Source: Arthrobacter sp. Leaf137 (GTDB lineage Bacteria > Actinomycetota > Actinomycetes > Actinomycetales > Micrococcaceae). From it: a stretch of 64,000 nucleotides of DNA. The notes under the pieces are model-generated. The model was not told the DNA's origin and did no database searches. It saw nothing but the letters and a program-made list of their open reading frames with translations. Of the stretch, positions 1 to 64,000 are shown one piece after another (within the stretch, counting starts at the first letter, position 1; every line of letters starts with the position of its first letter). Position numbers and translations under genes: made by a program. The stretch is taken from NCBI RefSeq assembly GCF_001423525.1, contig NZ_LMOI01000019.1, forward strand, positions 1-64,000. The letters run 5' to 3'.

Positions 1-233
1 CCAAAGTCTTCCAGCACCCACCGACATTTCCGACGGCCCCAAAGCCCTATGTGGAAACCTCCCGACGATCTCAAGGCAGGCACGTGCAGCAAGGAAAGTG
101 GCGGCTGATGACGACGGCCAAGTACCTCCGCCACAGCAGAACGGCGGCGCCCAAGAAGGCACCGCCGTCGTACGTCCATATCCAAAGGCGAGGCAACCTC
201 GGAGCGGCGAATCGCCAGCGGAGAACACCCTGC
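1..233. other. Intergenic stretch, no supported gene
   Basis: No convincing coding region is seen. The open frames here run straight into the terminator hairpin at 242-278 and have no plausible ribosome binding site or family resemblance. A hairpin is visible at 141-168: arms ACGGCGG (141-147) and CCGCCGT (162-168), an inner GCC/GGC pair and one mismatch. It lacks a T-tract, so its role is unknown. Confidence 0.4.
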
Positions 234-278
234 TTAAAAGAGAATGCCCGGACAGTCCAGGGGACTGTCCGGGCATTC
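234..278 (-). terminator. Rho-independent terminator of the MHS transporter gene
   Basis: A perfect 17-bp inverted repeat (242-258 with 262-278) encloses a 3-nt loop. On the minus strand it is followed by TCTTTT. It lies 16 bp beyond the stop codon of the minus-strand transporter gene, as expected for an intrinsic terminator. Confidence 0.85.
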
Positions 279-294
279 CTGCAAGGCTGGCGGG

Positions 295-1707
295 TCAGGC
301 TACGTTGTTCTCGTAGTCAAGGTCGCGGGTTTCCTTGCTGACGAAGAGGGCGATGAGGGTCAGCACGGCCATGGACGTCAGGTAGACACCCACGAGCACC
401 GGGCTGCCGTCCGCCAGTTCCCACAGCGCCACGGCGATGAACGGCGCAACTGCAGCGCCCAGGATGCTGGAGAAGTTGTAGCTGATGGCCGATCCTGTGT
501 AGCGGACGTTCGTGGGGAACAGCTCCGGCAAGAGCGCGCCCATCGGCCCGAAGGTCAGGCCCATGAGTGAAAAGCCCAGGATCAGCAGCGCCATGGTGCC
601 CACGAACCCGCCGCTGAACAGTGGCACGAAGAGCAGGCCGAAGGCGAAGATCCCGGCGGTGACGCCGATCAGCATTTTCCGGCGGCCGTACTTCTCAGCA
701 AGCGGACCGGAGACCAGCGTGAAGATGCCGAAGAACACGACGCCGGCAATCAGCATCCAGAGGAAATCGTTGCGGGTGTAGCCCAGGCCCGGGACGAACG
801 CAGCTGCAGCGGCTTCGGTCATCGGCTTGCCGGCCTTCTCGGCGGCCGCCCTGGCCGCGTCGAGGCTGGAGGCCCGGGTGCCGTAGGTGAGAGTGAACGT
901 GGTCATCAGGTAGAAGAGCACGTAGGTGGCGAGCATGATGAAGGTACCCAGGATCAGCTGGCGCCAGCTGGTCTTGAAGACGCGGCCCAGGGGCAGCTTG
1001 GCAACCTCGTTGGACTCGATCACCTTGGTGAATGCCGGGGTTTCGATCAGCTTCAGCCGCACGTAGAGGCCGATGATCACCATGACTGCGCTGAGCAGGA
1101 ACGGAACACGCCAGCCCCAGGCCTGGAAGGCAGCGGGTGTGAGCGTGTAGCTGGCCACCAGGAAGATGACGTTGGCGATGATGAAGCCGATGGGAGCGCC
1201 GAGCTGCGGGAACGTGCCGTAGATGGCGCGCTTGTTGGCCGGTGCGTTCTCGGTGGCCAGCAGGGCCGCCCCGCTCCATTCGCCGCCAAGGGCCAGGCCC
1301 TGTGCAAAGCGCATGACTACCAGCAGTGCCGGTGCCCAGAATTCCCAGCCCGGTACCAGCGCAGTGGGCAGGCAGCCGATGAGGAAGGTGGCGATTCCCA
1401 TGGTGAGCAGCGAGGCCACCAGGGTGCCCTTGCGGCCGAACTTGTCGCCGAAGTGCCCGAAGACGATGGACCCCAGCGGGCGGGCGACGAAAGCCACGCC
1501 GAAAACCGCGAAGGAGCTCAGGAGCTGGGTGGTCTCGTTCTGGCCGGGGAAGAACAGCTGCGGAAAGACGAGGACCGCCGCAGTTGCGTAGACATAGAAA
1601 TCATAGAACTCGACCGTGGTGCCGATCAGGCTGGCGACGATCACACGGCCGCGGGAGTTCACCGGCTGGGGTGAACCGGGCACCGTGGAGGTGTCGGTGG
1701 AAGACAT
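295..1707 (-). CDS. MFS transporter, metabolite:H+ symporter (MHS) family
   Basis: A 470-residue inner-membrane secondary transporter with about 12 membrane segments. The loop 2-3 signature GHFGDKFGRKGT lies near residue 85, and GEWSGAALLATENAP near residue 145 is typical of the MHS group (relatives of ShiA, KgtP and ProP), which imports organic acids or osmolytes with protons. The substrate cannot be read from sequence. The ATG at 1707 is chosen because GAAAG lies upstream on the minus strand and the 12 residues before it do not look like part of the family. A LacI/cre-like operator (1709-1722) abuts the start codon, and two tandem TGGAC palindromes lie about 90-120 bp upstream. Control by a carbon-source repressor is therefore likely. 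The gene is divergent from narK. Confidence 0.88.
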   Translation of the reverse strand: MSSTDTSTVPGSPQPVNSRGRVIVASLIGTTVEFYDFYVYATAAVLVFPQLFFPGQNETTQLLSSFAVFGVAFVARPLGSIVFGHFGDKFGRKGTLVASLLTMGIATFLIGCLPTALVPGWEFWAPALLVVMRFAQGLALGGEWSGAALLATENAPANKRAIYGTFPQLGAPIGFIIANVIFLVASYTLTPAAFQAWGWRVPFLLSAVMVIIGLYVRLKLIETPAFTKVIESNEVAKLPLGRVFKTSWRQLILGTFIMLATYVLFYLMTTFTLTYGTRASSLDAARAAAEKAGKPMTEAAAAAFVPGLGYTRNDFLWMLIAGVVFFGIFTLVSGPLAEKYGRRKMLIGVTAGIFAFGLLFVPLFSGGFVGTMALLILGFSLMGLTFGPMGALLPELFPTNVRYTGSAISYNFSSILGAAVAPFIAVALWELADGSPVLVGVYLTSMAVLTLIALFVSKETRDLDYENNVA

Positions 1708-1708
1708 G

Positions 1709-1722
1709 TGTAAACGCTTTCG
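1709..1722 (-). promoter_or_regulatory. LacI/CcpA-type (cre-like) operator over the RBS of the MHS transporter
   Basis: The minus strand reads CGAAAGCGTTTACA, which matches 13 of 14 positions of the LacI/GalR-family cre consensus TGWAANCGNTNWCA. It lies immediately before the ATG at 1707 and covers the GAAAG ribosome binding site. A bound repressor would act as a roadblock at the translation start. The cognate regulator is not in the window. Confidence 0.55.
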
Positions 1723-1791
1723 TGAGAAACCGGCCGGATACAACGGGTTGCCCCGGCGCGAAATAGTTAGAGTTCAATATTAGTTCCGCTG

Positions 1792-1827
1792 GTCCAGTCA
1801 ATGGACGAAAGGTCCAGTATTTGGACC
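1792..1827. promoter_or_regulatory. Tandem palindromic operator pair (GTCCA-N5-TGGAC)
   Basis: Two palindromes lie side by side: GTCCA-gtcaa-TGGAC at 1792-1806 and GGTCCA-gtatt-TGGACC at 1811-1827. Their centres (1799 and 1819) are 20 bp apart, about two helical turns. They sit in the divergent region between the MHS transporter and narK, nearer the transporter side, because narK has its own promoter from 1864 onward. The regulator is unknown. Confidence 0.6.
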
Positions 1828-1863
1828 TGTGCTGTGCGTCTCACTTTTTGGGCACCTTCGCAT

Positions 1864-1951
1864 CCTAACGGCGTCCGGCGGGCACAGATAGGCAAATGTC
1901 ACAGCCCGTTAACATCCGGCGTCGGTCCGTGAAACGCGCCGTCCCTACCTT
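1864..1951 (+). promoter_or_regulatory. narK promoter with GlnR-type half-site array
   Basis: Half-sites follow an 11-bp period: GTCAC (1898-1902), TTAAC (1909-1913), a degenerate CGTCG (1920-1924) and GAAAC (1931-1935). A 10-bp spacer leads to the -10 box TACCTT (1946-1951). GTCAC-N6-TTAAC fits the actinobacterial GlnR box gTnAC-N6-GaAAC at 9 of 10 positions, ignoring the free base. CCTAAC at 1864-1869 lies 82 bp before the -10, as it does in the nirB promoter. There is no good -35, consistent with an activator-dependent promoter. Confidence 0.7.
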
Positions 1952-1983
1952 TGAGGAACAACATCCCCCAAAGGAGGTAACCC

Positions 1984-3459
1984 GTGACTGTTGACCGCAC
2001 CGCAGATGCCGGCACCGGCAATTCCGTTGATCTTGATGACGCCTCGTCCCCGGAATCAGCCGCAGCATCCGCCAGCGCACAGCCCGGCACCACCCGCACC
2101 GCAACCGCTCCAGCCCTTGAATTCCGCCCCGGCCGTTGGATCGCCAACTGGGACGCCGAGAACAAGGAACAGTGGGAAACTGCCGGCCGCTCCATCGCCC
2201 GCCGCAACCTGAACTGGTCCATCTTCGCCGAGTTCCTCGGCTTCGTCGTCTGGCAGCTGTGGTCCATCGTGGTGGTCCAGCTCCCGGCCGCAGGATTCAC
2301 CTTCACCACGTCCGAGATCTTCTGGCTGATCTCAATGCCCAGCCTGGTGGGCGCCACCCTTCGCATTCCCTACACCTTCATGGTTCCCCGTTTCGGCGGC
2401 CGGAACTGGACCATAGTCTCGGCCCTGCTGCTCCTGATCCCCTCCATCGGGCTCGCGCTGTGCGTTTCAAACCCGGAAACGCCGTTCGGTGTGATGCTCC
2501 TGGTGGCAGCCCTGGCCGGCTTCGGCGGCGGTAACTTCGCCAGCTCCATGGCCAACATCACCTTCTTCTACCCGGCACGCGAAAAGGGCTGGGCCCTGGG
2601 CCTGAACGCCGCGGGCGGAAACCTCGGTGCCGCCGTCGCGCAGCTCGCCGTCCCCATTGTGATCACCCTTCTGGCTGCGGGCACCGTCAACCTGCCCATG
2701 GCCGGCCTGATGTGGGTCCCGTTCATCCTGCTGGCCGCATTCGGTGCCTACAAGTACATGAACAACCTCACCAGCGCGAAGGGCGACGTGGCAGGATCCG
2801 TTGCCGCGCTGAAGGAACCGCACCTGTGGGTCATGGCGTTCCTGTACATCGGCACCTTTGGCTCGTTCATCGGCTTCGCCGGTGTGTTCCCCAAGCTGAT
2901 CAAGGACTACTTCCCCGAGTTCTCCACCATCGGCGTGGGAACCGTAGCCCTCTCACTCGCCTTCCTGGGCCCCCTGGTGGGCTCGCTCGCCCGGCCTTAC
3001 GGCGGACGCATGGCGGACCGCATGGGCGGCGCCCGGATGACCGTTTCAGCCTTCGCTTCCATGGCCGTAATCACCCTGACCATGATCTGGACGCTGCCGC
3101 TGAAGAACTTCTGGCTCTTCCTGGTCCTGTTCCTGATGCTCTTCACCGCCAGCGGTTTCGGCAACGGTGCAACCTACCGGATGATTCCGGTCATCTTCGC
3201 CACCAACAGCCGGGCAGCACGCAGCGGAGCCAGCTCCGTGGCCACCCAGCGGCTGGCTTCCTCGGCCCTCGGCCTGATCTCCGCAATCGGTGCGTACGGC
3301 GGGTTCCTCATCCCGCAGGTACTGAACGCGTCCAACACCGCCAGCGGCTCCTACACCCCGGCCTTCTATGGCTTCGTAGGGGCCTACGCCCTGATGCTGG
3401 TGGTCTGCTGGGCCTGCTACATCCGCAACGCCAACCGAAACGCGATGGGACACGTCTAA
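1984..3459 (+). CDS. narK: NarK-type nitrate/nitrite transporter
   Basis: A 491-residue NNP-family MFS protein with about 12 membrane segments after a roughly 45-residue Ala/Ser/Pro-rich cytoplasmic tail. Both nitrate signatures are visible: GGGNFASSMANITFFYP near residue 180 and FGNGATYRMIPVIF near 395. It should import nitrate, with or without nitrite export, for assimilation. The GTG start at 1984 is preceded by a near-perfect AAGGAGGT. The reductase gene begins 2 bp after the stop, so the two are co-transcribed and probably translationally coupled. The promoter carries a GlnR-like array (1898-1935), which predicts induction under nitrogen limitation. Confidence 0.95.
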   Translation: MTVDRTADAGTGNSVDLDDASSPESAAASASAQPGTTRTATAPALEFRPGRWIANWDAENKEQWETAGRSIARRNLNWSIFAEFLGFVVWQLWSIVVVQLPAAGFTFTTSEIFWLISMPSLVGATLRIPYTFMVPRFGGRNWTIVSALLLLIPSIGLALCVSNPETPFGVMLLVAALAGFGGGNFASSMANITFFYPAREKGWALGLNAAGGNLGAAVAQLAVPIVITLLAAGTVNLPMAGLMWVPFILLAAFGAYKYMNNLTSAKGDVAGSVAALKEPHLWVMAFLYIGTFGSFIGFAGVFPKLIKDYFPEFSTIGVGTVALSLAFLGPLVGSLARPYGGRMADRMGGARMTVSAFASMAVITLTMIWTLPLKNFWLFLVLFLMLFTASGFGNGATYRMIPVIFATNSRAARSGASSVATQRLASSALGLISAIGAYGGFLIPQVLNASNTASGSYTPAFYGFVGAYALMLVVCWACYIRNANRNAMGHV

Positions 3460-3461
3460 CC

Positions 3462-5678
3462 ATGACCACAAGCGCCGACACGCACTGCCCCTACTGCGCC
3501 CTGCAGTGCGCCATGACGCTCACGTCCTCCACAGGACCGGCCCCGGCTGCACAGCCGGGGCCGGTCCCCGTGGCCCTCACCACGGCACCTGCTGCACCGC
3601 TCGAGGTCCAGGGGCGCGACTTCCCCACCAACCGTGGCGGCCTGTGCCGCAAGGGCTGGACCTCCGCAAACCTCCTCAACCATCCCGGACGCATCACCGA
3701 GCCCCTGCTCAAGGGCCCGGACGGCGTCCACCGGCCCATCTCCTGGGACCGGGCCCTGGACCTCGCCGCGGCAGCGGTGAAGGACGCCCGCGCCCGCTAC
3801 GGTCCAGACGCCGTCGGCGTCTTTGGCGGCGGCGGCCTCACCAACGAAAAGGCGTACCAGCTGGGCAAGTTCGCCAGGCTGGCCCTGGGCACCTCGCGGA
3901 TCGACTACAACGGCCGTTTCTGCATGTCCTCCGCGGCCGCCGCCGGAATGCGCGCCTTTGGCGTGGACCGCGGCCTGCCCTTCCCGCTCGAAGCGCTGGA
4001 CACGGCCAGCACCATCCTGATGCTGGGATCCAATGTGGCGGAAACCATGCCGCCCTTCGTCCAGCACCTTAAGGGTGCCCGCGACGCCGGCGGCCTGATC
4101 GTGGTGGATCCGCGCCGTTCCGCCACAGCAGATTTCACGGCCGACGGTGGCGGCCTCCACCTCCAGCCCATCCCGGGCACGGACCTCACCCTGCTGCTGG
4201 GCCTCTCCCACGTGGTCATCCACGAAAACCTGGCAGACACCGCCTATATCCGCGAGCGCACCTCGGGCTACAGCGCCGTAGCCCGCAGCGTCGCCTCCTT
4301 CTGGCCCGAACGGGTCCAATCCCTCACTGGTGTGCCGGCGGACCTCATCCGGGAAACAGCCCGCAGGCTTGCCGCCGGGGCCGGCAAGGGCGGCAGCTAC
4401 ATCCTCACCGGCCGCGGCGTGGAGCAGCACGTCGACGGCACCGACACCGCCACCGCCGCCATCAACCTCAGCCTCCTGCTCGGCCTGCCGGGTTCGGCCC
4501 GCAGCGGCTACGGCACCCTGACCGGCCAGGGCAACGGCCAGGGCGGCCGGGAACACGGGCAGAAAGCCGACCAGCTGCCCGGTTACCGCAAGATCACCGA
4601 CCCCGCCGCCCGCGCCCACGTGGCCGGCGTCTGGGGCGTTCCCGAGGAGCTCATCCCCGGCCCGGGCCTTCCCGCGGTGCAACTGCTGAAGTCGCTGGGA
4701 AAGGCCGACGGCGTCCGTTGCCTCTTCGTCCACGCCTCCAACATTGCGGTCGCCTCGCCGGACGCCAACGCCGTTATTGAGGGTATCCGCAGCCTGGACT
4801 TCCTGATGGTCTGCGACTTCTTCATGTCCGAGACGGCAGCCATGGCAGACCTGGTCCTCCCCGTCCTCCAGTGGGCGGAGGAGGACGGTACGCTGACCAA
4901 CCTCGAGGGCCGGGTCCTCCGCCGCCGCCGGGCCCTCACACCGCCTGCAGGAGCACGCAGCGAGCTGTGGATCATGGCCAGGCTCGCCGAACGGCTCGAG
5001 GCACCGTCCACGTACAGCGAGGACCCCGAAACCGTCTTCGAGGAACTGCGGCTGGCCTCCGCCGGCGGCCTGGCAGACTACTCCGGTATTGACTACGCCA
5101 TGCTGGACCGCGGGGAAGCCGCCTACTGGCCCTACCCCGCCGGCAGCACCGGAACCCCCCGGCTCTTCCAAGAGCGCTTCGCCCACGCCGACGGCAAAGC
5201 CGTGATGACCCCGGTGCTGCCGCGCCGCCGTCGTACGCCTTCTGGCAACCCCCTTGCGGAAACTGGGAACGCTGCAGATGCCAAGCCCTTCACCCTCATC
5301 ACCGGCCGCCTCCTGGAGCACTACCAGTCCGGCGCCCAGACGCGGCGGGTCGCGGCGCTCCTGGCCGCGCAGCCTGAGGCGAGGATGCAGATCCACCCGG
5401 CCGCGGCAGCCGCGATGGGTGTCACCGAAGGATCATTCGTATCCGTGGCCAATGAACGCGGCGAGGTGGTGTGCCGGGCCGAACTCAGCACCGCCATCCG
5501 CAGCGAGACGGTCTTCCTGCCGTTCCACTTCCCCGAACTGGAAAGCGCCAACCGCCTCACCGAGGCGGCCACCGACCCCATCTCCGGGATGCCCGAATTC
5601 AAATTCAACAAGGTGTGGGTCCGGCCGGTGGCCGCGCCCGTATCCAGCAAAGTGCTTCAGACGATGGAGGCCTCATGA
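3462..5678 (+). CDS. nasA: Assimilatory nitrate reductase catalytic subunit (molybdopterin oxidoreductase)
   Basis: A 738-residue cytoplasmic bis-MGD molybdoenzyme that reduces nitrate to nitrite. The N-terminal [4Fe-4S] motif is C9-x2-C12-x3-C16 with C62 in GGLCRKG. The spacer before the last cysteine is long and Ala/Pro-rich. C154 in NGRFCMSSAA is the expected molybdenum ligand of the Nap/Nas group. The molydopterin dinucleotide-binding domain forms the C-terminus, after residue ~600. Unlike some NasA proteins it has no C-terminal BFD-type [2Fe-2S] domain; that domain sits on the next gene instead. It starts 2 bp after narK and overlaps the next gene by 4 bp (ATGA). The name nasA follows Streptomyces usage. 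Confidence 0.93.
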   Translation: MTTSADTHCPYCALQCAMTLTSSTGPAPAAQPGPVPVALTTAPAAPLEVQGRDFPTNRGGLCRKGWTSANLLNHPGRITEPLLKGPDGVHRPISWDRALDLAAAAVKDARARYGPDAVGVFGGGGLTNEKAYQLGKFARLALGTSRIDYNGRFCMSSAAAAGMRAFGVDRGLPFPLEALDTASTILMLGSNVAETMPPFVQHLKGARDAGGLIVVDPRRSATADFTADGGGLHLQPIPGTDLTLLLGLSHVVIHENLADTAYIRERTSGYSAVARSVASFWPERVQSLTGVPADLIRETARRLAAGAGKGGSYILTGRGVEQHVDGTDTATAAINLSLLLGLPGSARSGYGTLTGQGNGQGGREHGQKADQLPGYRKITDPAARAHVAGVWGVPEELIPGPGLPAVQLLKSLGKADGVRCLFVHASNIAVASPDANAVIEGIRSLDFLMVCDFFMSETAAMADLVLPVLQWAEEDGTLTNLEGRVLRRRRALTPPAGARSELWIMARLAERLEAPSTYSEDPETVFEELRLASAGGLADYSGIDYAMLDRGEAAYWPYPAGSTGTPRLFQERFAHADGKAVMTPVLPRRRRTPSGNPLAETGNAADAKPFTLITGRLLEHYQSGAQTRRVAALLAAQPEARMQIHPAAAAAMGVTEGSFVSVANERGEVVCRAELSTAIRSETVFLPFHFPELESANRLTEAATDPISGMPEFKFNKVWVRPVAAPVSSKVLQTMEAS

Positions 5679-7234
5679 GCGAGCAGATTGTCATTGTGGG
5701 ATTCGGGCCGGTGGCCGCCCGGCTGGTTGATGAGCTGCTGCCCGCCGTACGCGCAGGCCAGGTGGCACTGACCGTGGTGGGTGAAGAGACCGAAGCTGCC
5801 TACAACCGCGTCCTGGTGGCCGACCTCGGGGTTGGCCGCACCACTGCCGATGCCCTGGCTCTTTCGGACGCCGGCGCCCTCGCTGCCGACGGTGTGGAGG
5901 TACGGCTGGGCACCCGCGTCCGGCGCGTGGACCGCGCCCGCCAGCAGGTCCTGCTCTCGGACGGCACGCCCGTCCACTACGACCGGCTGGTGTTCGCCAC
6001 CGGTTCCCGGCCCGTGATCCCCAACCTCACCGGAATCAATCCCGACCCCGCCTCACCGGTCCTGCCCGCCGGCGTCACCGCGCTGCGGGACCTCCGCGAC
6101 GCCGGCGTCCTGCAGCAGGCCGTGGACGGCGGCAAGCGGGTTGTAGTCCTCGGCGGCGGCGTCCTGGGCCTGGAAACGGCGCTCGCAGCAGCTGAGGAAG
6201 GCGCCACCGTGACCGTGGTCCACAACGGACCGCACCCACTGGGCCGCACCATCGACCAGGGCGGCGGCGCGGTCCTGGCGGCAGGCCTGAGGCGGTGCGG
6301 CGTGCGGATGGCCGGCAACGCGCGCTCCACCGGTGTGGAACACAACGCGCCCGACGGCGGTTTTTCGGCTTTGCTGCTCGATGACGGTTCTGCGATCGAC
6401 GGCGACCTCCTGGTCATCTCGTGCGGCGTGCGTCCCCGCACCGAGCTGGCGGAGGGGTGCGGCCTCTCCACGGCCACGGGCATCCTGGTGGACCACCGGC
6501 TGCGCGCCCACCACGAACCGCACATCTTCGCGATCGGCGACTGCGCCGAGGTGCGCTGCCCGGACCCCGGCTGCGCTGCCTGCCGCACCGCTTCTGGCCC
6601 GTCAGGGCTGGTGGGGCCGGGCTGGCGCCAGGCCGAGTGGCTGGCCGAATACCTGACGCTCCTGGCAGCGGGCCTGATCGAGGACGCAGAACTCCTGCCG
6701 GAACTGCCGGCCGAACAGCAGGGCATCATCGTGCTCAAGGCGCGGGGCCTGAACATGGCCGTTGCCGGGGACAACGGCGCCGACCCCTGGGACGAGGAAG
6801 CGCTCACCGCCGGTGCCGTCAACGGCCGGCCCCGCCTGCAGATCGCCCAGTGGGCGGATCCCGAGCATGGCCGCTACGTGAAGATGACCACGCGCGGCGG
6901 CGTGCTGGAAGGACTCGTGGCGGTGGGCATGCCCCGCACCGCGGCAGAGCTGGTGGGGCTCTTCGAACGGAATGCGGAACTGCCGGCGGACCGGTCGCTG
7001 CTGCTGCGGCTGGACGGCCCGGACCAGCTGCCGGGCAGCGGCCCAGCGGATCCTGCCGGAACCGTGTGCCGCTGCGCCGGGGTCAGCGGAGCGGTCATCC
7101 AGGGCGCCGTAGCTGAAGGCTGCGCCACGGTGGCCGAGGTGTCCAAGGCAACCCGCGCGGGGACCGGCTGCGGCGGCTGCCACGAGGACATCAAGGGCCT
7201 GATCGAGCAGCACTTCTCCCCAGCCTTGCCCTGA
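5675..7234 (+). CDS. FAD/[2Fe-2S] electron-transfer subunit of assimilatory nitrate reductase
   Basis: A 519-residue pyridine-nucleotide-disulfide oxidoreductase-type protein. The FAD-binding GFGPVAARLVDEL is at the N-terminus and the NAD(P)-binding GGGVLGLETALAAAEEGA lies near residue 155. Its C-terminal BFD-like [2Fe-2S] domain has C465-x-C467 and C499-x2-C502. The layout resembles the N-terminal half of NirB and the NasB/NasC reductases. It probably passes electrons from NAD(P)H to the molybdenum subunit encoded just upstream. The start overlaps the preceding stop (ATGA), a sign of translational coupling and a stoichiometric complex. It ends next to the convergent LpdA-like gene with only one base between the two stops. 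Confidence 0.88.
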   Translation: MSEQIVIVGFGPVAARLVDELLPAVRAGQVALTVVGEETEAAYNRVLVADLGVGRTTADALALSDAGALAADGVEVRLGTRVRRVDRARQQVLLSDGTPVHYDRLVFATGSRPVIPNLTGINPDPASPVLPAGVTALRDLRDAGVLQQAVDGGKRVVVLGGGVLGLETALAAAEEGATVTVVHNGPHPLGRTIDQGGGAVLAAGLRRCGVRMAGNARSTGVEHNAPDGGFSALLLDDGSAIDGDLLVISCGVRPRTELAEGCGLSTATGILVDHRLRAHHEPHIFAIGDCAEVRCPDPGCAACRTASGPSGLVGPGWRQAEWLAEYLTLLAAGLIEDAELLPELPAEQQGIIVLKARGLNMAVAGDNGADPWDEEALTAGAVNGRPRLQIAQWADPEHGRYVKMTTRGGVLEGLVAVGMPRTAAELVGLFERNAELPADRSLLLRLDGPDQLPGSGPADPAGTVCRCAGVSGAVIQGAVAEGCATVAEVSKATRAGTGCGGCHEDIKGLIEQHFSPALP

Positions 7235-7235
7235 C

Positions 7236-8651
7236 CTACATGTGGACGTGCAGGCGCCGGGCGGCTTCGGAAATGGAGCCGGTCAGCGACGGGTACACCG
7301 TGAAGGTGCTGGCAACGTCGTCGACGTGGAGCTTTTGCTTCACGGCGATGGCGATGGGGAAGATCAGCTCCGAAGCGTTCGGGCCAACCACTACGCCGCC
7401 GATGACAGTCCCGGATCCCTTGCGCGCGAAGATCTTCACGAAACCATCACGGGCGCTGCGCATCTTGGCGCGGGCGTTGCTGCGCATTGAGAGCTTCACG
7501 ACGTCGCCCTGGTACTTTCCGGAGTCGATGTCGGCTTCCGAAACACCCACGTTGGCGATTTCCGGCGAAGTGAAGATGTTGGAGGCCACCTGGTGCAGCT
7601 TCAGCGGAGTCACGACGTCGCCCATGAAGTGGGCAACGGCGATCCGGCCCTGCATGGCCGCCACGGACGCCAGTGGCAGGACGCCGGTGCAGTCGCCGGC
7701 GGCGTAGATGTTCGGGGCGCTGGTGCGGGAGACACCGTCCACCTTGATGTGGCCGCTTTCGCTGACGGCGACGCCGGCTTCCTCGAGGCCGATGCCGTCG
7801 GTGTTGGGGATGGAACCAAGGCACAGGAGGCAGTGGCTGCCGGTGACCTTGGTGCCGTCACTGAGGGTGACCACCACGCCGTCGTCCGTCCGCTCCACTG
7901 ATTCAGCGCGTGAGCGGGACAGCACGCGGACACCGCGGCGTTCGAAGACCTCCTCCAGGACCACGGCGGCGTCAACGTCCGAGCCCGGGAGCACCCTGTC
8001 GCGGCTGGATACCAGCGTCACCTTGGAGCCCAGTCCGTTGTAGGCGGAGGCGAACTCGGCGCCGGTGACGCCGGAGCCCACCACGATCAGTTCCTCGGGC
8101 AGTTCATCAAGGTTGTACAGCTGGGTCCAGTTGAGGATGCGTTCGCCGTCGGGACGGGCTGTGGCCAGTTCGCGCGGATGGGCGCCGACGGCCAGCAGGA
8201 TGGTGTCCGCCTCGATGGTTTCGGTGCCTTCCGCGGTCAGGACCTCGATGGTGTGGTTGTCCAGGAGCCGGCCGGAGCCTGCGAGGATCCTGACGTTCTG
8301 GCTGGCCAGGGCGTCGTGGATGTCCTTGGACTGGCTGCGGGCCAGGTTGAGCAGGCGGTCGTTGATGTGCTTGAGGTCGGCCCTCATCACGGGGACGAAG
8401 TCGCCGCCGTCGACGTCGAACTTCACGCCAAGCTCCCCCGCTTCGGCAACGCGGGTCATCAGGTCGGCCGTGGCGATGAGGGTCTTGGAGGGGACGACGT
8501 CGGTCAGGACCGCGGATCCGCCCAGGCCTGCGCGCTCGATGATGGTGACCTGCGCCCCCAGCGAGGCGGCCACGATAGCGGCTTCGTATCCGCCTGGACC
8601 ACCTCCCAGGATCGCGATCCGGGGTGAACTGAAATCTGGGTGCGTAGTCAC
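7236..8651 (-). CDS. lpdA: LpdA-like NAD(P)H-quinone dehydrogenase (flavoprotein disulfide reductase family)
   Basis: A 471-residue FAD flavoprotein with the dihydrolipoamide dehydrogenase fold: FAD motif GGGPGGYEA at residue ~16, NAD motif GSGVTGAEFASAY near 192, and a C-terminal dimerisation domain. The redox-active Cys pair expected near residue 45 is missing (GGSAVLTDVVPSK instead of GGTCLNVGCIPSK). The C-terminal His-Glu dyad is also altered (YPSLTGS). These are hallmarks of the M. tuberculosis Rv3303c type, which reduces quinones with NAD(P)H and not lipoamide. The GTG start at 8651 has GGGAGAA upstream. It is divergent from the purine nucleoside phosphorylase gene, a neighbourhood also found in mycobacteria. 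Confidence 0.85.
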   Translation of the reverse strand: MTTHPDFSSPRIAILGGGPGGYEAAIVAASLGAQVTIIERAGLGGSAVLTDVVPSKTLIATADLMTRVAEAGELGVKFDVDGGDFVPVMRADLKHINDRLLNLARSQSKDIHDALASQNVRILAGSGRLLDNHTIEVLTAEGTETIEADTILLAVGAHPRELATARPDGERILNWTQLYNLDELPEELIVVGSGVTGAEFASAYNGLGSKVTLVSSRDRVLPGSDVDAAVVLEEVFERRGVRVLSRSRAESVERTDDGVVVTLSDGTKVTGSHCLLCLGSIPNTDGIGLEEAGVAVSESGHIKVDGVSRTSAPNIYAAGDCTGVLPLASVAAMQGRIAVAHFMGDVVTPLKLHQVASNIFTSPEIANVGVSEADIDSGKYQGDVVKLSMRSNARAKMRSARDGFVKIFARKGSGTVIGGVVVGPNASELIFPIAIAVKQKLHVDDVASTFTVYPSLTGSISEAARRLHVHM

Positions 8652-8757
8652 AAACGATTATTCTCCCGCATCCTCGCCTGACCACCAAAGAAACCGGTCT
8701 CTCGGGGGTGCGGACCAGAGGGTGGGCGGAGCGGGACCGGCAGGATACCTTGTACCA

Positions 8758-9576
8758 GTGAGTACAACTGACTTCCTGAACACGGACCCTTTCGCCGCCG
8801 CGCGCGCTGCTGCCGACTACATTGCCGAGGAAACCGGGGTGGACTCCCACGACGTCGCCCTGGTGCTCGGTTCCGGCTGGGGCGGGGCCGCTGACCTGAT
8901 CGGGGAGACCACTGCCACCCTGTCGGCCGAAGAGGTGCCCGGGTTCCATGCACCCGCCGTCGAAGGGCACGTGGGAACCATCCGGTCGATCCTGACCACC
9001 GAAGGCAAGCGTGCACTGGTCCTCGGCGCCCGGACGCACTACTACGAAGGCAAGGGCGTGCGGGCCGTGGTCCACGGGATCCGCACCGCGGCCGCCGCCG
9101 GCTGCAGTACCCTGGTCCTCACCAACGGCTGCGGCGGCCTCAACGAGGACTGGGCACCGGGCACCCCCGTGCTCATCAAGGATCACATCAACCTCACCGC
9201 CGCTTCGCCGCTGGAAGGGGCCACGTTCGTGGACCTGACAGATCTTTACTCCGCACGGATCCGCGGGCTGGCCCGCGAGGTGGATTCCAGCCTCGATGAA
9301 GGCGTCTACGCTCAGTTCCCCGGCCCGCACTACGAGACTCCCGCGGAAGTCCAGTACGCAAAGCGCATCGGCGCCGACCTGATCGGCATGTCCACCGCGC
9401 TGGAGGCCATCGCCGGGCGCCACGCCGGCATGGAAGTGTTCGGCATTTCGCTCGTCACCAACCTGGCCGCCGGGATCAGCCCCCAGCCGCTCAGCCACCA
9501 GGAAGTGCTTGAATCCGGCCAGGCGGCGGGTCCGAGGATTTCGGCCCTGCTTGCCGGAATCATCGCCAAACTCTGA
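8758..9576 (+). CDS. punA: Purine-nucleoside phosphorylase
   Basis: A 272-residue cytoplasmic enzyme of the trimeric PNP/MTAP class. It splits purine (deoxy)nucleosides with phosphate for salvage. Visible motifs are the phosphate-binding LVLGSGWGGAAD near residue 33, NGCGGLNEDW near 122, and GPHYETPAEVQY near 190. The length matches the family (about 265-290). The GTG at 8758 is chosen because an AGGA lies about 13 bp upstream and the family core begins shortly after. It is followed by the phosphohexomutase gene, with which it probably forms a ribose-1-phosphate/hexose-phosphate salvage pair. Confidence 0.93.
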   Translation: MSTTDFLNTDPFAAARAAADYIAEETGVDSHDVALVLGSGWGGAADLIGETTATLSAEEVPGFHAPAVEGHVGTIRSILTTEGKRALVLGARTHYYEGKGVRAVVHGIRTAAAAGCSTLVLTNGCGGLNEDWAPGTPVLIKDHINLTAASPLEGATFVDLTDLYSARIRGLAREVDSSLDEGVYAQFPGPHYETPAEVQYAKRIGADLIGMSTALEAIAGRHAGMEVFGISLVTNLAAGISPQPLSHQEVLESGQAAGPRISALLAGIIAKL

Positions 9577-9643
9577 TCCAGGGGGCGCGGCACCGGGGCT
9601 GCGGTGCCGCACGGGCAGCGCCAATGACGATAGCGTTAGGCCC

Positions 9644-11395
9644 ATGACGTCTTCCGATGCCGATGCTCGCCTGCTCAACGATGCCCGCGAGTGGGCAGCC
9701 CAAGACCCGGATCCGGCAACGTCGGCTGCGCTCCTGGAACTCATCCGGGCATCGGTAGAAGGAGACCCCGCGGCCCGGCAGGAACTCCAGGACAGCTTCC
9801 GCGGCACGCTGCAGTTCGGCACCGCCGGGCTCCGGGCCGCCCTCGGTCCCGGGCCCAACCGGATGAACCGCGTGGTGGTGCGCCGTGCGGCCGCCGGCCT
9901 GGCGGACTTCCTCACCGACGCGGTGGCGAAAGCATCCCCGGGAACCCGGCCACGCGCCGTCGTCGGCTATGACGCCCGCCATAACTCGGATGTGTTCGCA
10001 GCGGAAACCGCGGCCATCTTCACCGCGGCGGGGATCGAAACCTTCCTGATGCCGGCGGCGCTGCCCACTCCCCTGCTCGCCTACGCCGTCCGCGCCCTGG
10101 AATGCGACGGCGGCGTCATGGTCACAGCAAGCCACAACCCGCCCCAGGACAACGGCTACAAGGTGTACTTGGGACGCCACGCCGTGGCGGAAAACGGCAA
10201 CGGTGCCCAGATCGTGGCACCGTACGACGCCGAAATCGCTGACCGGATCAGCGCCGTGGGCGCCTTGAACACCATCAAGCTGGCCGCGGACGGCTGGACG
10301 GTGCTGGATGGATCGCTCGCGGCCGGGTACCGGTCCGAGACGGCGGGACTCGCCCTTCCGGACCTCTTCCCGGCGAGGGACCTGCGGATCGTGCTGACCC
10401 CTATGCACGGCGTTGGCGGGGAGACCGCGCTCGCGGTGCTGAACGCCGCAGGTTTCGGGGATGTCACCCTGGTCAAGGAGCAGGCCGAACCGGACCCGGA
10501 CTTCCCCACCGTGAGTTTCCCGAACCCCGAGGAACCCGGCGCGCTGGACCTGGCCCTCGAAACGGCCGATCGCCTCGACGCGGACATCGTCCTGGCCAAC
10601 GACCCGGATGCCGACCGTGCGGCCGTGGCCGCCAAGGACCCGGACACCGGTACGTGGCGGATGCTCCGCGGCGATGAGGTGGGCGCCCTCCTGGGTGCGC
10701 ACGTCGCCGCACGGCATGCTGAGGCGGGCGCGGAAACCCCTGACGGGGAAAATCCGGGGGTGTTCGCCAACTCGATTGTGTCCTCGCGGCTGCTCTCCTG
10801 CATCGCCGCGGCGTCAGGATTCGCCCACGAGGAAACCCTGACGGGCTTCAAGTGGATTTCCCGCGTGCCCGGCCTGGTCTACGGGTACGAGGAGGCCCTG
10901 GGCTATTGTGTGGCACCGGACCTGGTCAAGGACAAGGACGGCATTTCCGCTGCAGTCCTCATCGCCGAACTGGCCGCCACCGCCAAAGCCGACGGCAAGA
11001 CCATCTTCGATACGCTCGATGAGCTCTACCTGCAGCACGGCCTGCACGCCAGTGACCAGCTGAGCATCAGGGTGGCGGACCTTGGCCTGCTGGATGCCAT
11101 GATGAACCGGCTCCGGGTTTCCCCGCCGGAGTCCTTTGGCTCGTCGGCAGTTGAGGTCTCCACCGACCTCTCCGTCGGCTCCGACCACCTGCCGCCCACC
11201 GACGGCCTGCTGTACGTGACGCGCAACCTCACCCGCGTCATCATCCGGCCCAGCGGCACTGAACCCAAGCTCAAGTGCTACCTCGAGGTGATCCACCAGG
11301 TGGGATCCGCCGCGGAACTTCCCGAAGCCCGCCAGGCAGCACGGGCAGCGCTGGACGAGGTCCTCCGCGACGTCAGCGAGGCGCTGGGGCTTTAA
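9644..11395 (+). CDS. pmmB: Phosphoglucomutase/phosphomannomutase
   Basis: A 583-residue alpha-D-phosphohexomutase that interconverts hexose 1- and 6-phosphates, with phosphopentomutase activity also possible. Motifs in order: the FGTAGLRA substrate loop near residue 58, TASHNPPQDNGYK with the phospho-serine near 163, the metal-binding DPDADRAAV near 320, and RPSGTEPKLKCY near 534. The length and layout match Rv3308 PmmB, and the neighbour order punA-pmmB is the same. The ATG at 9644 lies 67 bp after punA. A hairpin at 11403-11427 separates it from the convergent nirD gene. Confidence 0.92.
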   Translation: MTSSDADARLLNDAREWAAQDPDPATSAALLELIRASVEGDPAARQELQDSFRGTLQFGTAGLRAALGPGPNRMNRVVVRRAAAGLADFLTDAVAKASPGTRPRAVVGYDARHNSDVFAAETAAIFTAAGIETFLMPAALPTPLLAYAVRALECDGGVMVTASHNPPQDNGYKVYLGRHAVAENGNGAQIVAPYDAEIADRISAVGALNTIKLAADGWTVLDGSLAAGYRSETAGLALPDLFPARDLRIVLTPMHGVGGETALAVLNAAGFGDVTLVKEQAEPDPDFPTVSFPNPEEPGALDLALETADRLDADIVLANDPDADRAAVAAKDPDTGTWRMLRGDEVGALLGAHVAARHAEAGAETPDGENPGVFANSIVSSRLLSCIAAASGFAHEETLTGFKWISRVPGLVYGYEEALGYCVAPDLVKDKDGISAAVLIAELAATAKADGKTIFDTLDELYLQHGLHASDQLSIRVADLGLLDAMMNRLRVSPPESFGSSAVEVSTDLSVGSDHLPPTDGLLYVTRNLTRVIIRPSGTEPKLKCYLEVIHQVGSAAELPEARQAARAALDEVLRDVSEALGL

Positions 11396-11402
11396 CGCCC
11401 TG

Positions 11403-11427
11403 AAGGGGCGCCCTTGGGGCACCCCTT
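11403..11427. terminator. Hairpin between convergent pmmB and nirD
   Basis: AAGGGG-c-GCCC pairs with GGGC-a-CCCCTT around a 3-nt loop, with one mismatch. It lies just past the pmmB stop and 26 bp past the nirD stop. There is no strong T-tract on either side, so this is probably a weak bidirectional terminator. Confidence 0.45.
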
Positions 11428-11453
11428 GTGGGTGATACGCGTGTCCTCCCGGT

Positions 11454-11828
11454 TTACAGCTCCACCTCGACGAAGCCGTCAACGATCCGGGTGCCAAAAG
11501 CCTCGATCCGCAACCCGGGGGCGCTGAAACACTCTCCGGTTTCCAGGTCGTAGACCTCTTTGTGCAGCGGTGAGGCAATGGTGGGGCGGGAGCCCTTGGA
11601 TCCGAGGATTCCGCGGGCCATCACGTGCGAACCCGTGGCCGGGTCCTGCTGTGCCACTGCGAAAACGCCGCCAGCCAAGGTGCGGAAAAGTGCCACCTGC
11701 CGGCCGCCTACCAGGGCTGCTTCTCCCCATGCCGGTTCGAGGTCCTCAAGGCGGCAGACACGGTGCCAGCCTGCCGCGGTGTCCGCTGCTTCGGCGTCGA
11801 GTGTCCCGAGTTCCAGTGTTGCCGTCAT
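11454..11828 (-). CDS. nirD: Nitrite reductase (NADH) small subunit
   Basis: A 124-residue NirD, the Rieske-fold small subunit of cytoplasmic siroheme nitrite reductase (nitrite to ammonium). It keeps the fold signature SPLHKEVYDLETGECF near residue 93, but the Rieske cluster cysteines are absent, as usual for NirD, so it binds no [2Fe-2S] cluster. The ATG at 11828 has GGAG upstream; earlier in-frame residues are not NirD-like. Unusually, it is not downstream of nirB but divergent from it across a 278-bp regulatory region. Its own promoter (11896-11949) has the same array as nirB. Confidence 0.92.
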   Translation of the reverse strand: MTATLELGTLDAEAADTAAGWHRVCRLEDLEPAWGEAALVGGRQVALFRTLAGGVFAVAQQDPATGSHVMARGILGSKGSRPTIASPLHKEVYDLETGECFSAPGLRIEAFGTRIVDGFVEVEL

Positions 11829-11895
11829 GTCCGGCTCCTCTCCCTGCGCTGCTTGTCCTGATCTCACGTGGTGGCAGCCTGAGCGGCCGTGTTCC

Positions 11896-11949
11896 ACGCT
11901 AGGCGCCGGGTGTTTCAGCGGCATGCGCCAAATGTGTCCGGGGCGTAAA
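11896..11949 (-). promoter_or_regulatory. nirD promoter with GlnR-type half-site array
   Basis: Read on the minus strand with an 11-bp period: TTTAC (11949-11945), GACAC (11938-11934), a degenerate CGCAT (11927-11923) and GAAAC (11916-11912). Then come exactly 10 bp and the -10 box TAGCGT (11901-11896). The spacing is identical to that at narK and nirB. The predicted leader before the nirD ATG is about 60 nt. Confidence 0.65.
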
Positions 11950-11954
11950 AGAGA

Positions 11955-12043
11955 CCTAACCCGGCCGGAAATGCGTTCGTGATGCAGAAGTTAAGTTGAC
12001 GAAACAATTGGGAAACTGAAGCGAAACTGCCCCTCCCTAGTCT
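11955..12043 (+). promoter_or_regulatory. nirB operon promoter with four-half-site GlnR-type array
   Basis: The cleanest array in the window: GTTAA (11990-11994), then GAAAC at 12001, 12012 and 12023. Each is separated by 6 bp, giving an 11-bp period. The last GAAAC is followed by 10 bp and the -10 box TAGTCT (12038-12043). CCTAACCCGGCCGG (11955-11968) lies about 80 bp before the -10 and resembles sequence at the same distance in the promoter at 17146. The pattern fits binding of several GlnR dimers on one helix face. Confidence 0.75.
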
Positions 12044-12106
12044 GGTTGGACTGCTCGACAGAGAAAGCCGCGGAGCACCGTCTGCGGCCCATGCGAAAGG
12101 CCCACA

Positions 12107-14764
12107 GTGACCGAACAGACTTCAAGCACCGAGACTCCGCGCCGCATCGTCGTCGCCGGCGGCGGCCCCGCGGCCCACCGTTTTGCGGACGCCATGCATG
12201 CCCGCGGCCTCGATGGCTGGCATGTCACGGTCCTTACCGAGGAAGCCCACCTCCCCTACGACCGGGTGGCACTGTCCAAGGCCCTCACCGACGGCGGGGT
12301 CGACCTGACGCTGGGTACCGCGTCAATGTGGGACCACGGCTCCCTGGACCTGAGGACCGGCGAGCGCGTGGTGCGTATTAACGCAGAAGCCAAGTCGGTG
12401 GAAACCGCCGCCGGCAGCGTTTTCGAGTACGACGAACTGGTGGTGGCCACCGGCTCGAACGCCGCACGGCTTCCCATTCCCGGCAACGAGCTCACCCACG
12501 TTTACCGGACCCTTGAAGATGTCTGGGCCATCAACAAGTCCATCGCGGAACTCACCGTAAAGCTGGGCCGCAAGGTCAACGCCGTCACCATCGGCGGCGG
12601 CCTCCTGGGCCTGGAATCCGCTGCCGGGACCGAGCAGCTGGGCGCGACCCCCATCGTCATCGACGGATCGCAGTGGCTGATGGCCACCCAGCTGGACGAA
12701 GGCGCTGGCCAGGCCATGGGCCGGCTCATCAAAGCCAAGGGCTTTGAAGTCCACGGCGGCGTCTATCCTTCCGAGGTACTCTCCGATGGGGACGGCCAGG
12801 TCACCGGCGTCCTCATGGCCGACGGCCGGATCGTCGACGCCGACATCGTCATCGTCGCCATCGGCGTCCGTCCCCGTGATGAACTCTTCCGCGCCGCCGA
12901 GGGAGAAGAACAGGTCTTCAGCCTGGGCCCCCGCGGCGGCGTGGTCATCAACGACTACTGTGCCACCGAAATCCCGGGCATCTGGGCCATCGGCGAAGTA
13001 GCCAACTACGGCGGCATGTGCCTGGGCCTGGTGGCCCCCGCCAACACGATGGCCGAGATCGTGGCGGACCGGCTGCATGGCGGCGACGCCACCTTCCCCG
13101 GTTTCGACACCGCCACCAAGCTCAAGCTGTCCGGGGTGGATGTGGCCAGCTTCGGCGACGCCTTCGCGAAGACCGAGCACGCCCTGGAAATCGTCTACGC
13201 CGACCCCGCCCGCGGCGTGTACCAGAAGATCGTTACCACCGATGACGCCAAGACCCTGCTGGGCGGCATCTTCGTGGGCGACGCCTCACCGTACATGAGC
13301 CTGCGCCCGCTCCTGGGCCGCGAACTCCCCGCCGAGCCGGGCGCGTTCCTCAGTGCAGCCGGCGGCGGTGACGCCCCGGAAACCGAACTTCCGGACGACG
13401 CCACCCTGTGCTCCTGCAACAACGTCACGGCCGGGACCATCCGGGACACCATCAACGGCTGCGGCGCCTGCGAGGGCAACGCGCCCGTCCAGGAACTGGG
13501 CGAGCTGAAGGGCTGCACCCGGGCCGGCACCCAGTGCGGTTCCTGTGTACCGATGCTGAAGAAGCTGCTGGAAACCGAGCTGACCAAGTCCGGCGTCGAG
13601 GTTTCCAAGGCCCTCTGCGAACACATCGAACTGTCCCGCCAGGAACTCTTCGATGCCATCCGCGTCCTGGAACTGACCTCTTTCGAAGAGATCATGGCCA
13701 AGTACGGCACCGGCGAAGGCTGCGACATCTGCAAGCCCACCATCGCCAACATCCTCGCCAGCCAGAACAGCGCCTACGTCCTCGACGCCGGCCGCGGCAC
13801 CCTGCAGGACACCAACGACCGCGCCCTGGCCAACATGCAGAAGGACGGCACCTACTCGGTGGTGCCCCGCATCGCCGGCGGTGAGATCACCCCCAAGAAG
13901 CTGGGCGTGATCGCCGCCGTGGCGGAGAAGTACAACCTGTACACCAAAATCACCGGCGGCCAGCGGATCGACATGTTCGGCGCGCGGCTGGAGGAGCTGC
14001 CGGAAATCTGGAAGGAACTGGTGGATGCCGGCTTCGAATCCGGGCAGGCGTACGGCAAGAGCCTGCGGACGGTGAAATCCTGCGTCGGTTCCACCTGGTG
14101 CCGTTTCGGCGTCCAGGACTCCGTGGCCATGGCCATCCAGCTGGAGCTGCGGTACCGCGGACTCCGCAGCCCGCACAAGCTCAAGATGGGCGTCTCCGGC
14201 TGCGCCCGCGAATGCGCTGAGGCCCGCGGCAAGGACGTGGGCGTCATCGCCACGGCGGACGGCTGGAACCTCTACGTCGGCGGCAACGGCGGTGCCACCC
14301 CGGCGCACGCCCAGCTGCTGGCCAAGGACCTCGACGACGAAACCCTGATCAAGTACATCGACCGCTACTTCATGTACTACATCCGCACCGCCGACCGCCT
14401 GCAGCGCACCGCCCGCTGGCAGGAGGAACTCGACGGCGGCATCAAGCACGTCGAGGACGTGGTGGTCAAGGACACCCTGGGCATCGCCGAGGATCTTGAG
14501 GCGGCCATGGCCAAGCACGTTGACACCTACGTCGACGAGTGGGCCGACACCCTGAAGGACCCGGAGCGCCTGCGCCGGTTCCGCTCCTTCGTCAACGCAC
14601 CGGACCAGAAGGACGACTCGATCACTTTCGTCCCCGATGAGCGTGGCCAGATGCGCCCCGCCACGGCCGAAGAGAAGGCAGCAGCTGCCCAGCAGCCCGT
14701 CCTCCTCGGAGCCTCCATCGCTGTCCGTCCCGGCACGCCCGCACCCGTCGGAAACGAGGCATAA
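12107..14764 (+). CDS. nirB: Nitrite reductase (NADH) large subunit
   Basis: An 885-residue cytoplasmic siroheme enzyme reducing nitrite to ammonium. Domains in order: FAD/NAD(P) oxidoreductase (1-400; GGGPAAHRFAD near 19, GGGLLGLESA near 165), a BFD [2Fe-2S] domain (C435-x-C437 plus the GTQCGSC pair near 471-474), a second BFD-like segment (GEGCDIC near 543), then the nitrite/sulfite reductase ferredoxin-like and 4Fe-4S/siroheme domain. The siroheme-cluster ligands are C659-x5-C665 and C699-x3-C703. The GTG start has AAAGG 6 bp upstream. It heads an operon with the siroheme methyltransferase and the NnaR-like regulator. Confidence 0.96.
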   Translation: MTEQTSSTETPRRIVVAGGGPAAHRFADAMHARGLDGWHVTVLTEEAHLPYDRVALSKALTDGGVDLTLGTASMWDHGSLDLRTGERVVRINAEAKSVETAAGSVFEYDELVVATGSNAARLPIPGNELTHVYRTLEDVWAINKSIAELTVKLGRKVNAVTIGGGLLGLESAAGTEQLGATPIVIDGSQWLMATQLDEGAGQAMGRLIKAKGFEVHGGVYPSEVLSDGDGQVTGVLMADGRIVDADIVIVAIGVRPRDELFRAAEGEEQVFSLGPRGGVVINDYCATEIPGIWAIGEVANYGGMCLGLVAPANTMAEIVADRLHGGDATFPGFDTATKLKLSGVDVASFGDAFAKTEHALEIVYADPARGVYQKIVTTDDAKTLLGGIFVGDASPYMSLRPLLGRELPAEPGAFLSAAGGGDAPETELPDDATLCSCNNVTAGTIRDTINGCGACEGNAPVQELGELKGCTRAGTQCGSCVPMLKKLLETELTKSGVEVSKALCEHIELSRQELFDAIRVLELTSFEEIMAKYGTGEGCDICKPTIANILASQNSAYVLDAGRGTLQDTNDRALANMQKDGTYSVVPRIAGGEITPKKLGVIAAVAEKYNLYTKITGGQRIDMFGARLEELPEIWKELVDAGFESGQAYGKSLRTVKSCVGSTWCRFGVQDSVAMAIQLELRYRGLRSPHKLKMGVSGCARECAEARGKDVGVIATADGWNLYVGGNGGATPAHAQLLAKDLDDETLIKYIDRYFMYYIRTADRLQRTARWQEELDGGIKHVEDVVVKDTLGIAEDLEAAMAKHVDTYVDEWADTLKDPERLRRFRSFVNAPDQKDDSITFVPDERGQMRPATAEEKAAAAQQPVLLGASIAVRPGTPAPVGNEA

Positions 14765-14766
14765 CC

Positions 14767-15792
14767 ATGCAGCTCAGCATCGACCTCACGGACCGCGAGG
14801 TCCTGGTGACCGGAACGGACTCCGCCGCGCGGCAGGCCGTACGGCGCTACGAAGCCGCGGGCGCCGTCGTCCGCCGCCTGGCCGGCCCGCACGGCACCGC
14901 CCTGCTCCCGCAGAAGCCGTTCCTGGTGGCCGCGGTCGACGACGGACAGCCGGGCTGGGAGCCCCTGCTCCAGCAGTACCGCGCTGCCGGCGTCCCGGTC
15001 GCCACGGAACCTGCAGCAGGCGCCGCCGGGCATGTGACCCTGGTGGGCGGCGGACCCGGCACCACCGAGCTCCTGACCGTTGCCGCCGTCAAGGCGCTGC
15101 GGGACGCGGACGTGGTGTTCTACGACCGGCTGGCGCCCTGCCAGGACCTGCCCGCCCTGACCAGCGCCGAGCTGGTGGATGTGGGAAAGAAACCCGGGCA
15201 CCACAAGGTGGGCCAGTCCGACATCGAAAAGCTCATGGTGGACAGCGCCCTGGCCGGCAACAACGTGGTCCGCCTCAAGGGCGGAGATCCGTACGTGTTC
15301 GGCCGCGGCGGCGAGGAAGTTGCCGCCTGCGTGGCTGCCGGGCTGAAGGTCCAGGTGGTATCCGGTGTCACCAGCGCCATCTCCGTGCCTGCCGCGGCGG
15401 GTATTCCCGTCACGCACCGCAACGTGAGCCACATGTTCACAGTGGTGTCCGGGCACGCCCCGCTCACCGAGAAGGAGCATCATCACCTTGCCGGCCTGGG
15501 CGGCACCATCGTGGTGCTGATGGGCATCGGAACGCTGCACCACCTGGCTGCAGGACTCCGCCGGGCAGGCATGCGAGCCGATATGCCCATGGCAGTGGTG
15601 GAACGGGGTTACCGTCCCGGCCAGCGGACTACCATCGCCGACCTCGGCACCATCGCCTCGGCTGCAGCAGGCTGCAGCAACCCGGCAGTCCTGGTGATCG
15701 GCGAGGTGGTGCGGGTGGCGGAAGCCAACCGCGGGCACGCTGAGGCCGCAGCCGACTTGGACCGGCTGGCGGCCTCGCTGCTCGGTTCGTGA
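14767..15792 (+). CDS. cobA: Uroporphyrinogen-III C-methyltransferase with short Met8-like N-terminal remnant
   Basis: A 341-residue protein. Residues 89-330 form the SAM-dependent tetrapyrrole methyltransferase: GHVTLVGGGPGTTELLT at the start, YDRL, RLKGGDPYVFGRGGEE and GVTSAISVPAAAGIPVTHR. It makes precorrin-2, the siroheme precursor that nirB needs. Residues 1-85 resemble the Rossmann part of precorrin-2 dehydrogenase (Met8/CysG), but the glycine motif is worn (VTGTDSAARQ) and the dimerisation/chelatase part is absent. Oxidation and iron insertion must therefore come from elsewhere. It begins 2 bp after nirB and its stop lies just before the next gene's ribosome binding site. Confidence 0.9.
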   Translation: MQLSIDLTDREVLVTGTDSAARQAVRRYEAAGAVVRRLAGPHGTALLPQKPFLVAAVDDGQPGWEPLLQQYRAAGVPVATEPAAGAAGHVTLVGGGPGTTELLTVAAVKALRDADVVFYDRLAPCQDLPALTSAELVDVGKKPGHHKVGQSDIEKLMVDSALAGNNVVRLKGGDPYVFGRGGEEVAACVAAGLKVQVVSGVTSAISVPAAAGIPVTHRNVSHMFTVVSGHAPLTEKEHHHLAGLGGTIVVLMGIGTLHHLAAGLRRAGMRADMPMAVVERGYRPGQRTTIADLGTIASAAAGCSNPAVLVIGEVVRVAEANRGHAEAAADLDRLAASLLGS

Positions 15793-15806
15793 AAGGATTG
15801 ACCCCC

Positions 15807-16970
15807 ATGAATGCACTTGCACCGGCCGAAACGGCAGACGCCACCGGGGCGGCCGACGCCGCAGAGGCCCAGGCGGCCGAATCACCGTTGGAGGGCTTCC
15901 GCATCGGTGTGACCTCGCACCGGCGCTCCCAGGACCTGATCGACGCCCTTGAGCGCCGCGGCGCCGAGGTGATCCACGCCCCCGCCCTCAAGATCGCCCC
16001 GGTGCAGGAGGACCTCCGCCTGATCGAAGACACCCGCACCATCATCGCGGCCAAACCGGATCTGTGCATCGCCACCACCGCCTACGGCATGCGCCGCTGG
16101 TGCGAAGCGGCGGACACGTTCGGCATCGGCGACCAGCTGCTTGAAACCCTGGGCGCCTGCCGGATGTTCGTCCGCGGCCCCAAGGCCCGTGGCGCCGTCC
16201 GCGCGGCCGGCCTCGCCGACGTCGGAATCAGCAGCGACGAAACCACCGCAACACTGGTGGACATGCTGCTGGCGGAGGGTGTGCGGGGCAAGACCGTCGC
16301 GGTCCAGCTGCACGGCTACACGGACGTCCGCCAGCTGGAACGGCTGCGCATGTCAGGTGCCACCGTCCTGACCGTCACCCCTTACCGCTGGGTCAAGCCG
16401 GACGGTGCCGACCGGCTCCCCCGCCTCATCGAGGCCGCCTGCAGCGGAAACCTCGATGTCCTCACGTTCACCAGCGCACCCGCCGTCGATGCCATGTGGA
16501 GCACCGCCCACGAAATGGGCGTCTACAAGCAGCTCATCGAGAGCCTGAAGACCAACGTGACCACCGCCGTGGTGGGCCCTGTCACCGCCCAGCCGCTGCT
16601 GGACGCCGGGGTAAAGCCGCTGATCCCGGAGCGTTTCCGGATGGGCGCGCTGATCCGGCTGGTCTGCGAGCACCTGGCGCTGAACCATGTGCGCCGGCTG
16701 GACACCCGGTCCGGGAACATAGAGCTCCGCGGCCGCAGCCTTCGCATCGACGGCCAGGCCGTGGAACTGGCGCCCGCTCCCCTGCTGCTGCTCCGCGCCC
16801 TGCTCGGCGCCGGCGGGGCGGTCCTCTCCCGCGAAGCGTTGTCCGACCTGCTGGAACTTCGCGGCTCGGTGCACGCACTGGACATGACCGTCAGCCGGCT
16901 CCGGTCCTCGCTGCCCGACGGCAAGCTCATCGAAACCGTGGTCAAGCGGGGCTACCGGATCCGGGTCTAG
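15807..16970 (+). CDS. nnaR: NnaR-like regulator: uroporphyrinogen-III synthase domain fused to winged-helix DNA-binding domain
   Basis: A 387-residue fusion. Residues ~20-270 are a HemD-type (uroporphyrinogen-III synthase) fold. Residues ~285-387 form an OmpR/PhoB-type winged helix with the closing wing VVKRGYRIRV. This is the architecture of NnaR, described in Streptomyces and Mycobacterium smegmatis as a co-activator with GlnR of nitrate/nitrite assimilation genes. It lacks a receiver domain, so it is not phospho-regulated in the classical way; a tetrapyrrole or nitrite-linked ligand could be sensed by the HemD fold (inference). The ATG at 15807 is chosen for AAAGGA 9 bp upstream over the GTG at 15789. 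It is the last gene of the nirB operon. Confidence 0.85.
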   Translation: MNALAPAETADATGAADAAEAQAAESPLEGFRIGVTSHRRSQDLIDALERRGAEVIHAPALKIAPVQEDLRLIEDTRTIIAAKPDLCIATTAYGMRRWCEAADTFGIGDQLLETLGACRMFVRGPKARGAVRAAGLADVGISSDETTATLVDMLLAEGVRGKTVAVQLHGYTDVRQLERLRMSGATVLTVTPYRWVKPDGADRLPRLIEAACSGNLDVLTFTSAPAVDAMWSTAHEMGVYKQLIESLKTNVTTAVVGPVTAQPLLDAGVKPLIPERFRMGALIRLVCEHLALNHVRRLDTRSGNIELRGRSLRIDGQAVELAPAPLLLLRALLGAGGAVLSREALSDLLELRGSVHALDMTVSRLRSSLPDGKLIETVVKRGYRIRV

Positions 16971-17065
16971 CAGTCACTGCCTGCGGGGGCCGGCGTGCGG
17001 GTAACGGCGGCGAACGGCCCGAATGTGTCCAAGTCGGGCGCAATGAGATGCACGTCACCGGTTCT

Positions 17066-17151
17066 GTTACCGGCCGGTAAATACTGGCGAACACCGGGGT
17101 CCTGAACGGCAACTGGCGGGAAACACGCCGGAAAAGGCGCAGGCCTACGCT
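17066..17151 (+). promoter_or_regulatory. Promoter of the orphan FAD oxidoreductase with GlnR-type array
   Basis: GCAAC (17109-17113), GAAAC (17120-17124) and GAAAA (17131-17135) repeat every 11 bp. A 10-bp spacer leads to the -10 box TACGCT (17146-17151). A perfect 14-bp palindrome TTACCGGCCGGTAA (17067-17080) lies about 79 bp upstream of the -10, the same place as the CCGGCCGG element at nirB. The layout puts this gene in the nitrogen regulon. Confidence 0.65.
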
Positions 17152-17206
17152 GGGTTCCATCATGAACTTCCGGCCGTTTCCCGGCCGCCAGCGAAAGGGC
17201 CAGCAC

Positions 17207-18121
17207 ATGTCCGCTCCGGCACCCACCACGTCCACCTCCGCCGCCACCCGCATCGTCATCGCCGGAGCAGGTCCGGCTGCCCGCGCCCTGGTCCGGCAGC
17301 TGGACCAGGGCCGGTTCGACGGCAGCATCACCGTCCTGAGCAACCGCGACGACGCCCCCGAGGAGCTGCTGGAGCTTGCCCTGCTGCCGCAGGTCTCAGT
17401 CCGCTTCGGACAGCCGGCCAGCCACATCGATGCCGATAACCGCACCGTGGCCACGGCTGACGGCATGGAGTTCGCCTACGACCAGCTGGTCATCGCCACC
17501 GGTTCGGCACCCGTGGCCGCACCCGTCGAAGGCGCCGCACAGTGCCTGAGCTACTCCACCATCGACGACGCCACACGCATTGCGGAACGAGTGCAGGAAG
17601 TCACCCGGGAACTGGGGCGCCGTCCGCTCGGGATCCTGGTGGGCACCGGGGCGGCCGCAGGCCAGGCGGAGGCCGTCCTGCGTGCCAAGGGCGTCCGCCC
17701 GGTCCGCACCACTGCCCGGCCGGCCGCCGTCGTGCCCGGGACCTCAACCTTTGGCCTGGCCGCCTCCGCCGTGGTCTTCGAGGACGGCAGCAGCATGTCC
17801 GGCGACCTGGTGGTCCTGGCCGAGGACCGCGTGTCCTGCGATGGCCTGGCCGCCAGCGCGGGCCTGCGGACGGCCGCCACCGGAGGCATCGTCATCAGCC
17901 AGGACTTCCGGACCTCGGTTCCCGGCATCTGGGCCATCGGGGACGCGGCAGCGTTCGACGGCGTACGGCTGGGGCTGCTGGTGGCGGCGGCTTCCGCTGC
18001 GGGGGCCTGCGCCACGCAGCTGCTCACGGCAGCCTCGGCAGCCGCGCACTCGCCAGAGGCATCAAGGGAAACAGGAGCTGCAGTGCCGTCACTGGTACCG
18101 TCCCTTCAGGCAGCCGCCTGA
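17207..18121 (+). CDS. FAD-dependent oxidoreductase, short NirB-N-terminal-like, orphan
   Basis: A 304-residue flavoprotein related to the FAD/NAD(P) half of NirB and nitrate reductase electron-transfer subunits. It has AGAGPAARALVRQLD near residue 21, a degraded second nucleotide motif (GTGAAAGQAEAVL near 148) and the closing FAD motif GIWAIGDAAAF near 240. It carries no iron-sulfur cysteines and is about 100 residues shorter than typical family members. The ATG at 17207 follows GAAAGGG; the upstream ATG at 17162 lacks a site. Its promoter shares the GlnR-type array. The role is unknown; it might feed electrons to nitrite or siroheme chemistry, or be a relic of a nirB duplication. Confidence 0.75.
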   Translation: MSAPAPTTSTSAATRIVIAGAGPAARALVRQLDQGRFDGSITVLSNRDDAPEELLELALLPQVSVRFGQPASHIDADNRTVATADGMEFAYDQLVIATGSAPVAAPVEGAAQCLSYSTIDDATRIAERVQEVTRELGRRPLGILVGTGAAAGQAEAVLRAKGVRPVRTTARPAAVVPGTSTFGLAASAVVFEDGSSMSGDLVVLAEDRVSCDGLAASAGLRTAATGGIVISQDFRTSVPGIWAIGDAAAFDGVRLGLLVAAASAAGACATQLLTAASAAAHSPEASRETGAAVPSLVPSLQAAA

Positions 18122-18234
18122 CCCCCGGCTAAGGGCGGGTTGCACCGTGTGCACCTGTGACAAGATGGTTCCCGAAACGCGAGCCAAGGACGCGCCGGGC
18201 CCACGACGCCCGGGCATGCCCCGAGAGGACCATC

Positions 18235-18951
18235 ATGAGCAACGAAGCCACCCCTTCCGTTCAACCCGCTGCCGCTGCGGCCGGGAACATTGCTTCCTAC
18301 ATCGACCACACGCTGCTGAAGCCGGAAGCCTCCGAGGCTGACGTCCTCAAGGTCTGCGCCGAAGCCGCCGAGTACGGTTTCAAGTCCGTCTGCGTCAACC
18401 CGGTCTGGGTCAAGACCGTCAAGAAGGCGCTGAAGGGCTCCGGCGTCCTGACCTGCTCCGTGGTGGGCTTCCCGCTGGGTGCCACCCCCACCGACGTGAA
18501 GACCTTCGAAGCCCGCGGCGCGGTGCTGGACGGGGCCGACGAAGTGGATATGGTCATCAATATTGCGGCCGCCCGCGCGGAGGACAAGGGCGCCCTGGCC
18601 GAGGACATCGCCTCCGTGGCGGAGGCAGTGCACGCCAGCGGCGCCATCCTGAAGGTGATCATCGAGACCGCCCTTCTGTCCGACAACCAGAAGGTCCTCG
18701 CCTGCGAGGCAGCCGTGACGGCCGGTGCCGATTTCGTCAAGACCTCCACCGGTTTCAACGGAGGGGGCGCCACGGCCGAGGATGTGGCACTCATGCGCAG
18801 GACCGTGGGTCCCGAGCTGGGCGTCAAGGCCTCGGGCGGAGTGCGGTCGCTGGCAGACGCTCAGGCTATGATTGCTGCAGGTGCAACACGTATCGGCGCC
18901 AGCTCCGGAATTGCCATCGTCAAGGGTGAACAGGGTTCGTCCGCGTACTGA
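18235..18951 (+). CDS. deoC: Deoxyribose-phosphate aldolase
   Basis: A 238-residue class I aldolase splitting 2-deoxyribose 5-phosphate into acetaldehyde and glyceraldehyde 3-phosphate in nucleoside catabolism. [11 protein letters not shown] lies near residue 21 and the acidic EVDMVIN near 103. The Schiff-base lysine is in [10 protein letters not shown] near 166, and a second lysine is in GVKASGGVR near 200. The ATG at 18235 follows GAGAGGA. The gene downstream starts 50 bp later and both precede one terminator (19277-19308). It probably works with the purine phosphorylase at 8758. Confidence 0.95.
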
Positions 18952-19001
18952 CGGCCGCCGGGCGCGCCACAATCAAGCCCCGCGGGGCCGAGGAGGAACG
19001 A

Positions 19002-19262
19002 ATGTCCAGCAAGATCAACGCGTCCAACGAGGGCACAGCGAACACGGGCACTGTCCGCACTCCCCAGAACGAAAACAAGCTTGCCGGCACCATCGTCGTG
19101 TTCGTGATCATGATGGCCCTGTTCCTCGGCGCCGTGTACTCGCTGTCCTTTTTGACGCTTGGAAACCCGTGGCCCATGGCCGTCTGCCTGGGCCTGTTCG
19201 CCCTGGCCTTCTGGATTCCGCAGACCATCCTCGGCCGCTCGGACTCCGCCGGCGAACACTAA
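19002..19262 (+). CDS. Small conserved two-helix membrane protein
   Basis: An 86-residue protein. It has a polar N-terminal tail (about 25 residues), a hydrophobic helix near residues 28-50 and a second near 57-76, and a short charged C-terminus. A strong GAGGAGG precedes the ATG. It resembles short hypothetical membrane proteins common in Arthrobacter and relatives. No function is assigned. It is probably co-transcribed with deoC and followed by a strong terminator. Confidence 0.8.
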   Translation: MSSKINASNEGTANTGTVRTPQNENKLAGTIVVFVIMMALFLGAVYSLSFLTLGNPWPMAVCLGLFALAFWIPQTILGRSDSAGEH

Positions 19263-19276
19263 GCCTGCCCACGCAC

Positions 19277-19308
19277 AAAGACCTCCGGACGCCGTCCGGG
19301 GGTCTTTT
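19277..19308 (+). terminator. Rho-independent terminator after deoC and the small membrane protein
   Basis: AAAGACC-t-CCGGAC (19277-19290) pairs with GTCCGG-g-GGTCTTT (19294-19307) around a 3-nt loop, ending in TTTT. It can also serve the convergent minus-strand gene that ends at 19335. Confidence 0.85.
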
Positions 19309-19334
19309 GCTGTTCCAGGCCGGTGAGAACGCCC

Positions 19335-20153
19335 TCAGGAAAACCAGGGGGCGATCCAGGCGGTGGCAGCTGCCACCACCCGCGGCCAATGGTTCTGGGC
19401 AATCGCCCACCCCGCCACCGTCAGTCCCACCATGGCGTAGGCGCTGACGGGGATCAGCACCAGCCACTCGCGCTTGGACCCCGCCCGGCCCAGCAGGGGC
19501 AGTGACAGCGCCCCGTTGGGCCGCCAGACGTTCCGCAGCAGCGGCACCTTCCGCAGCAGTTTCGGCGGCCGGATCACCAGCGGCCACAGCAGCGGCACTC
19601 CCCCGGTGGTGATGAGGTCTCCGACGATGTGGACCACCACGCCGATGAGCATGGACATGGGCAGCCAGGTCCACTGGTGCGGCGCATACACAGTGACCAG
19701 CCCGGCCATCACCAGGGCGAAGATCCAGTTGGAGATGAACCCGCTCTTCGGAAACAGCTTCAGGGCCTTGGCCGCGATGTTGATCAGGAACATGCACAGC
19801 AGTCCTGCCCCCACGGACAGCAACCCCCAGGGGGTTTCCATCTGCACCTGGGCGGCCACACCCGCGAGGAGCACAAACCCGGCGGCGCCCAGGACCGAGT
19901 GGGTGCCCTGGCGGTGGCCCCCGCTGGCGGTTTCGATGCCCCTGGCTATGGCATTGGACAACGGCGGCAGCGAGTGGGCCACGGTGCTGGACCGGTGGTC
20001 CCAGTCGCAGACCAGCGCGGTGCCGGCCGTGGCCATGCCGCCGATGAGGATCCCGGTGGGGTCCAGCGGGTACCAGCCCAGCGTGTACGGGCCGGTGGAC
20101 GCAACAGCTACCCACGCCGCGGCTCCAGACGCGGCGTGGTGACCTCCCATCAT
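19335..20153 (-). CDS. YdjM-type (DUF457) membrane-bound metal-dependent hydrolase
   Basis: A 272-residue membrane protein of the YdjM/DUF457 family. The conserved acidic-His pieces are DWDHRSSTVAHSLPP near residue 50, GTHSVLGAAGF near 83, and HIVGDLITTGGVPLLWP near 180, separated by hydrophobic helices. The family is annotated as metal-dependent hydrolase, but its activity is unproven; E. coli YdjM is SOS-regulated. The start lies only 3 bp after the mfd stop, so it is translationally coupled to mfd. This fits a link to DNA damage response. Confidence 0.8.
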   Translation of the reverse strand: MMGGHHAASGAAAWVAVASTGPYTLGWYPLDPTGILIGGMATAGTALVCDWDHRSSTVAHSLPPLSNAIARGIETASGGHRQGTHSVLGAAGFVLLAGVAAQVQMETPWGLLSVGAGLLCMFLINIAAKALKLFPKSGFISNWIFALVMAGLVTVYAPHQWTWLPMSMLIGVVVHIVGDLITTGGVPLLWPLVIRPPKLLRKVPLLRNVWRPNGALSLPLLGRAGSKREWLVLIPVSAYAMVGLTVAGWAIAQNHWPRVVAAATAWIAPWFS

Positions 20154-20156
20154 GGC

Positions 20157-23100
20157 CTAGCCCGCTGACGGGGCGACAGAAAGCGGCTGGTCGGAGAAGA
20201 TGTTGCGGATGACTCCGTTGGCCCACTCCAGGATTTCGGCGTCCTGGAGGTCCCGGCCACCGATCCGGGCTGTCTTCGGCTTGGGGATGAGGATGGCGTC
20301 AAGTGCCGGCTTGGACTGGGACCCCGGGTACATCCGGGTCAGCCGCATCACCTTGGACTCGGGCAGCGATGCCGGCGCGAACTTGATGAAGTTACCCTGC
20401 AGCGCGACGTCGGACAGCCCTGCTTCCCGGGCCCCCACCCGGAAGCGCGCCACCTCCACCAGGTTCTGTGCGGGCAGCGGCAGCTCGCCGTAACGGTCCA
20501 CCAACTCGGCCATGACCTCGTCAATGGCCTCGTTGGTGAGGGCTGCGGCCAGCTTGCGGTATGCCTCCAGCCGGAGCCGCTCACCGGGCACGTAGTCGTG
20601 CGGCAGGTGCGCGTTGACCGGCAGCTCGATCTTCATCTCGGCGGCCTTTTCCTCGGCCTCGCCGCGGAAGTCTGCCACGGCCTCGCCCACCAGCCGGATG
20701 TACAGGTCGAAGCCCACCCCCTGGATGTGGCCCGATTGCTCACCGCCCAGCAGGTTTCCGGCGCCACGGATCTCCAGGTCCTTCATGGCCAGCTGCATGC
20801 CGGCGCCCAGTTCGTTGTGCGCCGCCACGGCCTTGAGCCGTTCCAGCGCCACCTCGCCCAGCGGTTTCTCCGACGGGTACAGGAAGTACGCGTAGGCGCG
20901 CTCACGGCCACGGCCCACGCGGCCGCGGAGCTGGTGCAGCTGGGACAGCCCGTACTTGTCCGCGCCGTCCACGATCAGGGTGTTGGCGTTGGAGATGTCC
21001 AGGCCGGTTTCAATGATGGTGGTGCACACCAGGACGTCGAACCGGCGTTCCCAGAAGTCCACGATGATCTGTTCCAGGCGGCTCTCGGACATCTTGCCGT
21101 GCGCCACTTCCACCCGGGCCTCGGGCACCAGTTCACGGATCTTGGCCGCGGTCCGCTCGATGGTGGACACCCGGTTGTGGACCAGGAACACCTGGCCTTC
21201 GCGCATCAGCTCGCGGCGGATGGCGGCAGAGGTCTGCTTGTCCGTGTACGGGCCGACGTAGGTCAGCACAGGGTGCCGCTCCTCCGGCGGAGTGGCCAGG
21301 GTGGACGTCTCCCGGATGCCGGTCAGGGACATCTCCAGGGTACGGGGAATGGGGGTGGCGCTCATGGCCAGGACGTCGACGTTGGTGCGCATTTTCTTCA
21401 GCGCTTCCTTGTGCTCCACACCGAACCGCTGTTCCTCATCCACGATCACCAGGCCGAGGTCCTTGAATTCAAAGTCCTTGGACAGCAGCCGGTGCGTGCC
21501 GATCACCACGTCCACCGCGCCGCTCTTCACGCCCTCGGCGGTCTCCTTGGACTCCTTGGCGGACTGGAAGCGGGACAGCGGTTTGACCCGCAGGGGGAAG
21601 CCGGAGAAACGCTCGGTGAACGTCTCGTAGTGCTGCTGGGCCAGCAGCGTGGTGGGCACCAGGACGGCCACCTGCTTGCCGTCCTGCACCGCCTTGAACG
21701 CAGCACGGACGGCGATCTCGGTCTTGCCGTAGCCAACGTCGCCGGACACCAGGCGGTCCATGGGGATCTCCCGCTCCATGTCCGCTTTGACCTCGTTGAT
21801 GGTGGTCAGCTGGTCCGGCGTCTCCACGTACGGGAAGGCTTCCTCGAGCTCGCGCTGCCAGGGGGTGTCAGGGCCGAAGGCGTGGCCGCGGGAGGCCATC
21901 CGGGCCGAGTACAGCCGGATCAGCTCACCGGCGATCTCCTTGACGGCCTTGCGTGCCTTGGACTTGGTGCTGGCCCAGTCCGCGCCGCCCATCTTGCTCA
22001 GGACAGGAGTGTCGCCGCCCACGTAGCGGGTCACCTGGTCCAGCTGGTCCGTGGGAACGAACAGCCGGTCACCCGGCGCACCGCGCTTGGACGGCGCATA
22101 TTCAAGGACCAGGTATTCACGGACGCCGTCGCTGCCGCCGGCCACCTTGCGCTGCAGGAGTTCCACGAACCGGCCGATGCCGTGCTGTTCGTGGACCACG
22201 TGGTCCCCCGCCACGAGCTGCAACGGGTCAACGGCGTTGCGCCGCTTGGAGGGCATGCGCCGCATGTCCTTGGTGGACCCTGCGGAGGTGCGGCCCAGCA
22301 GGTCGGCTTCGGTGAGCAGGCCCAGTTTCAGCCCGTCCAGGACGAAGCCGCGGCCGACGGCGGCAGTGGTCACCTCGATGATGCCCGCCTGGGGCTCGTG
22401 GTCGAGGCTGTCCACGCGGGCACAGGGGATGTCATTTTCGTGGAAGAGTTCCGCCAGGCGCTGGGCCGGGCCGGGGCCTTCCGTGGCCACCACGATCCGC
22501 CACTGGTCGCGGACATGCGAGCCGATGAAGGCCATCATCTCCGCGACGTCGCCCTGGTAGCCGCGCGGTTCACGCGCGTGCAGGTTCAGGACGTCGATCT
22601 CGGGAAGGAGTTCCGCGTCCTGCGCCAGCGACGTGATGGACCACCAGGAAACGCCGTGCCCCAGCGCTGACCCGCGGGTCTCCGCGAGCGAACGGAAGCT
22701 CGCCGAATGCAGCGCGGCGGATGCCTGCGAGCTGAGATCCAAAGGCGCGGCACCGCCGTCGGACGCCGTGGACCACGCTGCCTCAAGGAATTCCTCGTTA
22801 GTGGCCGAAAGGTCGTGGGCCCGGGTGCGCACCTTCTCGGGTTCGATGACTACGGCGATGGACTCCGCCGGCAGCTGGTCCACGAAGGGCACCATGGCGT
22901 CCACCAGCACCGGCGCCAGGGATTCCATGCCTTCGACGGCGATACCGCCGGCGATCTTCTCCAGCATGTCCGCGGCGGCGGGCAGTTCAGCCTTCAACTT
23001 CGCGGCCCGGGACATCACTGACGCGGTGATGAGGATTTCCCTGCAGGGCGGTGCATGCAGTTCCGTGGGGTGGTGGATGCCGGGGGCGGACAGCGAGCGC

Positions 23101-23831
23101 TGGTCCGCCACGGCGAACCAGCGCATCTGGTCTACCTCGTCACCGAAGAACTCCACGCGGATGGGGTGGTCCTCAGTGGGCGGGAAGACGTCGATGATGC
23201 CGCCGCGGACCGCGAACTCACCGCGGTGGGTCACCATGTCCACGCGGGCGTACGCGGCGTCGGCAAGGCTCCGCACCACGTCGGTGAAGGGAACATCCTG
23301 GCCCACCTTCAACGTGACCGGGGCCAGGTCTCCCAGCCCGGCCACCACGGGCTGGACCACCGCGCGGACGGGAGCCACCACCACGCGCAGCCGCTCCGCC
23401 GTCGAACTTTCCGGATGGGCCAGCCGGCGCAGGACCGAGAGCCGGCGGCCCACCGTATCCGATCGGGGCGAGAGTCGCTCATGCGGGAGGGTTTCCCAGC
23501 TGGGGAACTCGGCCACCGAGTCCGCGGGGAGGTAGGCACGCAACGCCGCCGCCAGGTCCTCGGCCTCACGGCCGGTGGCGGTGACCGCAAGCACCACGCC
23601 GGGATCGGCCGCGCCGTCCTGCCCTGCCGCAGCGGCCGCCAGGCCATCCGCCATCTCCGCGAGCAGCACGGGCCGCAAACCCGCGGGCGCGCTGATCTGG
23701 TAGTCCTGTCCCCTGACGGCGAACCCGCGTCCGGCCTCAGCCCGGACGCGGGCGAAAGACTGGTCCGGGGCCAATGCACGGCGCAGCCCATCGAGCGTGG
23801 GGCCGTGCGTGGCGGTAACGGGAAGGCTCAT
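20157..23831 (-). CDS. mfd: Transcription-repair coupling factor
   Basis: A 1224-residue cytoplasmic DNA translocase that removes RNA polymerase stalled at lesions and recruits UvrA. Domains in order: the UvrB-like N-terminal part, the CarD-like RNA polymerase interaction domain (HVVHEQHGIGRFVELLQRK near residue 520), the RecG-type helicase with Walker A GDVGYGKTEIA near 700 and Walker B VDEEQRFGV near 800, helicase motif VI GRVGRGRERAYAYF near 975, and the C-terminal TRCF domain. The ATG at 23831 is preceded by AGGAGC; longer upstream frames are not Mfd-like. The length fits Rv1020. Confidence 0.96.
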   Translation of the reverse strand: MSLPVTATHGPTLDGLRRALAPDQSFARVRAEAGRGFAVRGQDYQISAPAGLRPVLLAEMADGLAAAAAGQDGAADPGVVLAVTATGREAEDLAAALRAYLPADSVAEFPSWETLPHERLSPRSDTVGRRLSVLRRLAHPESSTAERLRVVVAPVRAVVQPVVAGLGDLAPVTLKVGQDVPFTDVVRSLADAAYARVDMVTHRGEFAVRGGIIDVFPPTEDHPIRVEFFGDEVDQMRWFAVADQRSLSAPGIHHPTELHAPPCREILITASVMSRAAKLKAELPAAADMLEKIAGGIAVEGMESLAPVLVDAMVPFVDQLPAESIAVVIEPEKVRTRAHDLSATNEEFLEAAWSTASDGGAAPLDLSSQASAALHSASFRSLAETRGSALGHGVSWWSITSLAQDAELLPEIDVLNLHAREPRGYQGDVAEMMAFIGSHVRDQWRIVVATEGPGPAQRLAELFHENDIPCARVDSLDHEPQAGIIEVTTAAVGRGFVLDGLKLGLLTEADLLGRTSAGSTKDMRRMPSKRRNAVDPLQLVAGDHVVHEQHGIGRFVELLQRKVAGGSDGVREYLVLEYAPSKRGAPGDRLFVPTDQLDQVTRYVGGDTPVLSKMGGADWASTKSKARKAVKEIAGELIRLYSARMASRGHAFGPDTPWQRELEEAFPYVETPDQLTTINEVKADMEREIPMDRLVSGDVGYGKTEIAVRAAFKAVQDGKQVAVLVPTTLLAQQHYETFTERFSGFPLRVKPLSRFQSAKESKETAEGVKSGAVDVVIGTHRLLSKDFEFKDLGLVIVDEEQRFGVEHKEALKKMRTNVDVLAMSATPIPRTLEMSLTGIRETSTLATPPEERHPVLTYVGPYTDKQTSAAIRRELMREGQVFLVHNRVSTIERTAAKIRELVPEARVEVAHGKMSESRLEQIIVDFWERRFDVLVCTTIIETGLDISNANTLIVDGADKYGLSQLHQLRGRVGRGRERAYAYFLYPSEKPLGEVALERLKAVAAHNELGAGMQLAMKDLEIRGAGNLLGGEQSGHIQGVGFDLYIRLVGEAVADFRGEAEEKAAEMKIELPVNAHLPHDYVPGERLRLEAYRKLAAALTNEAIDEVMAELVDRYGELPLPAQNLVEVARFRVGAREAGLSDVALQGNFIKFAPASLPESKVMRLTRMYPGSQSKPALDAILIPKPKTARIGGRDLQDAEILEWANGVIRNIFSDQPLSVAPSAG

Positions 23832-24097
23832 GACAGCTGCTCCTGGGGTATTCACGGAAGATCGCAGGCAACGCGAAAACCCGAAATTCGCTGCGAATCC
23901 CGGGTAACCCCAGCCTACCGCGCACCGGTGACATTCCTGTTTGGACGGATTTTCCCGGGCAGGCGCTGACGCAGGCGCCCGGACTCCGGCAGGGCTACGC
24001 TGGCAGGACCGGACCTTTTTCCGGGAGCGGCCGTCCATAACGGCGGCGGCTCCGAACTGGTAGGGCAGAACACCGCTGAGGACGACGAGGAGCCAGC

Positions 24098-25633
24098 ATG
24101 ACCGGAGACAGCACCACAGATTCGCCTGCAACAGGGCACGAGGGCACAACCGCGCCCCGAACGGTCCTGGTCACCGGGGCCACCGGCTACATCGGGGGCC
24201 GCCTGGTGCCCAAGCTCCTCGAAGCCGGCCACACCGTCAAGGTGCTGGTGCGCTCCCCGGACAAGATCGCCGGTGTGCCCTGGCGGAACCAGGTGGAGGT
24301 AGTGCAAAGCAGCCTGGACGACGGCGACGCGCTGCGCCGGGCGCTGGCCGGCGTCGACGTCTTCTACTACCTGGTCCATTCGATGGCGGCCGGGGCGGGG
24401 TTTGAATCCAAGGAACAGACCATGGCCCGGACCGCCGCCGAAGCCGCGGTGGCCGCCGGCGTCGGCAGGATTGTCTACCTGGGCGGGCTGCACCCCAAGG
24501 GCGTGGAACTGTCCACGCATATGCGGTCCCGGGAAGCGGTGGGCCAGGTATTCCTCGACAGCGCGGTGGACGCCATTGTGTTCCAGGCCGGCGTGGTGAT
24601 CGGATCAGGCTCAGCGTCCTTTGAAATGATCCGGCATCTCTCCGAAACCCTTCCGCTCATGCCCGCGCCCAGCTGGGTCCGGAACAGGATCGAAGCCATC
24701 GCCGTGCGCGACGTCCTGTACTACCTGGTGTCCGCGGCCTCCCTCACCGGCCCCATCAACCGCACGTTCGATATCGGCTGCCGCCAGGTGCTGACCTATG
24801 CCGGGATGATGAAAGAGTACGCGGCCGAAGCAGGGCTGCCCTACCGGGTGGTACTGGCGCTGCCCGTTCCCGCCCCCAAACTGGCGGGCCTGTGGGTGGC
24901 CCTGACCACGCCCATTCCGCTGTCCATGGCCGTACCGCTGGTGCAGTCGCTGCAGCACGACGCCGTTTCCGACGAACACGACATCGACGCCTACGTTCCG
25001 CAACCCGACGGCGGACTGACCCCGTACCGGACGGCCGTAGCCCTGGCCCTCGGGAAGGAACGGGACGGCCAGGTGGAAACCACCTGGGCCAACGCTGGAG
25101 CGTCCTCCGATCCCCTGCCCAGCGACCCCGACTGGGCCGGGCACAAGGTCTACATCGACGAACGGACATTCCATGGAAACGTGGACCCGGGCCGCGTCTG
25201 GCAGGTCATCGAAGGAATCGGCGGTCGCAACGGCTGGTACTCCCTGCCCCTGGCATGGCAGGTCCGCGGCTGGCTGGACAAGCTGACGGGCGGAGCCGGG
25301 CTGCTGCGCGGACGCCGCCACCCGCACACCCTGCACGCGGGCGAGGTTGTGGACTGGTGGCGGGTGGAACGCATCGACAGGGGCAAGCTGCTGCGCCTTC
25401 GTGCCGAGATGCGGGCGCCGGGACGAGCCTGGCTGGAGCTCTCCGTGGAACCCGAGGGTGACGGAAGCCGTTACCGTCAACGGGCCATTTTCTTCCCGAA
25501 AGGCCTCAGCGGCAGGCTGTACTGGCTGGCCGTGCTCCCCTTCCACAGCTTCATCTTCCCGGCGATGGCACGGAACATTACGGCCGCTGCCCAGGAGCTG
25601 GCCAATGCGGAACGGCCGGCTGCAACCCCGTAG
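24098..25633 (+). CDS. NAD(P)-binding SDR (NmrA/atypical SDR) fused to DUF2867
   Basis: A 511-residue protein. Residues ~20-320 are an atypical short-chain dehydrogenase/NmrA-type Rossmann domain starting with VLVTGATGYIGGRLVPKLLE, with YYLVHSMAAG near residue 90. Residues ~345-500 match DUF2867 (ERTFHGNVDPGRVWQVIEGIGG, then a polyketide-cyclase-like beta fold ending PFHSFIFPAMARN). The substrate is unknown. The canonical SDR YxxxK site is not evident, so the Rossmann domain may be non-catalytic. A GAGGAGCC site precedes the ATG. It is divergent from mfd. Confidence 0.85.
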   Translation: MTGDSTTDSPATGHEGTTAPRTVLVTGATGYIGGRLVPKLLEAGHTVKVLVRSPDKIAGVPWRNQVEVVQSSLDDGDALRRALAGVDVFYYLVHSMAAGAGFESKEQTMARTAAEAAVAAGVGRIVYLGGLHPKGVELSTHMRSREAVGQVFLDSAVDAIVFQAGVVIGSGSASFEMIRHLSETLPLMPAPSWVRNRIEAIAVRDVLYYLVSAASLTGPINRTFDIGCRQVLTYAGMMKEYAAEAGLPYRVVLALPVPAPKLAGLWVALTTPIPLSMAVPLVQSLQHDAVSDEHDIDAYVPQPDGGLTPYRTAVALALGKERDGQVETTWANAGASSDPLPSDPDWAGHKVYIDERTFHGNVDPGRVWQVIEGIGGRNGWYSLPLAWQVRGWLDKLTGGAGLLRGRRHPHTLHAGEVVDWWRVERIDRGKLLRLRAEMRAPGRAWLELSVEPEGDGSRYRQRAIFFPKGLSGRLYWLAVLPFHSFIFPAMARNITAAAQELANAERPAATP

Positions 25634-25676
25634 GATGTTTGGAGCCTCATCCGATCGCGACGTCCCAGGAGGACCC

Positions 25677-26174
25677 ATGGCCCTGAGCGCCACCACCACC
25701 GTTCCGCACCCCGTTGACAGCGTTGCCGCTGTCCTGGTGAACGAGGATTTCCAGCGCCACATCAGCCAGCTGGTAGGCGGAAACCTGGAATCGTTCACCA
25801 TTGACGGTGACATTGCCGGCGCCTTCAGCGCCACGTTGGTGCGGACGCTGCCCACCACCCGCCTTCCCGAGATCGCCCGGAAGTTCGTCGGTGAGCACCT
25901 GAAGGTGACCCAGGTGGAGACCTGGGACGCTCCGGCCGCCGATGGCTCCCGCAAGAGCAACATCTCCCTCAAGGTTGCCGGTGCGCCCGTTGACGTGACC
26001 GCTGTCCAGCGCCTGGTGGCCGAAGCCAGCGGAACACGGGTGGAGCTGGAAGGCGAGGTTAAGTCCTCGGTGCCGTTCCTGGGCGGCAAGATCGCCGACG
26101 CCGCCGAGCCCATGGTGGCGAAGGCGCTGAACCTGCAGGCCACCCAGGCGCAGGCCTGGCTCGAAAGCCACTAG
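25677..26174 (+). CDS. DUF2505 domain protein
   Basis: A 165-residue protein whose fold looks like the START/SRPBCC-like actinobacterial DUF2505 family: N-terminal AxxxVPHPVDSVAAVL, central beta strands, and a C-terminal helix with EPMVAKALNLQ. This family has no established function; lipid or hydrophobic ligand binding is only an inference from the fold. The ATG at 25677 follows a strong CAGGAGGA. It lies 43 bp after the SDR-DUF2867 gene and 3 bp before the next gene, so all three probably form an operon. Confidence 0.8.
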   Translation: MALSATTTVPHPVDSVAAVLVNEDFQRHISQLVGGNLESFTIDGDIAGAFSATLVRTLPTTRLPEIARKFVGEHLKVTQVETWDAPAADGSRKSNISLKVAGAPVDVTAVQRLVAEASGTRVELEGEVKSSVPFLGGKIADAAEPMVAKALNLQATQAQAWLESH

Positions 26175-26177
26175 TTC

Positions 26178-26399
26178 ATGCAGCTCCCTGTCTTCGCCGC
26201 GCTGGTCCTGATCATCGCCGGTGTTTGGTCGCTCGCCGTGTGGCCGCAGTTCCTGCGCCGGGTCATGAAGGACCCCCGCGCACGCGATGCCGCCGGAAAG
26301 GCCACTAAATTCCTGACGGTGCACGTGGTGCTGGTCAGCATCTCGATGGTGCTGGGAGCGGCGACTGCCGTCATCGGCGTACTGGGGCTGTTGGGTTAA
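26178..26399 (+). CDS. SCO4848-type small membrane protein
   Basis: A 73-residue protein with two membrane helices (about 5-24 and 46-70) joined by a basic loop containing LRRVMKDPRARD and FLTVHVVLV. This pattern matches the short SCO4848 family found across actinobacteria. The function is unknown. The ATG lies 3 bp after the DUF2505 stop and it ends just before the strong hairpin at 26420-26458. Confidence 0.8.
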   Translation: MQLPVFAALVLIIAGVWSLAVWPQFLRRVMKDPRARDAAGKATKFLTVHVVLVSISMVLGAATAVIGVLGLLG

Positions 26400-26419
26400 T
26401 AACCCGCTCCCGTTTTAAC

Positions 26420-26458
26420 CCAGGAGGTCCACTTCCCAGCGGGAAGGGGACCTCCTGG
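26420..26458. terminator. Strong bidirectional hairpin between convergent operons
   Basis: CCAGGAGGTCC-a-CTTCCC pairs with GGGAAG-g-GGACCTCCTGG around AGC: an 18-bp stem with one mismatch. It sits 20 bp past the SCO4848-type stop and 38 bp past the sufU stop. Minus-strand transcripts enter it and then read GGTTAAAACGGG; no long T-tract is present. Confidence 0.7.
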
Positions 26459-26496
26459 CAGTTGCGGGCAGTCAGGGCGCGTTGCGCCCGGCCCGT

Positions 26497-26946
26497 TCAG
26501 GACGCCTGGTTCAGGGCATCCTCCGCGGCTACCCAGGAAATCATGGCGCATTTCACGCGGGCCGCGTATCGCGCAACGCCCTCAAACGCGGCGGCATCCC
26601 CCAGCAGTTCAGGATCGGCCGGGATCTTGCCCCGCGACCTGAGTACCTCGCGGAAATTGTCGATCACTTCGTGCAGCTCCGCCACGGTCATGCCCTCGGC
26701 GAGGTCGCTGAAGACCGAGGCCGAGGCCATGGAGATGGAGCAGCCGGCGCCGTCCCAGGAAACCTGGGCCACTTTGCCGTCGGCAACGGCGAGCCGCAGG
26801 GTCACCTCGTCGCCGCAGACCGGGTTCAGCTGGTGGGACTGCCCGGTGGAAGCACCGTTCGGCGCTGGTGTTTCGGCCAGGCCGCTGCCGTGCCGGGCCT
26901 TGGAGTGGTCAAGGATAATCTGCTGGTACAGCTGGTCAAGGCTCAT
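26497..26946 (-). CDS. sufU: SUF system scaffold/sulfur-transfer protein SufU
   Basis: A 149-residue SufU. It receives sulfur from SufS for Fe-S cluster assembly. The family ligands are visible: NPVCGDEV with C-x-D near residue 44, GAGCSIS near 68, and RVKCAMISW near 130. These bind zinc and take part in ligand swapping with SufS. The 20-residue insertion before the second cysteine expected of SufU, as opposed to IscU, is consistent with GCSISMASASV spacing. It lies 22 bp downstream of sufS in the same operon, the usual Gram-positive order. Confidence 0.93.
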   Translation of the reverse strand: MSLDQLYQQIILDHSKARHGSGLAETPAPNGASTGQSHQLNPVCGDEVTLRLAVADGKVAQVSWDGAGCSISMASASVFSDLAEGMTVAELHEVIDNFREVLRSRGKIPADPELLGDAAAFEGVARYAARVKCAMISWVAAEDALNQAS

Positions 26947-26968
26947 TGCATACCTTCGGTTCTGGCGG

Positions 26969-28294
26969 CTAAGCGCGGAAGTAGGCCCGCACGCCGGCCA
27001 CGGCGTCCAGGAACTGGTCTACGTCGTCGGTGGTGTTGTACAGGTAGGCGCTGGCGCGGGTGGTGGCGGTCAGCCCCAGCCGGCGGTGCAGCGGCTGGGC
27101 GCAGTGGTGGCCTACCCGGACCGCGATGCCCATCGAGTCCAGGAACTGTCCGACGTCGTGCGCGTGGACGCCTTCGACGTCGAAGGCGGCCAGCCCGATG
27201 CGCTCCTCCCCCGCTGCCGGGCCCAGTACCCGGATCCCGGAAAGCGCCTCAAGGCCTGCCACCATGCGCTGGCCAAGGTCCATTTCCCACCGGTGGATCC
27301 GGTCCAGGCCGGTCTCCGTGAGGTAGTTGGCGGCGGCGGCCAGTGCGACTGCCTGCGAAATGCGCTGCGTTCCTGCCTCGAAACGCTGCGGAGCAGGGAG
27401 GTATTCGGCCCGTTCCATGGTGACCGTGGTGATCATGGAGCCGCCGGTGAGGAACGGTGGAAGGATATCCAGGAGCTCCTGCCTGCCGTACAGCACGCCG
27501 ATGCCTGTGGGTGCGAGCATCTTGTGGCCGGAGAAAACGGCGAAGTCCACGTCCAGCTCTTTGACGTCCAGGGGCATGTGCGGCGCGGACTGGCAGGCGT
27601 CCAGGACCACCAACGCACTGGAAGCGCGGGCCAGGGCCACCAGTTCACGGACCGGGTTGATGGTTCCGAGGACGTTGGAGGCGTGCGTGAAGGCCAGCAC
27701 CCTGGTACGGCTCCCGATGATCCCTGCAGCCTGCTCCAGGCTGAGTCGGCCGGCATCGTCGATGGGCAGGTAGCGGAGCGTCGCCCCGGTGCGGAACGCC
27801 AGTTCCTGCCACGGGATGAGGTTGGCGTGGTGCTCCATTTCGGTGACCACTATTTCGTCGCCCGGTTTCAGCGCAAGGCCCTTCAGTGCCGAGTCCCCCC
27901 GGCCCTGGGCAGCCCAGAGCGCGGCGTTGGACAGCGCGTAGGCAATGAGGTTGAGGCCTTCTGTGGCGTTGGAGGTCCATACGGTTTCGGAATAGTCTGC
28001 CCCGATGAGGTCCGCTACGGTCTGCCGCGCGTCCTCGAAGGCCTCGGTGGCTTCGACCGCAAGGTGGTGGGCACCCCGGTGCACTGCCGCGTTGCGTTGC
28101 TCGTAGAACTCCTGCTCGGCTTCGATCACGCTGAGCGGGTTCTGGGAAGTTGCCCCGGAATCCAGGTAAACCAGCGGCTTGCCGTTGACCATCTGGTTGA
28201 GGACCGGGAAGTCGTTGCGGATGCGGAGCACCTCGGCGTTATCCATGACCGGAACGGACCGCTCCAGGGTGGCGGGCGTTGATACTACGGCCAA
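26969..28294 (-). CDS. sufS: SUF cysteine desulfurase
   Basis: A 441-residue PLP-dependent class II cysteine desulfurase. Landmarks: YLDSGATSQNP near residue 46, the PLP contact TSNATEGLNLIAY, HHANLIPWQ, the PLP lysine in FSGHKMLAPTGIG near 240, and the catalytic cysteine in RVGHHCAQPLHRR near 380. It supplies sulfur to SufU. The TTG start at 28294 is chosen because AAGGAG lies 6 bp upstream; the ATG at 28246 has a weaker site and is the alternative, which would shorten the N-terminus by 16 residues. Upstream is a 535-bp region rich in hairpins. Confidence 0.93.
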   Translation of the reverse strand: MAVVSTPATLERSVPVMDNAEVLRIRNDFPVLNQMVNGKPLVYLDSGATSQNPLSVIEAEQEFYEQRNAAVHRGAHHLAVEATEAFEDARQTVADLIGADYSETVWTSNATEGLNLIAYALSNAALWAAQGRGDSALKGLALKPGDEIVVTEMEHHANLIPWQELAFRTGATLRYLPIDDAGRLSLEQAAGIIGSRTRVLAFTHASNVLGTINPVRELVALARASSALVVLDACQSAPHMPLDVKELDVDFAVFSGHKMLAPTGIGVLYGRQELLDILPPFLTGGSMITTVTMERAEYLPAPQRFEAGTQRISQAVALAAAANYLTETGLDRIHRWEMDLGQRMVAGLEALSGIRVLGPAAGEERIGLAAFDVEGVHAHDVGQFLDSMGIAVRVGHHCAQPLHRRLGLTATTRASAYLYNTTDDVDQFLDAVAGVRAYFRA

Positions 28295-28346
28295 GACGTG
28301 CTCCTTGAGATGCCAGCGGTTGACACTCAATTGTCCCACAGCACGG

Positions 28347-28496
28347 CTGTGGCGGCCGCCCGGAGGGGTCAGCCGCCACAGTCGCTCCGGGCTTCAGCCC
28401 GCGGAGCGGAGGGCCGGCGACGGCTGGGGGGAGAGTCTCGGTCTCAGAAGACTCTGACGTCGCCGGCCCCGTCTCGGTCCGGCCGCGTGGGCCGGA
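28347..28496 (-). other. Four consecutive hairpins upstream of sufS (candidate structured RNA)
   Basis: Arms: CTGTGGCGGC 28347-28356 with 28372-28381 (10 bp); CGCTCC-GGGCT with AGCCC-gc-GGAGCG (28383-28408); GGGCCGGCGACG 28411-28422 with 28458-28469 (12 bp), containing a nested AGAGTCT/AGACTCT stem (28432-28455); and TCCGGCC/GGCCGGA (28478-28496). If transcribed with sufS it would make a folded leader ending about 50 nt before the TTG start. No T-tract follows, so this is not a simple terminator. The strand is assumed. Confidence 0.45.
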
Positions 28497-28594
28497 AGTT
28501 CAATGAGGCCTTGATGTGTTTCGGCATCCCGTTCGGCTCTTTGCTGCCGTGTGCTTTGCCTCCTTAAGTAAATCCCGCGGGGCCGGTGCGCACA

Positions 28595-28648
28595 CGAGTA
28601 GGGTGTACTCGAATTCCGGCAGGTGCCACTACGGGGACACTGAGTGTC
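28595..28648. promoter_or_regulatory. Two compact palindromes (operator-like)
   Basis: CGAGTA-N5-TACTCG (28595-28611) and GACACTGAGTGTC (28636-28648, a perfect 6+1+6 palindrome) lie 36 bp apart centre to centre. They are over 300 bp upstream of sufS. The bound factor, if any, is unknown. Confidence 0.35.
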
Positions 28649-28829
28649 GATACCCGCCGGGCCGCCGGTGCCCTGCGGTGTGCGGTGTTACGGCAGGACC
28701 GCGGGTGGCAGCGGAGCCGGCAGGGGCCTGCAGAGTCAGCAGGAGGGCGCGCGGAGTTACGCCGCCCACCACGGTGAATGACGGGGCGGGCAGTGCCTTC
28801 AGGGAAGACATGTGGTGCGACGGCGGCAG

Positions 28830-31484
28830 TTACCGGGGCAGGGCGGTTTCCAGTTCGTCGCGGCTCCGGACGCCCAGCTTCACGTAGGTGCGGTACAGGT
28901 GGCCTTCAACCGTGCGGACGGAGACCATGAGGCGCTGGGCTATCTCGCGGTCCGTGAGGCCCTGGACGGCCAGTTCCACGATGTCCTGCTCGCGTCTCGT
29001 GAGGTGCACGGTGGGAGCCGCCGCGATGAACCGGCCTTCGCGGAACCGCTCCCCCAGCTCGTGGTCGCACTTTTCGCGCTGCGCCACAGCCTGGCGGGAC
29101 CGGCGGCGTTCCCCCGCCTGGTCAAGAACGGCACTGGCTCGGGCGTAGGCCTCGCGGGCAAGGTTGACGAAGCCGGATTCCTCCAGCGACGCGGCTGTCA
29201 CCATCAGGGCGTCGCCATCGGCGGCTTCCCATCCGGTGGCAAGGGTCAGCATCGCCTCGGCCCAGCGCCCCTGCAGGCCGCCTGCTGCTTCCTGCACCAT
29301 GGGAACGACGGAGGGATCCCCCAGATCCCAGCACATGGCGAGGAGTTCGAGCAGCTGCCCGGCCCGGCCGGAGGCTTCGGTAGTGGTCATCAGCGTGTGC
29401 AGCGACGCCAGGCCCTTGCCGTCGTGTGCAAGGTACTCTCCGGCGGCCATGGCGTAGCCCCGGGCCAGGAGGTCGGCGGGACCACCGGTCATGGCGTCTG
29501 CATAGTCCTGTTCCAGCCGCTTGGCCTGCGCGGCATCCCCCAGCCGGGCAGCAACGTAGTACCCCAGTGCGGAACCGAAGCCGAACAGCTGCAGGGGGTC
29601 ATTAAGGCGCAGCGCCTCCACGGCCGGGAGCAACACCTGGTAGGCCCGCTCCATCCGCCCCTGGCGCAGCAGTGAGTACCCGCGCAGCACCTGCAGGCTG
29701 CCGCTGAACGTGGCCACTCCTGCAGCATGGGCGGCGGCGTAGCTGTTGAGTTCCCGCTCCGCGGACTCCCATTCGCCCATGGCCAGGTAACAGCTCACCA
29801 GCCGGCCGAGGACGACTTCCGGAAAGAAGTACAGGCTGTCCTCAAGCGGGGACAGCTCGGACGCGGCCCGGAGTGCGGCGTCAAGGCCGTCGCCGGGGCG
29901 ACCTGCCGCGGCGAGTGCGTGCGCCAGCAATGCTTCCCCCAGCGCGGCCATCGGTTCCGCCTTGGTCTCGGAGAGGCCCGGGACCCTGATGCCCTCCACC
30001 TCGTCCGCCAGTGCCTGCCAGTCCGCTTCGGCCCCCGACTGGAGCAGGCGCAGCAGCTGCACTGGAAAGGCGGGACCTGCATCCCCGGCCTGGGAAACCT
30101 GGCTGAGCACGTCGTCGGCCACGGCTACCAGGGACTGCCCGGCTGCCTGGTGGGCCGATACCCGCAACAGGAGGACAGCCGGCCCCTGGGGATCATCAGC
30201 GAGTGGTGCCCAGCACTCATCAAGGAGGGCCGCGGCGTCAGCGTAGGCGCCCTCGTTGTAAAGCGCCCGGGCCTGGATGGCCTGGGCGAGCGGCAGCGCG
30301 CCCGGGTCCTGGATACGGGCCGCGATGGACCTGGCGCTGCCATTCCGGAAACGCAGGAGTGCTTCGCGGGCGGACTCCAGCATGTCCTCATCGGAGACTT
30401 TGACCCCGCATTCGATGGCCCACTCCACGGACCGCAGCCGCCCCTCACCGCTAAGCACCGTGCCGTTCTGCCGGCCACGGATCTTCTCCTGCAGCTGGAG
30501 GCTGCGGGAGACCGAGATGGTGTTCCTGATGGCGTCGGAAAAGAGTCCGTTCCACAGGGAAAGCTCGGCAGGCACGCCTGAGGTTTCCACGGCCACCTGC
30601 TGGTCAAGGAGCGAACGGACCACCGGAGCCCCGCAAATTTCTTCGATGACCTTGCGGCCCACAGGGCCGGCCAGGGCGATGAGCTTCAGTGCTTCCTGCT
30701 CCTCGGGGTTGCGCCGCAGGTGGTCCTTGGCCACCACGGCTGTCAGCCGCGGTCCGTCCGCGGGCAGCGCTCCCAGCAGGATCCAGATCCCGTTGCGTTT
30801 GGAGAGGATTCCCGCTTCGGCGGCATCGTGCAGCAACGCATCGAGGAGGCGGGGGTTCCCGCCGGAAGCTGCCCAGACAGCCTCGATGGTGGCGGCGGGA
30901 ACAGTTCCGTCCAGCAGGTGGGCGAGTACTTCTTCGATCTGTTCCCTGTTCAGCGGGCGCAGGTCCACGCGCTCGGCGAGCCCGTCGTACCAGAGCTGGT
31001 CCAGCGGCTGGGGCAAGCCCGGACGCGGTCTTGCCGCCGCCACAACCGTGGCCCAGCCGGCCGAGATGAGTTCGGCGACCACGCCGGCGGACGCATCGTC
31101 CAAGTAGTGGGCGTCGTCCAGCACCATCAGCACGGGCGCGCTGTTCCCGGCCCGCAGCTTTTCGAAATAGCTCCACATGGACCGCAGCACCGCCACCGGG
31201 GAGACGGATTCCTCTGCCGTCAGGTCGCCGGTATAGGGCGTCAGGACACCGAACGGAACCGCCGAGAGGGCGGAGCTGCCATGGATCCGCAGGATGTTCA
31301 GCTCGCCCGCGAGGCGTTCCGAAATGGCTTCGGCCAAGGACGATTTTCCAATCCCGGGACCGGCCATGACAAACACCGCCTGGCTGATGCGGTTCCGGAC
31401 GATGTTGCAGATCCTGTCCAGCGGCTCGCGGCGTCCGGTGAGGACCCTGCTTGCTGCTGCCTTGTGGCCGTTAGACGAGTCCAG
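28830..31484 (-). CDS. Large LuxR-type ATPase regulator (LAL/MalT-like), downstream copy
   Basis: About 884 residues from the called start. An AAA/NB-ARC-like ATPase lies at the N-terminus (AGPGIGKSSLAEA P-loop; VLMVLDDAHYLDD Walker B), followed by a long TPR-like helical region. The C-terminus is a LuxR helix-turn-helix (LTRREQDIVELAVQGLTDRE, then SVRTVEGHLYRTYVKLGV). The start is unresolved. The first ATG (31376) or GTG (31385) falls just before the P-loop with no ribosome binding site. The frame is open further up to 31484 and encodes family-like VLTGRREPLDRI, where the only candidate is a CTG preceded by AGAGGTGA and overlapping the upstream gene's end. A transcription factor sensing an unknown ligand is inferred. 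Confidence 0.82.
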   Translation of the reverse strand: MDSSNGHKAAASRVLTGRREPLDRICNIVRNRISQAVFVMAGPGIGKSSLAEAISERLAGELNILRIHGSSALSAVPFGVLTPYTGDLTAEESVSPVAVLRSMWSYFEKLRAGNSAPVLMVLDDAHYLDDASAGVVAELISAGWATVVAAARPRPGLPQPLDQLWYDGLAERVDLRPLNREQIEEVLAHLLDGTVPAATIEAVWAASGGNPRLLDALLHDAAEAGILSKRNGIWILLGALPADGPRLTAVVAKDHLRRNPEEQEALKLIALAGPVGRKVIEEICGAPVVRSLLDQQVAVETSGVPAELSLWNGLFSDAIRNTISVSRSLQLQEKIRGRQNGTVLSGEGRLRSVEWAIECGVKVSDEDMLESAREALLRFRNGSARSIAARIQDPGALPLAQAIQARALYNEGAYADAAALLDECWAPLADDPQGPAVLLLRVSAHQAAGQSLVAVADDVLSQVSQAGDAGPAFPVQLLRLLQSGAEADWQALADEVEGIRVPGLSETKAEPMAALGEALLAHALAAAGRPGDGLDAALRAASELSPLEDSLYFFPEVVLGRLVSCYLAMGEWESAERELNSYAAAHAAGVATFSGSLQVLRGYSLLRQGRMERAYQVLLPAVEALRLNDPLQLFGFGSALGYYVAARLGDAAQAKRLEQDYADAMTGGPADLLARGYAMAAGEYLAHDGKGLASLHTLMTTTEASGRAGQLLELLAMCWDLGDPSVVPMVQEAAGGLQGRWAEAMLTLATGWEAADGDALMVTAASLEESGFVNLAREAYARASAVLDQAGERRRSRQAVAQREKCDHELGERFREGRFIAAAPTVHLTRREQDIVELAVQGLTDREIAQRLMVSVRTVEGHLYRTYVKLGVRSRDELETALPR

Positions 31485-34209
31485 TCAGATCACCTCTGGA
31501 GGTTACGCCGAGCTTGGTGAACACCTGGTACAGATGGCCCTCAACAGTCCGGACTGACACGCCCATTTCCAGGGCAATGTCGCGATTGGATGCACCCCGG
31601 CCCGCAAGCCGCGCTATTTGCCGTTCCCTGCTGGTCAGCAATGGGCTGCCGCTGCTGGGCACGATGGGGAGGTTCGCAACCGTGGTGGCCAGGATGTCCA
31701 GGCGGGCCTGGGCCGTCCGGGCTGAAATCGAGTCCCCGTCCTGGCGCGCGAAGTCCACCGCGAGGGCCATGCACCGGGCCTCGACAGCGTCCAGCTCCAG
31801 GGTGGCGGCCAGCTCGCCGCCGGCCAGGAGGGTCTTGGCATCCTTGGTACGGCTGCCCAGGGCAATGAGCCGGGAGACCTCGGCCAGCGGACCCTGACGG
31901 CGGCCGGCAATGTCTTCGAGCAACCGGAAGTCGGCATCGCTGCCGTTGACCGTGGCCGCGAGCAGTTCGACGCCTGCAAGGGTGTAAAGGCCGGCGGCGA
32001 GGTTCCGCCGGGCAGATTCCTTGAGCCGGGCCACGGAGTCGGCGTCGTTCAGCCAACGGCCGGCCGTCAGTGCGCAGAAGCGGATGATGCTGTCGTCGGC
32101 GAAGCCGGAGGCTGCACGGATCCGTTGCAGCTTGCCCAGGTACTTGCGGGCCTGGGGAGCGTTTCCTGTCTGCGCGTAGGCCAGGGCGGTGGCTGCATAG
32201 GTGTAACGGAGCGCGGTCTGGACGGGTTGGAGTTCCAGCTGCGCGCCGGCGGAGATCAGCAGGTCCAGGGCTGCGGCGCCACGGCCCGAGAAGACGTAGG
32301 CTATCCCGGCGCCCAGCTCGCTGGAAGCTGTCCCATAGGGCAGCCGGTACGGTTCGTCCGTGCTCTGGGGGCCCAGGAAGTCCAGGCAGCGCCGCCACTG
32401 CCCCGCCAGCAGCAGGACCATATAGGACTCTTTGGTGTACTGCTCCCGCAGCCCCACCACGTGGGAGGCGTCGCTGATCTGACCGCCGAGTTGGCGCATC
32501 AGTCCCAGCGCGTCCATCTCACGGCCGGTGAGCACCAGCGCGGTCATCAGCAGGATCGCGGCGTGCATGCGGTAGCCGGTGTCCGGGTTCAGGGCGGGAT
32601 CGGCGGCGGCTTCAAGATCGGGAATCAGTTCGGCGTAATCGCCCATGAAGGCCCGGTACTCGAACGCGCTCAGTGCCACCCGGTTGGCTGCGACGGCTGC
32701 CGGTTCGGGCCAGGATGGCCGCTCAGCCCCCATGCCGGCCAGCAGGCGCTCCCGGGCTTCGTCGAGCATTGACGGCACATTGTCCGCGTGCTCGGGCAGG
32801 CCCATCATCACCTTTGCCCTGGCCGCGACCACCTGTGCATATTCTTCGACGTCGAGGGCGTCCAGCTCCGGCTGCGAAATGTCCCCAAGGGCGGCAAGGG
32901 CCTGGTCCGGCATGTCCAGCTGAAGGTAGGCGGCCGCCCGCTGCCGCTGGGCAGGAACCCATTCCCGGTCTCCGCGGCGAAGCAGTTCGCCGTAGGTCAG
33001 CGCGAACCGCGGGTCAAACAGCTGGACGGCGGCTTCGGCTGCCGCAAGGGCCAGCGCGGGGCTCAGTTCCGCCTCGCACTCGTGGGTCCAGGCGGCAAAG
33101 GCCATCAGCTCCTCGACGGTCATGCCCGCCGGGTCCGGCTCTACACCGCCCAGGAGCACGGCACGCAATTCGCGGCGCCGGGCGATGCTCAGCCAGGTCC
33201 GCACGACGTCGCCGATGTATTTCTCGCGCAGTGATACCCAGCGGTGGTCGGAATCGTCGATTTCGAGGAGCCCGCCGTCCTCCATGTCCGCCACGACGTC
33301 GGCTCCGTAGATCGAAGTCAGCCGGGACAGCTCCACGCTCCGGGCGCAGGACAGCATTTCTATGACTTCGCGGGTTTCCTGGGTTTCCCGCGACCACCGG
33401 GAACGGACGATGTCGTCGAGGCTGGCCGCGCCGTCGAGGACTACTTTGTCGCGCAGGGTCCAAACGGAGTCGGACAGCACCAGGTTGCCGGACAATTGCT
33501 GCTCGGTGACCAGGGCCTTGAGCAGCAGCGGATTGCCTCCCACCATCTGGTGGTACGTGGTGACCAGGGAGGCGGACACACGGTGGCCCAGCAGTGAAAG
33601 GAGGACCTGCCGTGTCTGGAGCTCATTGAGGTTGCTGAGCCGGACCTCGGTGAGACGCCGGTCCGTGAGGAGCCAATGGAAGTCCGCGGGGAGGTCGCTG
33701 ATCTTGGGTGCCACGGCGATGATTTTGGCGGTACCGGTCAGGAGCACGTTCAGGAGCACGCCGGCGCTGAGGTCATCGATGGTGCCGGAGGTGTCCAGCG
33801 TGACCACGCAGGGCCGGCCGGCAGCGTCACTGCGGATAAGGGACGTGATGCCACGCAGGATGGCGGTGGGCGAACCCATGTAGGCCTGCGGGAGGCGGGC
33901 AAGCAGGAAGGACAGGCACCCGTACGGTGTGGTGGAGCCGGCGGGTCCGCTGCGGAGCTGCAGCGACCAGACGTCCGGACCAAGGTCCGTGATGGCGGCA
34001 CGTGCGAGGGATGATTTACCGACCCCCCTGCCGCCGGTGATAACGACGCCCAGCGAGTTATCTGCGGTCAGTGCTGAGCGGACAGATTCAAGGTTGCCGC
34101 TGCGGGCGGGCGCCGACCATTGCGGCCCGGGAATACCTTGGGCCGGAGTACGCAAACCAGTGTCGTGGGGTGCTGACCCACGCCCCCAGCTAAGTGGCTC
34201 GATTGACAT
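31471..34209 (-). CDS. Large LuxR-type ATPase regulator (LAL/MalT-like), upstream copy
   Basis: A 912-residue regulator: P-loop GGRGVGKSSLARAA near residue 60, Walker B-like CVVTLDTSGTIDD near 125, a helical TPR-like middle, and a C-terminal LuxR helix-turn-helix (LTSRERQIARLAGRGASNRD, then SVRTVEGHLYQVFTKLGVTS). It has the same plan as the next gene and overlaps its reading frame at the stop, so the pair is probably an ancient tandem duplication acting together. The ATG at 34209 follows AGGGGA; the longer N-terminus from 34269 is unlikely. The leader contains a CTACATCC/GGATGTAG inverted repeat right before the ribosome binding site. Confidence 0.87.
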   Translation of the reverse strand: MSIEPLSWGRGSAPHDTGLRTPAQGIPGPQWSAPARSGNLESVRSALTADNSLGVVITGGRGVGKSSLARAAITDLGPDVWSLQLRSGPAGSTTPYGCLSFLLARLPQAYMGSPTAILRGITSLIRSDAAGRPCVVTLDTSGTIDDLSAGVLLNVLLTGTAKIIAVAPKISDLPADFHWLLTDRRLTEVRLSNLNELQTRQVLLSLLGHRVSASLVTTYHQMVGGNPLLLKALVTEQQLSGNLVLSDSVWTLRDKVVLDGAASLDDIVRSRWSRETQETREVIEMLSCARSVELSRLTSIYGADVVADMEDGGLLEIDDSDHRWVSLREKYIGDVVRTWLSIARRRELRAVLLGGVEPDPAGMTVEELMAFAAWTHECEAELSPALALAAAEAAVQLFDPRFALTYGELLRRGDREWVPAQRQRAAAYLQLDMPDQALAALGDISQPELDALDVEEYAQVVAARAKVMMGLPEHADNVPSMLDEARERLLAGMGAERPSWPEPAAVAANRVALSAFEYRAFMGDYAELIPDLEAAADPALNPDTGYRMHAAILLMTALVLTGREMDALGLMRQLGGQISDASHVVGLREQYTKESYMVLLLAGQWRRCLDFLGPQSTDEPYRLPYGTASSELGAGIAYVFSGRGAAALDLLISAGAQLELQPVQTALRYTYAATALAYAQTGNAPQARKYLGKLQRIRAASGFADDSIIRFCALTAGRWLNDADSVARLKESARRNLAAGLYTLAGVELLAATVNGSDADFRLLEDIAGRRQGPLAEVSRLIALGSRTKDAKTLLAGGELAATLELDAVEARCMALAVDFARQDGDSISARTAQARLDILATTVANLPIVPSSGSPLLTSRERQIARLAGRGASNRDIALEMGVSVRTVEGHLYQVFTKLGVTSRGDLTGLV

Positions 34210-34219
34210 GAACGTTCCC

Positions 34220-34245
34220 CTACATCCAGCTGTAGCGGGATGTAG
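34220..34245 (-). promoter_or_regulatory. Inverted repeat abutting the RBS of the LuxR-ATPase pair
   Basis: CTACATCC (34220-34227) and GGATGTAG (34238-34245) form an 8-bp stem, with an overlapping CTACA/TGTAG repeat inside it. On the minus strand the 3' arm runs directly into the GGGGA ribosome binding site. It could be an operator for self-regulation or a translational hairpin. Confidence 0.45.
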
Positions 34246-34343
34246 CCCCATTGCTCCCCCGCATAGCAAGAAGAGTACCTTGCCCGGCGGACAACGAGAC
34301 AGGTCAAAGCCACTTTAAGTTTTGTGGCGCCCGGCGCGGCCAG

Positions 34344-34934
34344 CTATCCGGCGGTCTTGGCCGGATGGAACTTCTGCTGCGCCGCCGTGAGGCCATCCCG
34401 CAGGAGCAGCTCGACGGCGTCGGCCGCCTCGTCCAGCAGGAACGGCAGTTCCTTCAGCTCGGCAGTACCGAAATCACGGAGCACGTAGTCGGCAGTGTCC
34501 ATACGGCCGGGCGGACGGCCTACCCCCACCCTGACGCGAACGTAATCCTTGGTGGCAAGAGCCTTGGAGATGTCGCGCAGGCCGTTGTGACCCCCCTCGC
34601 CGCCACCGATCTTCAGTTTCACAGTATTAAAAGGGATGTCGATCTCATCGTGGACCGCCACCACGTGGTCGGGTGTGATTCCGTAGAAGTTTGCCAGCGA
34701 GGACACAGGTCCGCCGGAGACGTTCATGTACGTCATGGGTTTGGCCAGCACCACGCGCGGACCGCCGATGCCCAGCCGCCCTTCGACCACTTGGGCGCGT
34801 GCCTTGTGGCTCTTGAACCCGGCACCTATCCGCCCCGCCAGTTCGTCCAGGACCATCTGGCCGATGTTGTGCCTGTTCCCTTGATACTGGGCTCCCGGGT
34901 TTCCAAGGCCTACGATCAGCCAGGTATCAGTCAT
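34344..34934 (-). CDS. pth: Peptidyl-tRNA hydrolase
   Basis: A 196-residue enzyme that releases tRNA from peptidyl-tRNA dropped by ribosomes. Motifs: [20 protein letters not shown] at the N-terminus with the catalytic His, [13 protein letters not shown] near 66, the catalytic Asp in [12 protein letters not shown] near 93, and [13 protein letters not shown] near 110. It lies 97 bp after rplY in the conserved glmU-prs-rplY-pth order of actinobacteria. A terminator hairpin (34978-35015) lies between rplY and pth, so pth expression partly depends on read-through or its own promoter. Confidence 0.96.
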
Positions 34935-34977
34935 GGGTTAATCCTAAGGTGGGTGTGGCGGTGCAATGGTGGGGAAT

Positions 34978-35015
34978 GGCAATGGCCGGACCCCGTGCGG
35001 GATCCGGCCATTGCC
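34978..35015 (-). terminator. Terminator after rplY
   Basis: A 13-bp perfect stem (34978-34990 with 35003-35015) is extended inward by CCCG/CGGG across one mismatch. It lies 16 bp beyond the rplY stop on the minus strand. There is no long T-tract, so partial read-through into pth is likely. Confidence 0.7.
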
Positions 35016-35031
35016 ACAGCGTGCGAGTTGG

Positions 35032-35646
35032 CTACTCGGCGGCTGCTGCTTCGGTGGCTGCAGCTTCGCCGGCGGAAGCCTCGGCCTGCTCGCCCTCTTC
35101 CTCGGCGATTTCGACTTCCTCAGAGATGTTCACAACCAGTGCCTCGGCGTCGGTCAGCAGGACAACGCCCTTGGGCAGCACGAGGTCGGACGCGTGGATG
35201 TGCTCGCCGGCGGCGCGGCCTTCGATGCTGACCTCGACGGCGGTGGGAACGTGGGTTGCCTCGGCTTCGAGGGACACGCTGGTCAGCTCGAGGTTGTGGA
35301 CGGTGCCGGGCGCGGACTCGCCTGCAACGTGAACGGCGACGTCAACCGTGACCTTCTCGCCCTGGCGGACGGTCAGGAGGTCGATGTGCTCGATGATCTG
35401 CTTGATGGGGTCGCGCTGGATGTCCTTGACCAGGGCCAGGTGGCCTTCGCCGTTGATGTCCAGGGACAGCAGGGCGTTGGCGGTGCGGACGGCCAGGGTA
35501 GTGGCCTTGGCGGGAAGGGTGATGTGGATGGGCTCTGCGCCGTGGCCGTAGATGACGGCGGGGATCAGGTTGGCCATCCGTGCACGGCGGGCGTAGCCCT
35601 TGCCGAATTCGGTGCGCAGTTCTGCTGCGAGCTTCTGCTCAGACAT
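35032..35646 (-). CDS. rplY: 50S ribosomal protein L25 (CTC form)
   Basis: A 204-residue L25/general stress protein Ctc. It binds 5S rRNA through the N-terminal L25 domain (residues ~6-95, with RRARMANLIPAVIYG) and carries the C-terminal TL5-type beta domain (~100-185). An acidic Glu/Ala tail follows. AAGGAG precedes the ATG. The ~200-nt leader contains a GCGG-g-CCGT/ACGG-CCGC hairpin (35790-35810), possibly for autoregulation. prs lies upstream, separated by the hairpin at 35843-35883. Confidence 0.96.
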   Translation of the reverse strand: MSEQKLAAELRTEFGKGYARRARMANLIPAVIYGHGAEPIHITLPAKATTLAVRTANALLSLDINGEGHLALVKDIQRDPIKQIIEHIDLLTVRQGEKVTVDVAVHVAGESAPGTVHNLELTSVSLEAEATHVPTAVEVSIEGRAAGEHIHASDLVLPKGVVLLTDAEALVVNISEEVEIAEEEGEQAEASAGEAAATEAAAAE

Positions 35647-35842
35647 GGAATCTCCTTGAAGGCTAAACGGTGTTCAGCGAGGGCGGAGGTCTGGGATGAC
35701 CTTCAACGCCGGGCGGCCGGGGCGGCCCAATCCAAGAAGGCTGTTCTTCATCTGAAGGACAGGTCAGACCCAGTCGATCACGGAGATCTGCGGGCCGTCG
35801 AAACGGCCGCACTCCCTCGCCAAGGTTTCGGGCTACAGCCTA

Positions 35843-35883
35843 CCAGTGCCGGCACCGTTTACTGAAAACGGTACCGGCACTGG
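35843..35883 (-). terminator. Terminator after prs
   Basis: CCAGTGCCGG-c-ACCGTTT pairs with AAACGGT-a-CCGGCACTGG, giving 17 bp with one mismatch and a short ACTGA loop. It lies 14 bp beyond the prs stop on the minus strand. Confidence 0.75.
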
Positions 35884-35897
35884 CACTCAGGCGGGTG

Positions 35898-36878
35898 CTA
35901 GGCGTTGCCGTCGAACAGGCTGGTGACCGAACCGTCGTCGAACACTTCACGGACGGCGCGGGCGATGAGCGGCGCGATGGAAAGCACCGTCAGCTGCGGG
36001 AAGCGCTGCGACGGGTTCAGCGGCAGGGTATTGGTGACCACCACTTCACGCGCACCGGACTCGGACAGGCGCTGTGCCGCCGGTTCGGAGAAGACGGCGT
36101 GCGTGGCCGCGATGATGACGTCCTTGGCACCGGCGTTCTTCAGCACCTGGACGGCGCCGGAGATGGTTCCGCCCGTATCGATCATGTCGTCGATCAGGAC
36201 GCAGGTGCGTCCCTCGATCTGACCCACCACGGTCTTGGAAACGGCCTGGTTGGGGACGGTCAGGTCGCGGCTCTTGTGAACGAAGGCGAGGGGTGCGCCA
36301 CCCAGGCGCTCGGCCCACTGTTCGGCAACGCGGACCCGGCCGGTATCCGGGGAAACCACGGTGATGTTCTCGGCATCAACGCGGGTGCGGATGTAATCGG
36401 CCAACAGCGGGATGGCCATCAGGTGGTCAACGGGGCCGTCGAAGAAGCCCTGGATCTGTGAGGTGTGCAGGTCCACGCTCATGATGCGGTCCGCACCGGC
36501 GGTCTTGTAGAGATCGGCCACCAGGCGGGCGGAGATGGGTTCGCGGCCGCGGCCCTTCTTGTCCTGCCGGGCATACGGGTAGAACGGCGACACCACGGTG
36601 ATCCGCTTGGCGGAGGCACGCTTCAGCGAATCAATCATGATCAGCTGTTCCATGAGGTGGTTGTTCAGCGGGGCGGGGTGGGCCTGGATCACGAAGGCAT
36701 CCGTGCCGCGGACGCTTTCACCGGCGCGGACGTAGATCTCACCGTTGGCGAAGTCATAGGCGTCCACCGGGAGGAGGTCGGTGCCGAGCTCCTTGGCGAT
36801 CTCCCGGGCCAGCTCCGGATGTGCCCGCCCGGTGGCGAGCACCAGCTTCTTCTCGCCGTGCGCCGTAATTTCGCTCAT
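35898..36878 (-). CDS. prs: Ribose-phosphate pyrophosphokinase
   Basis: A 326-residue PRPP synthetase (ribose 5-phosphate + ATP to PRPP) feeding nucleotide, His and Trp synthesis. Motifs: YDFANGEIYVR near 43, the flexible-loop region YARQDKKGRGREPISARL near 100, the metal-binding VDLHTSQIQGFFD near 130, and PRPP loop VLIDDMIDTGGTI near 222. The ATG at 36878 lies 2 bp after the glmU stop. The pair is translationally coupled, the usual actinobacterial order. Confidence 0.97.
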   Translation of the reverse strand: MSEITAHGEKKLVLATGRAHPELAREIAKELGTDLLPVDAYDFANGEIYVRAGESVRGTDAFVIQAHPAPLNNHLMEQLIMIDSLKRASAKRITVVSPFYPYARQDKKGRGREPISARLVADLYKTAGADRIMSVDLHTSQIQGFFDGPVDHLMAIPLLADYIRTRVDAENITVVSPDTGRVRVAEQWAERLGGAPLAFVHKSRDLTVPNQAVSKTVVGQIEGRTCVLIDDMIDTGGTISGAVQVLKNAGAKDVIIAATHAVFSEPAAQRLSESGAREVVVTNTLPLNPSQRFPQLTVLSIAPLIARAVREVFDDGSVTSLFDGNA

Positions 36879-36880
36879 TG

Positions 36881-38359
36881 TTACTTGCCCTCTTCTGTAG
36901 ATGCCGGGGTACTTGAGGAGTTGTTGATGGCCGCCTGGGCCAATTCGGCGGATCGGCTGCCGGGACGGTTGGCCGGGACCCACCCTTCGGTGTTGCGCTG
37001 GGCGGCGATGCTCAGCGCAAGCGCACCTGCCGGGACGTCCTTGCGGATCACCGCGCCGGCGCCGCTATAGGCGCCGTCCCCCACGGTGACCGGCGCAACG
37101 AAGACCGTATTCGAACCTGTCCTGACGCCTGAGCCGATGACGGTGCGGTGCTTCTTCTCGCCGTCGTAATTGGCGGTGATGTTGCCGCAGCCGATGTTCG
37201 TGTCCTCGCCGATTTCAGCGTCGCCGGCGTAGCCCAGGTGGGACAGCTTGGAGCCGCGTCCGATGGTGACGTTCTTGGTTTCGTAGAAGGCGCCGATTTT
37301 GCCCTTTTCGCCAAGGACGGTGCCCGGGCGCAGGTAGGTGAAGGGTCCGACGGCGGCGCGCGGGCCGATCACTGAACCGGAACCGTGGGTGCGGATCACC
37401 GTTGCGCCCTCGCCCACCTCAACGTCGGTGAGGGTGGTGTCCGGCCCAACCACGGCGTCCCGCGCCACCGAGGTGGTGCCGTGCAGTTGCGTGTTGGGCA
37501 GCAGGCGGACGTCCTCGTCCAGGGTGACGGAGGAATCGATCCAGGTGGTGGAAGGGTCCACCACCGTTACGCCGGCGCGCATCCAGGCCTCCACGGTGCG
37601 CCGGTTCAGCTCCGCACCGAGGGCGGCCAGCTGGACGCGGTCGTTGGCGCCCTCCACCTGCCAGCGGTCAGCGGTGACGACGGCGGCAACGCGGCCGCCT
37701 GCCTCGCGGGCCAGCCCCAGCACGTCGGTGAGGTACTTCTCGCCCTGGGCGTTGTCGGTGGTGACCTTGCCAAGTGCTTCGCGCAGCACGGCGGCGTCGA
37801 AGGCGTAGATCCCGGAGTTGACCTCGCGGATCAGGCGCTCGGCGTCGGTAGAGTCCTTGTGTTCGCGGATGCCGGTCACGGTGCCGTCCTCTCCGCGGAG
37901 GATCCGGCCGTAGCCGGTGGCGTCTTCCAGGACTGCGGTGAGCACGGTGACCGCGTTGGCTTCCCGTTCGTGGGTGGCAACGAGTTCGGCCAGCAGGCCG
38001 CCCGAAAGCAGCGGGACGTCACCGTAGGTCACCACCACGGTGCCGGTGAGCTCTTCCTTGGTGTCCAGCGCCTGCAGCGCGACCTCCACGGCACGGCCGG
38101 TGCCGGGAACCTCGTCCTGGTCCACGATGGCCGCGGACGGGTCGAGTTCTGCCACGTGCCCTGCCACAAGGTCGCGTTCGTGGCGGACCACGATGGCGAG
38201 CTGGCGGGGTTCAATGCTGCGGGCGGCCAGGAGTGCGTGGCCCACCATCGAGCGTCCACCGATTTCGTGGAGGATCTTGGGGGTACGTGACTTCATCCGG
38301 GTACCGGCACCTGCTGCCAATACGATGACTGCGGCCGGACCGGTGTTTTCAGGGATCAC
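36881..38359 (-). CDS. glmU: Bifunctional UDP-N-acetylglucosamine pyrophosphorylase / glucosamine-1-phosphate N-acetyltransferase
   Basis: A 492-residue enzyme that makes UDP-GlcNAc for peptidoglycan. The N-terminal uridyltransferase has LAAGAGTRMKSRTPK near residue 14 and VTYGDVPLLSG near 112. The C-terminal left-handed beta-helix acetyltransferase has repeated hexapeptides and GAFYETKNVTIGRGSKLSHL near 370. A Pro/Ala/Ser-rich tail follows. The GTG start at 38359 follows GAGGAGAA. tRNA-Gln lies upstream in the same direction. Confidence 0.97.
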   Translation of the reverse strand: MIPENTGPAAVIVLAAGAGTRMKSRTPKILHEIGGRSMVGHALLAARSIEPRQLAIVVRHERDLVAGHVAELDPSAAIVDQDEVPGTGRAVEVALQALDTKEELTGTVVVTYGDVPLLSGGLLAELVATHEREANAVTVLTAVLEDATGYGRILRGEDGTVTGIREHKDSTDAERLIREVNSGIYAFDAAVLREALGKVTTDNAQGEKYLTDVLGLAREAGGRVAAVVTADRWQVEGANDRVQLAALGAELNRRTVEAWMRAGVTVVDPSTTWIDSSVTLDEDVRLLPNTQLHGTTSVARDAVVGPDTTLTDVEVGEGATVIRTHGSGSVIGPRAAVGPFTYLRPGTVLGEKGKIGAFYETKNVTIGRGSKLSHLGYAGDAEIGEDTNIGCGNITANYDGEKKHRTVIGSGVRTGSNTVFVAPVTVGDGAYSGAGAVIRKDVPAGALALSIAAQRNTEGWVPANRPGSRSAELAQAAINNSSSTPASTEEGK

Positions 38360-38461
38360 GTACGGATTCTCCTCGCTTTGTTGCGCTGGCGCTTCATGGT
38401 GTCCGGCCAACCTCCGCCGGCCCGGCACCGGGAGTTACCTGCTGAACTCCCCGCACAGCAG

Positions 38462-38533
38462 TTCCGCCCATAGGATTCGAACCTATACTCCACGGCTCCA
38501 AAGGCCGGGGTGCTGCCGTTACACCAGGGCGGA
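38462..38533 (-). tRNA. tRNA-Gln (anticodon TTG)
   Basis: A 72-nt cloverleaf on the minus strand. The acceptor TCCGCCC/GGGCGGA has the U1-A72 pair typical of tRNA-Gln. The D-arm contains GTGTAACGGCAGCAC, the anticodon loop is CTTTGGA (TTG), and the T-arm is ATAGG-TTCGAAT-CCTAT. The discriminator is A and CCA is not encoded. The anticodon stem CCGGC/GCCGT has a C27-U43 mismatch at its base. Confidence 0.93.
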
Positions 38534-38677
38534 CCATGCCTCCGGCACAAGGCCCGGGCACAAGTCCCTATTTTGCCACGGGTTCGGGGCAGCGCGCGAC
38601 ACAGGCCCTGCCGGCCGGGAGCCGGCGCCTTCCGGAAGCGGAAAAACGGGCCCGCCGGGGTAGGGCATGATGGAAAT

Positions 38678-39304
38678 GTGAGCAACAACCCCCCGCGGAC
38701 ACGGATGACCGGCCTTCAGCGGCGGAACCAGCTGATCGACGTGGGGCGTGGCCTGTTCGCAGTCCGCGGACTGGACGGCACCACCATCGAAGAAATCGCC
38801 GCCTGCGCCGGCGTCTCGAAACCGGTGATCTACGAGCACTTCGGCTCCAAGGAAGGCCTCTACACCCAGGTGGTGGACTTCGAGTTCCACATCCTCCTGG
38901 ACGCCATCAACACCGCACTGGCCGACGAAGCCAAGCCGCGCGTCCTGGTTGAACGCGCCGCCCTCGCCCTGCTCACGTACATCGAGGACCGCACTGAGGG
39001 CTTCCGGATCCTCATGCGCGACGCTCCCCCGTCCCAGCCCGAAGGCGCCTTCTCCACCCTGCTGTCCCACGTCACCGCCAGGGTGGAGCACATCCTGTCC
39101 GACGAGTTCTCCCGGCGCGGCTTCAGCGGCCAGGACGGTGCCATGTACGCGCAGATGCTGGTGGGCATGGTGGCCATGACCGGCCAGTGGTGGCAGGACA
39201 GCCGCCAACCCGACAAGAACACCGTTGCGGCGCACCTGGTCAACCTCGCCTGGAACGGCCTCACCGGCCTTAAGAAGGACCCGGAGCTGCAGTCGGAGCT
39301 CTAG
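38678..39304 (+). CDS. TetR-family transcriptional regulator
   Basis: A 208-residue regulator. The N-terminal helix-turn-helix has QLIDVGRGLFAVRGLDGTT, then IEEIAACAGVSKPVIYEHFGSKEGLY near residue 50. The C-terminal ligand domain (~75-200) contains WWQDSRQPD. Its ligand and targets cannot be read from sequence. The GTG at 38678 is chosen because family similarity begins soon after and GGAAA precedes it. It is transcribed away from tRNA-Gln and convergent with the ABC-F gene. Confidence 0.85.
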   Translation: MSNNPPRTRMTGLQRRNQLIDVGRGLFAVRGLDGTTIEEIAACAGVSKPVIYEHFGSKEGLYTQVVDFEFHILLDAINTALADEAKPRVLVERAALALLTYIEDRTEGFRILMRDAPPSQPEGAFSTLLSHVTARVEHILSDEFSRRGFSGQDGAMYAQMLVGMVAMTGQWWQDSRQPDKNTVAAHLVNLAWNGLTGLKKDPELQSEL

Positions 39305-39557
39305 GCGCTGGTCACCTTCGCGAGCGCGGCACCTGTCCCCTGCGTGCTGCTCCTTCGCATTGACGCGCGCTGCCGGGCAGCGTGCCCACGTCGGCGACGC
39401 CGGAGGCGGCCCTTCGGAAAGTCGCTCATCGCGGCGCATCGGGTGCCGGAGGTCGCTCAGCGACCGCAGGTGCCCCTATGCGTCGGGTCTAAGCGACGGC
39501 GAAGGGCGGCCTCCGGCACCCAAGGTGACCTAGTCGCCCCAAGGTGACCTAGTCGCC
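39304..39557. repeat. Palindromic MITE/REP-like element between tetR and the ABC-F gene
   Basis: The left end GGCGCTGGTCACCTT (39304-39318) is inversely repeated as AAGGTGACCTAGTCGCC at 39522-39538 and again at 39541-39557 (a 19-bp tandem duplication). Inside lie an 18-bp inverted repeat with one mismatch (39399-39416 and 39500-39517), the perfect hairpin GGTCGCtcaGCGACC near 39452, and CGCTGCCgGGCAGCG near 39369. It covers both gene ends: both stop codons (TAG) lie in or at the terminal repeats. No transposase is present. Confidence 0.5.
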
Positions 39558-41375
39558 GAGGAGTTCTGAGGCCTCGAGCCACTCGAGCTCCAGGGTGTCC
39601 TTTTCGTCGGCCAGGTTCTTCAGTTCGCTGTTCTGTTTGGCAAGGGCGTCGAAGTCCGACTTCTCGGTGCTCTTCACCATGTCGTCGTGCAGTTTCTTTT
39701 CCTGCTGGTCGAGCTTCTTGATCTGCCGCTCGATCCGGTTGAGGGCCTTGCGGGCCTCACGCTTTTCGGCTTCGGAGGGTCCTGTCCCGGTTGCCGAAGA
39801 CGCGGCGCCGGCGCTGGTGACGGGGTTTCCGCCGCCGGTCACGGTGGATCCGGCCAGCGCGGCCTCGCGGAGTTCAAGATACTGGTCCACGCCGCCGGGC
39901 AGGCCGCGGAGCTTGCCGTCGCCAAGGAGCGCCATCTGGTGGTCGGTGACGCGTTCCAGCAGGTAGCGGTCGTGGCTGACCACCACCAGGGTTCCGGGCC
40001 AGCCGTCCAGGACGTCCTCGACGGCGGCGAGGGTGTCGGTGTCGAGGTCGTTGGTGGGCTCGTCGAGCATGAGCACGTTGGGTTCGCCCACCAGCAGCCG
40101 CAGCAGCTGCAGGCGGCGACGCTCACCACCGGAGAGGTCCCGGACCGGTGTCCACTGCTTCTGGTTGGTGAACCCGAGCTGCTCCACCAGCTGGCCGGCG
40201 GTGAATTCCTTGCCACCGACGTTGAAGGAACGCTTCTCACGCTCAATGACCTCGATCACGCGCAGGTCAGCGACGTCGTCGAGCTCCTTGACTTCCTGGG
40301 TGAGCACCGCGGTGACCACCGTCTTGCCGCGCTTCAGCTTCCCGGCATCGGGGGCGATCTCGCCGTTCAGGAGCTTCAGGAGCGTGGTCTTGCCGGCGCC
40401 GTTGACGCCCACCAGTCCCAGCCGCTCACCCGGGGCCAGGCGGAGGGTGATGTTGTCGAAGAGCTTCTTCCCGGCGTCGTCGCCCTGGAAGTTCAGCGAG
40501 ACGTGTTCCAGGTCCAGGACATCCTTGCCCTGGCGCGCGGTGGCCATCTTGCTCAAGGCCATGGAATCCCGCGGCGCGGGAACATCGGCGATGAGCGCGT
40601 TGGCCGCCTCGATCCGGAACTTCGGCTTGGCGGTACGGGCAGGGGCTCCACGGCGCAGCCAGGCCAGCTCCTTCTTGACCAGCTGCTGGCGCTTGCCTTC
40701 CACCACGGAGGCCATCCGGTCCCGCTCGGCGCGGGCAAGCACGTATGCAGCGTAGCCGCCCTCGAAGGGGTCCACGATGCCGTCGTGCACCTCCCACGTC
40801 TTCGTGCAGATTTCGTCGAGGAACCAGCGGTCGTGGGTGACCACCAGGAAGGCGCCCTGGTTGGCGCGCCAGCGCGATTTCAGGTGGCGGGCCAGCCAGG
40901 CAACACCTTCGACGTCAAGGTGGTTGGTGGGCTCGTCGAGCATGATGACGTCGTGGTCCTCGATCAGCAGCTTGGCCAGGGCCACCCGCCGCTTCTGCCC
41001 GCCGGACAGCGCATGGACGTTGGCGTGCCAGTCAACGTCGGACACCAGGCCGCCCATGACTTCACGGATTTGCGGGTTGCGCGCCCACTCGTAGTCGGCC
41101 TGGTCGCCGACGATCGCGACGCCCACTGTCAGGTCGCCGTCGAGCACGTCGCTTTGGTCCAGGTAGCCGACGTTGACGTCGCCGCGCTTGGTAACGCGGC
41201 CGGAATCCGGGGTGGAGCGCAGGGCGAGCAGCCGCATCAGGGTGGACTTGCCGTCGCCGTTCCGGCCCACCATGCCGATGCGGTCGCCCTCCTCCAGTCC
41301 GAGCGTGACGCCGTCCAGGACTGTGCGGGTCGCGAAGGAGACCGTGAGGTTTTCGCCGCCAAGAAGGTGTGCCAA
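39549..41375 (-). CDS. ABC-F family ATPase (Uup/Ettr-like)
   Basis: A 608-residue soluble protein with two ABC ATPase domains and no membrane segments. NBD1: GRNGDGKST Walker A near residue 37, LSGGQKRR near 123, MLDEPTNHLD near 147. NBD2: GVNGAGKTT near 322, LSGGERRRLQLL near 413, MLDEPTNDLD near 435. The interdomain linker is basic, and a charged coiled coil forms residues ~535-608, as in Uup. ABC-F proteins act on ribosomes or on branched DNA (Uup). The TTG start at 41375 has GAAAG upstream. It ends inside the palindromic element and lies 39 bp after ispE. Confidence 0.9.
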   Translation of the reverse strand: MAHLLGGENLTVSFATRTVLDGVTLGLEEGDRIGMVGRNGDGKSTLMRLLALRSTPDSGRVTKRGDVNVGYLDQSDVLDGDLTVGVAIVGDQADYEWARNPQIREVMGGLVSDVDWHANVHALSGGQKRRVALAKLLIEDHDVIMLDEPTNHLDVEGVAWLARHLKSRWRANQGAFLVVTHDRWFLDEICTKTWEVHDGIVDPFEGGYAAYVLARAERDRMASVVEGKRQQLVKKELAWLRRGAPARTAKPKFRIEAANALIADVPAPRDSMALSKMATARQGKDVLDLEHVSLNFQGDDAGKKLFDNITLRLAPGERLGLVGVNGAGKTTLLKLLNGEIAPDAGKLKRGKTVVTAVLTQEVKELDDVADLRVIEVIEREKRSFNVGGKEFTAGQLVEQLGFTNQKQWTPVRDLSGGERRRLQLLRLLVGEPNVLMLDEPTNDLDTDTLAAVEDVLDGWPGTLVVVSHDRYLLERVTDHQMALLGDGKLRGLPGGVDQYLELREAALAGSTVTGGGNPVTSAGAASSATGTGPSEAEKREARKALNRIERQIKKLDQQEKKLHDDMVKSTEKSDFDALAKQNSELKNLADEKDTLELEWLEASELLGD

Positions 41376-41414
41376 AAAGAACTGCTTTCTGCTGCCCGGA
41401 TGGGCATTGCGCTG

Positions 41415-42377
41415 CTAGAGAAGGGTGTCGGAGATGATGCGGGCACCGGGAACGGGACCGTGGACGGCAAGGGCGGACAGGCCTTGGTGCTGCAGATCTT
41501 CCGCCAGTGCTTCCGCTGCCACGGAGTCATCCGCGAGCAGGGCCACGGTGGGCCCGGAGCCGGACACGATGCCGGCGATGGCGCCGTGCGATTCGCCGAT
41601 GCCCAGCGTATCGCGCAGTGACGGGGCCAGTTCAATGGAGGCCCGCTGGAGGTCGTTGACCAGGATGCGGCTGAGGGCGTCTGCGTCGCCGCCGCGCAGG
41701 GCGGCCAGGATGTGCGGGTCGACGCCGGTGGGCTCGTCCGCGTGCACACCCTCCGCTTCCCGCAGCCTGTCCAAAGTCCGGAAGACTTCCGGGGTGGACA
41801 GCCCGAAATCGGCCGTAACCAGGACCCAGTGGGTCTTTGCCTTGGCGAGTGCCGGTGACAGCTGGTCACCAACCCCGAGCCCTACCGCCGTTCCGCCGAG
41901 CAGGGAGAACGGAACGTCGGCTCCGAGTTCGGCAGCAAGGTGCGCGAGTTCCTCCCGTGAGAGGCCGCTGTTCCACAAGGCATCGCAGGCCAGGAGCGTA
42001 GCGGCGGCGTCAGCCGATCCCCCGCCCATCCCGCCGGCCACGGGCACCCGCTTGGTGATTTCCAGGTGGACCCCTGTGGCGTGCTCGGAAACGTCGGCCA
42101 TGATGGCGGCGGCCCTGTAGGCCAGGTTGCTGGCGTCGAGGGGAATGTCGACGGCGTCAAGGTCAAGGGTGCTGCCCGGGCTCAGGCTCACCGTGATGCC
42201 GGGCGTTTCCGTGCTGGTGGCGGCGACTTCTTCATAGAGGGAGACGGCCAGGTAGACGCTGGCCACGGAATGGTAGCCATCCGGCCGGAGCGGGCCGACG
42301 TCCAGCGAGACGTTGATCTTCCCAGGCGCCTTGACCCGGACCGTCCGCGCGGCGAACCGGACGGCGGGCGTGTTCAC
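41415..42377 (-). CDS. ispE: 4-diphosphocytidyl-2-C-methyl-D-erythritol kinase
   Basis: A 320-residue GHMP kinase of the MEP isoprenoid pathway. Motifs: [14 protein letters not shown] near residue 14, the ATP loop [18 protein letters not shown] near 110, and [13 protein letters not shown] near 265. The GTG start overlaps the rsmA stop (GTGA), so translation is coupled. The order rsmA-ispE-ABC-F is standard in Micrococcales. Confidence 0.96.
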
Positions 42378-43246
42378 GCGCCCGCTTCCTTGGCTTCGGC
42401 GATCCTGGCGAATGCGGCGATGTCGATGACCTCACCGCGTGCGGTGGGGTCGACGCCGGCCGCCAGCAGGCAGCGTTCGGCTTCCGCCCCTCCCCCGGCC
42501 CAGCCGCTGAGCGCTGCACGCAAGGTCTTCCGCCGTTGGGCGAAGGCTGCGTCAATCACGGCAAAGACCTGTTGGCGGGTGGCGCTGGTGGCAGGCGGCT
42601 CGCGTCGGGTGAAGGCGACCAGTCCGCTGTGGATCTTGGGCGCGGGCCAGAACACGTTCATGCCGATCACTCCGGCTTTGCGCATCTGGCTGTACCAGGC
42701 CGCCTTGACCGACGGAACGCCATAGGTCTTCGAGCCCGGACCGGCGGCCAGCCGGTCGGCTACCTCGTCCTGGACCATGACCAGGCCATGCTGCAGGCTC
42801 GGGAAATGCTCCAGGAGGTGCAGAACCACAGGGACCGCCACGTTGTAGGGCAGGTTGGCTACCAGCGATGTTGGTTCGACGGGAAGGTCCGTGACCTTCA
42901 TGGCGTCAGCCTCGACGAGGTGGAAATTCCCGACGGCGGCCGGCCGCCATTCAGCCACAGTGGCCGGAAGCTTGGCGGCGAGGACGGGATCGATCTCCAC
43001 TGCCACGACGGCCGCGGCGGCGTCCAGCAGGCCCAGCGTCAGTGAGCCGAGGCCTGGGCCGACTTCCAGGACCGTCTCATTGGCCGCGATTCCTGCTGCG
43101 GACACGATCCTGCGGATGGTGTTGCCGTCAATGACGAAGTTCTGGCCGAGGGTCTTCGTGGGCCTGACACCGATCTCCCCTGCCAGCCGGCGAATGTCGG
43201 AGGCACCGAAAAGCGGTGCGGGCGCGGCGGGGTTGGGTTCAGTCAC
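42374..43246 (-). CDS. rsmA: 16S rRNA (adenine1518/1519-N6)-dimethyltransferase
   Basis: A 290-residue KsgA. It dimethylates the two adenosines of the 3'-terminal 16S rRNA hairpin during late 30S assembly. Motifs: [15 protein letters not shown] near 30, the SAM site [15 protein letters not shown] near 58, and motif [16 protein letters not shown] near 127. The GTG at 43246 is the start. It overlaps ispE by 4 bp. Confidence 0.96.
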
Positions 43247-43302
43247 CTAGGTATCCTATCCCGCGCGGCCGGGCCGTTTCCGCCGGGCAGGCCGTGTTAA
43301 CG

Positions 43303-43342
43303 GCCGAAGCCGGGCCCGGAAAATACCGGGCCCGGCTTCGGC
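43303..43342 (-). terminator. Terminator after the Rpf gene
   Basis: A perfect 17-bp stem (43303-43319 with 43326-43342) with a 6-nt loop, 37 bp beyond the Rpf stop on the minus strand. It separates the Rpf gene from rsmA. Confidence 0.8.
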
Positions 43343-43379
43343 GCGTGGACCATGCCAGTACGGGCTGGCAGCGGATCAG

Positions 43380-44573
43380 CTAGCTGCTGGCTGCCCAGCC
43401 GCAGCCCCACGGCTGCAGGCCGCGCTGCGCGTACACGCGGTTCGCGATGTCGATCTGCTGTGCCTTGGTGGCCAGGCTGGCGTTGGGGGCGTAGGCCCCG
43501 CCGCCGGCGCCGATCCACGTCCGGATGTCGAACTGCAGGCCGCCGTAGTAGCCGTTGCCGCTGTTGATGCTCCAGTTTCCGGTGGACTCGCACTGGGCGA
43601 TCTTGTCCCACATGGCTTCGTTCATCATGGCCGGAGCAGCAGCGCCGGTGTTGCTGCCGGCGGCCGGGGCCGCAGCGGCCTGGGCGACGGGCTTTGCCTT
43701 GGTGCCGACCGTGACCTTCTCAGCGACAGGCTGGACGGCTACGGCTTCAGAGACGAGGGTGCGGGAGGCTTCACGGCCGTCCACGAGGACCAGCTTGAAG
43801 GTCTTCTCCAGCTTGCCCGCAGCGCCTGCCTGGGTGACTTCCTTCTCGCCCTTGAGCATCTCGGCGTCTTCGGTGGTCACGGTCTCGAAGGGGACGTCCT
43901 CGGTGGTTTTCGCCGTCTGGCCGTTATCAACGCGGGACACTTTGATCACCATGTTGTTGACGACGTGCGCGTTGGCGGGCTGGGAGGTCCTGTCGTTGGC
44001 GCCGATGGTCAGCCCGGCGCCCTGGAGCACGTCGCCTACAGTGGCCGCGGTGGTGGTGGTGGTGTTCACCTTGCCATCGGCGACGATGCTGACGGACTTG
44101 GGGGTGGAGATGGACACGAAGGAGCCGGCAAGTGCGAGCTGCGCGTCCTTGGGAACGGACAGCGATGAGGTGCTGGCCACGCCGAGTTCGGTGACCAGGC
44201 CTGCGACGTCCTGCGCGGTGGTACTGACCGTTTTTTCTGCTCCGTCGAGGCTGACCTTGACTTCCTTGGCCTGGTTGACGTTAATGACGGTTCCGTTGTG
44301 GACCGAGGCGTCGATGGCTGGGGAAACCCTGTCTGCGGGCTTCAGTTCGATGTTGGCGCCCTTGACGACCTGGCCTACGGTGCCGCCGAAGGTCTGGACG
44401 GAAGAGACCTTGCCATCAACGTTGAGCGTGACGGTTTTGTTATTGCCGACGAAGGCTACGAGCCCCGCTACCAGGGTGCACAGCACCAGCAGCTGGGCTC
44501 CAACCTTGAAAAAGCTGATCTTGCCATCCGATGTGAAGAACTTGACCACGATTGCCCGTAACTTTAGGTCCAT
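43380..44573 (-). CDS. rpfB: RpfB-like resuscitation-promoting factor
   Basis: A 397-residue secreted or membrane-anchored muralytic factor. An N-terminal hydrophobic helix (~25-45) is followed by repeated DUF348 modules (~46-210), a G5 domain (~215-295, with EDVPFETVTTEDAEML), an Ala-rich linker, and the C-terminal Rpf lysozyme-like domain (~318-397). The catalytic Glu is in AQCESTGNWSINSG, and a cysteine pair is present (AQCES and PWGCGW). It cleaves peptidoglycan and promotes resuscitation from dormancy. The start at 44573 has no clear ribosome binding site. The ~190-nt leader carries a terminator-like hairpin. Confidence 0.92.
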   Translation of the reverse strand: MDLKLRAIVVKFFTSDGKISFFKVGAQLLVLCTLVAGLVAFVGNNKTVTLNVDGKVSSVQTFGGTVGQVVKGANIELKPADRVSPAIDASVHNGTVINVNQAKEVKVSLDGAEKTVSTTAQDVAGLVTELGVASTSSLSVPKDAQLALAGSFVSISTPKSVSIVADGKVNTTTTTAATVGDVLQGAGLTIGANDRTSQPANAHVVNNMVIKVSRVDNGQTAKTTEDVPFETVTTEDAEMLKGEKEVTQAGAAGKLEKTFKLVLVDGREASRTLVSEAVAVQPVAEKVTVGTKAKPVAQAAAAPAAGSNTGAAAPAMMNEAMWDKIAQCESTGNWSINSGNGYYGGLQFDIRTWIGAGGGAYAPNASLATKAQQIDIANRVYAQRGLQPWGCGWAASS

Positions 44574-44596
44574 CCGGGCACGGGGATTTGCGCAGT

Positions 44597-44634
44597 AAAA
44601 TGCCCGGCACCGCCTTTGAGCAGCAGTCCGGGCA
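44597..44634 (-). terminator. Terminator-like hairpin inside the Rpf leader (possible attenuator)
   Basis: On the minus strand TGCCCGG, a 20-nt loop, then CCGGGCA are followed directly by TTTTA (44600-44596). It lies only 23 bp upstream of the Rpf start and downstream of the predicted promoter. An intrinsic terminator at this position suggests conditional termination. Confidence 0.5.
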
Positions 44635-44760
44635 CCTTTGCGCCGCCTGCTTCCCGACAGCGGCCATGTCGGAACGGGGTCCCGGCATGTGATGCTGAAA
44701 AGGAAGCGAAATTACCCGTTGGCCTTCCCCGACCCCGGCTAATAGTTTTCCACTGTAACC
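44635..44760 (-). other. Structured leader of the Rpf gene (possible riboswitch aptamer)
   Basis: Between the predicted promoter and the terminator-like hairpin is GC-rich leader RNA. It contains a TTCCGACA/TGTCGGGAA hairpin (44651-44674) and GGGGAAGGCC-rich sequence. Rpf-type genes in Streptomyces are preceded by c-di-AMP (ydaO) riboswitches. Only fragments here resemble that motif, so the assignment is speculative. Confidence 0.3.
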
Positions 44761-44765
44761 GTAGC

Positions 44766-44803
44766 GTTATAAACGGACCAACAAATTTGCATACCACGTA
44801 TGC
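44766..44803 (-). promoter_or_regulatory. Predicted Rpf promoter with overlapping 15-bp palindrome
   Basis: TATAAC (44771-44766 on the minus strand) is a good -10. The expected -35 position falls inside the perfect palindrome GCATACcacGTATGC (44789-44803), a likely repressor operator. No strong -35 consensus is present. Confidence 0.45.
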
Positions 44804-44830
44804 CTTAAAGGTTCCTCAATGTGACTCTTC

Positions 44831-45739
44831 TCAGCCCCAGGATCCGTATGCCCGCACCGTATTAGAGCTGATCCGGGTGCACAGTTCCGCGAGGTCCGTG
44901 CCTGTCAATTCGGCCATGGCCCGGACGGTGTAAGGCACCATATAGCTGGCGTTGGGCCGGCCCCGGTGCGGATGCGGGGTCAGGAACGGGGCATCCGTTT
45001 CCACCAGGACAAGTTCCGGGTATGCGACCGCGAGCGCGGACCGCAGGTTGGCCGCGTTCCGGAAGGTCAGTGTTCCGGCGAACGACATATACCAGCCCTC
45101 GCGGTTGCAGATGGCGGCAAGCTCCTCATCGCCGGAAAAGCAATGGAATACCACCCGGTCCGGAGCGCCCTCTTCCGCCAGAACCTGCACCACGTCGGCA
45201 TGTGCGTCCCGGTCATGGATCTGGAGGGTGAGGTCCAGCCGTTTGGCGATGTCAATGTGCCGCCGGAACGAGTACCGCTGGTGGGCCAGCCCCTCGCCTT
45301 CCGTGCGGAAGAAGTCGAGGCCTGTCTCGCCAATGGCACGGATCCGCGGGTGGGCTGCCAACTGCTCTATCTCGGCGAGGGCGTCTTCGAGTTCGCCGCG
45401 GGCGGCATATTCCGGAGCATCATTGGGGTGCAGCGCCACAGCGCCCAGCAACCGGTCATCCTGCTGCACCGTCTGAAGGGTGAACCGCGACGATTCCAGG
45501 TCGCAGCCCACCTGGACTGCCCCCTGGACACCGACGGCGGCAGCGGCATCCAGGGCCGCGGTTATTCCCACCGGCCCTTTCCCATCAGGAAAATCCAGGT
45601 GCGTGTGGTTATCCATCACGGGTACCGGCAGCGGTTCGGGCGCTGGCGGATATTCGCGTTTGGGGGATGCCGCGGCACTCTGGGAACCGCCCGTTGAGGG
45701 TTCGCGGTAGGCATCGGGGGTCTGCGGACTGCACATCAC
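44831..45739 (-). CDS. tatD: TatD family metal-dependent hydrolase/DNase
   Basis: A 302-residue TIM-barrel hydrolase. Metal ligands are all visible: DNHTHLDF near residue 43, GETGLDFF near 137, QIHDRDAH near 172, VVFHCFSG near 198, and VETDAPFLTPHPH near 245. Members are 3'-5' exonucleases. The ~40-residue Pro/Ser-rich N-terminal extension is unusual; the true start could also be GTG or ATG nearer residue 40 (VMDNHTH). The tandem ATG at 45739/45736 follows GGAG. Confidence 0.92.
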   Translation of the reverse strand: MMCSPQTPDAYREPSTGGSQSAAASPKREYPPAPEPLPVPVMDNHTHLDFPDGKGPVGITAALDAAAAVGVQGAVQVGCDLESSRFTLQTVQQDDRLLGAVALHPNDAPEYAARGELEDALAEIEQLAAHPRIRAIGETGLDFFRTEGEGLAHQRYSFRRHIDIAKRLDLTLQIHDRDAHADVVQVLAEEGAPDRVVFHCFSGDEELAAICNREGWYMSFAGTLTFRNAANLRSALAVAYPELVLVETDAPFLTPHPHRGRPNASYMVPYTVRAMAELTGTDLAELCTRISSNTVRAYGSWG

Positions 45740-45898
45740 TCCAGCCTAACGGCGGATGGCACCACGATTTCGCCGGAACTCTATGCCAGGCCAGGCAGTT
45801 GTGTTAGTAGTCTGGTGGGAGCACATGAGAACGCCCACCGACGGGCGAAGGCAGGCTTGCTGTCCCGTCCAGGTGAAACCCGGGCTGAAAGGTTGCCG

Positions 45899-47050
45899 AT
45901 GGAATCCTACCGACGCACTGCCAACGATGTGAGCGCTGCGAACCGCAACCTGGCGGGCGTTTCCGATCCCGTCAGCCACCTGAACGGGCACCGTGCCGCC
46001 GCCATGGCTGCGGACTCGTTCCACGACGCCAGCCAGCGGATCCTCAGTACTGTCAACACGGTGATCGACGGGAAGTCCGACGCCGCGGAGCTTGCGTTGA
46101 CCGTCCTGCTCGCCCAGGGCCACCTGCTGCTGGAAGACGTTCCAGGCGTCGGCAAAACCCTGTTGGCCAAAACGCTTGCCAAAACCATTGACTGCACCGT
46201 CAGCCGTATCCAGTTCACGCCGGACCTGCTCCCTTCCGACGTGACCGGCGTGTCCATCTACAACCAGTCATCCCGGCTCTTCGAGTTCCGTCCGGGTGCG
46301 GTTTTTGCCAATATCGTCATCGGCGACGAGATCAACCGGGCGTCAGCGAAAACCCAGTCCGCCCTCCTCGAATGCATGGAAGAGCACCAGGTGACGGTGG
46401 ACGGCACTTCCTACCGGCTCGACGAACCGTTCATGGTGGTTGCCACCCAGAACCCCATCGAGATGGAAGGCACATACCCGCTGCCCGAGGCCCAGCGGGA
46501 CAGGTTCATGGCAAGGATCTCCATGGGCTACCCGGACAAGGACGCCGAAATCGAGATGCTCGAAACCCATCAGGCGGCCTCCCCGCTGGCCAAGGTCTCG
46601 GCCGTGGTCACCGCTGCGGAGGTAGCGGCCATGATCACCACCGTCCAGCAGGTGTACGTCTCGCAGGCCGTGAAGGAATACACCGTGTCCGTCGGCAGGG
46701 CCACCAGGGAAAGCCCACTCCTGCGGTTGGGGGCCAGTCCGCGATCCATGCTGCAGTTGCTTCGCGCGGCGAAGGCAACCGCCGCCCTGGACGCCCGCGA
46801 CTTCGTCCTCCCCGACGACGTGGTCCAGGTGGCCGAGGCTGTCCTGGCGCACCGGATCATCCTGGACCGCAAGGCGGCCGGGGCCGGCGAAACGGCACAC
46901 ACCGTGCTGCAGGGCATCCTGTCGCGGCTCCCGGTCCCGCAGGCACCCGCAGGCGCCGGCAACACGGCGGGTGCGGGCACAGCCGCCGGAACACGGAGCC
47001 AGGCCGCCCGGAATGCCGCGTCCGTGGCAGGTTCGGGCAGGAACCGCTAA
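45899..47050 (+). CDS. MoxR family AAA+ ATPase
   Basis: A 383-residue chaperone-like ATPase: Walker A EDVPGVGKTLLAKTLAK near residue 80, Walker B IGDEINRASAKTQSALLE near 142, and ATQNPIEMEGTYPLPEAQRDRF sensor region near 185. The C-terminal lid is followed by an Ala/Gly-rich tail. MoxR proteins act with DUF58 and transglutaminase partners, which follow here. The ATG at 45899 has GAAAGG upstream; the 28-residue longer frame lacks a site. It is divergent from tatD. Confidence 0.93.
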   Translation: MESYRRTANDVSAANRNLAGVSDPVSHLNGHRAAAMAADSFHDASQRILSTVNTVIDGKSDAAELALTVLLAQGHLLLEDVPGVGKTLLAKTLAKTIDCTVSRIQFTPDLLPSDVTGVSIYNQSSRLFEFRPGAVFANIVIGDEINRASAKTQSALLECMEEHQVTVDGTSYRLDEPFMVVATQNPIEMEGTYPLPEAQRDRFMARISMGYPDKDAEIEMLETHQAASPLAKVSAVVTAAEVAAMITTVQQVYVSQAVKEYTVSVGRATRESPLLRLGASPRSMLQLLRAAKATAALDARDFVLPDDVVQVAEAVLAHRIILDRKAAGAGETAHTVLQGILSRLPVPQAPAGAGNTAGAGTAAGTRSQAARNAASVAGSGRNR

Positions 47051-47060
47051 GCGGTACGCC

Positions 47061-48527
47061 ATGGCCCTCCTGGACAGACTGCCCCAGCACCTCTTCACCG
47101 CGCGGGGGTGGGGCATGCTTGCTGCCGGGGGCTTCACCCTGGCCGCCGCCCAGATCATGGGACGCAGGGACCTCCTGACCCTCAGCATCCTGCTGCTGGT
47201 CCTCCCCTTGGTTTCGCTGGCCGGTATCCGGTTAGTGAAGCCCCGCTTCCGGGTGTACCGGGAGTTCCATCCTTCGCCGGTGGAGACGTCCTCCCCCACC
47301 ACCGTGCGCCTTGCCGTGGCGCGGTCCGGTGCAGGCAGCGGCCGGGCCAGCATGGAGGAACGCCTGCCGCCGCGGTTCGGTTCTTCGCCCGCGTTCCGGT
47401 TTCCCTCGCGTACGGCCTCCGGCGGTACCAGCCGGTATGAATACCACCTGCGTTCGGAGCAGCGCGGCCAATTCCGCATTGGGCCGGTCACCGCCGAGTT
47501 CACGGACCCCTTCGGGCTGTCGCTTCACCGCCAGTCCATCGACGACGGCGACACGCTCACCGTGACGCCTGCCGCCGTCGTGCTCCCCGCTACCGGCCTG
47601 GCCGGCGCGCGCGGGAACGACGGCGTGACGGCAACCAGGACCCGCGCCAACCCCAGCGACGACGACGTCATGACGCGCGAATACCGTCACGGCGACCCCA
47701 TGCGTAGGGTCCACTGGGCGGCCACCGCCCGGCATGGCTCGCTGATGGTCCGCCAGGAAGAATCCGTCACGACTCCGGAGGCCACGATTATCCTGGACCA
47801 CCGGTACGGAGCATTCTCCAGCGGTTCCACCGCAGCCGCCGGCCAGGCCGGCCAAGCCAGCCAGGACGGGCACACCATGATGACCAGCCGGACGTTCGAA
47901 TGGTCGGTGGTGGCGGCCATGTCCATCAGCGCACACCTCGCCGAGCGGAACTACGGCCTGCGCTTCCTGGACGTCCGCGGCGAGCCCGCCTTCCTGCATT
48001 CGCCCTCGGCGCCGGAACCGGAGTCAGAGGAATACGGCGGCGCGTCAGGGCTCCAGTCCATCGCAGAGAGCCTCGCTGCCATCCAGCTCACGGGGCCGCA
48101 CCACGCTCGGACCAGTGGCAGGTTCCGGCCGTCCTCCGGCCCGGGTTCCGCTGCAGCGCTGCTGCGCCCCCGCAGCCGCAATGGCCAGGATGCGGGACCG
48201 GCGGCATTCGACGACCGGCTCATGGACAAGCTGGCCGCACACCGCATGCGCGGGCCGCTGATTGCGGTCCTGGGCCGCATCTCGCCCGAGGAGGCAACCG
48301 CCCTGGCACCCGCAGCCAGTTACGGAACCAACGCCTTTGCCGTCATCGTGGCTGAGAAACCCGAAGACTTCTCGCCCGCGCTGGAGACCCTGCGACAGGG
48401 CGGATGGCGCGCCGTGGCCGTCCCGGCATCCGTGGGCACCGCTGCCGCCTGGGGATCGTTCGACCAGGACGTGCCGTTGCCCGCGCCCTCCAGCGACGCC
48501 AGCCGCGGGGCGGGGGTGGTCCGGTGA
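47061..48527 (+). CDS. DUF58 (vWA-like) membrane protein
   Basis: A 488-residue protein. Two N-terminal membrane helices (~13-55) precede a beta-rich region with GPVTAEFTDPFGLS near 150, followed by the DUF58 signature REYRHGDPMRRVHWAATARHG near 212. A long low-complexity C-terminus follows. DUF58 proteins partner with MoxR and are thought to help assemble or activate extracytoplasmic complexes. The start at 47061 lies 10 bp after moxR, and the end overlaps the next gene by 4 bp. Confidence 0.88.
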   Translation: MALLDRLPQHLFTARGWGMLAAGGFTLAAAQIMGRRDLLTLSILLLVLPLVSLAGIRLVKPRFRVYREFHPSPVETSSPTTVRLAVARSGAGSGRASMEERLPPRFGSSPAFRFPSRTASGGTSRYEYHLRSEQRGQFRIGPVTAEFTDPFGLSLHRQSIDDGDTLTVTPAAVVLPATGLAGARGNDGVTATRTRANPSDDDVMTREYRHGDPMRRVHWAATARHGSLMVRQEESVTTPEATIILDHRYGAFSSGSTAAAGQAGQASQDGHTMMTSRTFEWSVVAAMSISAHLAERNYGLRFLDVRGEPAFLHSPSAPEPESEEYGGASGLQSIAESLAAIQLTGPHHARTSGRFRPSSGPGSAAALLRPRSRNGQDAGPAAFDDRLMDKLAAHRMRGPLIAVLGRISPEEATALAPAASYGTNAFAVIVAEKPEDFSPALETLRQGGWRAVAVPASVGTAAAWGSFDQDVPLPAPSSDASRGAGVVR

Positions 48528-51070
48528 CCATGGCGCCGGCCCGGACCCCGGGAACGGGTACCCAGGGCCCACCGACTGACGGGGCAAGGCCCGCCCGCGT
48601 GGGCGCCTACCCCTGGGCCATGGCCGCAGCCATCGTGCTGGCAGTCTGCGGGGCTGCCCTGTCCCTGAATGGGGTCCTGCGCGGCTGGGCCTGGTATTGG
48701 CCGGCGGCAACCACCGTGGGCGCGGTGGGCTTTACCCTCGCCGGGCTTCGGGCACTGCGCGCAGCACCGCTGCTGGTCACCGCGGGCGGCTTCCTCTCGC
48801 TGGGGGCCATCCTCACCCTGACGTTCTTCCGCGGGTCAAGCATTCTGGGCGTGATTCCCAGCGCCGCAACGTTTTCCGACGTCAGCCAGCTGATCCGCCG
48901 TGCCAGCGAAACCGTCCTGTCAGAGACGGCCCCCGTTGCACCCAACGTGGGCATCGTCATGGTGATCTGCGCCGTCCTTGGACTGGCAGTGATCCTGGTG
49001 GATGCCCTGGCCGTCCCGCTCGGAATGCCGGCGGCCACTGGCGTGGGGCTGCTGGCCATCCTGGTGGTGCCGGCAATGATCAAGCCGCAAAGCGTCGGCT
49101 TCTGGGGATTCGTTGCAACGGTGGCCGGATACCTGATGATCCTGGCCTGCAGCCAATGGTTTGCCCCCGACTTCCGCAGCCAGGGCGGGGCTGCACGGAA
49201 CCCGGGGCAGCTTCGCCGGGCCGTTCTCACCGGTGCCGTGGCGCTGGCCGCCACCCTGGTGGTACCGCTGGCTGTCCCCGGCTTCGACCAGGGCACCTTC
49301 CCGCAAGGCTCCCGGCTCAATCCGTGGGGAACCGGAACCGGCCTGAATCCCATGATCACCCTGGGAAACAGCCTGAGGACACCGGACGGCAGCGGCCGGA
49401 TCACCTACGCCACCAGCGCCACCGCTCCCCTGTACCTGAGGTCCGTCACGGTGGACCATTTCGACGGCGAATCATGGGGCCCGGACGATCGCACCGCATC
49501 GCGGCTGCCGCTGGGCGGACCGATCGATCCCGGCTATGCGGTCCTCGCCGACGAACAGCAGCAGGTTACGGCCATTGACACCGGCACGTTCAGCAGCCCG
49601 TACCTTCCGGCCCCCTACGCCCCGGAAACCGTCCGCGGCCTCAACGGCCGGTGGACCTGGGACCCCGCGACACTGAGCATCAAAGGCTCCGACGCCACAG
49701 CCTCCCGGCGCCAGGAGTACGTGGTGACATCGTCGGTGCCCAACCTGACGGCCGCGTTGCTGGAGCAGTCTTCCGCTCCAGTGCGGGACGTTCCGGACGA
49801 CTTCACGCGGATCCCCGGGAACGTGCCGGAAATCGTCCGGACCACCGCCGGGCGCGTGGCCGGTGCGGGCGCCACGCCATATGAGAAAGCCATGGCCATC
49901 CAGCGCTACCTGCGCTCATCGGAGTTCACGTATTCCCTGCAGTCGCCCGTGCAGGGCGGCTATGACGGCAACGGCCTGTCAGTCCTGTCCGACTTTTTGG
50001 AGCAGAAGAGCGGATACTGCATCCACTACGCCTCGGCAATGGCGGTAATGGCGCGGTTGGAGGGGATCCCCAGCCGGATCGCGGTGGGGTATGCGCCGGG
50101 GAGGCTGACCGGTGCCACGGTAACTGTGGCCGGCCAGGGCGAGCTTTCGGAGTACGAGGTGGACGCTCGGGACGCGCACGCCTGGCCGGAGCTGTACTTC
50201 CAGGGGCTGGGCTGGGTGCCGTTCGAGCCCACGCCGTCCCGTGGCGTGGTGCCGGACTACGCCAGCGAAACCGCGTCCCCTGCCGCGCCGGGCTCTGTTG
50301 AGAACAATGATGACCTCGTCCCCGATCCCGCCCCGGCTCCGACCCCGGCTCCCAGTGCCACCCCGGTACCGGCCCCCGGCGTTGGCGGCGGAAGCACTGA
50401 TGCCGGCGCGCAGGTGCTGCCATGGCTGCTGGGAACGGGTGGCGTGCTGGGCGTGCTCCTGCTCGCGGCGTCACCGCGGCTGGTGCGCACCGGAATCCGT
50501 TCGCGGCGCCTCCGGCCAAGAAACGCCGCTGATGCAGTTCCGCTGGCATGGAGCGAGATGCTGGACCTTGGCCGGGACTACGGGCTCCCGGCCGGCTCCA
50601 GTGAATCACCGCGCGCCTACGCGTCGCGCCTGCGGACTTCGCTGCTGGGCGAGCCGGACGGCATGGATGAGGCGGCGCACCGTGCGGTTGCCGCCGTCAC
50701 GGCGGCCTTCGAACGGCGCAGGTACGGCCGGCCGCCGGAGCAGGATGACGGTCCTGCGGAACCCGACGCCGGTTCGTCCGGCACCGGGCGCGTTGCGGAT
50801 TCGCATGGCGCCGCCACAGCGCCTGGACAGTTGGGGCCGCTCGAGGATTCGCTGCGGGCCAACGCAACACTGCTGCAGCGGTGTCGGGCCAGGTGGCTGC
50901 CGCCCTCCGTCATGGGCCGCCTGGGCAGGCTCGCCACGGCTCCATTCAGGCTCGCAGGCCAGGCGTGGACGCGGCGCGCAGAGACCAGCGCAGAAGCCGC
51001 CGTGCGCGCCCGCCCGGCCGGGCCGGGCCGGACTGCGCACGGCGGCTTCCACGAGCAGGAAGGCAACTGA
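48524..51070 (+). CDS. Transglutaminase-like membrane protein (TgpA type)
   Basis: An 848-residue protein. Six or so N-terminal membrane helices (~25-260) are followed by an extracellular domain with the transglutaminase core. The catalytic Cys is in KSGYCIHYASAMAVMAR near 505, and the His in DARDAHAWPELYF near 550. A Pro-rich linker (~600-630), one more helix (~640-660) and a cytoplasmic tail follow. The architecture resembles TgpA/DUF4129 proteins linked to MoxR-DUF58. The GTG at 48524 overlaps the DUF58 stop (GTGA); the ATG at 48530 is an alternative. Confidence 0.9.
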   Translation: MTMAPARTPGTGTQGPPTDGARPARVGAYPWAMAAAIVLAVCGAALSLNGVLRGWAWYWPAATTVGAVGFTLAGLRALRAAPLLVTAGGFLSLGAILTLTFFRGSSILGVIPSAATFSDVSQLIRRASETVLSETAPVAPNVGIVMVICAVLGLAVILVDALAVPLGMPAATGVGLLAILVVPAMIKPQSVGFWGFVATVAGYLMILACSQWFAPDFRSQGGAARNPGQLRRAVLTGAVALAATLVVPLAVPGFDQGTFPQGSRLNPWGTGTGLNPMITLGNSLRTPDGSGRITYATSATAPLYLRSVTVDHFDGESWGPDDRTASRLPLGGPIDPGYAVLADEQQQVTAIDTGTFSSPYLPAPYAPETVRGLNGRWTWDPATLSIKGSDATASRRQEYVVTSSVPNLTAALLEQSSAPVRDVPDDFTRIPGNVPEIVRTTAGRVAGAGATPYEKAMAIQRYLRSSEFTYSLQSPVQGGYDGNGLSVLSDFLEQKSGYCIHYASAMAVMARLEGIPSRIAVGYAPGRLTGATVTVAGQGELSEYEVDARDAHAWPELYFQGLGWVPFEPTPSRGVVPDYASETASPAAPGSVENNDDLVPDPAPAPTPAPSATPVPAPGVGGGSTDAGAQVLPWLLGTGGVLGVLLLAASPRLVRTGIRSRRLRPRNAADAVPLAWSEMLDLGRDYGLPAGSSESPRAYASRLRTSLLGEPDGMDEAAHRAVAAVTAAFERRRYGRPPEQDDGPAEPDAGSSGTGRVADSHGAATAPGQLGPLEDSLRANATLLQRCRARWLPPSVMGRLGRLATAPFRLAGQAWTRRAETSAEAAVRARPAGPGRTAHGGFHEQEGN

Positions 51071-51091
51071 CTAAGGCGATCCCGCCACGTT

Positions 51092-51111
51092 CGCCGGCCC
51101 TCCTGCCGGCG
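51092..51111. terminator. Short hairpin between convergent transglutaminase gene and gabD
   Basis: CGCCGGC (51092-51098) pairs with GCCGGCG (51105-51111) around a 6-nt loop. It lies 22 bp and 7 bp past the two convergent stop codons. No T-tract is visible, so termination is likely but not certain. Confidence 0.5.
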
Positions 51112-51117
51112 CAGAGA

Positions 51118-52617
51118 TCAGCCCGCGCAGGGGTCGGCGATGCCGATGTACTGGGTGTAGAGGTACTCCTCGATGCCTTCGAGCCCACCTTCACGTCCCA
51201 GGCCGGACTGCTTGACGCCGCCGAACGGCGCCGCGGCGTTGGAAATCACCCCGGCGTTCAGGCCGAGCATGCCGGTTTCGAGGCGTTCACCCATCCGGAT
51301 ACCCCGGTTGAGGTCCTTGGTGAAGACGTACGCCACCAGGCCATATTCGGTGTTGTTGGCCAGGCGTACGGCGTCGTCCTCGCTGGAGAACGTGATGATG
51401 GGGGCCACCGGGCCGAAGATCTCCTCCGACAGGATCCGGGTGCCTTCGCTGACTCCCGAGAGGATGGTCGGCTGGTAAAAGTAGCCCGGGCCGTCCACCG
51501 GCGCGCCGCCCAGTACAGCCTTCGCGCCGGAGGCAACGGCGTCGGAAACCAGTTCGTGGACCTTATCCCGGCTCTTGGCATCGATCAGCGGGCCCACCTT
51601 GGACTCGGGCTCGGTGCCGCGGGCAGTGGTCATCTCCTTCATCTTCGCGGCGAACTTCTCCGCAAATTCGGTGGCGACGGACTCGTGCACGATGAACCGG
51701 TTGGCAGCGGTGCAGGCCTCACCCATGTTGCGCAGCTTGGCCAGCATTGCACCGGCGACGGCCGCGTCCAGGTCAGCATCCTCGAAGACGACGAACGGGG
51801 CGTTGCCGCCGAGTTCCATCGAGGTCCGGAGCACGGTTTCAGACGCATCGGCAAGCAACCGGCGGCCCACTTCGGTGGACCCGGTGAAGGAAAGCTTCCG
51901 CAGCCGGGAGTCTTTGATCAGCGGACCGGTCGTGGCGCCGGCCGTGGACGTGGGAATGACGTTCAGGACACCGGCGGGCAGTCCGGCTTCCTGCATCACG
52001 GCGGCGAACAGCTGCGAAGTCAGCGGCGTCAGGTTGGCCGATTTCAGGACCATGGTGCAGCCGGCGGCGACGGCCGGTGCGATCTTGCGGGTGGCCATGG
52101 CCAGCGGGAAGTTCCACGGCGTGATCAGCAGGCACGGGCCAACGGGCTTCTTGGTCACCAGCAGGCGGGACTTGCCGTCCGGGGCAACGGAGTAGCGGCC
52201 GAACGCGCGGACAGCTTCCTCGGAGAACCAGCGCAGGAACTCTGCACCGTAGGTGACCTCGCCGCGGGCCTCGGCCAGGGGCTTGCCCATCTCCATGGTC
52301 ATCAGCAGCGCGAAGTCCTCGGCACGCTCAGTCACAAGCTCGAAAGCCCGGCGCAGGATCTCCCCACGCTCGCGCGGCGGAACCTTTGCCCAGGACTCCT
52401 GTGCAGCCACCGCTGCGTCCAAGGCCGCGGCACCGTCTTCGGCGCCGGCGTCGGCAATGCTCAGCAGCACCTTGCCGGTGGCGGGATCCTCGACGTCGAA
52501 CGTCTTGCCGGAAGCGGCATCACGCCACTCGCCATTGATCAGCAAACCGGTGGGAACGGAGGCCAGAAGCCGGCTTTCACGGTCGGCGGTAACAGCGGCC
52601 TGTGCAGTAACAGTCAC
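51118..52617 (-). CDS. gabD: NAD(P)-dependent succinate-semialdehyde dehydrogenase
   Basis: A 499-residue aldehyde dehydrogenase that most resembles succinate-semialdehyde dehydrogenases (GabD), oxidising succinic semialdehyde to succinate in GABA degradation. Motifs: ITPWNFPLAMATRKIAPA near 167, the nucleotide loop SFTGSTEVGRRLL near 243, the catalytic Glu in MELGGNAPF near 268, and the catalytic Cys in MGEACTAANRF near 300. The GTG at 52617 has GAGGGAG. The upstream region has a 16-bp palindrome. The precise substrate is inferred. Confidence 0.85.
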   Translation of the reverse strand: MTVTAQAAVTADRESRLLASVPTGLLINGEWRDAASGKTFDVEDPATGKVLLSIADAGAEDGAAALDAAVAAQESWAKVPPRERGEILRRAFELVTERAEDFALLMTMEMGKPLAEARGEVTYGAEFLRWFSEEAVRAFGRYSVAPDGKSRLLVTKKPVGPCLLITPWNFPLAMATRKIAPAVAAGCTMVLKSANLTPLTSQLFAAVMQEAGLPAGVLNVIPTSTAGATTGPLIKDSRLRKLSFTGSTEVGRRLLADASETVLRTSMELGGNAPFVVFEDADLDAAVAGAMLAKLRNMGEACTAANRFIVHESVATEFAEKFAAKMKEMTTARGTEPESKVGPLIDAKSRDKVHELVSDAVASGAKAVLGGAPVDGPGYFYQPTILSGVSEGTRILSEEIFGPVAPIITFSSEDDAVRLANNTEYGLVAYVFTKDLNRGIRMGERLETGMLGLNAGVISNAAAPFGGVKQSGLGREGGLEGIEEYLYTQYIGIADPCAG

Positions 52618-52758
52618 GATGACTCCCTCGTCAGTAGGGTTGTGGCGGCCGTGGTGTCCTGCCGTTGCGGCGGAGCGTCGGAGGCCGATTAACTGTCACA
52701 CTACTGCGGGCACGGAGGAGGGGTCTACGCTCCGGCGCACTGCCCCATCACGGGTTTA

Positions 52759-52774
52759 CTGTGCAGCTGCACAG
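52759..52774. promoter_or_regulatory. 16-bp perfect palindrome CTGTGCAGCTGCACAG upstream of gabD
   Basis: CTGTGCAGCTGCACAG is a perfect palindrome about 140 bp upstream of the gabD start and just beyond the rsmI 3' end. It looks like a repressor operator. The cognate regulator is not in the window. Confidence 0.45.
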
Positions 52775-52811
52775 CACTTTCCACCACGGGCCGGACGGGT
52801 TCGAGCTGGGC

Positions 52812-53687
52812 TCAGCGGGCGGCAAGGACGGCCGAATACAGCTCACGTTTACTGACCCTGACGTCCTCTGCGACGGCGGCCACGGCTTCCTTGAGCCTGA
52901 TGCCCTGCGCCACCAGTTCGTTCACTGCCGCCACGTGGTCCTCCGGCGTTCCGGCAGCCTGCTCCGGCGCGCCACCGAGGACCACGGCAATCTCGCCGCG
53001 GACCTCGTTGTTTTCGGCCCAGTGCAGCAGCTCGTCGAGGGACCCGCGGATCACTTCCTCATATGTCTTGGTCAGCTCCCGGCACACAGCGACGGGCCGC
53101 TCCGGCCCGAAACGCTCCCGCAGCGCACGGAGCATCACCTCAAGCCGGTGCGGCGCTTCGAAAAACACCATGGTCCGGCGCTCACCGGCGAGGTCTGCCA
53201 GCCGGCCGGCACGTTCACCGGCTTTCCGCGGCAGGAAACCCTCAAAGCAGAACCGGTCAGTCGGCAGGCCGGACAGCGCCAGGGCGGTCAGGACAGCGGA
53301 CGGGCCGGGGACGGCGGTGACCGTCAGCCCGGCGGCAACGGCACCTTCCACCAGCCGGAAACCAGGATCGGAGACCGACGGCATGCCTGCATCGGTCACC
53401 ATCACCAGGGTGCTGCCCGTCCGTACCTGGTCAAGGAGTTCCGCGGTCCGGGTCGCTTCGTTGTGCTCGTGGTAGCTGATGATCCTTCCGGCCACAGTGA
53501 CGCCGAGGCTCTGGACCAGGCGGTGCAAGCGGCGGGTGTCCTCCGCGGCAACAATGTCCGCTGTCCCCAGGAGCTCAACCAGGCGCGCGGAGGCGTCGCC
53601 GACATTTCCGATGGGCGTGGCAGCAAGGACGATGCGCCCGGGGGTCGCAGGGCCGGCGGCTGGTGAGGTGTTGGGGGAAGAATCCAC
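52812..53687 (-). CDS. rsmI: 16S rRNA (cytidine1402-2'-O)-methyltransferase
   Basis: A 291-residue SAM-dependent tetrapyrrole-methylase-fold enzyme that methylates C1402 in the ribosomal P site. Motifs: LAATPIGNVGDASARL near residue 20, AEDTRRLHRL near 47, DAGMPSVSDPGFRLV near 98, and FFEAPHRLEVMLR near 172. The length is normal for the family. It is divergent from the PMT mannosyltransferase gene 46 bp away, the conserved actinobacterial pairing. Confidence 0.96.
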   Translation of the reverse strand: MDSSPNTSPAAGPATPGRIVLAATPIGNVGDASARLVELLGTADIVAAEDTRRLHRLVQSLGVTVAGRIISYHEHNEATRTAELLDQVRTGSTLVMVTDAGMPSVSDPGFRLVEGAVAAGLTVTAVPGPSAVLTALALSGLPTDRFCFEGFLPRKAGERAGRLADLAGERRTMVFFEAPHRLEVMLRALRERFGPERPVAVCRELTKTYEEVIRGSLDELLHWAENNEVRGEIAVVLGGAPEQAAGTPEDHVAAVNELVAQGIRLKEAVAAVAEDVRVSKRELYSAVLAAR

Positions 53688-53733
53688 GCCACCAGCCTAC
53701 TGCTGGGAAGGACTGCCAGCCGCAAAAGGTAGC

Positions 53734-55488
53734 ATGGGGCTCGTGACGCAGACCTCGACGCGGCGGCCGGGAGCCGGAGAATCCGGAGCCGGACAACCCG
53801 CTCCCGCAGCGTCTGCAGGCACCCTTCCTGGGCTTGGTGAACAAGGTCCGCTCCGGTCCGTACGCGGCAGGTCCCGGCCGTGGGTGGTCCGGCCGGCGGA
53901 GGCCTTCAGCGCTGACGGACTCCGGACGCGGCTGCTGGGCAACGTCCGGTCGTGGCGGGAGTACCCGCCCTCGCTGCGGATCTGGTTCGTCCTGGTGCCC
54001 GTCTTCACGGCGGTGGTGGCGGGAATCCTCCGCTTCTTCCGCCTGGATGCACCGCACAAGCTGGTCTTCGACGAGACGTACTACGTCAAGGACGCGTACT
54101 CCTACCTCATCAGCGGCTACGAGCGCAGCTGGCCGGACAAGGCGAACGACTCCTTTAACGCTGGTAATCCGGATGTCCTGCTGAACGCCCCCGAATACGT
54201 TGTCCATCCGCCGGTAGGCAAGTGGATGATCGCCGCGGGTATGGCGCTCTTCGGCTCCGACAATCCCTTCGGCTGGCGCTTCGCAGCGGCCCTGACCGGA
54301 ACCCTCTCGGTCCTGCTGGTCTCCCTTATTGCCCTCAAGCTCTTCAGGTCGCTTCCGCTGGCCGGAGCCGCCGGCCTGCTGCTGGCAGTGGACGGCCACC
54401 ACCTCGTCATGTCACGCACGTCGCTGCTGGACATCTTCCTGATGTTCTGGATCTTGGCGGCATTCGGGGCGCTCCTGATGGACCGGGAAGATGGCCGGAG
54501 GAGGCTCGCTGCCCGGCTGGCCGCTGCTGCGGCACGCAATGGCGGACGTCCGCCGGTGGCAGAACTGCTGTCCGGCCCGTGGCTTGGCGTCCGCTGGTGG
54601 CGCATCGCGGCCGGTGTCTGCCTTGGACTGGCTGTCGGCACCAAGTGGTCCGGCCTGTTCTTCCTGGCGGGGTTCGGGCTGCTCACCGTCTTCTGGGACC
54701 TGAATGCGCGGCGGGTGGCGGGCATCCGGGGCTGGGTCAGCGGCGGAATCATCAAGGACGGCCTTCCCGCCTTCTTCAGCACGGTTCCGGTGGCCGCCGT
54801 CGTTTATTCGCTGACGTGGATCGGCTGGTTCCGGTCCGACAATGCCTACTTCCGCCACTGGGCAGAAACCAACCCCTCCGCAACGTGGGGCTGGTTGCCG
54901 GACGCCGTGCGGTCACTCGCCCACTACCACCAGGAGGCCTACACCTTCCACCAGGGCCTGAGTTCCGAGCACCCTTACGAGGCCAGCGCCTGGAGCTGGC
55001 TGGTACTGGGCCGGCCGACGTCGTTCTTCTATGAATCCCCCCAGCAGGGCACCCCCGGCTGCGACGTCGCCAAATGCACGTCGGCCATCCTCTCCGTGGG
55101 CAACCCCCTGATCTGGTGGGCTGCGGCCATCTCCCTGGTTGTCCTGCTTTTCTGGTGGGCGGGACGGCGCGACTGGCGCGCCGGTGCCATACTGGCCGGC
55201 GTTGCCGCGGGATACCTGCCGTGGTTCATGTACCCGGACCGGACCATGTTCTATTTCTACGCGGTGTCCTTCGAGCCCTTCCTGGTGCTGGCCCTCGCCT
55301 ACTGCCTGGGCCTGGTCCTCGGCAGGGCATCCGATCCGCCATGGCGGCGCCGCTCGGGGCTGTACCTGGTGGTCCTGTTCGTGGCGGCAGCCATCATGCT
55401 GTCGGCCTTCTTCTACCCCGTGTGGGCAGCGGAGGTCATCCCCTACGACGCATGGAAGGTCCGCATGTGGATGCCGTCATGGATCTAG
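53734..55488 (+). CDS. pmt: Dolichyl-phosphate-mannose-type protein O-mannosyltransferase
   Basis: A 584-residue GT39 membrane enzyme. It transfers mannose from polyprenyl-phosphate-mannose to Ser/Thr of secreted proteins. After a ~65-residue polar tail come a TM helix and the catalytic-loop motif HKLVFDETYYVKDAYSY with the conserved Asp-Glu near residue 112. Several further helices and loops follow, e.g. HPPVGKWMIAAGMALFG and YAVSFEPFLVLALAYC. The ATG at 53734 is preceded by AAAGG; the GTG at 53743 is an alternative. It is followed by the acyl-CoA ligase gene. Confidence 0.92.
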   Translation: MGLVTQTSTRRPGAGESGAGQPAPAASAGTLPGLGEQGPLRSVRGRSRPWVVRPAEAFSADGLRTRLLGNVRSWREYPPSLRIWFVLVPVFTAVVAGILRFFRLDAPHKLVFDETYYVKDAYSYLISGYERSWPDKANDSFNAGNPDVLLNAPEYVVHPPVGKWMIAAGMALFGSDNPFGWRFAAALTGTLSVLLVSLIALKLFRSLPLAGAAGLLLAVDGHHLVMSRTSLLDIFLMFWILAAFGALLMDREDGRRRLAARLAAAAARNGGRPPVAELLSGPWLGVRWWRIAAGVCLGLAVGTKWSGLFFLAGFGLLTVFWDLNARRVAGIRGWVSGGIIKDGLPAFFSTVPVAAVVYSLTWIGWFRSDNAYFRHWAETNPSATWGWLPDAVRSLAHYHQEAYTFHQGLSSEHPYEASAWSWLVLGRPTSFFYESPQQGTPGCDVAKCTSAILSVGNPLIWWAAAISLVVLLFWWAGRRDWRAGAILAGVAAGYLPWFMYPDRTMFYFYAVSFEPFLVLALAYCLGLVLGRASDPPWRRRSGLYLVVLFVAAAIMLSAFFYPVWAAEVIPYDAWKVRMWMPSWI

Positions 55489-55554
55489 GGCAGGATGGCA
55501 TCAGACCCCAATGGACGCCGCTGCCGCGGCCTGGCTGCGGAACGGAGACCTGTC

Positions 55555-57384
55555 GTGAGAGAAGCAAGCACTGAACTGTTGGTCGGGCTGGACGCCGCCA
55601 GCAACGTAACGGACCTGTTGCTGGAACGGAACGCCGCCAATCCCGCGCATGCTTTGTACCGGCGCAAAGGGCCGAACGGGTGGGTGGATGTACCGGCCGG
55701 GAAGTTCCTGCAGGACGTCAGCGCACTGGCCAAGGGGCTGATCGCCGGCGGGCTCGAACCCGGCGACACTGTCGCCGTCATGTCGGCCACCTCCTACGAG
55801 TGGACCCTGGTGGACTTTGCCATCTGGTTCGCCGGCGGAGTGACAGTCCCCATCTACGAAACATCCTCAGCAAGCCAGGTGGACTGGATCCTCCACGATG
55901 CCGGAGCGCGCCGCGTCTTTGTCCAGGACCATGCTACGGCGGAGCTTGTCAGCGGCGTGGTGGCCGGCTCGGCCACGCTCCGGGACCGCCTGGTCAACGT
56001 CATACGGATGGATTACGACGGCGAAGCACCGCACCTCGCCAGCTTGTCGGCTGCGGGCGCGGGAGTCAGCGACGCCGAACTTGAACGGCAGCGGAGCACG
56101 GCGGGCCTCGACGACGTCGCGTCCCTGGTTTACACATCGGGCACCACCGGCAGCCCCAAAGGGTGCGAGATCACCCACGGCAACTTTGCTCTGGTGGCCC
56201 GGAACATTGTGGCGTTCCTGCCGGAGCTCCTGGTCCAGGACCAGTCCCGGACCCTGATGTTCCTGCCGCTGGCCCACGTCCTTGCCCGGGCCGTGCAGGT
56301 GGTCTGCCTCTCCGCCGGGGCCACCCTGGGACACACCCCCGGCGCCGCGCAGCTGCTGGAGGACCTGGGAACGTTCCGGCCCACCTTCCTGCTCGTGGTC
56401 CCCCGGATCTTCGAAAAGGTCCGGGCCACCGCCGCGCACAAGGCAGTACTGGCCGGGAAAGGCCGGCTCTTCCAGGCGGCCGCAGCAGCAGCGATCTCCT
56501 ACTCCACCGAACAGGACCGGCAAAGCCGAGGGGAGGGGTCCGGGCCCGGGTTCGTCCTGCGGGTCCGGCACGGCATATTCGACAGGCTGCTCTATCCCCG
56601 GCTGCGCCAGGCACTGGGCGGCCAGGTGGGCTACACCGTGTCCGGAGCCAGCCACCTTTCCCTGGAGGACGCACACTTCTTCCGCGGTGCAGGCATCCCG
56701 GTGCTGGAGGGGTACGGCCTCACCGAAACCACGGCGCCGTGTACGGCCAACACCCCCACCCGGACTCGCGTTGGCTCCGTGGGCATTCCCATTCCGGGCA
56801 CCACCATCCGGGTGGCCCAGGACGGCGAAATCCTGGTCAAAGGCATCGGCGTGTTCAGGGGCTACCACAATAACCCGCAGGCAAATGCCGACGCGTTCGT
56901 GGATGGGTTCTTCCGCACCGGAGACCTCGGGGTACTGGACCCGGACGGCTTCCTGACAGTCACGGGCCGGAAGAAAGACATCCTGGTCACGGCCGGCGGA
57001 AAGAACGTGGCCCCCGGGCCCCTCGAAGACATCATCAGGGCGCACCAGCTGGTGGGCCACGCCGTGGTGGTGGGTGACGGCCAAAAATTCGTGTCAGCGC
57101 TGATCACCCTTGACCCGGATGGACTGGCTGACTGGAGGTCGGAGCGCGGGCTGCAGCCGCTGGAGCGCCAGGCCGCCGTCACTGACGCCGAGGTCCTCGC
57201 GGCCGTCCAGGAAGCGGTTGACCATGCCAACCTTTCGGTCTCAAAGGCCGAATCCATCCGCCGGTTCACGCTCCTGGACACGGAGTTCACGGTGGAATCC
57301 GGCCACCTGACGCCGTCGCTGAAACTGAAGCGGTCCGCCGTCGTCAGCGATTTCAACGCCGAGGTGGCCAAGCTTTACGCCTGA
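55555..57384 (+). CDS. AMP-dependent long-chain acyl-CoA synthetase (FadD15-like)
   Basis: A 609-residue ANL-superfamily enzyme that adenylates a fatty acid and forms acyl-CoA. Motifs: the P-loop LVYTSGTTGSPKGCEITHGN near 193, the gate region FLPLAHVLARAVQ near 235, VLEGYGLTETTAPCT near 382, TGDLGVLDPDGFLTVTGRKKD near 460, and a C-terminal lysine (SLKLKRS) near 594. The GTG at 55555 follows GGAG. Its 3' end overlaps the convergent DUF1461 gene by 10 bp. Confidence 0.92.
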   Translation: MREASTELLVGLDAASNVTDLLLERNAANPAHALYRRKGPNGWVDVPAGKFLQDVSALAKGLIAGGLEPGDTVAVMSATSYEWTLVDFAIWFAGGVTVPIYETSSASQVDWILHDAGARRVFVQDHATAELVSGVVAGSATLRDRLVNVIRMDYDGEAPHLASLSAAGAGVSDAELERQRSTAGLDDVASLVYTSGTTGSPKGCEITHGNFALVARNIVAFLPELLVQDQSRTLMFLPLAHVLARAVQVVCLSAGATLGHTPGAAQLLEDLGTFRPTFLLVVPRIFEKVRATAAHKAVLAGKGRLFQAAAAAAISYSTEQDRQSRGEGSGPGFVLRVRHGIFDRLLYPRLRQALGGQVGYTVSGASHLSLEDAHFFRGAGIPVLEGYGLTETTAPCTANTPTRTRVGSVGIPIPGTTIRVAQDGEILVKGIGVFRGYHNNPQANADAFVDGFFRTGDLGVLDPDGFLTVTGRKKDILVTAGGKNVAPGPLEDIIRAHQLVGHAVVVGDGQKFVSALITLDPDGLADWRSERGLQPLERQAAVTDAEVLAAVQEAVDHANLSVSKAESIRRFTLLDTEFTVESGHLTPSLKLKRSAVVSDFNAEVAKLYA

Positions 57385-58637
57385 GCGGGCTCCGTGGTCT
57401 CTTCCGCCGCCCGAGCCACGCCGCGCCGGCGGCGCGTGGGCCAGGTGAGGATCAGGGTCACCAGCGAGACGAGGAGAACCAGGCCCCCGATCACGATGCC
57501 GGCGTCCATCCAGAACTGGCCGGGGAACAGCCGGATCAGGGTGTCATCAAGGCTGAAGGTCCAGGATCCGTCCGCAAAGAAGATCCGGTGGAACTCGGTG
57601 AAGAACTGCTGCCAGCCCAGGAACGCCAGCGTGCCGAGTCCCACAATGAGGACCAGCGTGACAATGGAACCGGCGAAGAGGCCCCGCCGGACTCCCCCCG
57701 CGCTGCGCTTGCGCAAATACAGGACGGCAATGACGCCCAGAACCAGCAGCAGGATGCCCGCTCCGAAGGTGGAAAGGATCACGGTCTTGACGTCGGCCAT
57801 GTGGCTGACTTCGCCGTCCTTGAACAGTTTGTCGCCGCTGCGGTGCACCAGGTCGCCGAGGTAGCGCGGACCTGCCCAGTTACTCAGGTAGTCGACGGCG
57901 TAGGAGCCGTAGGTCATCCTGTCGTCCGTGCTGAACCCGTAACCGTCGCCGGGAAAGCCGGGGCGGTTGTATTCGATCCACAGGAACAGCGGGCTGGTGA
58001 CTGCGCGGACCGCGAGCACCAGCAGGACCACCGGGAAGAAGATGGCAAGAAGGACCTGCATGACCCTCGGTGCTACTGGCTTGGCGTTGGCCGCACTCTC
58101 ACGCTCGGCATTGCGCCGCTCCACTTCCTCCTCGGGTGGGCGGACCGAAAGCGCGGACGTGGGGAGCGGTTCGCGGAACACCCCGCCGTCGCCCTTCCCG
58201 GAAGGCTTGCCGGTGGCGGATGGTGCTGCGGCAGAGGATCCCGCAGCGGACGTCCCGGCTGCAGAGGCCTGCACAGTGGCAGATTTTTGGGCGGCTGGTT
58301 CGTCGGCGGGTTCCGCGGCGCGGCGGCCAGACCTGCTGTCCGGCTGCTGGTCCAGGGGTACAGCCGCGCCTTCCGTGACGGTCCCATCCCCGGTGCGTAC
58401 CGGAATCGGGGTCTCCTTTCCGGAGCCGTCCGCGGTGCGCGCCGGTGCCGGGGATTCCTTTCCGGTGCCGTCATTGAGGGACCGGTCCCGGGGGGTGGTG
58501 TCCTTGCTGGCGTCGCGGTCGGCCGAGTCAGCCGCCATCCAGGAGAAGGCGGGCTCGTCCGAGTCCCCTGACGTATCCAGGAAAGGTTCGGGCTGCGGCT
58601 TGGCGCTTTTGGCGCGGGCCGGTGTCTCGTCTTTCAC
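57375..58637 (-). CDS. DUF1461 (TIGR01906-type) integral membrane protein
   Basis: A 420-residue protein. The N-terminal ~190 residues are hydrophilic, disordered and Pro/Ala/Ser-rich. The C-terminal part has about four membrane helices and the family signature FFTEFHRIFFADGSWTF...DDTLIRLFPGQFW near 340-375. No function is established for the family. The GTG start at 58637 follows GGAAGTGA. Its last 10 bp overlap the convergent acyl-CoA ligase gene. Confidence 0.85.
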   Translation of the reverse strand: MKDETPARAKSAKPQPEPFLDTSGDSDEPAFSWMAADSADRDASKDTTPRDRSLNDGTGKESPAPARTADGSGKETPIPVRTGDGTVTEGAAVPLDQQPDSRSGRRAAEPADEPAAQKSATVQASAAGTSAAGSSAAAPSATGKPSGKGDGGVFREPLPTSALSVRPPEEEVERRNAERESAANAKPVAPRVMQVLLAIFFPVVLLVLAVRAVTSPLFLWIEYNRPGFPGDGYGFSTDDRMTYGSYAVDYLSNWAGPRYLGDLVHRSGDKLFKDGEVSHMADVKTVILSTFGAGILLLVLGVIAVLYLRKRSAGGVRRGLFAGSIVTLVLIVGLGTLAFLGWQQFFTEFHRIFFADGSWTFSLDDTLIRLFPGQFWMDAGIVIGGLVLLVSLVTLILTWPTRRRRGVARAAEETTEPAQA

Positions 58638-58763
58638 AACAGCGTCACTTCCGTTGGGGTGTCCGCGCCGCGCTGGGATAGGCTGGCGCGCTTCATCTGT
58701 TGTTGAGCCTACCGCCCGCTCCTTGACGCGGGCGAGGAACCACCCCGGAGCAATTACAACGAT

Positions 58764-59756
58764 TCAGGCAGCGATTTCCGTGTAGCCTGCATCCTCGCGG
58801 CGCAGGTCGCCCCGCTCCCCCGCCTGGTAGGCGCGGCGGCCCCATACCAGGGTGTATGTCCAGTAACAGGCCAGCACGGCGGCGCCGATGGCAATCTTCG
58901 CCCAGGCTGGAAGCGGGCTGGGCGTGATGAAACCTTCCACGAGGCCGGACACGAAGAGCACCAGGACCAGGCCCAGCGCCACGGTGACCAACGAACGGCC
59001 CTCCTCCGCCACAGCCCGCAGCCTGGTTCTTGGCCCCGGCGACACCATGGCCCAGAAGATCCGAAGGCCAGCGGCGCAGGCAATGAAGACGGCGGTGAGT
59101 TCCATGAGGCCGTGCGGAAGGATGTAGCTGAAAAAGACGTCCGACTTGCCGGCGGCGGCAAAGATGCCAGCCGCCACGCCTACACCTTGGGCATTGGTGA
59201 AAAGGATGATGGGCACCCATACACCGGTGATGCCCAGGGCAACAGCCTGGGCGCTGATCCAGGCGTTGTTGGTCCACACCGCGCCGGCGAAGGAAGCAGC
59301 CGGGTTCTCCGAGTAGTAGTCAATGAAGTCTTCTTCGACGTACTGCTTGGCCGCAGCCTCCGACGCCACCGCGCGCAGGGCCTCGGGCGATGATCCGATC
59401 CAGACCGCGTAGGCGGCGCCAATGACGAGGAAGGCAGCCCCACAGGCAAGCGTGAGCCACGCCAGGCGGTAGAACGCTGCCGGCAGTGCGAGGACGAAGA
59501 ACCGCTCCAGGTCTGCCATGGGGTTGGACCGTGCACCGGTGAACCGTGTCCGTGCCTGCGCCAGGGTGGCTGAGAGGGACTCGGACAGTCCGCTTTCCGG
59601 GGCAACTGAACGGACGAGGGACAGGTGGGCGGACGTGGCCTGGTACAAGGCAAGCAACTCATCGGCCTCCAGCCCGCTGAGCTTGCCCTTGTGGGAAAGC
59701 TCGTGCAGCCGCGACCACTTGTCCGCGTTGACGGCGGAAAAGGCGTCCATATCCAC
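58764..59756 (-). CDS. SpoIIM-family (DUF95) membrane protein
   Basis: A 330-residue protein with several membrane helices after an ~85-residue cytoplasmic N-terminal part. It matches stage II sporulation protein M/DUF95: N-terminal LSGLEADELLALYQATSAHLS, later ILPHGLMELTAVFIACAAGLR near 215. In non-sporulating actinobacteria these proteins are often near RDD and MoxR-type genes and their role is unknown. It starts 72 bp from the divergent RDD gene; the GTG at 59756 or the ATG at 59750 are both possible. Confidence 0.87.
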   Translation of the reverse strand: MDMDAFSAVNADKWSRLHELSHKGKLSGLEADELLALYQATSAHLSLVRSVAPESGLSESLSATLAQARTRFTGARSNPMADLERFFVLALPAAFYRLAWLTLACGAAFLVIGAAYAVWIGSSPEALRAVASEAAAKQYVEEDFIDYYSENPAASFAGAVWTNNAWISAQAVALGITGVWVPIILFTNAQGVGVAAGIFAAAGKSDVFFSYILPHGLMELTAVFIACAAGLRIFWAMVSPGPRTRLRAVAEEGRSLVTVALGLVLVLFVSGLVEGFITPSPLPAWAKIAIGAAVLACYWTYTLVWGRRAYQAGERGDLRREDAGYTEIAA

Positions 59757-59828
59757 GGCACCAGCCTAGCGGCACCGCACTAGACTTTGACCGACTGCAC
59801 CATCGGCCGCAAGGAAACGGATACGCAC

Positions 59829-60629
59829 GTGGGTTCGATCATCACCGGTGAGGCCGTGGTCCTGGAGCTGCGCCCCGCCTCCTTCGCAGCGCGCGCCCTG
59901 GGACTGTTCCTCGACGTCCTCTTCAACATGGTCCTGCTGGTGGTCATCCTGATCGGCCTCGCCACCGCCGGCGGGGACCTGGACGAGGCCGCCATGCGCG
60001 CGCTGGTCCTGTGCAGCGTGGTCTTCTGCCTGGTGGTTGTCCCGGTGGGGCTGGAAACACTGAGCCGGGGCCTGTCCCTGGGCAAGCTTGCCGCAGGCCT
60101 CCGGGTGGTGCGGGACGACGGCGGGGCCATCCGCTTCCGGCACGCCCTCATCCGTGGACTGGCCGGCTTCCTGGAGGTCTACCTGACCTTCGGCGGCCTG
60201 GCCCTTGCCGTGGCACTCTTCAACGATAAGTCACGGCGGCTCGGCGACCTGATGGCGGGAACTTACGCAGTCCGCACCCGGGTCACTGCCGAGCGGCCGG
60301 TTCCGGTCTCCATCCCGCCAGGCCTCCACGCCTGGGCCCGGACGGCAGATATTGGCCGCATCCCGGATGCCACCGCACGCCGGGCGTCCCAGTTCATCCG
60401 GCAGGCCGGCAGGATGGCGCCGCTTTCCCGGGCAGGCATGGCCGCATCAATCGCCACCGAACTCGCGGCCCACGTGGCGCCCGGGCCGCCGCCCGGCACC
60501 GGCCCGGACGACTACCTTGCCGCCGTCGTGGCCGAGCGGCGGAACCGGGAACTCACCAAACTGGTCAGGCAGCGCCAACGCAACACGGAGGTCGGTGAGC
60601 GGCTGCAGCGGCTGCCTTTCGGCAGCTGA
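59829..60629 (+). CDS. RDD family membrane protein
   Basis: A 266-residue protein. RASFAARALGLFLDVL-like start (RPASFAARALGLFLD near residue 14) contains the Arg-Asp pattern that names the family. Three to four helices follow to residue ~150, with SLGKLAAGLRVVRDDGG near 95 and RRLGDLMAGTYAVRTR near 148. The cytoplasmic tail is long. The function is unknown. The GTG at 59829 is used because upstream residues are not RDD-like. It pairs with the divergent SpoIIM gene, a frequent actinobacterial association. Confidence 0.87.
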   Translation: MGSIITGEAVVLELRPASFAARALGLFLDVLFNMVLLVVILIGLATAGGDLDEAAMRALVLCSVVFCLVVVPVGLETLSRGLSLGKLAAGLRVVRDDGGAIRFRHALIRGLAGFLEVYLTFGGLALAVALFNDKSRRLGDLMAGTYAVRTRVTAERPVPVSIPPGLHAWARTADIGRIPDATARRASQFIRQAGRMAPLSRAGMAASIATELAAHVAPGPPPGTGPDDYLAAVVAERRNRELTKLVRQRQRNTEVGERLQRLPFGS

Positions 60630-60631
60630 CG

Positions 60632-61870
60632 TCAGTTGTCGTACTCAGCCCAGGGGATGTTCCAGTCGCCGTACCCGTCATCGTGGGCGGCGTAGTCACC
60701 CTCGGTGTTAATGATGTTCACCACGTCGCCGGTGCCCATGTTGTCGAAGACCCAGGCGGCGCCGTCGGGGGCGAACCCGATGCAGCCGTGCGAGACGTTC
60801 GTGTTGCCGATGTACGGGAAGGCGGATTCAAGCGCCTGGTGGATGTAGGCCCCGCTGAGCGTCAGCCTGATGGTGTACTCCACATCCACGTCACCGTAAT
60901 AGGCCGGGTCGCCGGGTTTCAGCCCGATGCTGGAGGCGCGGAAGTGGTCGAACCGGTTCTTTTCCATGAGGACGCCAAAGCCGCGGGCTGACGGGAACCG
61001 TTTGTCCCCCATGCTGACGGGCAGCGTCTTCACCGGCTGGTCGTTGACGCTGAGGGTGAAGGTGTGTGCAGTGGCATCCGCCACGGCCACCTTCTTATCC
61101 CCGATATTGACCTTCACTTTTTTGTCGAAATTGGCGATCTGGCCGTTGCCCAGGTCCACGCCGAACATCTGCATGTCCATAGTGACGGTGGAATTTGCGG
61201 CCCAGAAGTTTTCCGCCCGGTACCGCACCATCTTGTCGCTGTACCAGTGGAAGGCGCCCACCTGCCCGGCGCTGCTGGTGATCTTGATGGCCTTCTCCAC
61301 GGCGTCCCGGTTGAGCACGGGTTCGCTGAAGATGATCTGCAGCGGCTGGCCCACGCCCACCTTCATGCCGTCCAGCGGGTACACTGCGGCGTCAGCCTCG
61401 TGCGAACTCGAGACGGTGCTGAACTGCTGGGTGGTGCTCGTTTCGCGTCCGGCACCGTCCTTCACCACGAACGTGTAGCTGTAGTCGGTGTTGAACTTCA
61501 GTGGCGCCGTGGCGGTCCATCCGGTGCCGGCAGGGTCGATGCTGCCATCCACTTTTTCGCCGGCAGTGCTGGTCAGCGTCACGCGCTCGATGGTGCCGTT
61601 GCTGACCTTCAACGACACGGGAGCCGCGGGGTTGACCTGCTTGGCGCCGTTGACCGGGGAAGCCTCGGACTTCACCGCAGCCACCACCGGTGACGCGATG
61701 CCGGGAGAGGTCCGGGTAGCGGATCCGGCTTCGGATTCCAGATCCACGCCGGCGAGGCCGGGGGCGACGGCGGCGAACACACCGCCGGCAGCCGCGAGGA
61801 TGCACACCACAGCGATGATGAGCATCTTCTTGAGGGACCGGGGGCGGCGGGGCTGGACTTCAGGCTCCAT
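60632..61870 (-). CDS. L,D-transpeptidase (YkuD) with Ig-like domains
   Basis: A 412-residue cell-wall cross-linking enzyme of the LdtMt2 type. A signal-anchor helix (~14-40) is followed by two Ig-like domains (~75-255) and the YkuD catalytic domain (~255-385). The HxxxSHGCI active site is IHQALE... then TNVSHGCIGF near residue 355. No lipobox cysteine is seen, so it is probably anchored by the helix and not a lipoprotein. It ends 2 bp from the convergent RDD gene. Confidence 0.92.
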   Translation of the reverse strand: MEPEVQPRRPRSLKKMLIIAVVCILAAAGGVFAAVAPGLAGVDLESEAGSATRTSPGIASPVVAAVKSEASPVNGAKQVNPAAPVSLKVSNGTIERVTLTSTAGEKVDGSIDPAGTGWTATAPLKFNTDYSYTFVVKDGAGRETSTTQQFSTVSSSHEADAAVYPLDGMKVGVGQPLQIIFSEPVLNRDAVEKAIKITSSAGQVGAFHWYSDKMVRYRAENFWAANSTVTMDMQMFGVDLGNGQIANFDKKVKVNIGDKKVAVADATAHTFTLSVNDQPVKTLPVSMGDKRFPSARGFGVLMEKNRFDHFRASSIGLKPGDPAYYGDVDVEYTIRLTLSGAYIHQALESAFPYIGNTNVSHGCIGFAPDGAAWVFDNMGTGDVVNIINTEGDYAAHDDGYGDWNIPWAEYDN

Positions 61871-61898
61871 GATCAGATCCTAGGCGCTGGAAGTAACG

Positions 61899-61923
61899 GC
61901 CCGGGCGCGGAGGGCGCCCGGGC
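61899..61923 (-). terminator. Terminator after ahcY
   Basis: GCCCGGGCGC (61899-61908) pairs with GCGCCCGGGC (61914-61923) around a 5-nt loop, 38 bp after the ahcY stop on the minus strand. There is no T-tract. It also separates ahcY from the L,D-transpeptidase gene, which starts at 61870 in the same direction. Confidence 0.65.
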
Positions 61924-61960
61924 ACCTTACTTCTTGGTAACGGCTTGTTGGCGGCGGCTT

Positions 61961-63439
61961 CTAGTACCGGTAGTGCTCGGGCTTGTACGGGCCGGCGGCG
62001 TCGATGTCCAGGTACTCGGCCTGGTCCTTGGTCAGCTCGGTCAGTTCCACGCCAAGGGCATCCAGGTGCAGGCGGGCCACCTTCTCGTCCAGGACCTTGG
62101 GCAAGACGTAGACCTGGTTCCCGTACTCGCGCTCGTCGGCGGGCTGGTCCTTCTTGGTCCACAGCTCAATCTGGGCGATGGTCTGGTTCGCGAAGGAGTT
62201 GCTCATCACGAAGGAGGGGTGGCCGGTGGCGTTGCCCAGGTTCAGCAGGCGCCCCTCGGACAGGACGATGATGGAACGCTCGGAGCCGGTGCCCTGGTCA
62301 AAGACCCATTCGTGTACCTGCGGCTTGATCTCGACTTTGTTGACGCCGGGGACCTTGGCCAGTCCGGCGATATCGATCTCGTTGTCGAAGTGGCCGATAT
62401 TGCCAACAATCGCCTTGTTCTTCATGCCCACCATGTGCTCGGCCATGATGACATCCTTGTTGCCCGTGGTGGTGATGAAGATGTCGCCCTGGGCGAGCAC
62501 GGATTCAAGCTTGGCCACCTGGTAGCCGTCCATGGCCGCCTGAAGTGCGCAGATGGGGTCGATTTCGGTAACGATCACGCGCGAGCCCTGGCCGCGGAGG
62601 GCCTCTGCCGCGCCCTTTCCGACGTCGCCGTAGCCGCAAACGACGGCGACCTTGCCGCCCATGAGGACGTCCGTTGCCCGGTTGATGCCGTCCGGAAGCG
62701 AGTGGCGGATGCCGTACTTGTTGTCGAACTTGCTCTTGGTGACGGAGTCGTTGACGTTGATGGCCGGGAAGAGCAGCTGGCCCTGTTCGGCGAGCTGGTA
62801 CAGGCGGTGGACGCCGGTGGTGGTTTCCTCGCTGACGCCCTTGATGGTGGCGGCAGTCCGGGTCCACTTCTGCGGATCGGCGGCCAGCGAACGGCGCAGG
62901 ACGTCGAGGAAGATGCCGTATTCCTCGGAGTCGGTGGGGTCTGCCGACGGAACGTTGCCGACTGCTTCGAACTCCACGCCCTTGTGCACCAGCATGGTGG
63001 CGTCGCCGCCGTCGTCGAGGATCATGTTGGGGCCCAGCTCAGGGTTGGTCTCGGCACCCGGCCAGGTGAGGATCTGTTCGGCGGTCCACCAGTATTCCTC
63101 AAGCGTTTCGCCCTTCCAGGCGAAGACGGGGACGCCCTGGGGGTCCTCCACCGTTCCCTTGCCCACGACGACGGCTGCGGCAGCCTCGTCCTGGGTGGAG
63201 AAAATGTTGCAGGACGCCCACCGGACGTCGGCGCCGAGCGCGGTGAGGGTCTCGATCAGCACAGCGGTCTGTACCGTCATGTGCAGGGAGCCCGCGATCC
63301 GGGCGCCCTTCAGCGGCTGGCTGGCGCCGAATTCCTCGCGGAGGGACATCAGGCCGGGCATCTCGTGCTCGGCCAGGCGGATCTGGTGCCTGCCGGCCTC
63401 TGCCAGGGAGATATCGGCAACTTTGTAATCGAAGGTCAT
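61961..63439 (-). CDS. ahcY: Adenosylhomocysteinase
   Basis: A 492-residue NAD-dependent enzyme that hydrolyses S-adenosylhomocysteine to adenosine and homocysteine in the methyl cycle. Motifs: [14 protein letters not shown] near 66, the NAD loop [18 protein letters not shown] near 265, [16 protein letters not shown] near 330, and the C-terminal PYKPEHYRY. The length is typical of actinobacterial and eukaryotic-type SAHH, including the ~40-residue insertion. The ATG at 63439 follows AAAGGACC. Confidence 0.97.
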
Positions 63440-63569
63440 GGATGGTCCTTTGCTGTGTCCGGGAAATCATGAACAGGCCGCATCAGCGTTTTCCGGAGGG
63501 CCTGGAAATGGCAGTTGTTTGGTGTTCCGCAGGGGGGCTCCGGGAGTCATGCACCGGGGCCGGGCGGGG

Positions 63570-63806
63570 TTAGCGGACGGCGCCTTCGGCGGGGTCCGAG
63601 TCGTGCTGGTCGGACCCGGCGGCTGTCGCGGCTGCCAGGAGTTCCGGGGGCAGGAGGAGGGGAATGCCGTCCTCGATGGCGTAGCGGGGCTTCACGCCGC
63701 CAGCCCCTGCGGCCGTGGCCACCAGTTCCTCGCCCTCCTGCACCAGGGGCGAGCCCGTGACGGGACAACGCAGGACAGACAACAGTTCGGAACTGATTTT
63801 TGGCAT
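63570..63806 (-). CDS. Trm112-family protein (DUF343)
   Basis: A 78-residue protein with the Trm112 pattern: LLSVLRCPVTGSPL near residue 8 and YAIEDGIPLLLPPE near 42. In bacteria the family is small, often has only a subset of the zinc ligands, and is thought to partner methyltransferases or act in sugar-nucleotide gene clusters. Only one Cys is visible here, so zinc binding is doubtful. It lies upstream of ahcY and 80 bp after the partial gene at the window edge. It may belong to that gene's operon. Confidence 0.82.
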   Translation of the reverse strand: MPKISSELLSVLRCPVTGSPLVQEGEELVATAAGAGGVKPRYAIEDGIPLLLPPELLAAATAAGSDQHDSDPAEGAVR

Positions 63807-63886
63807 ATGGTTCAGGCTCCCTGGCGGGCGCGCTCGCGCCGGTAGCGGAAATGGTGTGCAGGTTCCAGCGTACCGCCAGAAAGGGC

Positions 63887-64000
63887 TTAGGACGGCTCGC
63901 GCAAAATGCGCAGGTGTCCCCTTCGGGTCCCTTCGGCCCCGGCAGGCGCCTCCAAGGCGGAATGCTGGCTGCGCTGCGCGGGTTGCTGCGGCGCCTGGGC
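63887..64000 (-). CDS. 3' end of a minus-strand gene cut by the window edge
   Basis: The minus strand is open from the window edge to a TAA at 63887-63889, giving 37 residues ending GHLRILREPS. The codons are GC-rich at third positions, like neighbouring genes. The spacing to the Trm112 gene fits an operon. In related genomes manB, manA or SIS-domain genes occupy this position, but the fragment is too short to identify. Confidence 0.45.
   Translation of the reverse strand, partial: AQAPQQPAQRSQHSALEAPAGAEGTRRGHLRILREPS

Follow-up and report, generated by a model that had tools for sequence, protein, structure and literature searches.

A conserved leader before rpfB in a Pseudarthrobacter relative and other actinobacteria as a candidate cis-regulatory RNA with two competing helices

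The window analysed here is a stretch of 64,000 nucleotides. Its source genome is that of a Pseudarthrobacter relative, and the closest named locus is that of P. chlorophenolicus with 98% protein identity. On the minus strand the gene order is tatD-[leader]-rpfB-ksgA-ispE, and rpfB, ksgA and ispE are probably co-transcribed. The RpfB encoded in the window consists of three DUF348 stretches, a G5 domain and a transglycosylase-like domain. RpfB cuts peptidoglycan and helps to end dormancy, and is therefore tightly controlled by the cell. The genes of the locus are:

44831 to 45739, minus strand: tatD-like DNase gene, upstream of the leader (PF01026)
43380 to 44549, minus strand: rpfB with DUF348, G5 and transglycosylase-like domains (domain and open reading frame calls)
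44547 to 44549, minus strand: GTG, proposed start codon of rpfB, replacing ATG 44573-44571 (110 loci of the genus compared)
42374 to 43246, minus strand: ksgA-like rRNA adenine dimethylase gene (PF00398)
41415 to 42377, minus strand: ispE-like GHMP kinase gene (PF00288, PF08544)

The sequence-only reading had taken the ATG at 44573 as the start of the Rpf protein, and this assignment did not hold. At this position 69 of the 110 genus loci read ATG, whereas the codon 24 nt 3' of a conserved CCCGG in the leader is GTG in 106 loci and ATG in three. In the remaining locus (L090) the GTG is located one base further on and is out of frame with the upstream ATG of that locus. Because the GTG is kept at a fixed distance from CCCGG and the ATG is not conserved, comparison of these loci indicates that RpfB most likely starts at GTG 44549-44547, eight codons past the ATG of the open reading frame list. 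Outside the genus 80 leaders were compared, and in all of them but L217 a start codon that opens at least 60 codons lies 20-25 nt 3' of CCCGG (79/80). The same list contains an upstream open reading frame inside the leader (44688-44440).

The leader set comprised 207 leaders, 163 of them distinct, from 30 loci of relatives, 80 named loci, and stretches sampled in further genera of the family and in other families. In 177 of them both conserved elements of the leader were strong, and these provided 142 distinct promoters for the promoter counts. The features upstream of the transcript are:

44789 to 44803, minus strand: palindrome GCATACGTGGTATGC upstream of the -35 element (ATA..gGTAt conserved in the genus alignment)
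44776 to 44781, minus strand: -35 element TTGGTC (TTG 16-20 nt upstream of the -10 element in 139/142 distinct promoters)
44755 to 44770, minus strand: MtrA-like direct repeat with an 11-bp period, ATAAC (44770-44766) and GTTAC (44759-44755)
44752 to 44757, minus strand: -10 element TACAGT (TAC..T in 141/142 distinct promoters)
44743 to 44746, minus strand: predicted transcription start, 6-9 nt after the -10 element

A different -10 element, TATAAC at 44771-44766, had been proposed in the sequence-only reading. This hexamer is present, but it is kept in 93 of the 142 promoters compared with 141 for TAC..T, and its position reads GGTCAC, GATCAC and similar in the other promoters scored. It represents the upstream half of the MtrA-like direct repeat, for which NNNAC is found 11 bp upstream of GTTAC in 140/142 distinct promoters. 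The 15-bp palindrome of the same reading exists at 44803-44789, but it is located upstream of the -35 element (44781-44776) and not over it. Its ATAC..GGTAT, just 5' of the -35 element, is kept in most aligned leaders of the genus and was not recognised in those of other genera when the leaders were read by eye; the palindrome is possibly a genus-specific operator. The region before UAGCC had also been considered as an RNA hairpin and was dropped, as it is promoter.

In PMC6265350 the MtrA motif is given as a 9-nt direct repeat spaced by 2 nt, and binding of MtrA to the region upstream of M. tuberculosis rpfB is described. The repeat in the window is of this published kind when compared with the motif description rather than with a weight matrix, and MtrA would be expected to bind the rpfB promoter of the window. 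With its 11-bp-period direct repeat at an rpfB promoter the locus resembles the MtrA-controlled promoters described in PMC6265350 and PMC5650626; here the similarity is one of sequence, and the repeat is silent on the RNA element.

The features of the leader itself are:

44711 to 44743, minus strand: hairpin H1 (covariation and arm-exchange tests)
44743-44740 and 44714-44711, minus strand: H1 extension AUUA/UAAU
44738-44736 and 44718-44716, minus strand: H1 stem CCG/CGG
44734-44731 and 44724-44721, minus strand: H1 stem GGUC/GGCC
44730-44725, minus strand: H1 loop GGGGAA
44726 to 44738, minus strand: 5' strand of helix P1, CCGGGGTCGGGGA
44587 to 44710, minus strand: leader middle, differing between genera in both sequence and length
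44596 to 44634, minus strand: terminator-like hairpin TGCCCGG..CCGGGCA, then TTTTA
44573 to 44586, minus strand: 3' element TCCCCGTGCCCGGA, with the 3' strand of P1 at 44586-44574
44553 to 44580, minus strand: alternative hairpin H2, TGCCCG (44580-44575) with CGGGCA (44558-44553), just 5' of the start codon

The claim that the leader is folded was confirmed by a predicted energy of -98.6 kcal/mol (z -3.2), which none of 200 shuffles reached. The conserved parts, which the sequence-only reading had missed, are a hairpin at the 5' terminus and a complementarity between the two ends of the leader. Hairpin H1, at the presumed 5' end of the transcript, has the form CCGGGGUC-GGGGAA-GGCC..CGG and is extended by AUUA/UAAU. 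The complementarity, helix P1, connects UCCCCGUGCCCGG (44586-44574) with CCGGGGUCGGGGA (44738-44726) and contains a 2x2 internal loop (G.G, U.U). Both ends are rigidly placed: the spacing from the -10 element to AGCCGG of H1 is 11 nt in 133 of 141 promoters, and the 3' element, with UCCCCGUGCCCGGA as the second part of the two-part leader element, keeps the distance of 20-25 nt to the start codon given above. The middle is variable, with 80-231 nt between the two elements in the 177 strong leaders, and no conserved ligand-binding core was seen in it across the compared leaders.

H1 was analysed in 81 distinct stretches of 40 bases, aligned without gaps; many of them do not keep register in the lower stem. 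In this alignment 73.1% of the cells are paired, 51 cells are changed on both sides compared with 26.2 after shuffling, and the covariation score is 0.202 compared with 0.136 (0/500 shuffles as good), with slid versions of the helix scoring at most 0.126. Pair 16-27 occurs as GC in 62, AU in 12, UG in two and GU in one of the sequences. The numbers of pairs changed on both sides and of pair types were not above those of the shuffles (111/500 and 125/500). A register-free test gave -13.2 kcal/mol for the own arms and -11.2 kcal/mol for swapped arms, with 0/5000 permutations as good, also for 28 distinct arms; the permutation tests of H1 and of P1 ignore relatedness, which inflates all these figures. 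Among 55 distinct stretches inspected, all but L191 fold locally at the H1 arm, and the loop GGGGAA is found in 70 of 81 distinct 5' ends. H1 is thus a conserved structure with compensatory changes, and the same can be said less firmly of P1.

The pairs of P1 were counted in 150 distinct leaders from 197 loci, with L184 anchored at a wrong place and with L179, L180, L181, L183, L191, L194, L196, L238, L240 and L241 dropped, in which the helix is shifted in register, absent or reduced to a mini form. Standard pairs occupy 97.4% of the cells of the 11 pairs, and 12 cells are changed on both sides compared with 1.3 after shuffling. An exchange of arms was performed for P1 and H2 with 81 distinct 5' stretches, omitting L180, L238, L240 and L241 and with anchors fixed for L179, L181, L183, L184, L191, L194, L196, L201 and L208. 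The own arms of P1 were better than 5000/5000 permutations, both for the whole helix and for its inner part. The outer part is nearly invariant, with 74/5000 permutations as good; its five pairs hardly vary and therefore provide little information. In 22 divergent leaders P1 was not significant (417/5000 for the whole helix and 830/5000 for the inner part). P1 is thus backed by invariance and some covariation, weaker than H1, and a pseudoknot between the H1 loop GGGGAA and UUCCCC, with H1 kept, explains the inner P1 pairs equally well. For H2 the support across species is weak (240/5000 permutations as good, and 743/5000 in the divergent set), and this hairpin is impossible in families f36 and f43, because AAGGAG-like or CAGGAG sites precede the start there.

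The predicted energies of the two alternatives are of similar size. In the window the best fold with P1 has -93.2 kcal/mol and P1 a predicted probability of 0.97; if P1 is barred, the best predicted fold contains H1 and H2 with -89.9 kcal/mol. For 67 representatives, with 13 loci left out beforehand, the difference between the best folds without P1 and without H1 was 1.9 kcal/mol on average (sd 3.3) with both signs, and P1 was favoured in 36 leaders, H1 in 14 and neither in 17. A whole-leader consensus fold on a MAFFT alignment was not trusted, because the leader middle does not align between clades.

The stem followed by TTTTA, which the sequence-only reading had placed before the Rpf ATG as a terminator, is present as TGCCCGG..CCGGGCA-TTTTA at 44634-44596, with the proposed GTG start 46 nt downstream of the end of TTTTA. 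The reading as a terminator found less agreement: the core with TTTT is found in 44 of 110 genus loci, so that attenuation by this hairpin is not common to the element, and a promoter and terminator scan, which needs at least five T in eight, does not list it. Within this subclade the hairpin may still terminate transcription. A second GTGCCCGGA is located within it at 44635-44627. Of 105 distinct genus leaders, 48 contain an extra copy of the core of the 3' element, GTGCCCGG, in their middle (0.9 expected), a figure inflated by relatedness; outside the genus 6 of 79 leaders do so (0.6 expected). The copy in the window, 44627-44635, is the 5' arm of the terminator-like hairpin. Several genera furthermore have in common a hairpin-like stretch around CCGTTCGTA in mid-leader, with flanks such as TTGGACGT / ACGCCCAA (L149, L150, L158-L162, L210, L211, L214-L216), possibly a second conserved domain.

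To describe the distribution of the element we used a profile of the 5' part, R1, and a short model, R2. Within the family R1 matched 110 of 197 genomes from 22 of 32 genera at E<=0.01, 15 of them only weakly (E>1e-7) and many of these partially, and found no match in the other 87. In the order 117 of 149 genomes gave something at E<=1, much of it presumably by chance. Both elements could be read in 19 loci of the order outside the family (L178-L192, L194, L196, L200, L201), which span the families f5, f7, f8, f12, f15, f16 and f18; according to a simple motif 17 of these precede a DUF348-like frame, the absent calls being L192 and L200. In L194 and L196 the 5' part is further from the promoter, and L195 and L199 have the promoter only. 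Class-wide, R1 matched 9 of 98 genomes (E<=0.005) and R2 70 of 148 (E<=0.02, many weak). Of 18 R2 loci that were examined, 13 carry the two elements ahead of an RpfB-like frame, with eleven of them in f36 (from genera g106, g120 and g135) and one each in f5 and f43; the other five (L264, L265, L267-L269) and the R1 match L249 were taken as chance or coding sequence. The element is accordingly found ahead of rpfB within its own family, in seven further families of the order and, outside the order, in two families of the class (f36, f43). L238 appears to have lost it. L240 and L241, from one genus, are natural mini leaders which have lost the middle and keep CCGGG/CCCGG in a short hairpin by the start region.

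The model that we favour, with a probability of about 0.45, is that the leader is an uncatalogued orphan cis-regulatory RNA in which an exchange between H1 and P1 controls the translation of rpfB. Transcription would start around 44746-44743 at the MtrA-type promoter, and the message would therefore begin with H1. The 5' arm of H1 and its GGGGAA loop are predicted to pair with the fixed UCCCCGUGCCCGG just 5' of the start codon. In one state H1 would be kept and the 3' element would be free, or in the genus paired with the bases before the start codon as H2. In the other state H1 would be swapped for the long-range P1, which would link the 5' end with the region of the start codon and free the bases before the start. 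This exchange would most likely set how strongly rpfB and, through coupling, the downstream genes are translated, and the variable middle would tune the balance of H1 and P1. In favour of this model are the occurrence of both elements before rpfB in many genera and several families, the covariation of H1, the pair counts and arm exchanges of P1, the rigid spacings on either side of a variable middle and the similar predicted energies. Against it stand the result for P1 in the divergent leaders and the near-invariance of its outer part, the two measures of H1 that did not exceed shuffles, the weakness of H2 and its conflict with f36 and f43, the 17 of 67 leaders that favour neither helix, the pseudoknot alternative, the missing core and the absence of the element from some relatives.

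A serious rival, which we nevertheless consider rather unlikely, is a constitutive element: H1 or P1 would form a stable stem at the 5' end, shielding the mRNA or presenting the start region, and nothing would switch. The dominance of P1 in the predicted ensemble of the window (0.97), the lack of anything sensor-like common to the leader middles and the reduction of L240 and L241 to one short hairpin all agree with it, but a near-fixed loop (70/81 GGGGAA) together with the 3' element exceeds the needs of a plain stem, and two competing helices are both kept. We judge it distinctly less probable that the hairpin at 44634-44596 with its TTTTA acts as a transcription attenuator, ending transcription unless the leader refolds. 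The hairpin and its T stretch are there, and PMC6009663 reports an intrinsic terminator at the end of the rpfB leader of M. tuberculosis; the stretch comprises four T only, however, and in addition to the limited occurrence of the core within the genus and the missing call by the scan, the conserved elements are located elsewhere. That only the DNA matters, as an operator or promoter part with an incidental RNA fold, would fit the strong conservation of the promoter and the MtrA-like repeat and the occurrence of such a promoter in another genus that lacks the RNA element. It hardly fits the covariation of H1 and a 3' element which is fixed relative to the start codon and variable relative to the promoter, and we regard it as very improbable.

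The sequence-only reading had suggested a riboswitch-type leader of the c-di-AMP (ydaO) class. An RNA-based control element is supported by the deep conservation and the covariation, but the class assignment is not. A covariance search with the Rfam family ydaO (RF00379) gave no match in the leader even at E<=10, and none in the leaders of 18 relatives at E<=5, whereas the same genome contains six RF00379 matches above the cut-off (L112-L117). Because these six matches show that the test works and the leader has none, the ydaO reading fails. The leader shares with ydaO that it is a leader RNA of actinobacterial cell-wall hydrolase genes, and PMC9960051 describes ydaO elements ahead of rpf genes of other actinobacteria; the conserved sequences differ, and we give practically no credence to a divergent ydaO riboswitch. 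The genes after the six ydaO elements encode M23, SLT or NlpC/P60 domains, in one case NlpC/P60 together with LysM, and c-di-AMP therefore appears to control cell-wall hydrolases in this genome apart from rpfB. From Rfam 15 nothing scored above threshold in the leader or in the 18 relatives; among the sub-threshold matches in the leader P4 ranked first with 16.8 bits (gathering score 37), and the relatives gave three unrelated sub-threshold matches. A search of viral contigs for an exact 21-mer match was negative.

Operons of ribosomal proteins are known for autogenous leaders that mimic rRNA. The rpfB leader is similar to these in that the operon encodes an rRNA-modifying enzyme and a leader hairpin partly resembles the substrate of this enzyme; it differs in that the resemblance is one of sequence and that the loop deviates in 11 of 81 distinct 5' ends. 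KsgA might accordingly regulate its own operon by binding to H1 as an imitation of 16S helix 45. The position of ksgA after rpfB in the gene order is in line with this idea, as is the similarity between helix 45 of the genome, CCGUACC-GGAA-GGUGCGG, and H1, CCG..GUC-GGGGAA-GGCC..CGG. The deviating loops, which include those of most f15 leaders, are evidence against the mimicry, the likeness of a short hairpin to helix 45 may be due to chance, and our literature search met no paper on KsgA autoregulation via such a leader. We consider this explanation improbable.

As a further comparison, we analysed 14 loci, covering 13 genes in 12 genomes, from a genus whose RpfB sequence suggests Mycobacterium. 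Neither leader element exceeded the maximum of 300 shuffles of one upstream region from this presumed Mycobacterium: the best scores were 12/18 and 12/14 letters, compared with shuffle maxima of 14 and 13. The promoter TTGC..GTTACCGT was recognisable in 12 of the 14 loci (not in L270 and L281). As this promoter is recognisable and the leader elements do not exceed shuffles, the promoter appears to be shared, whereas the leader RNA differs. Schwenk et al. 2018 (PMC6009663) describe an RNA switch of M. tuberculosis rpfB, in which the leader of the rpfB-ksgA-ispE operon can adopt two folds and which is limited to a subset of pathogenic mycobacteria. The element described here has the same operon position, tatD-rpfB-ksgA, and is similar to that switch in the nearby TAC..T-type promoter, the lack of a known ligand and a re-annotated start codon (PMC6009663). 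The two differ in that the mycobacterial switch is described as terminator-based (PMC6009663) and in that the presumed mycobacterial loci yielded neither H1 nor the 3' element. Literature searches, mostly of open-access papers, met no rpfB-leader RNA outside mycobacteria, and the main text of PMC2864571 does not mention rpf, resuscitation or ksgA.

Taken together, the analysis corrects the promoter of rpfB and the start codon of RpfB. The only rpfB RNA switch met in the literature searched is that of pathogenic mycobacteria, which has no known ligand; the leader element found here is another one, almost invariant in sequence across several families of the class and unmatched in Rfam 15. Pseudarthrobacter represents a tractable non-pathogenic model, and single-base predictions for the H1 arm, the loop and the 3' element bear on how resuscitation in actinobacteria might be gated jointly with the maturation of ribosomes (ksgA). 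In a more speculative version, which we regard as a long shot, the leader would belong to a widespread undescribed class of actinobacterial leader RNAs in which H1 mimics helix 45 and KsgA, or immature ribosomes competing for KsgA, set the exchange of H1 and P1. If this were true, the exchange set by KsgA would couple ribosome maturation to a cell-wall enzyme that ends dormancy.
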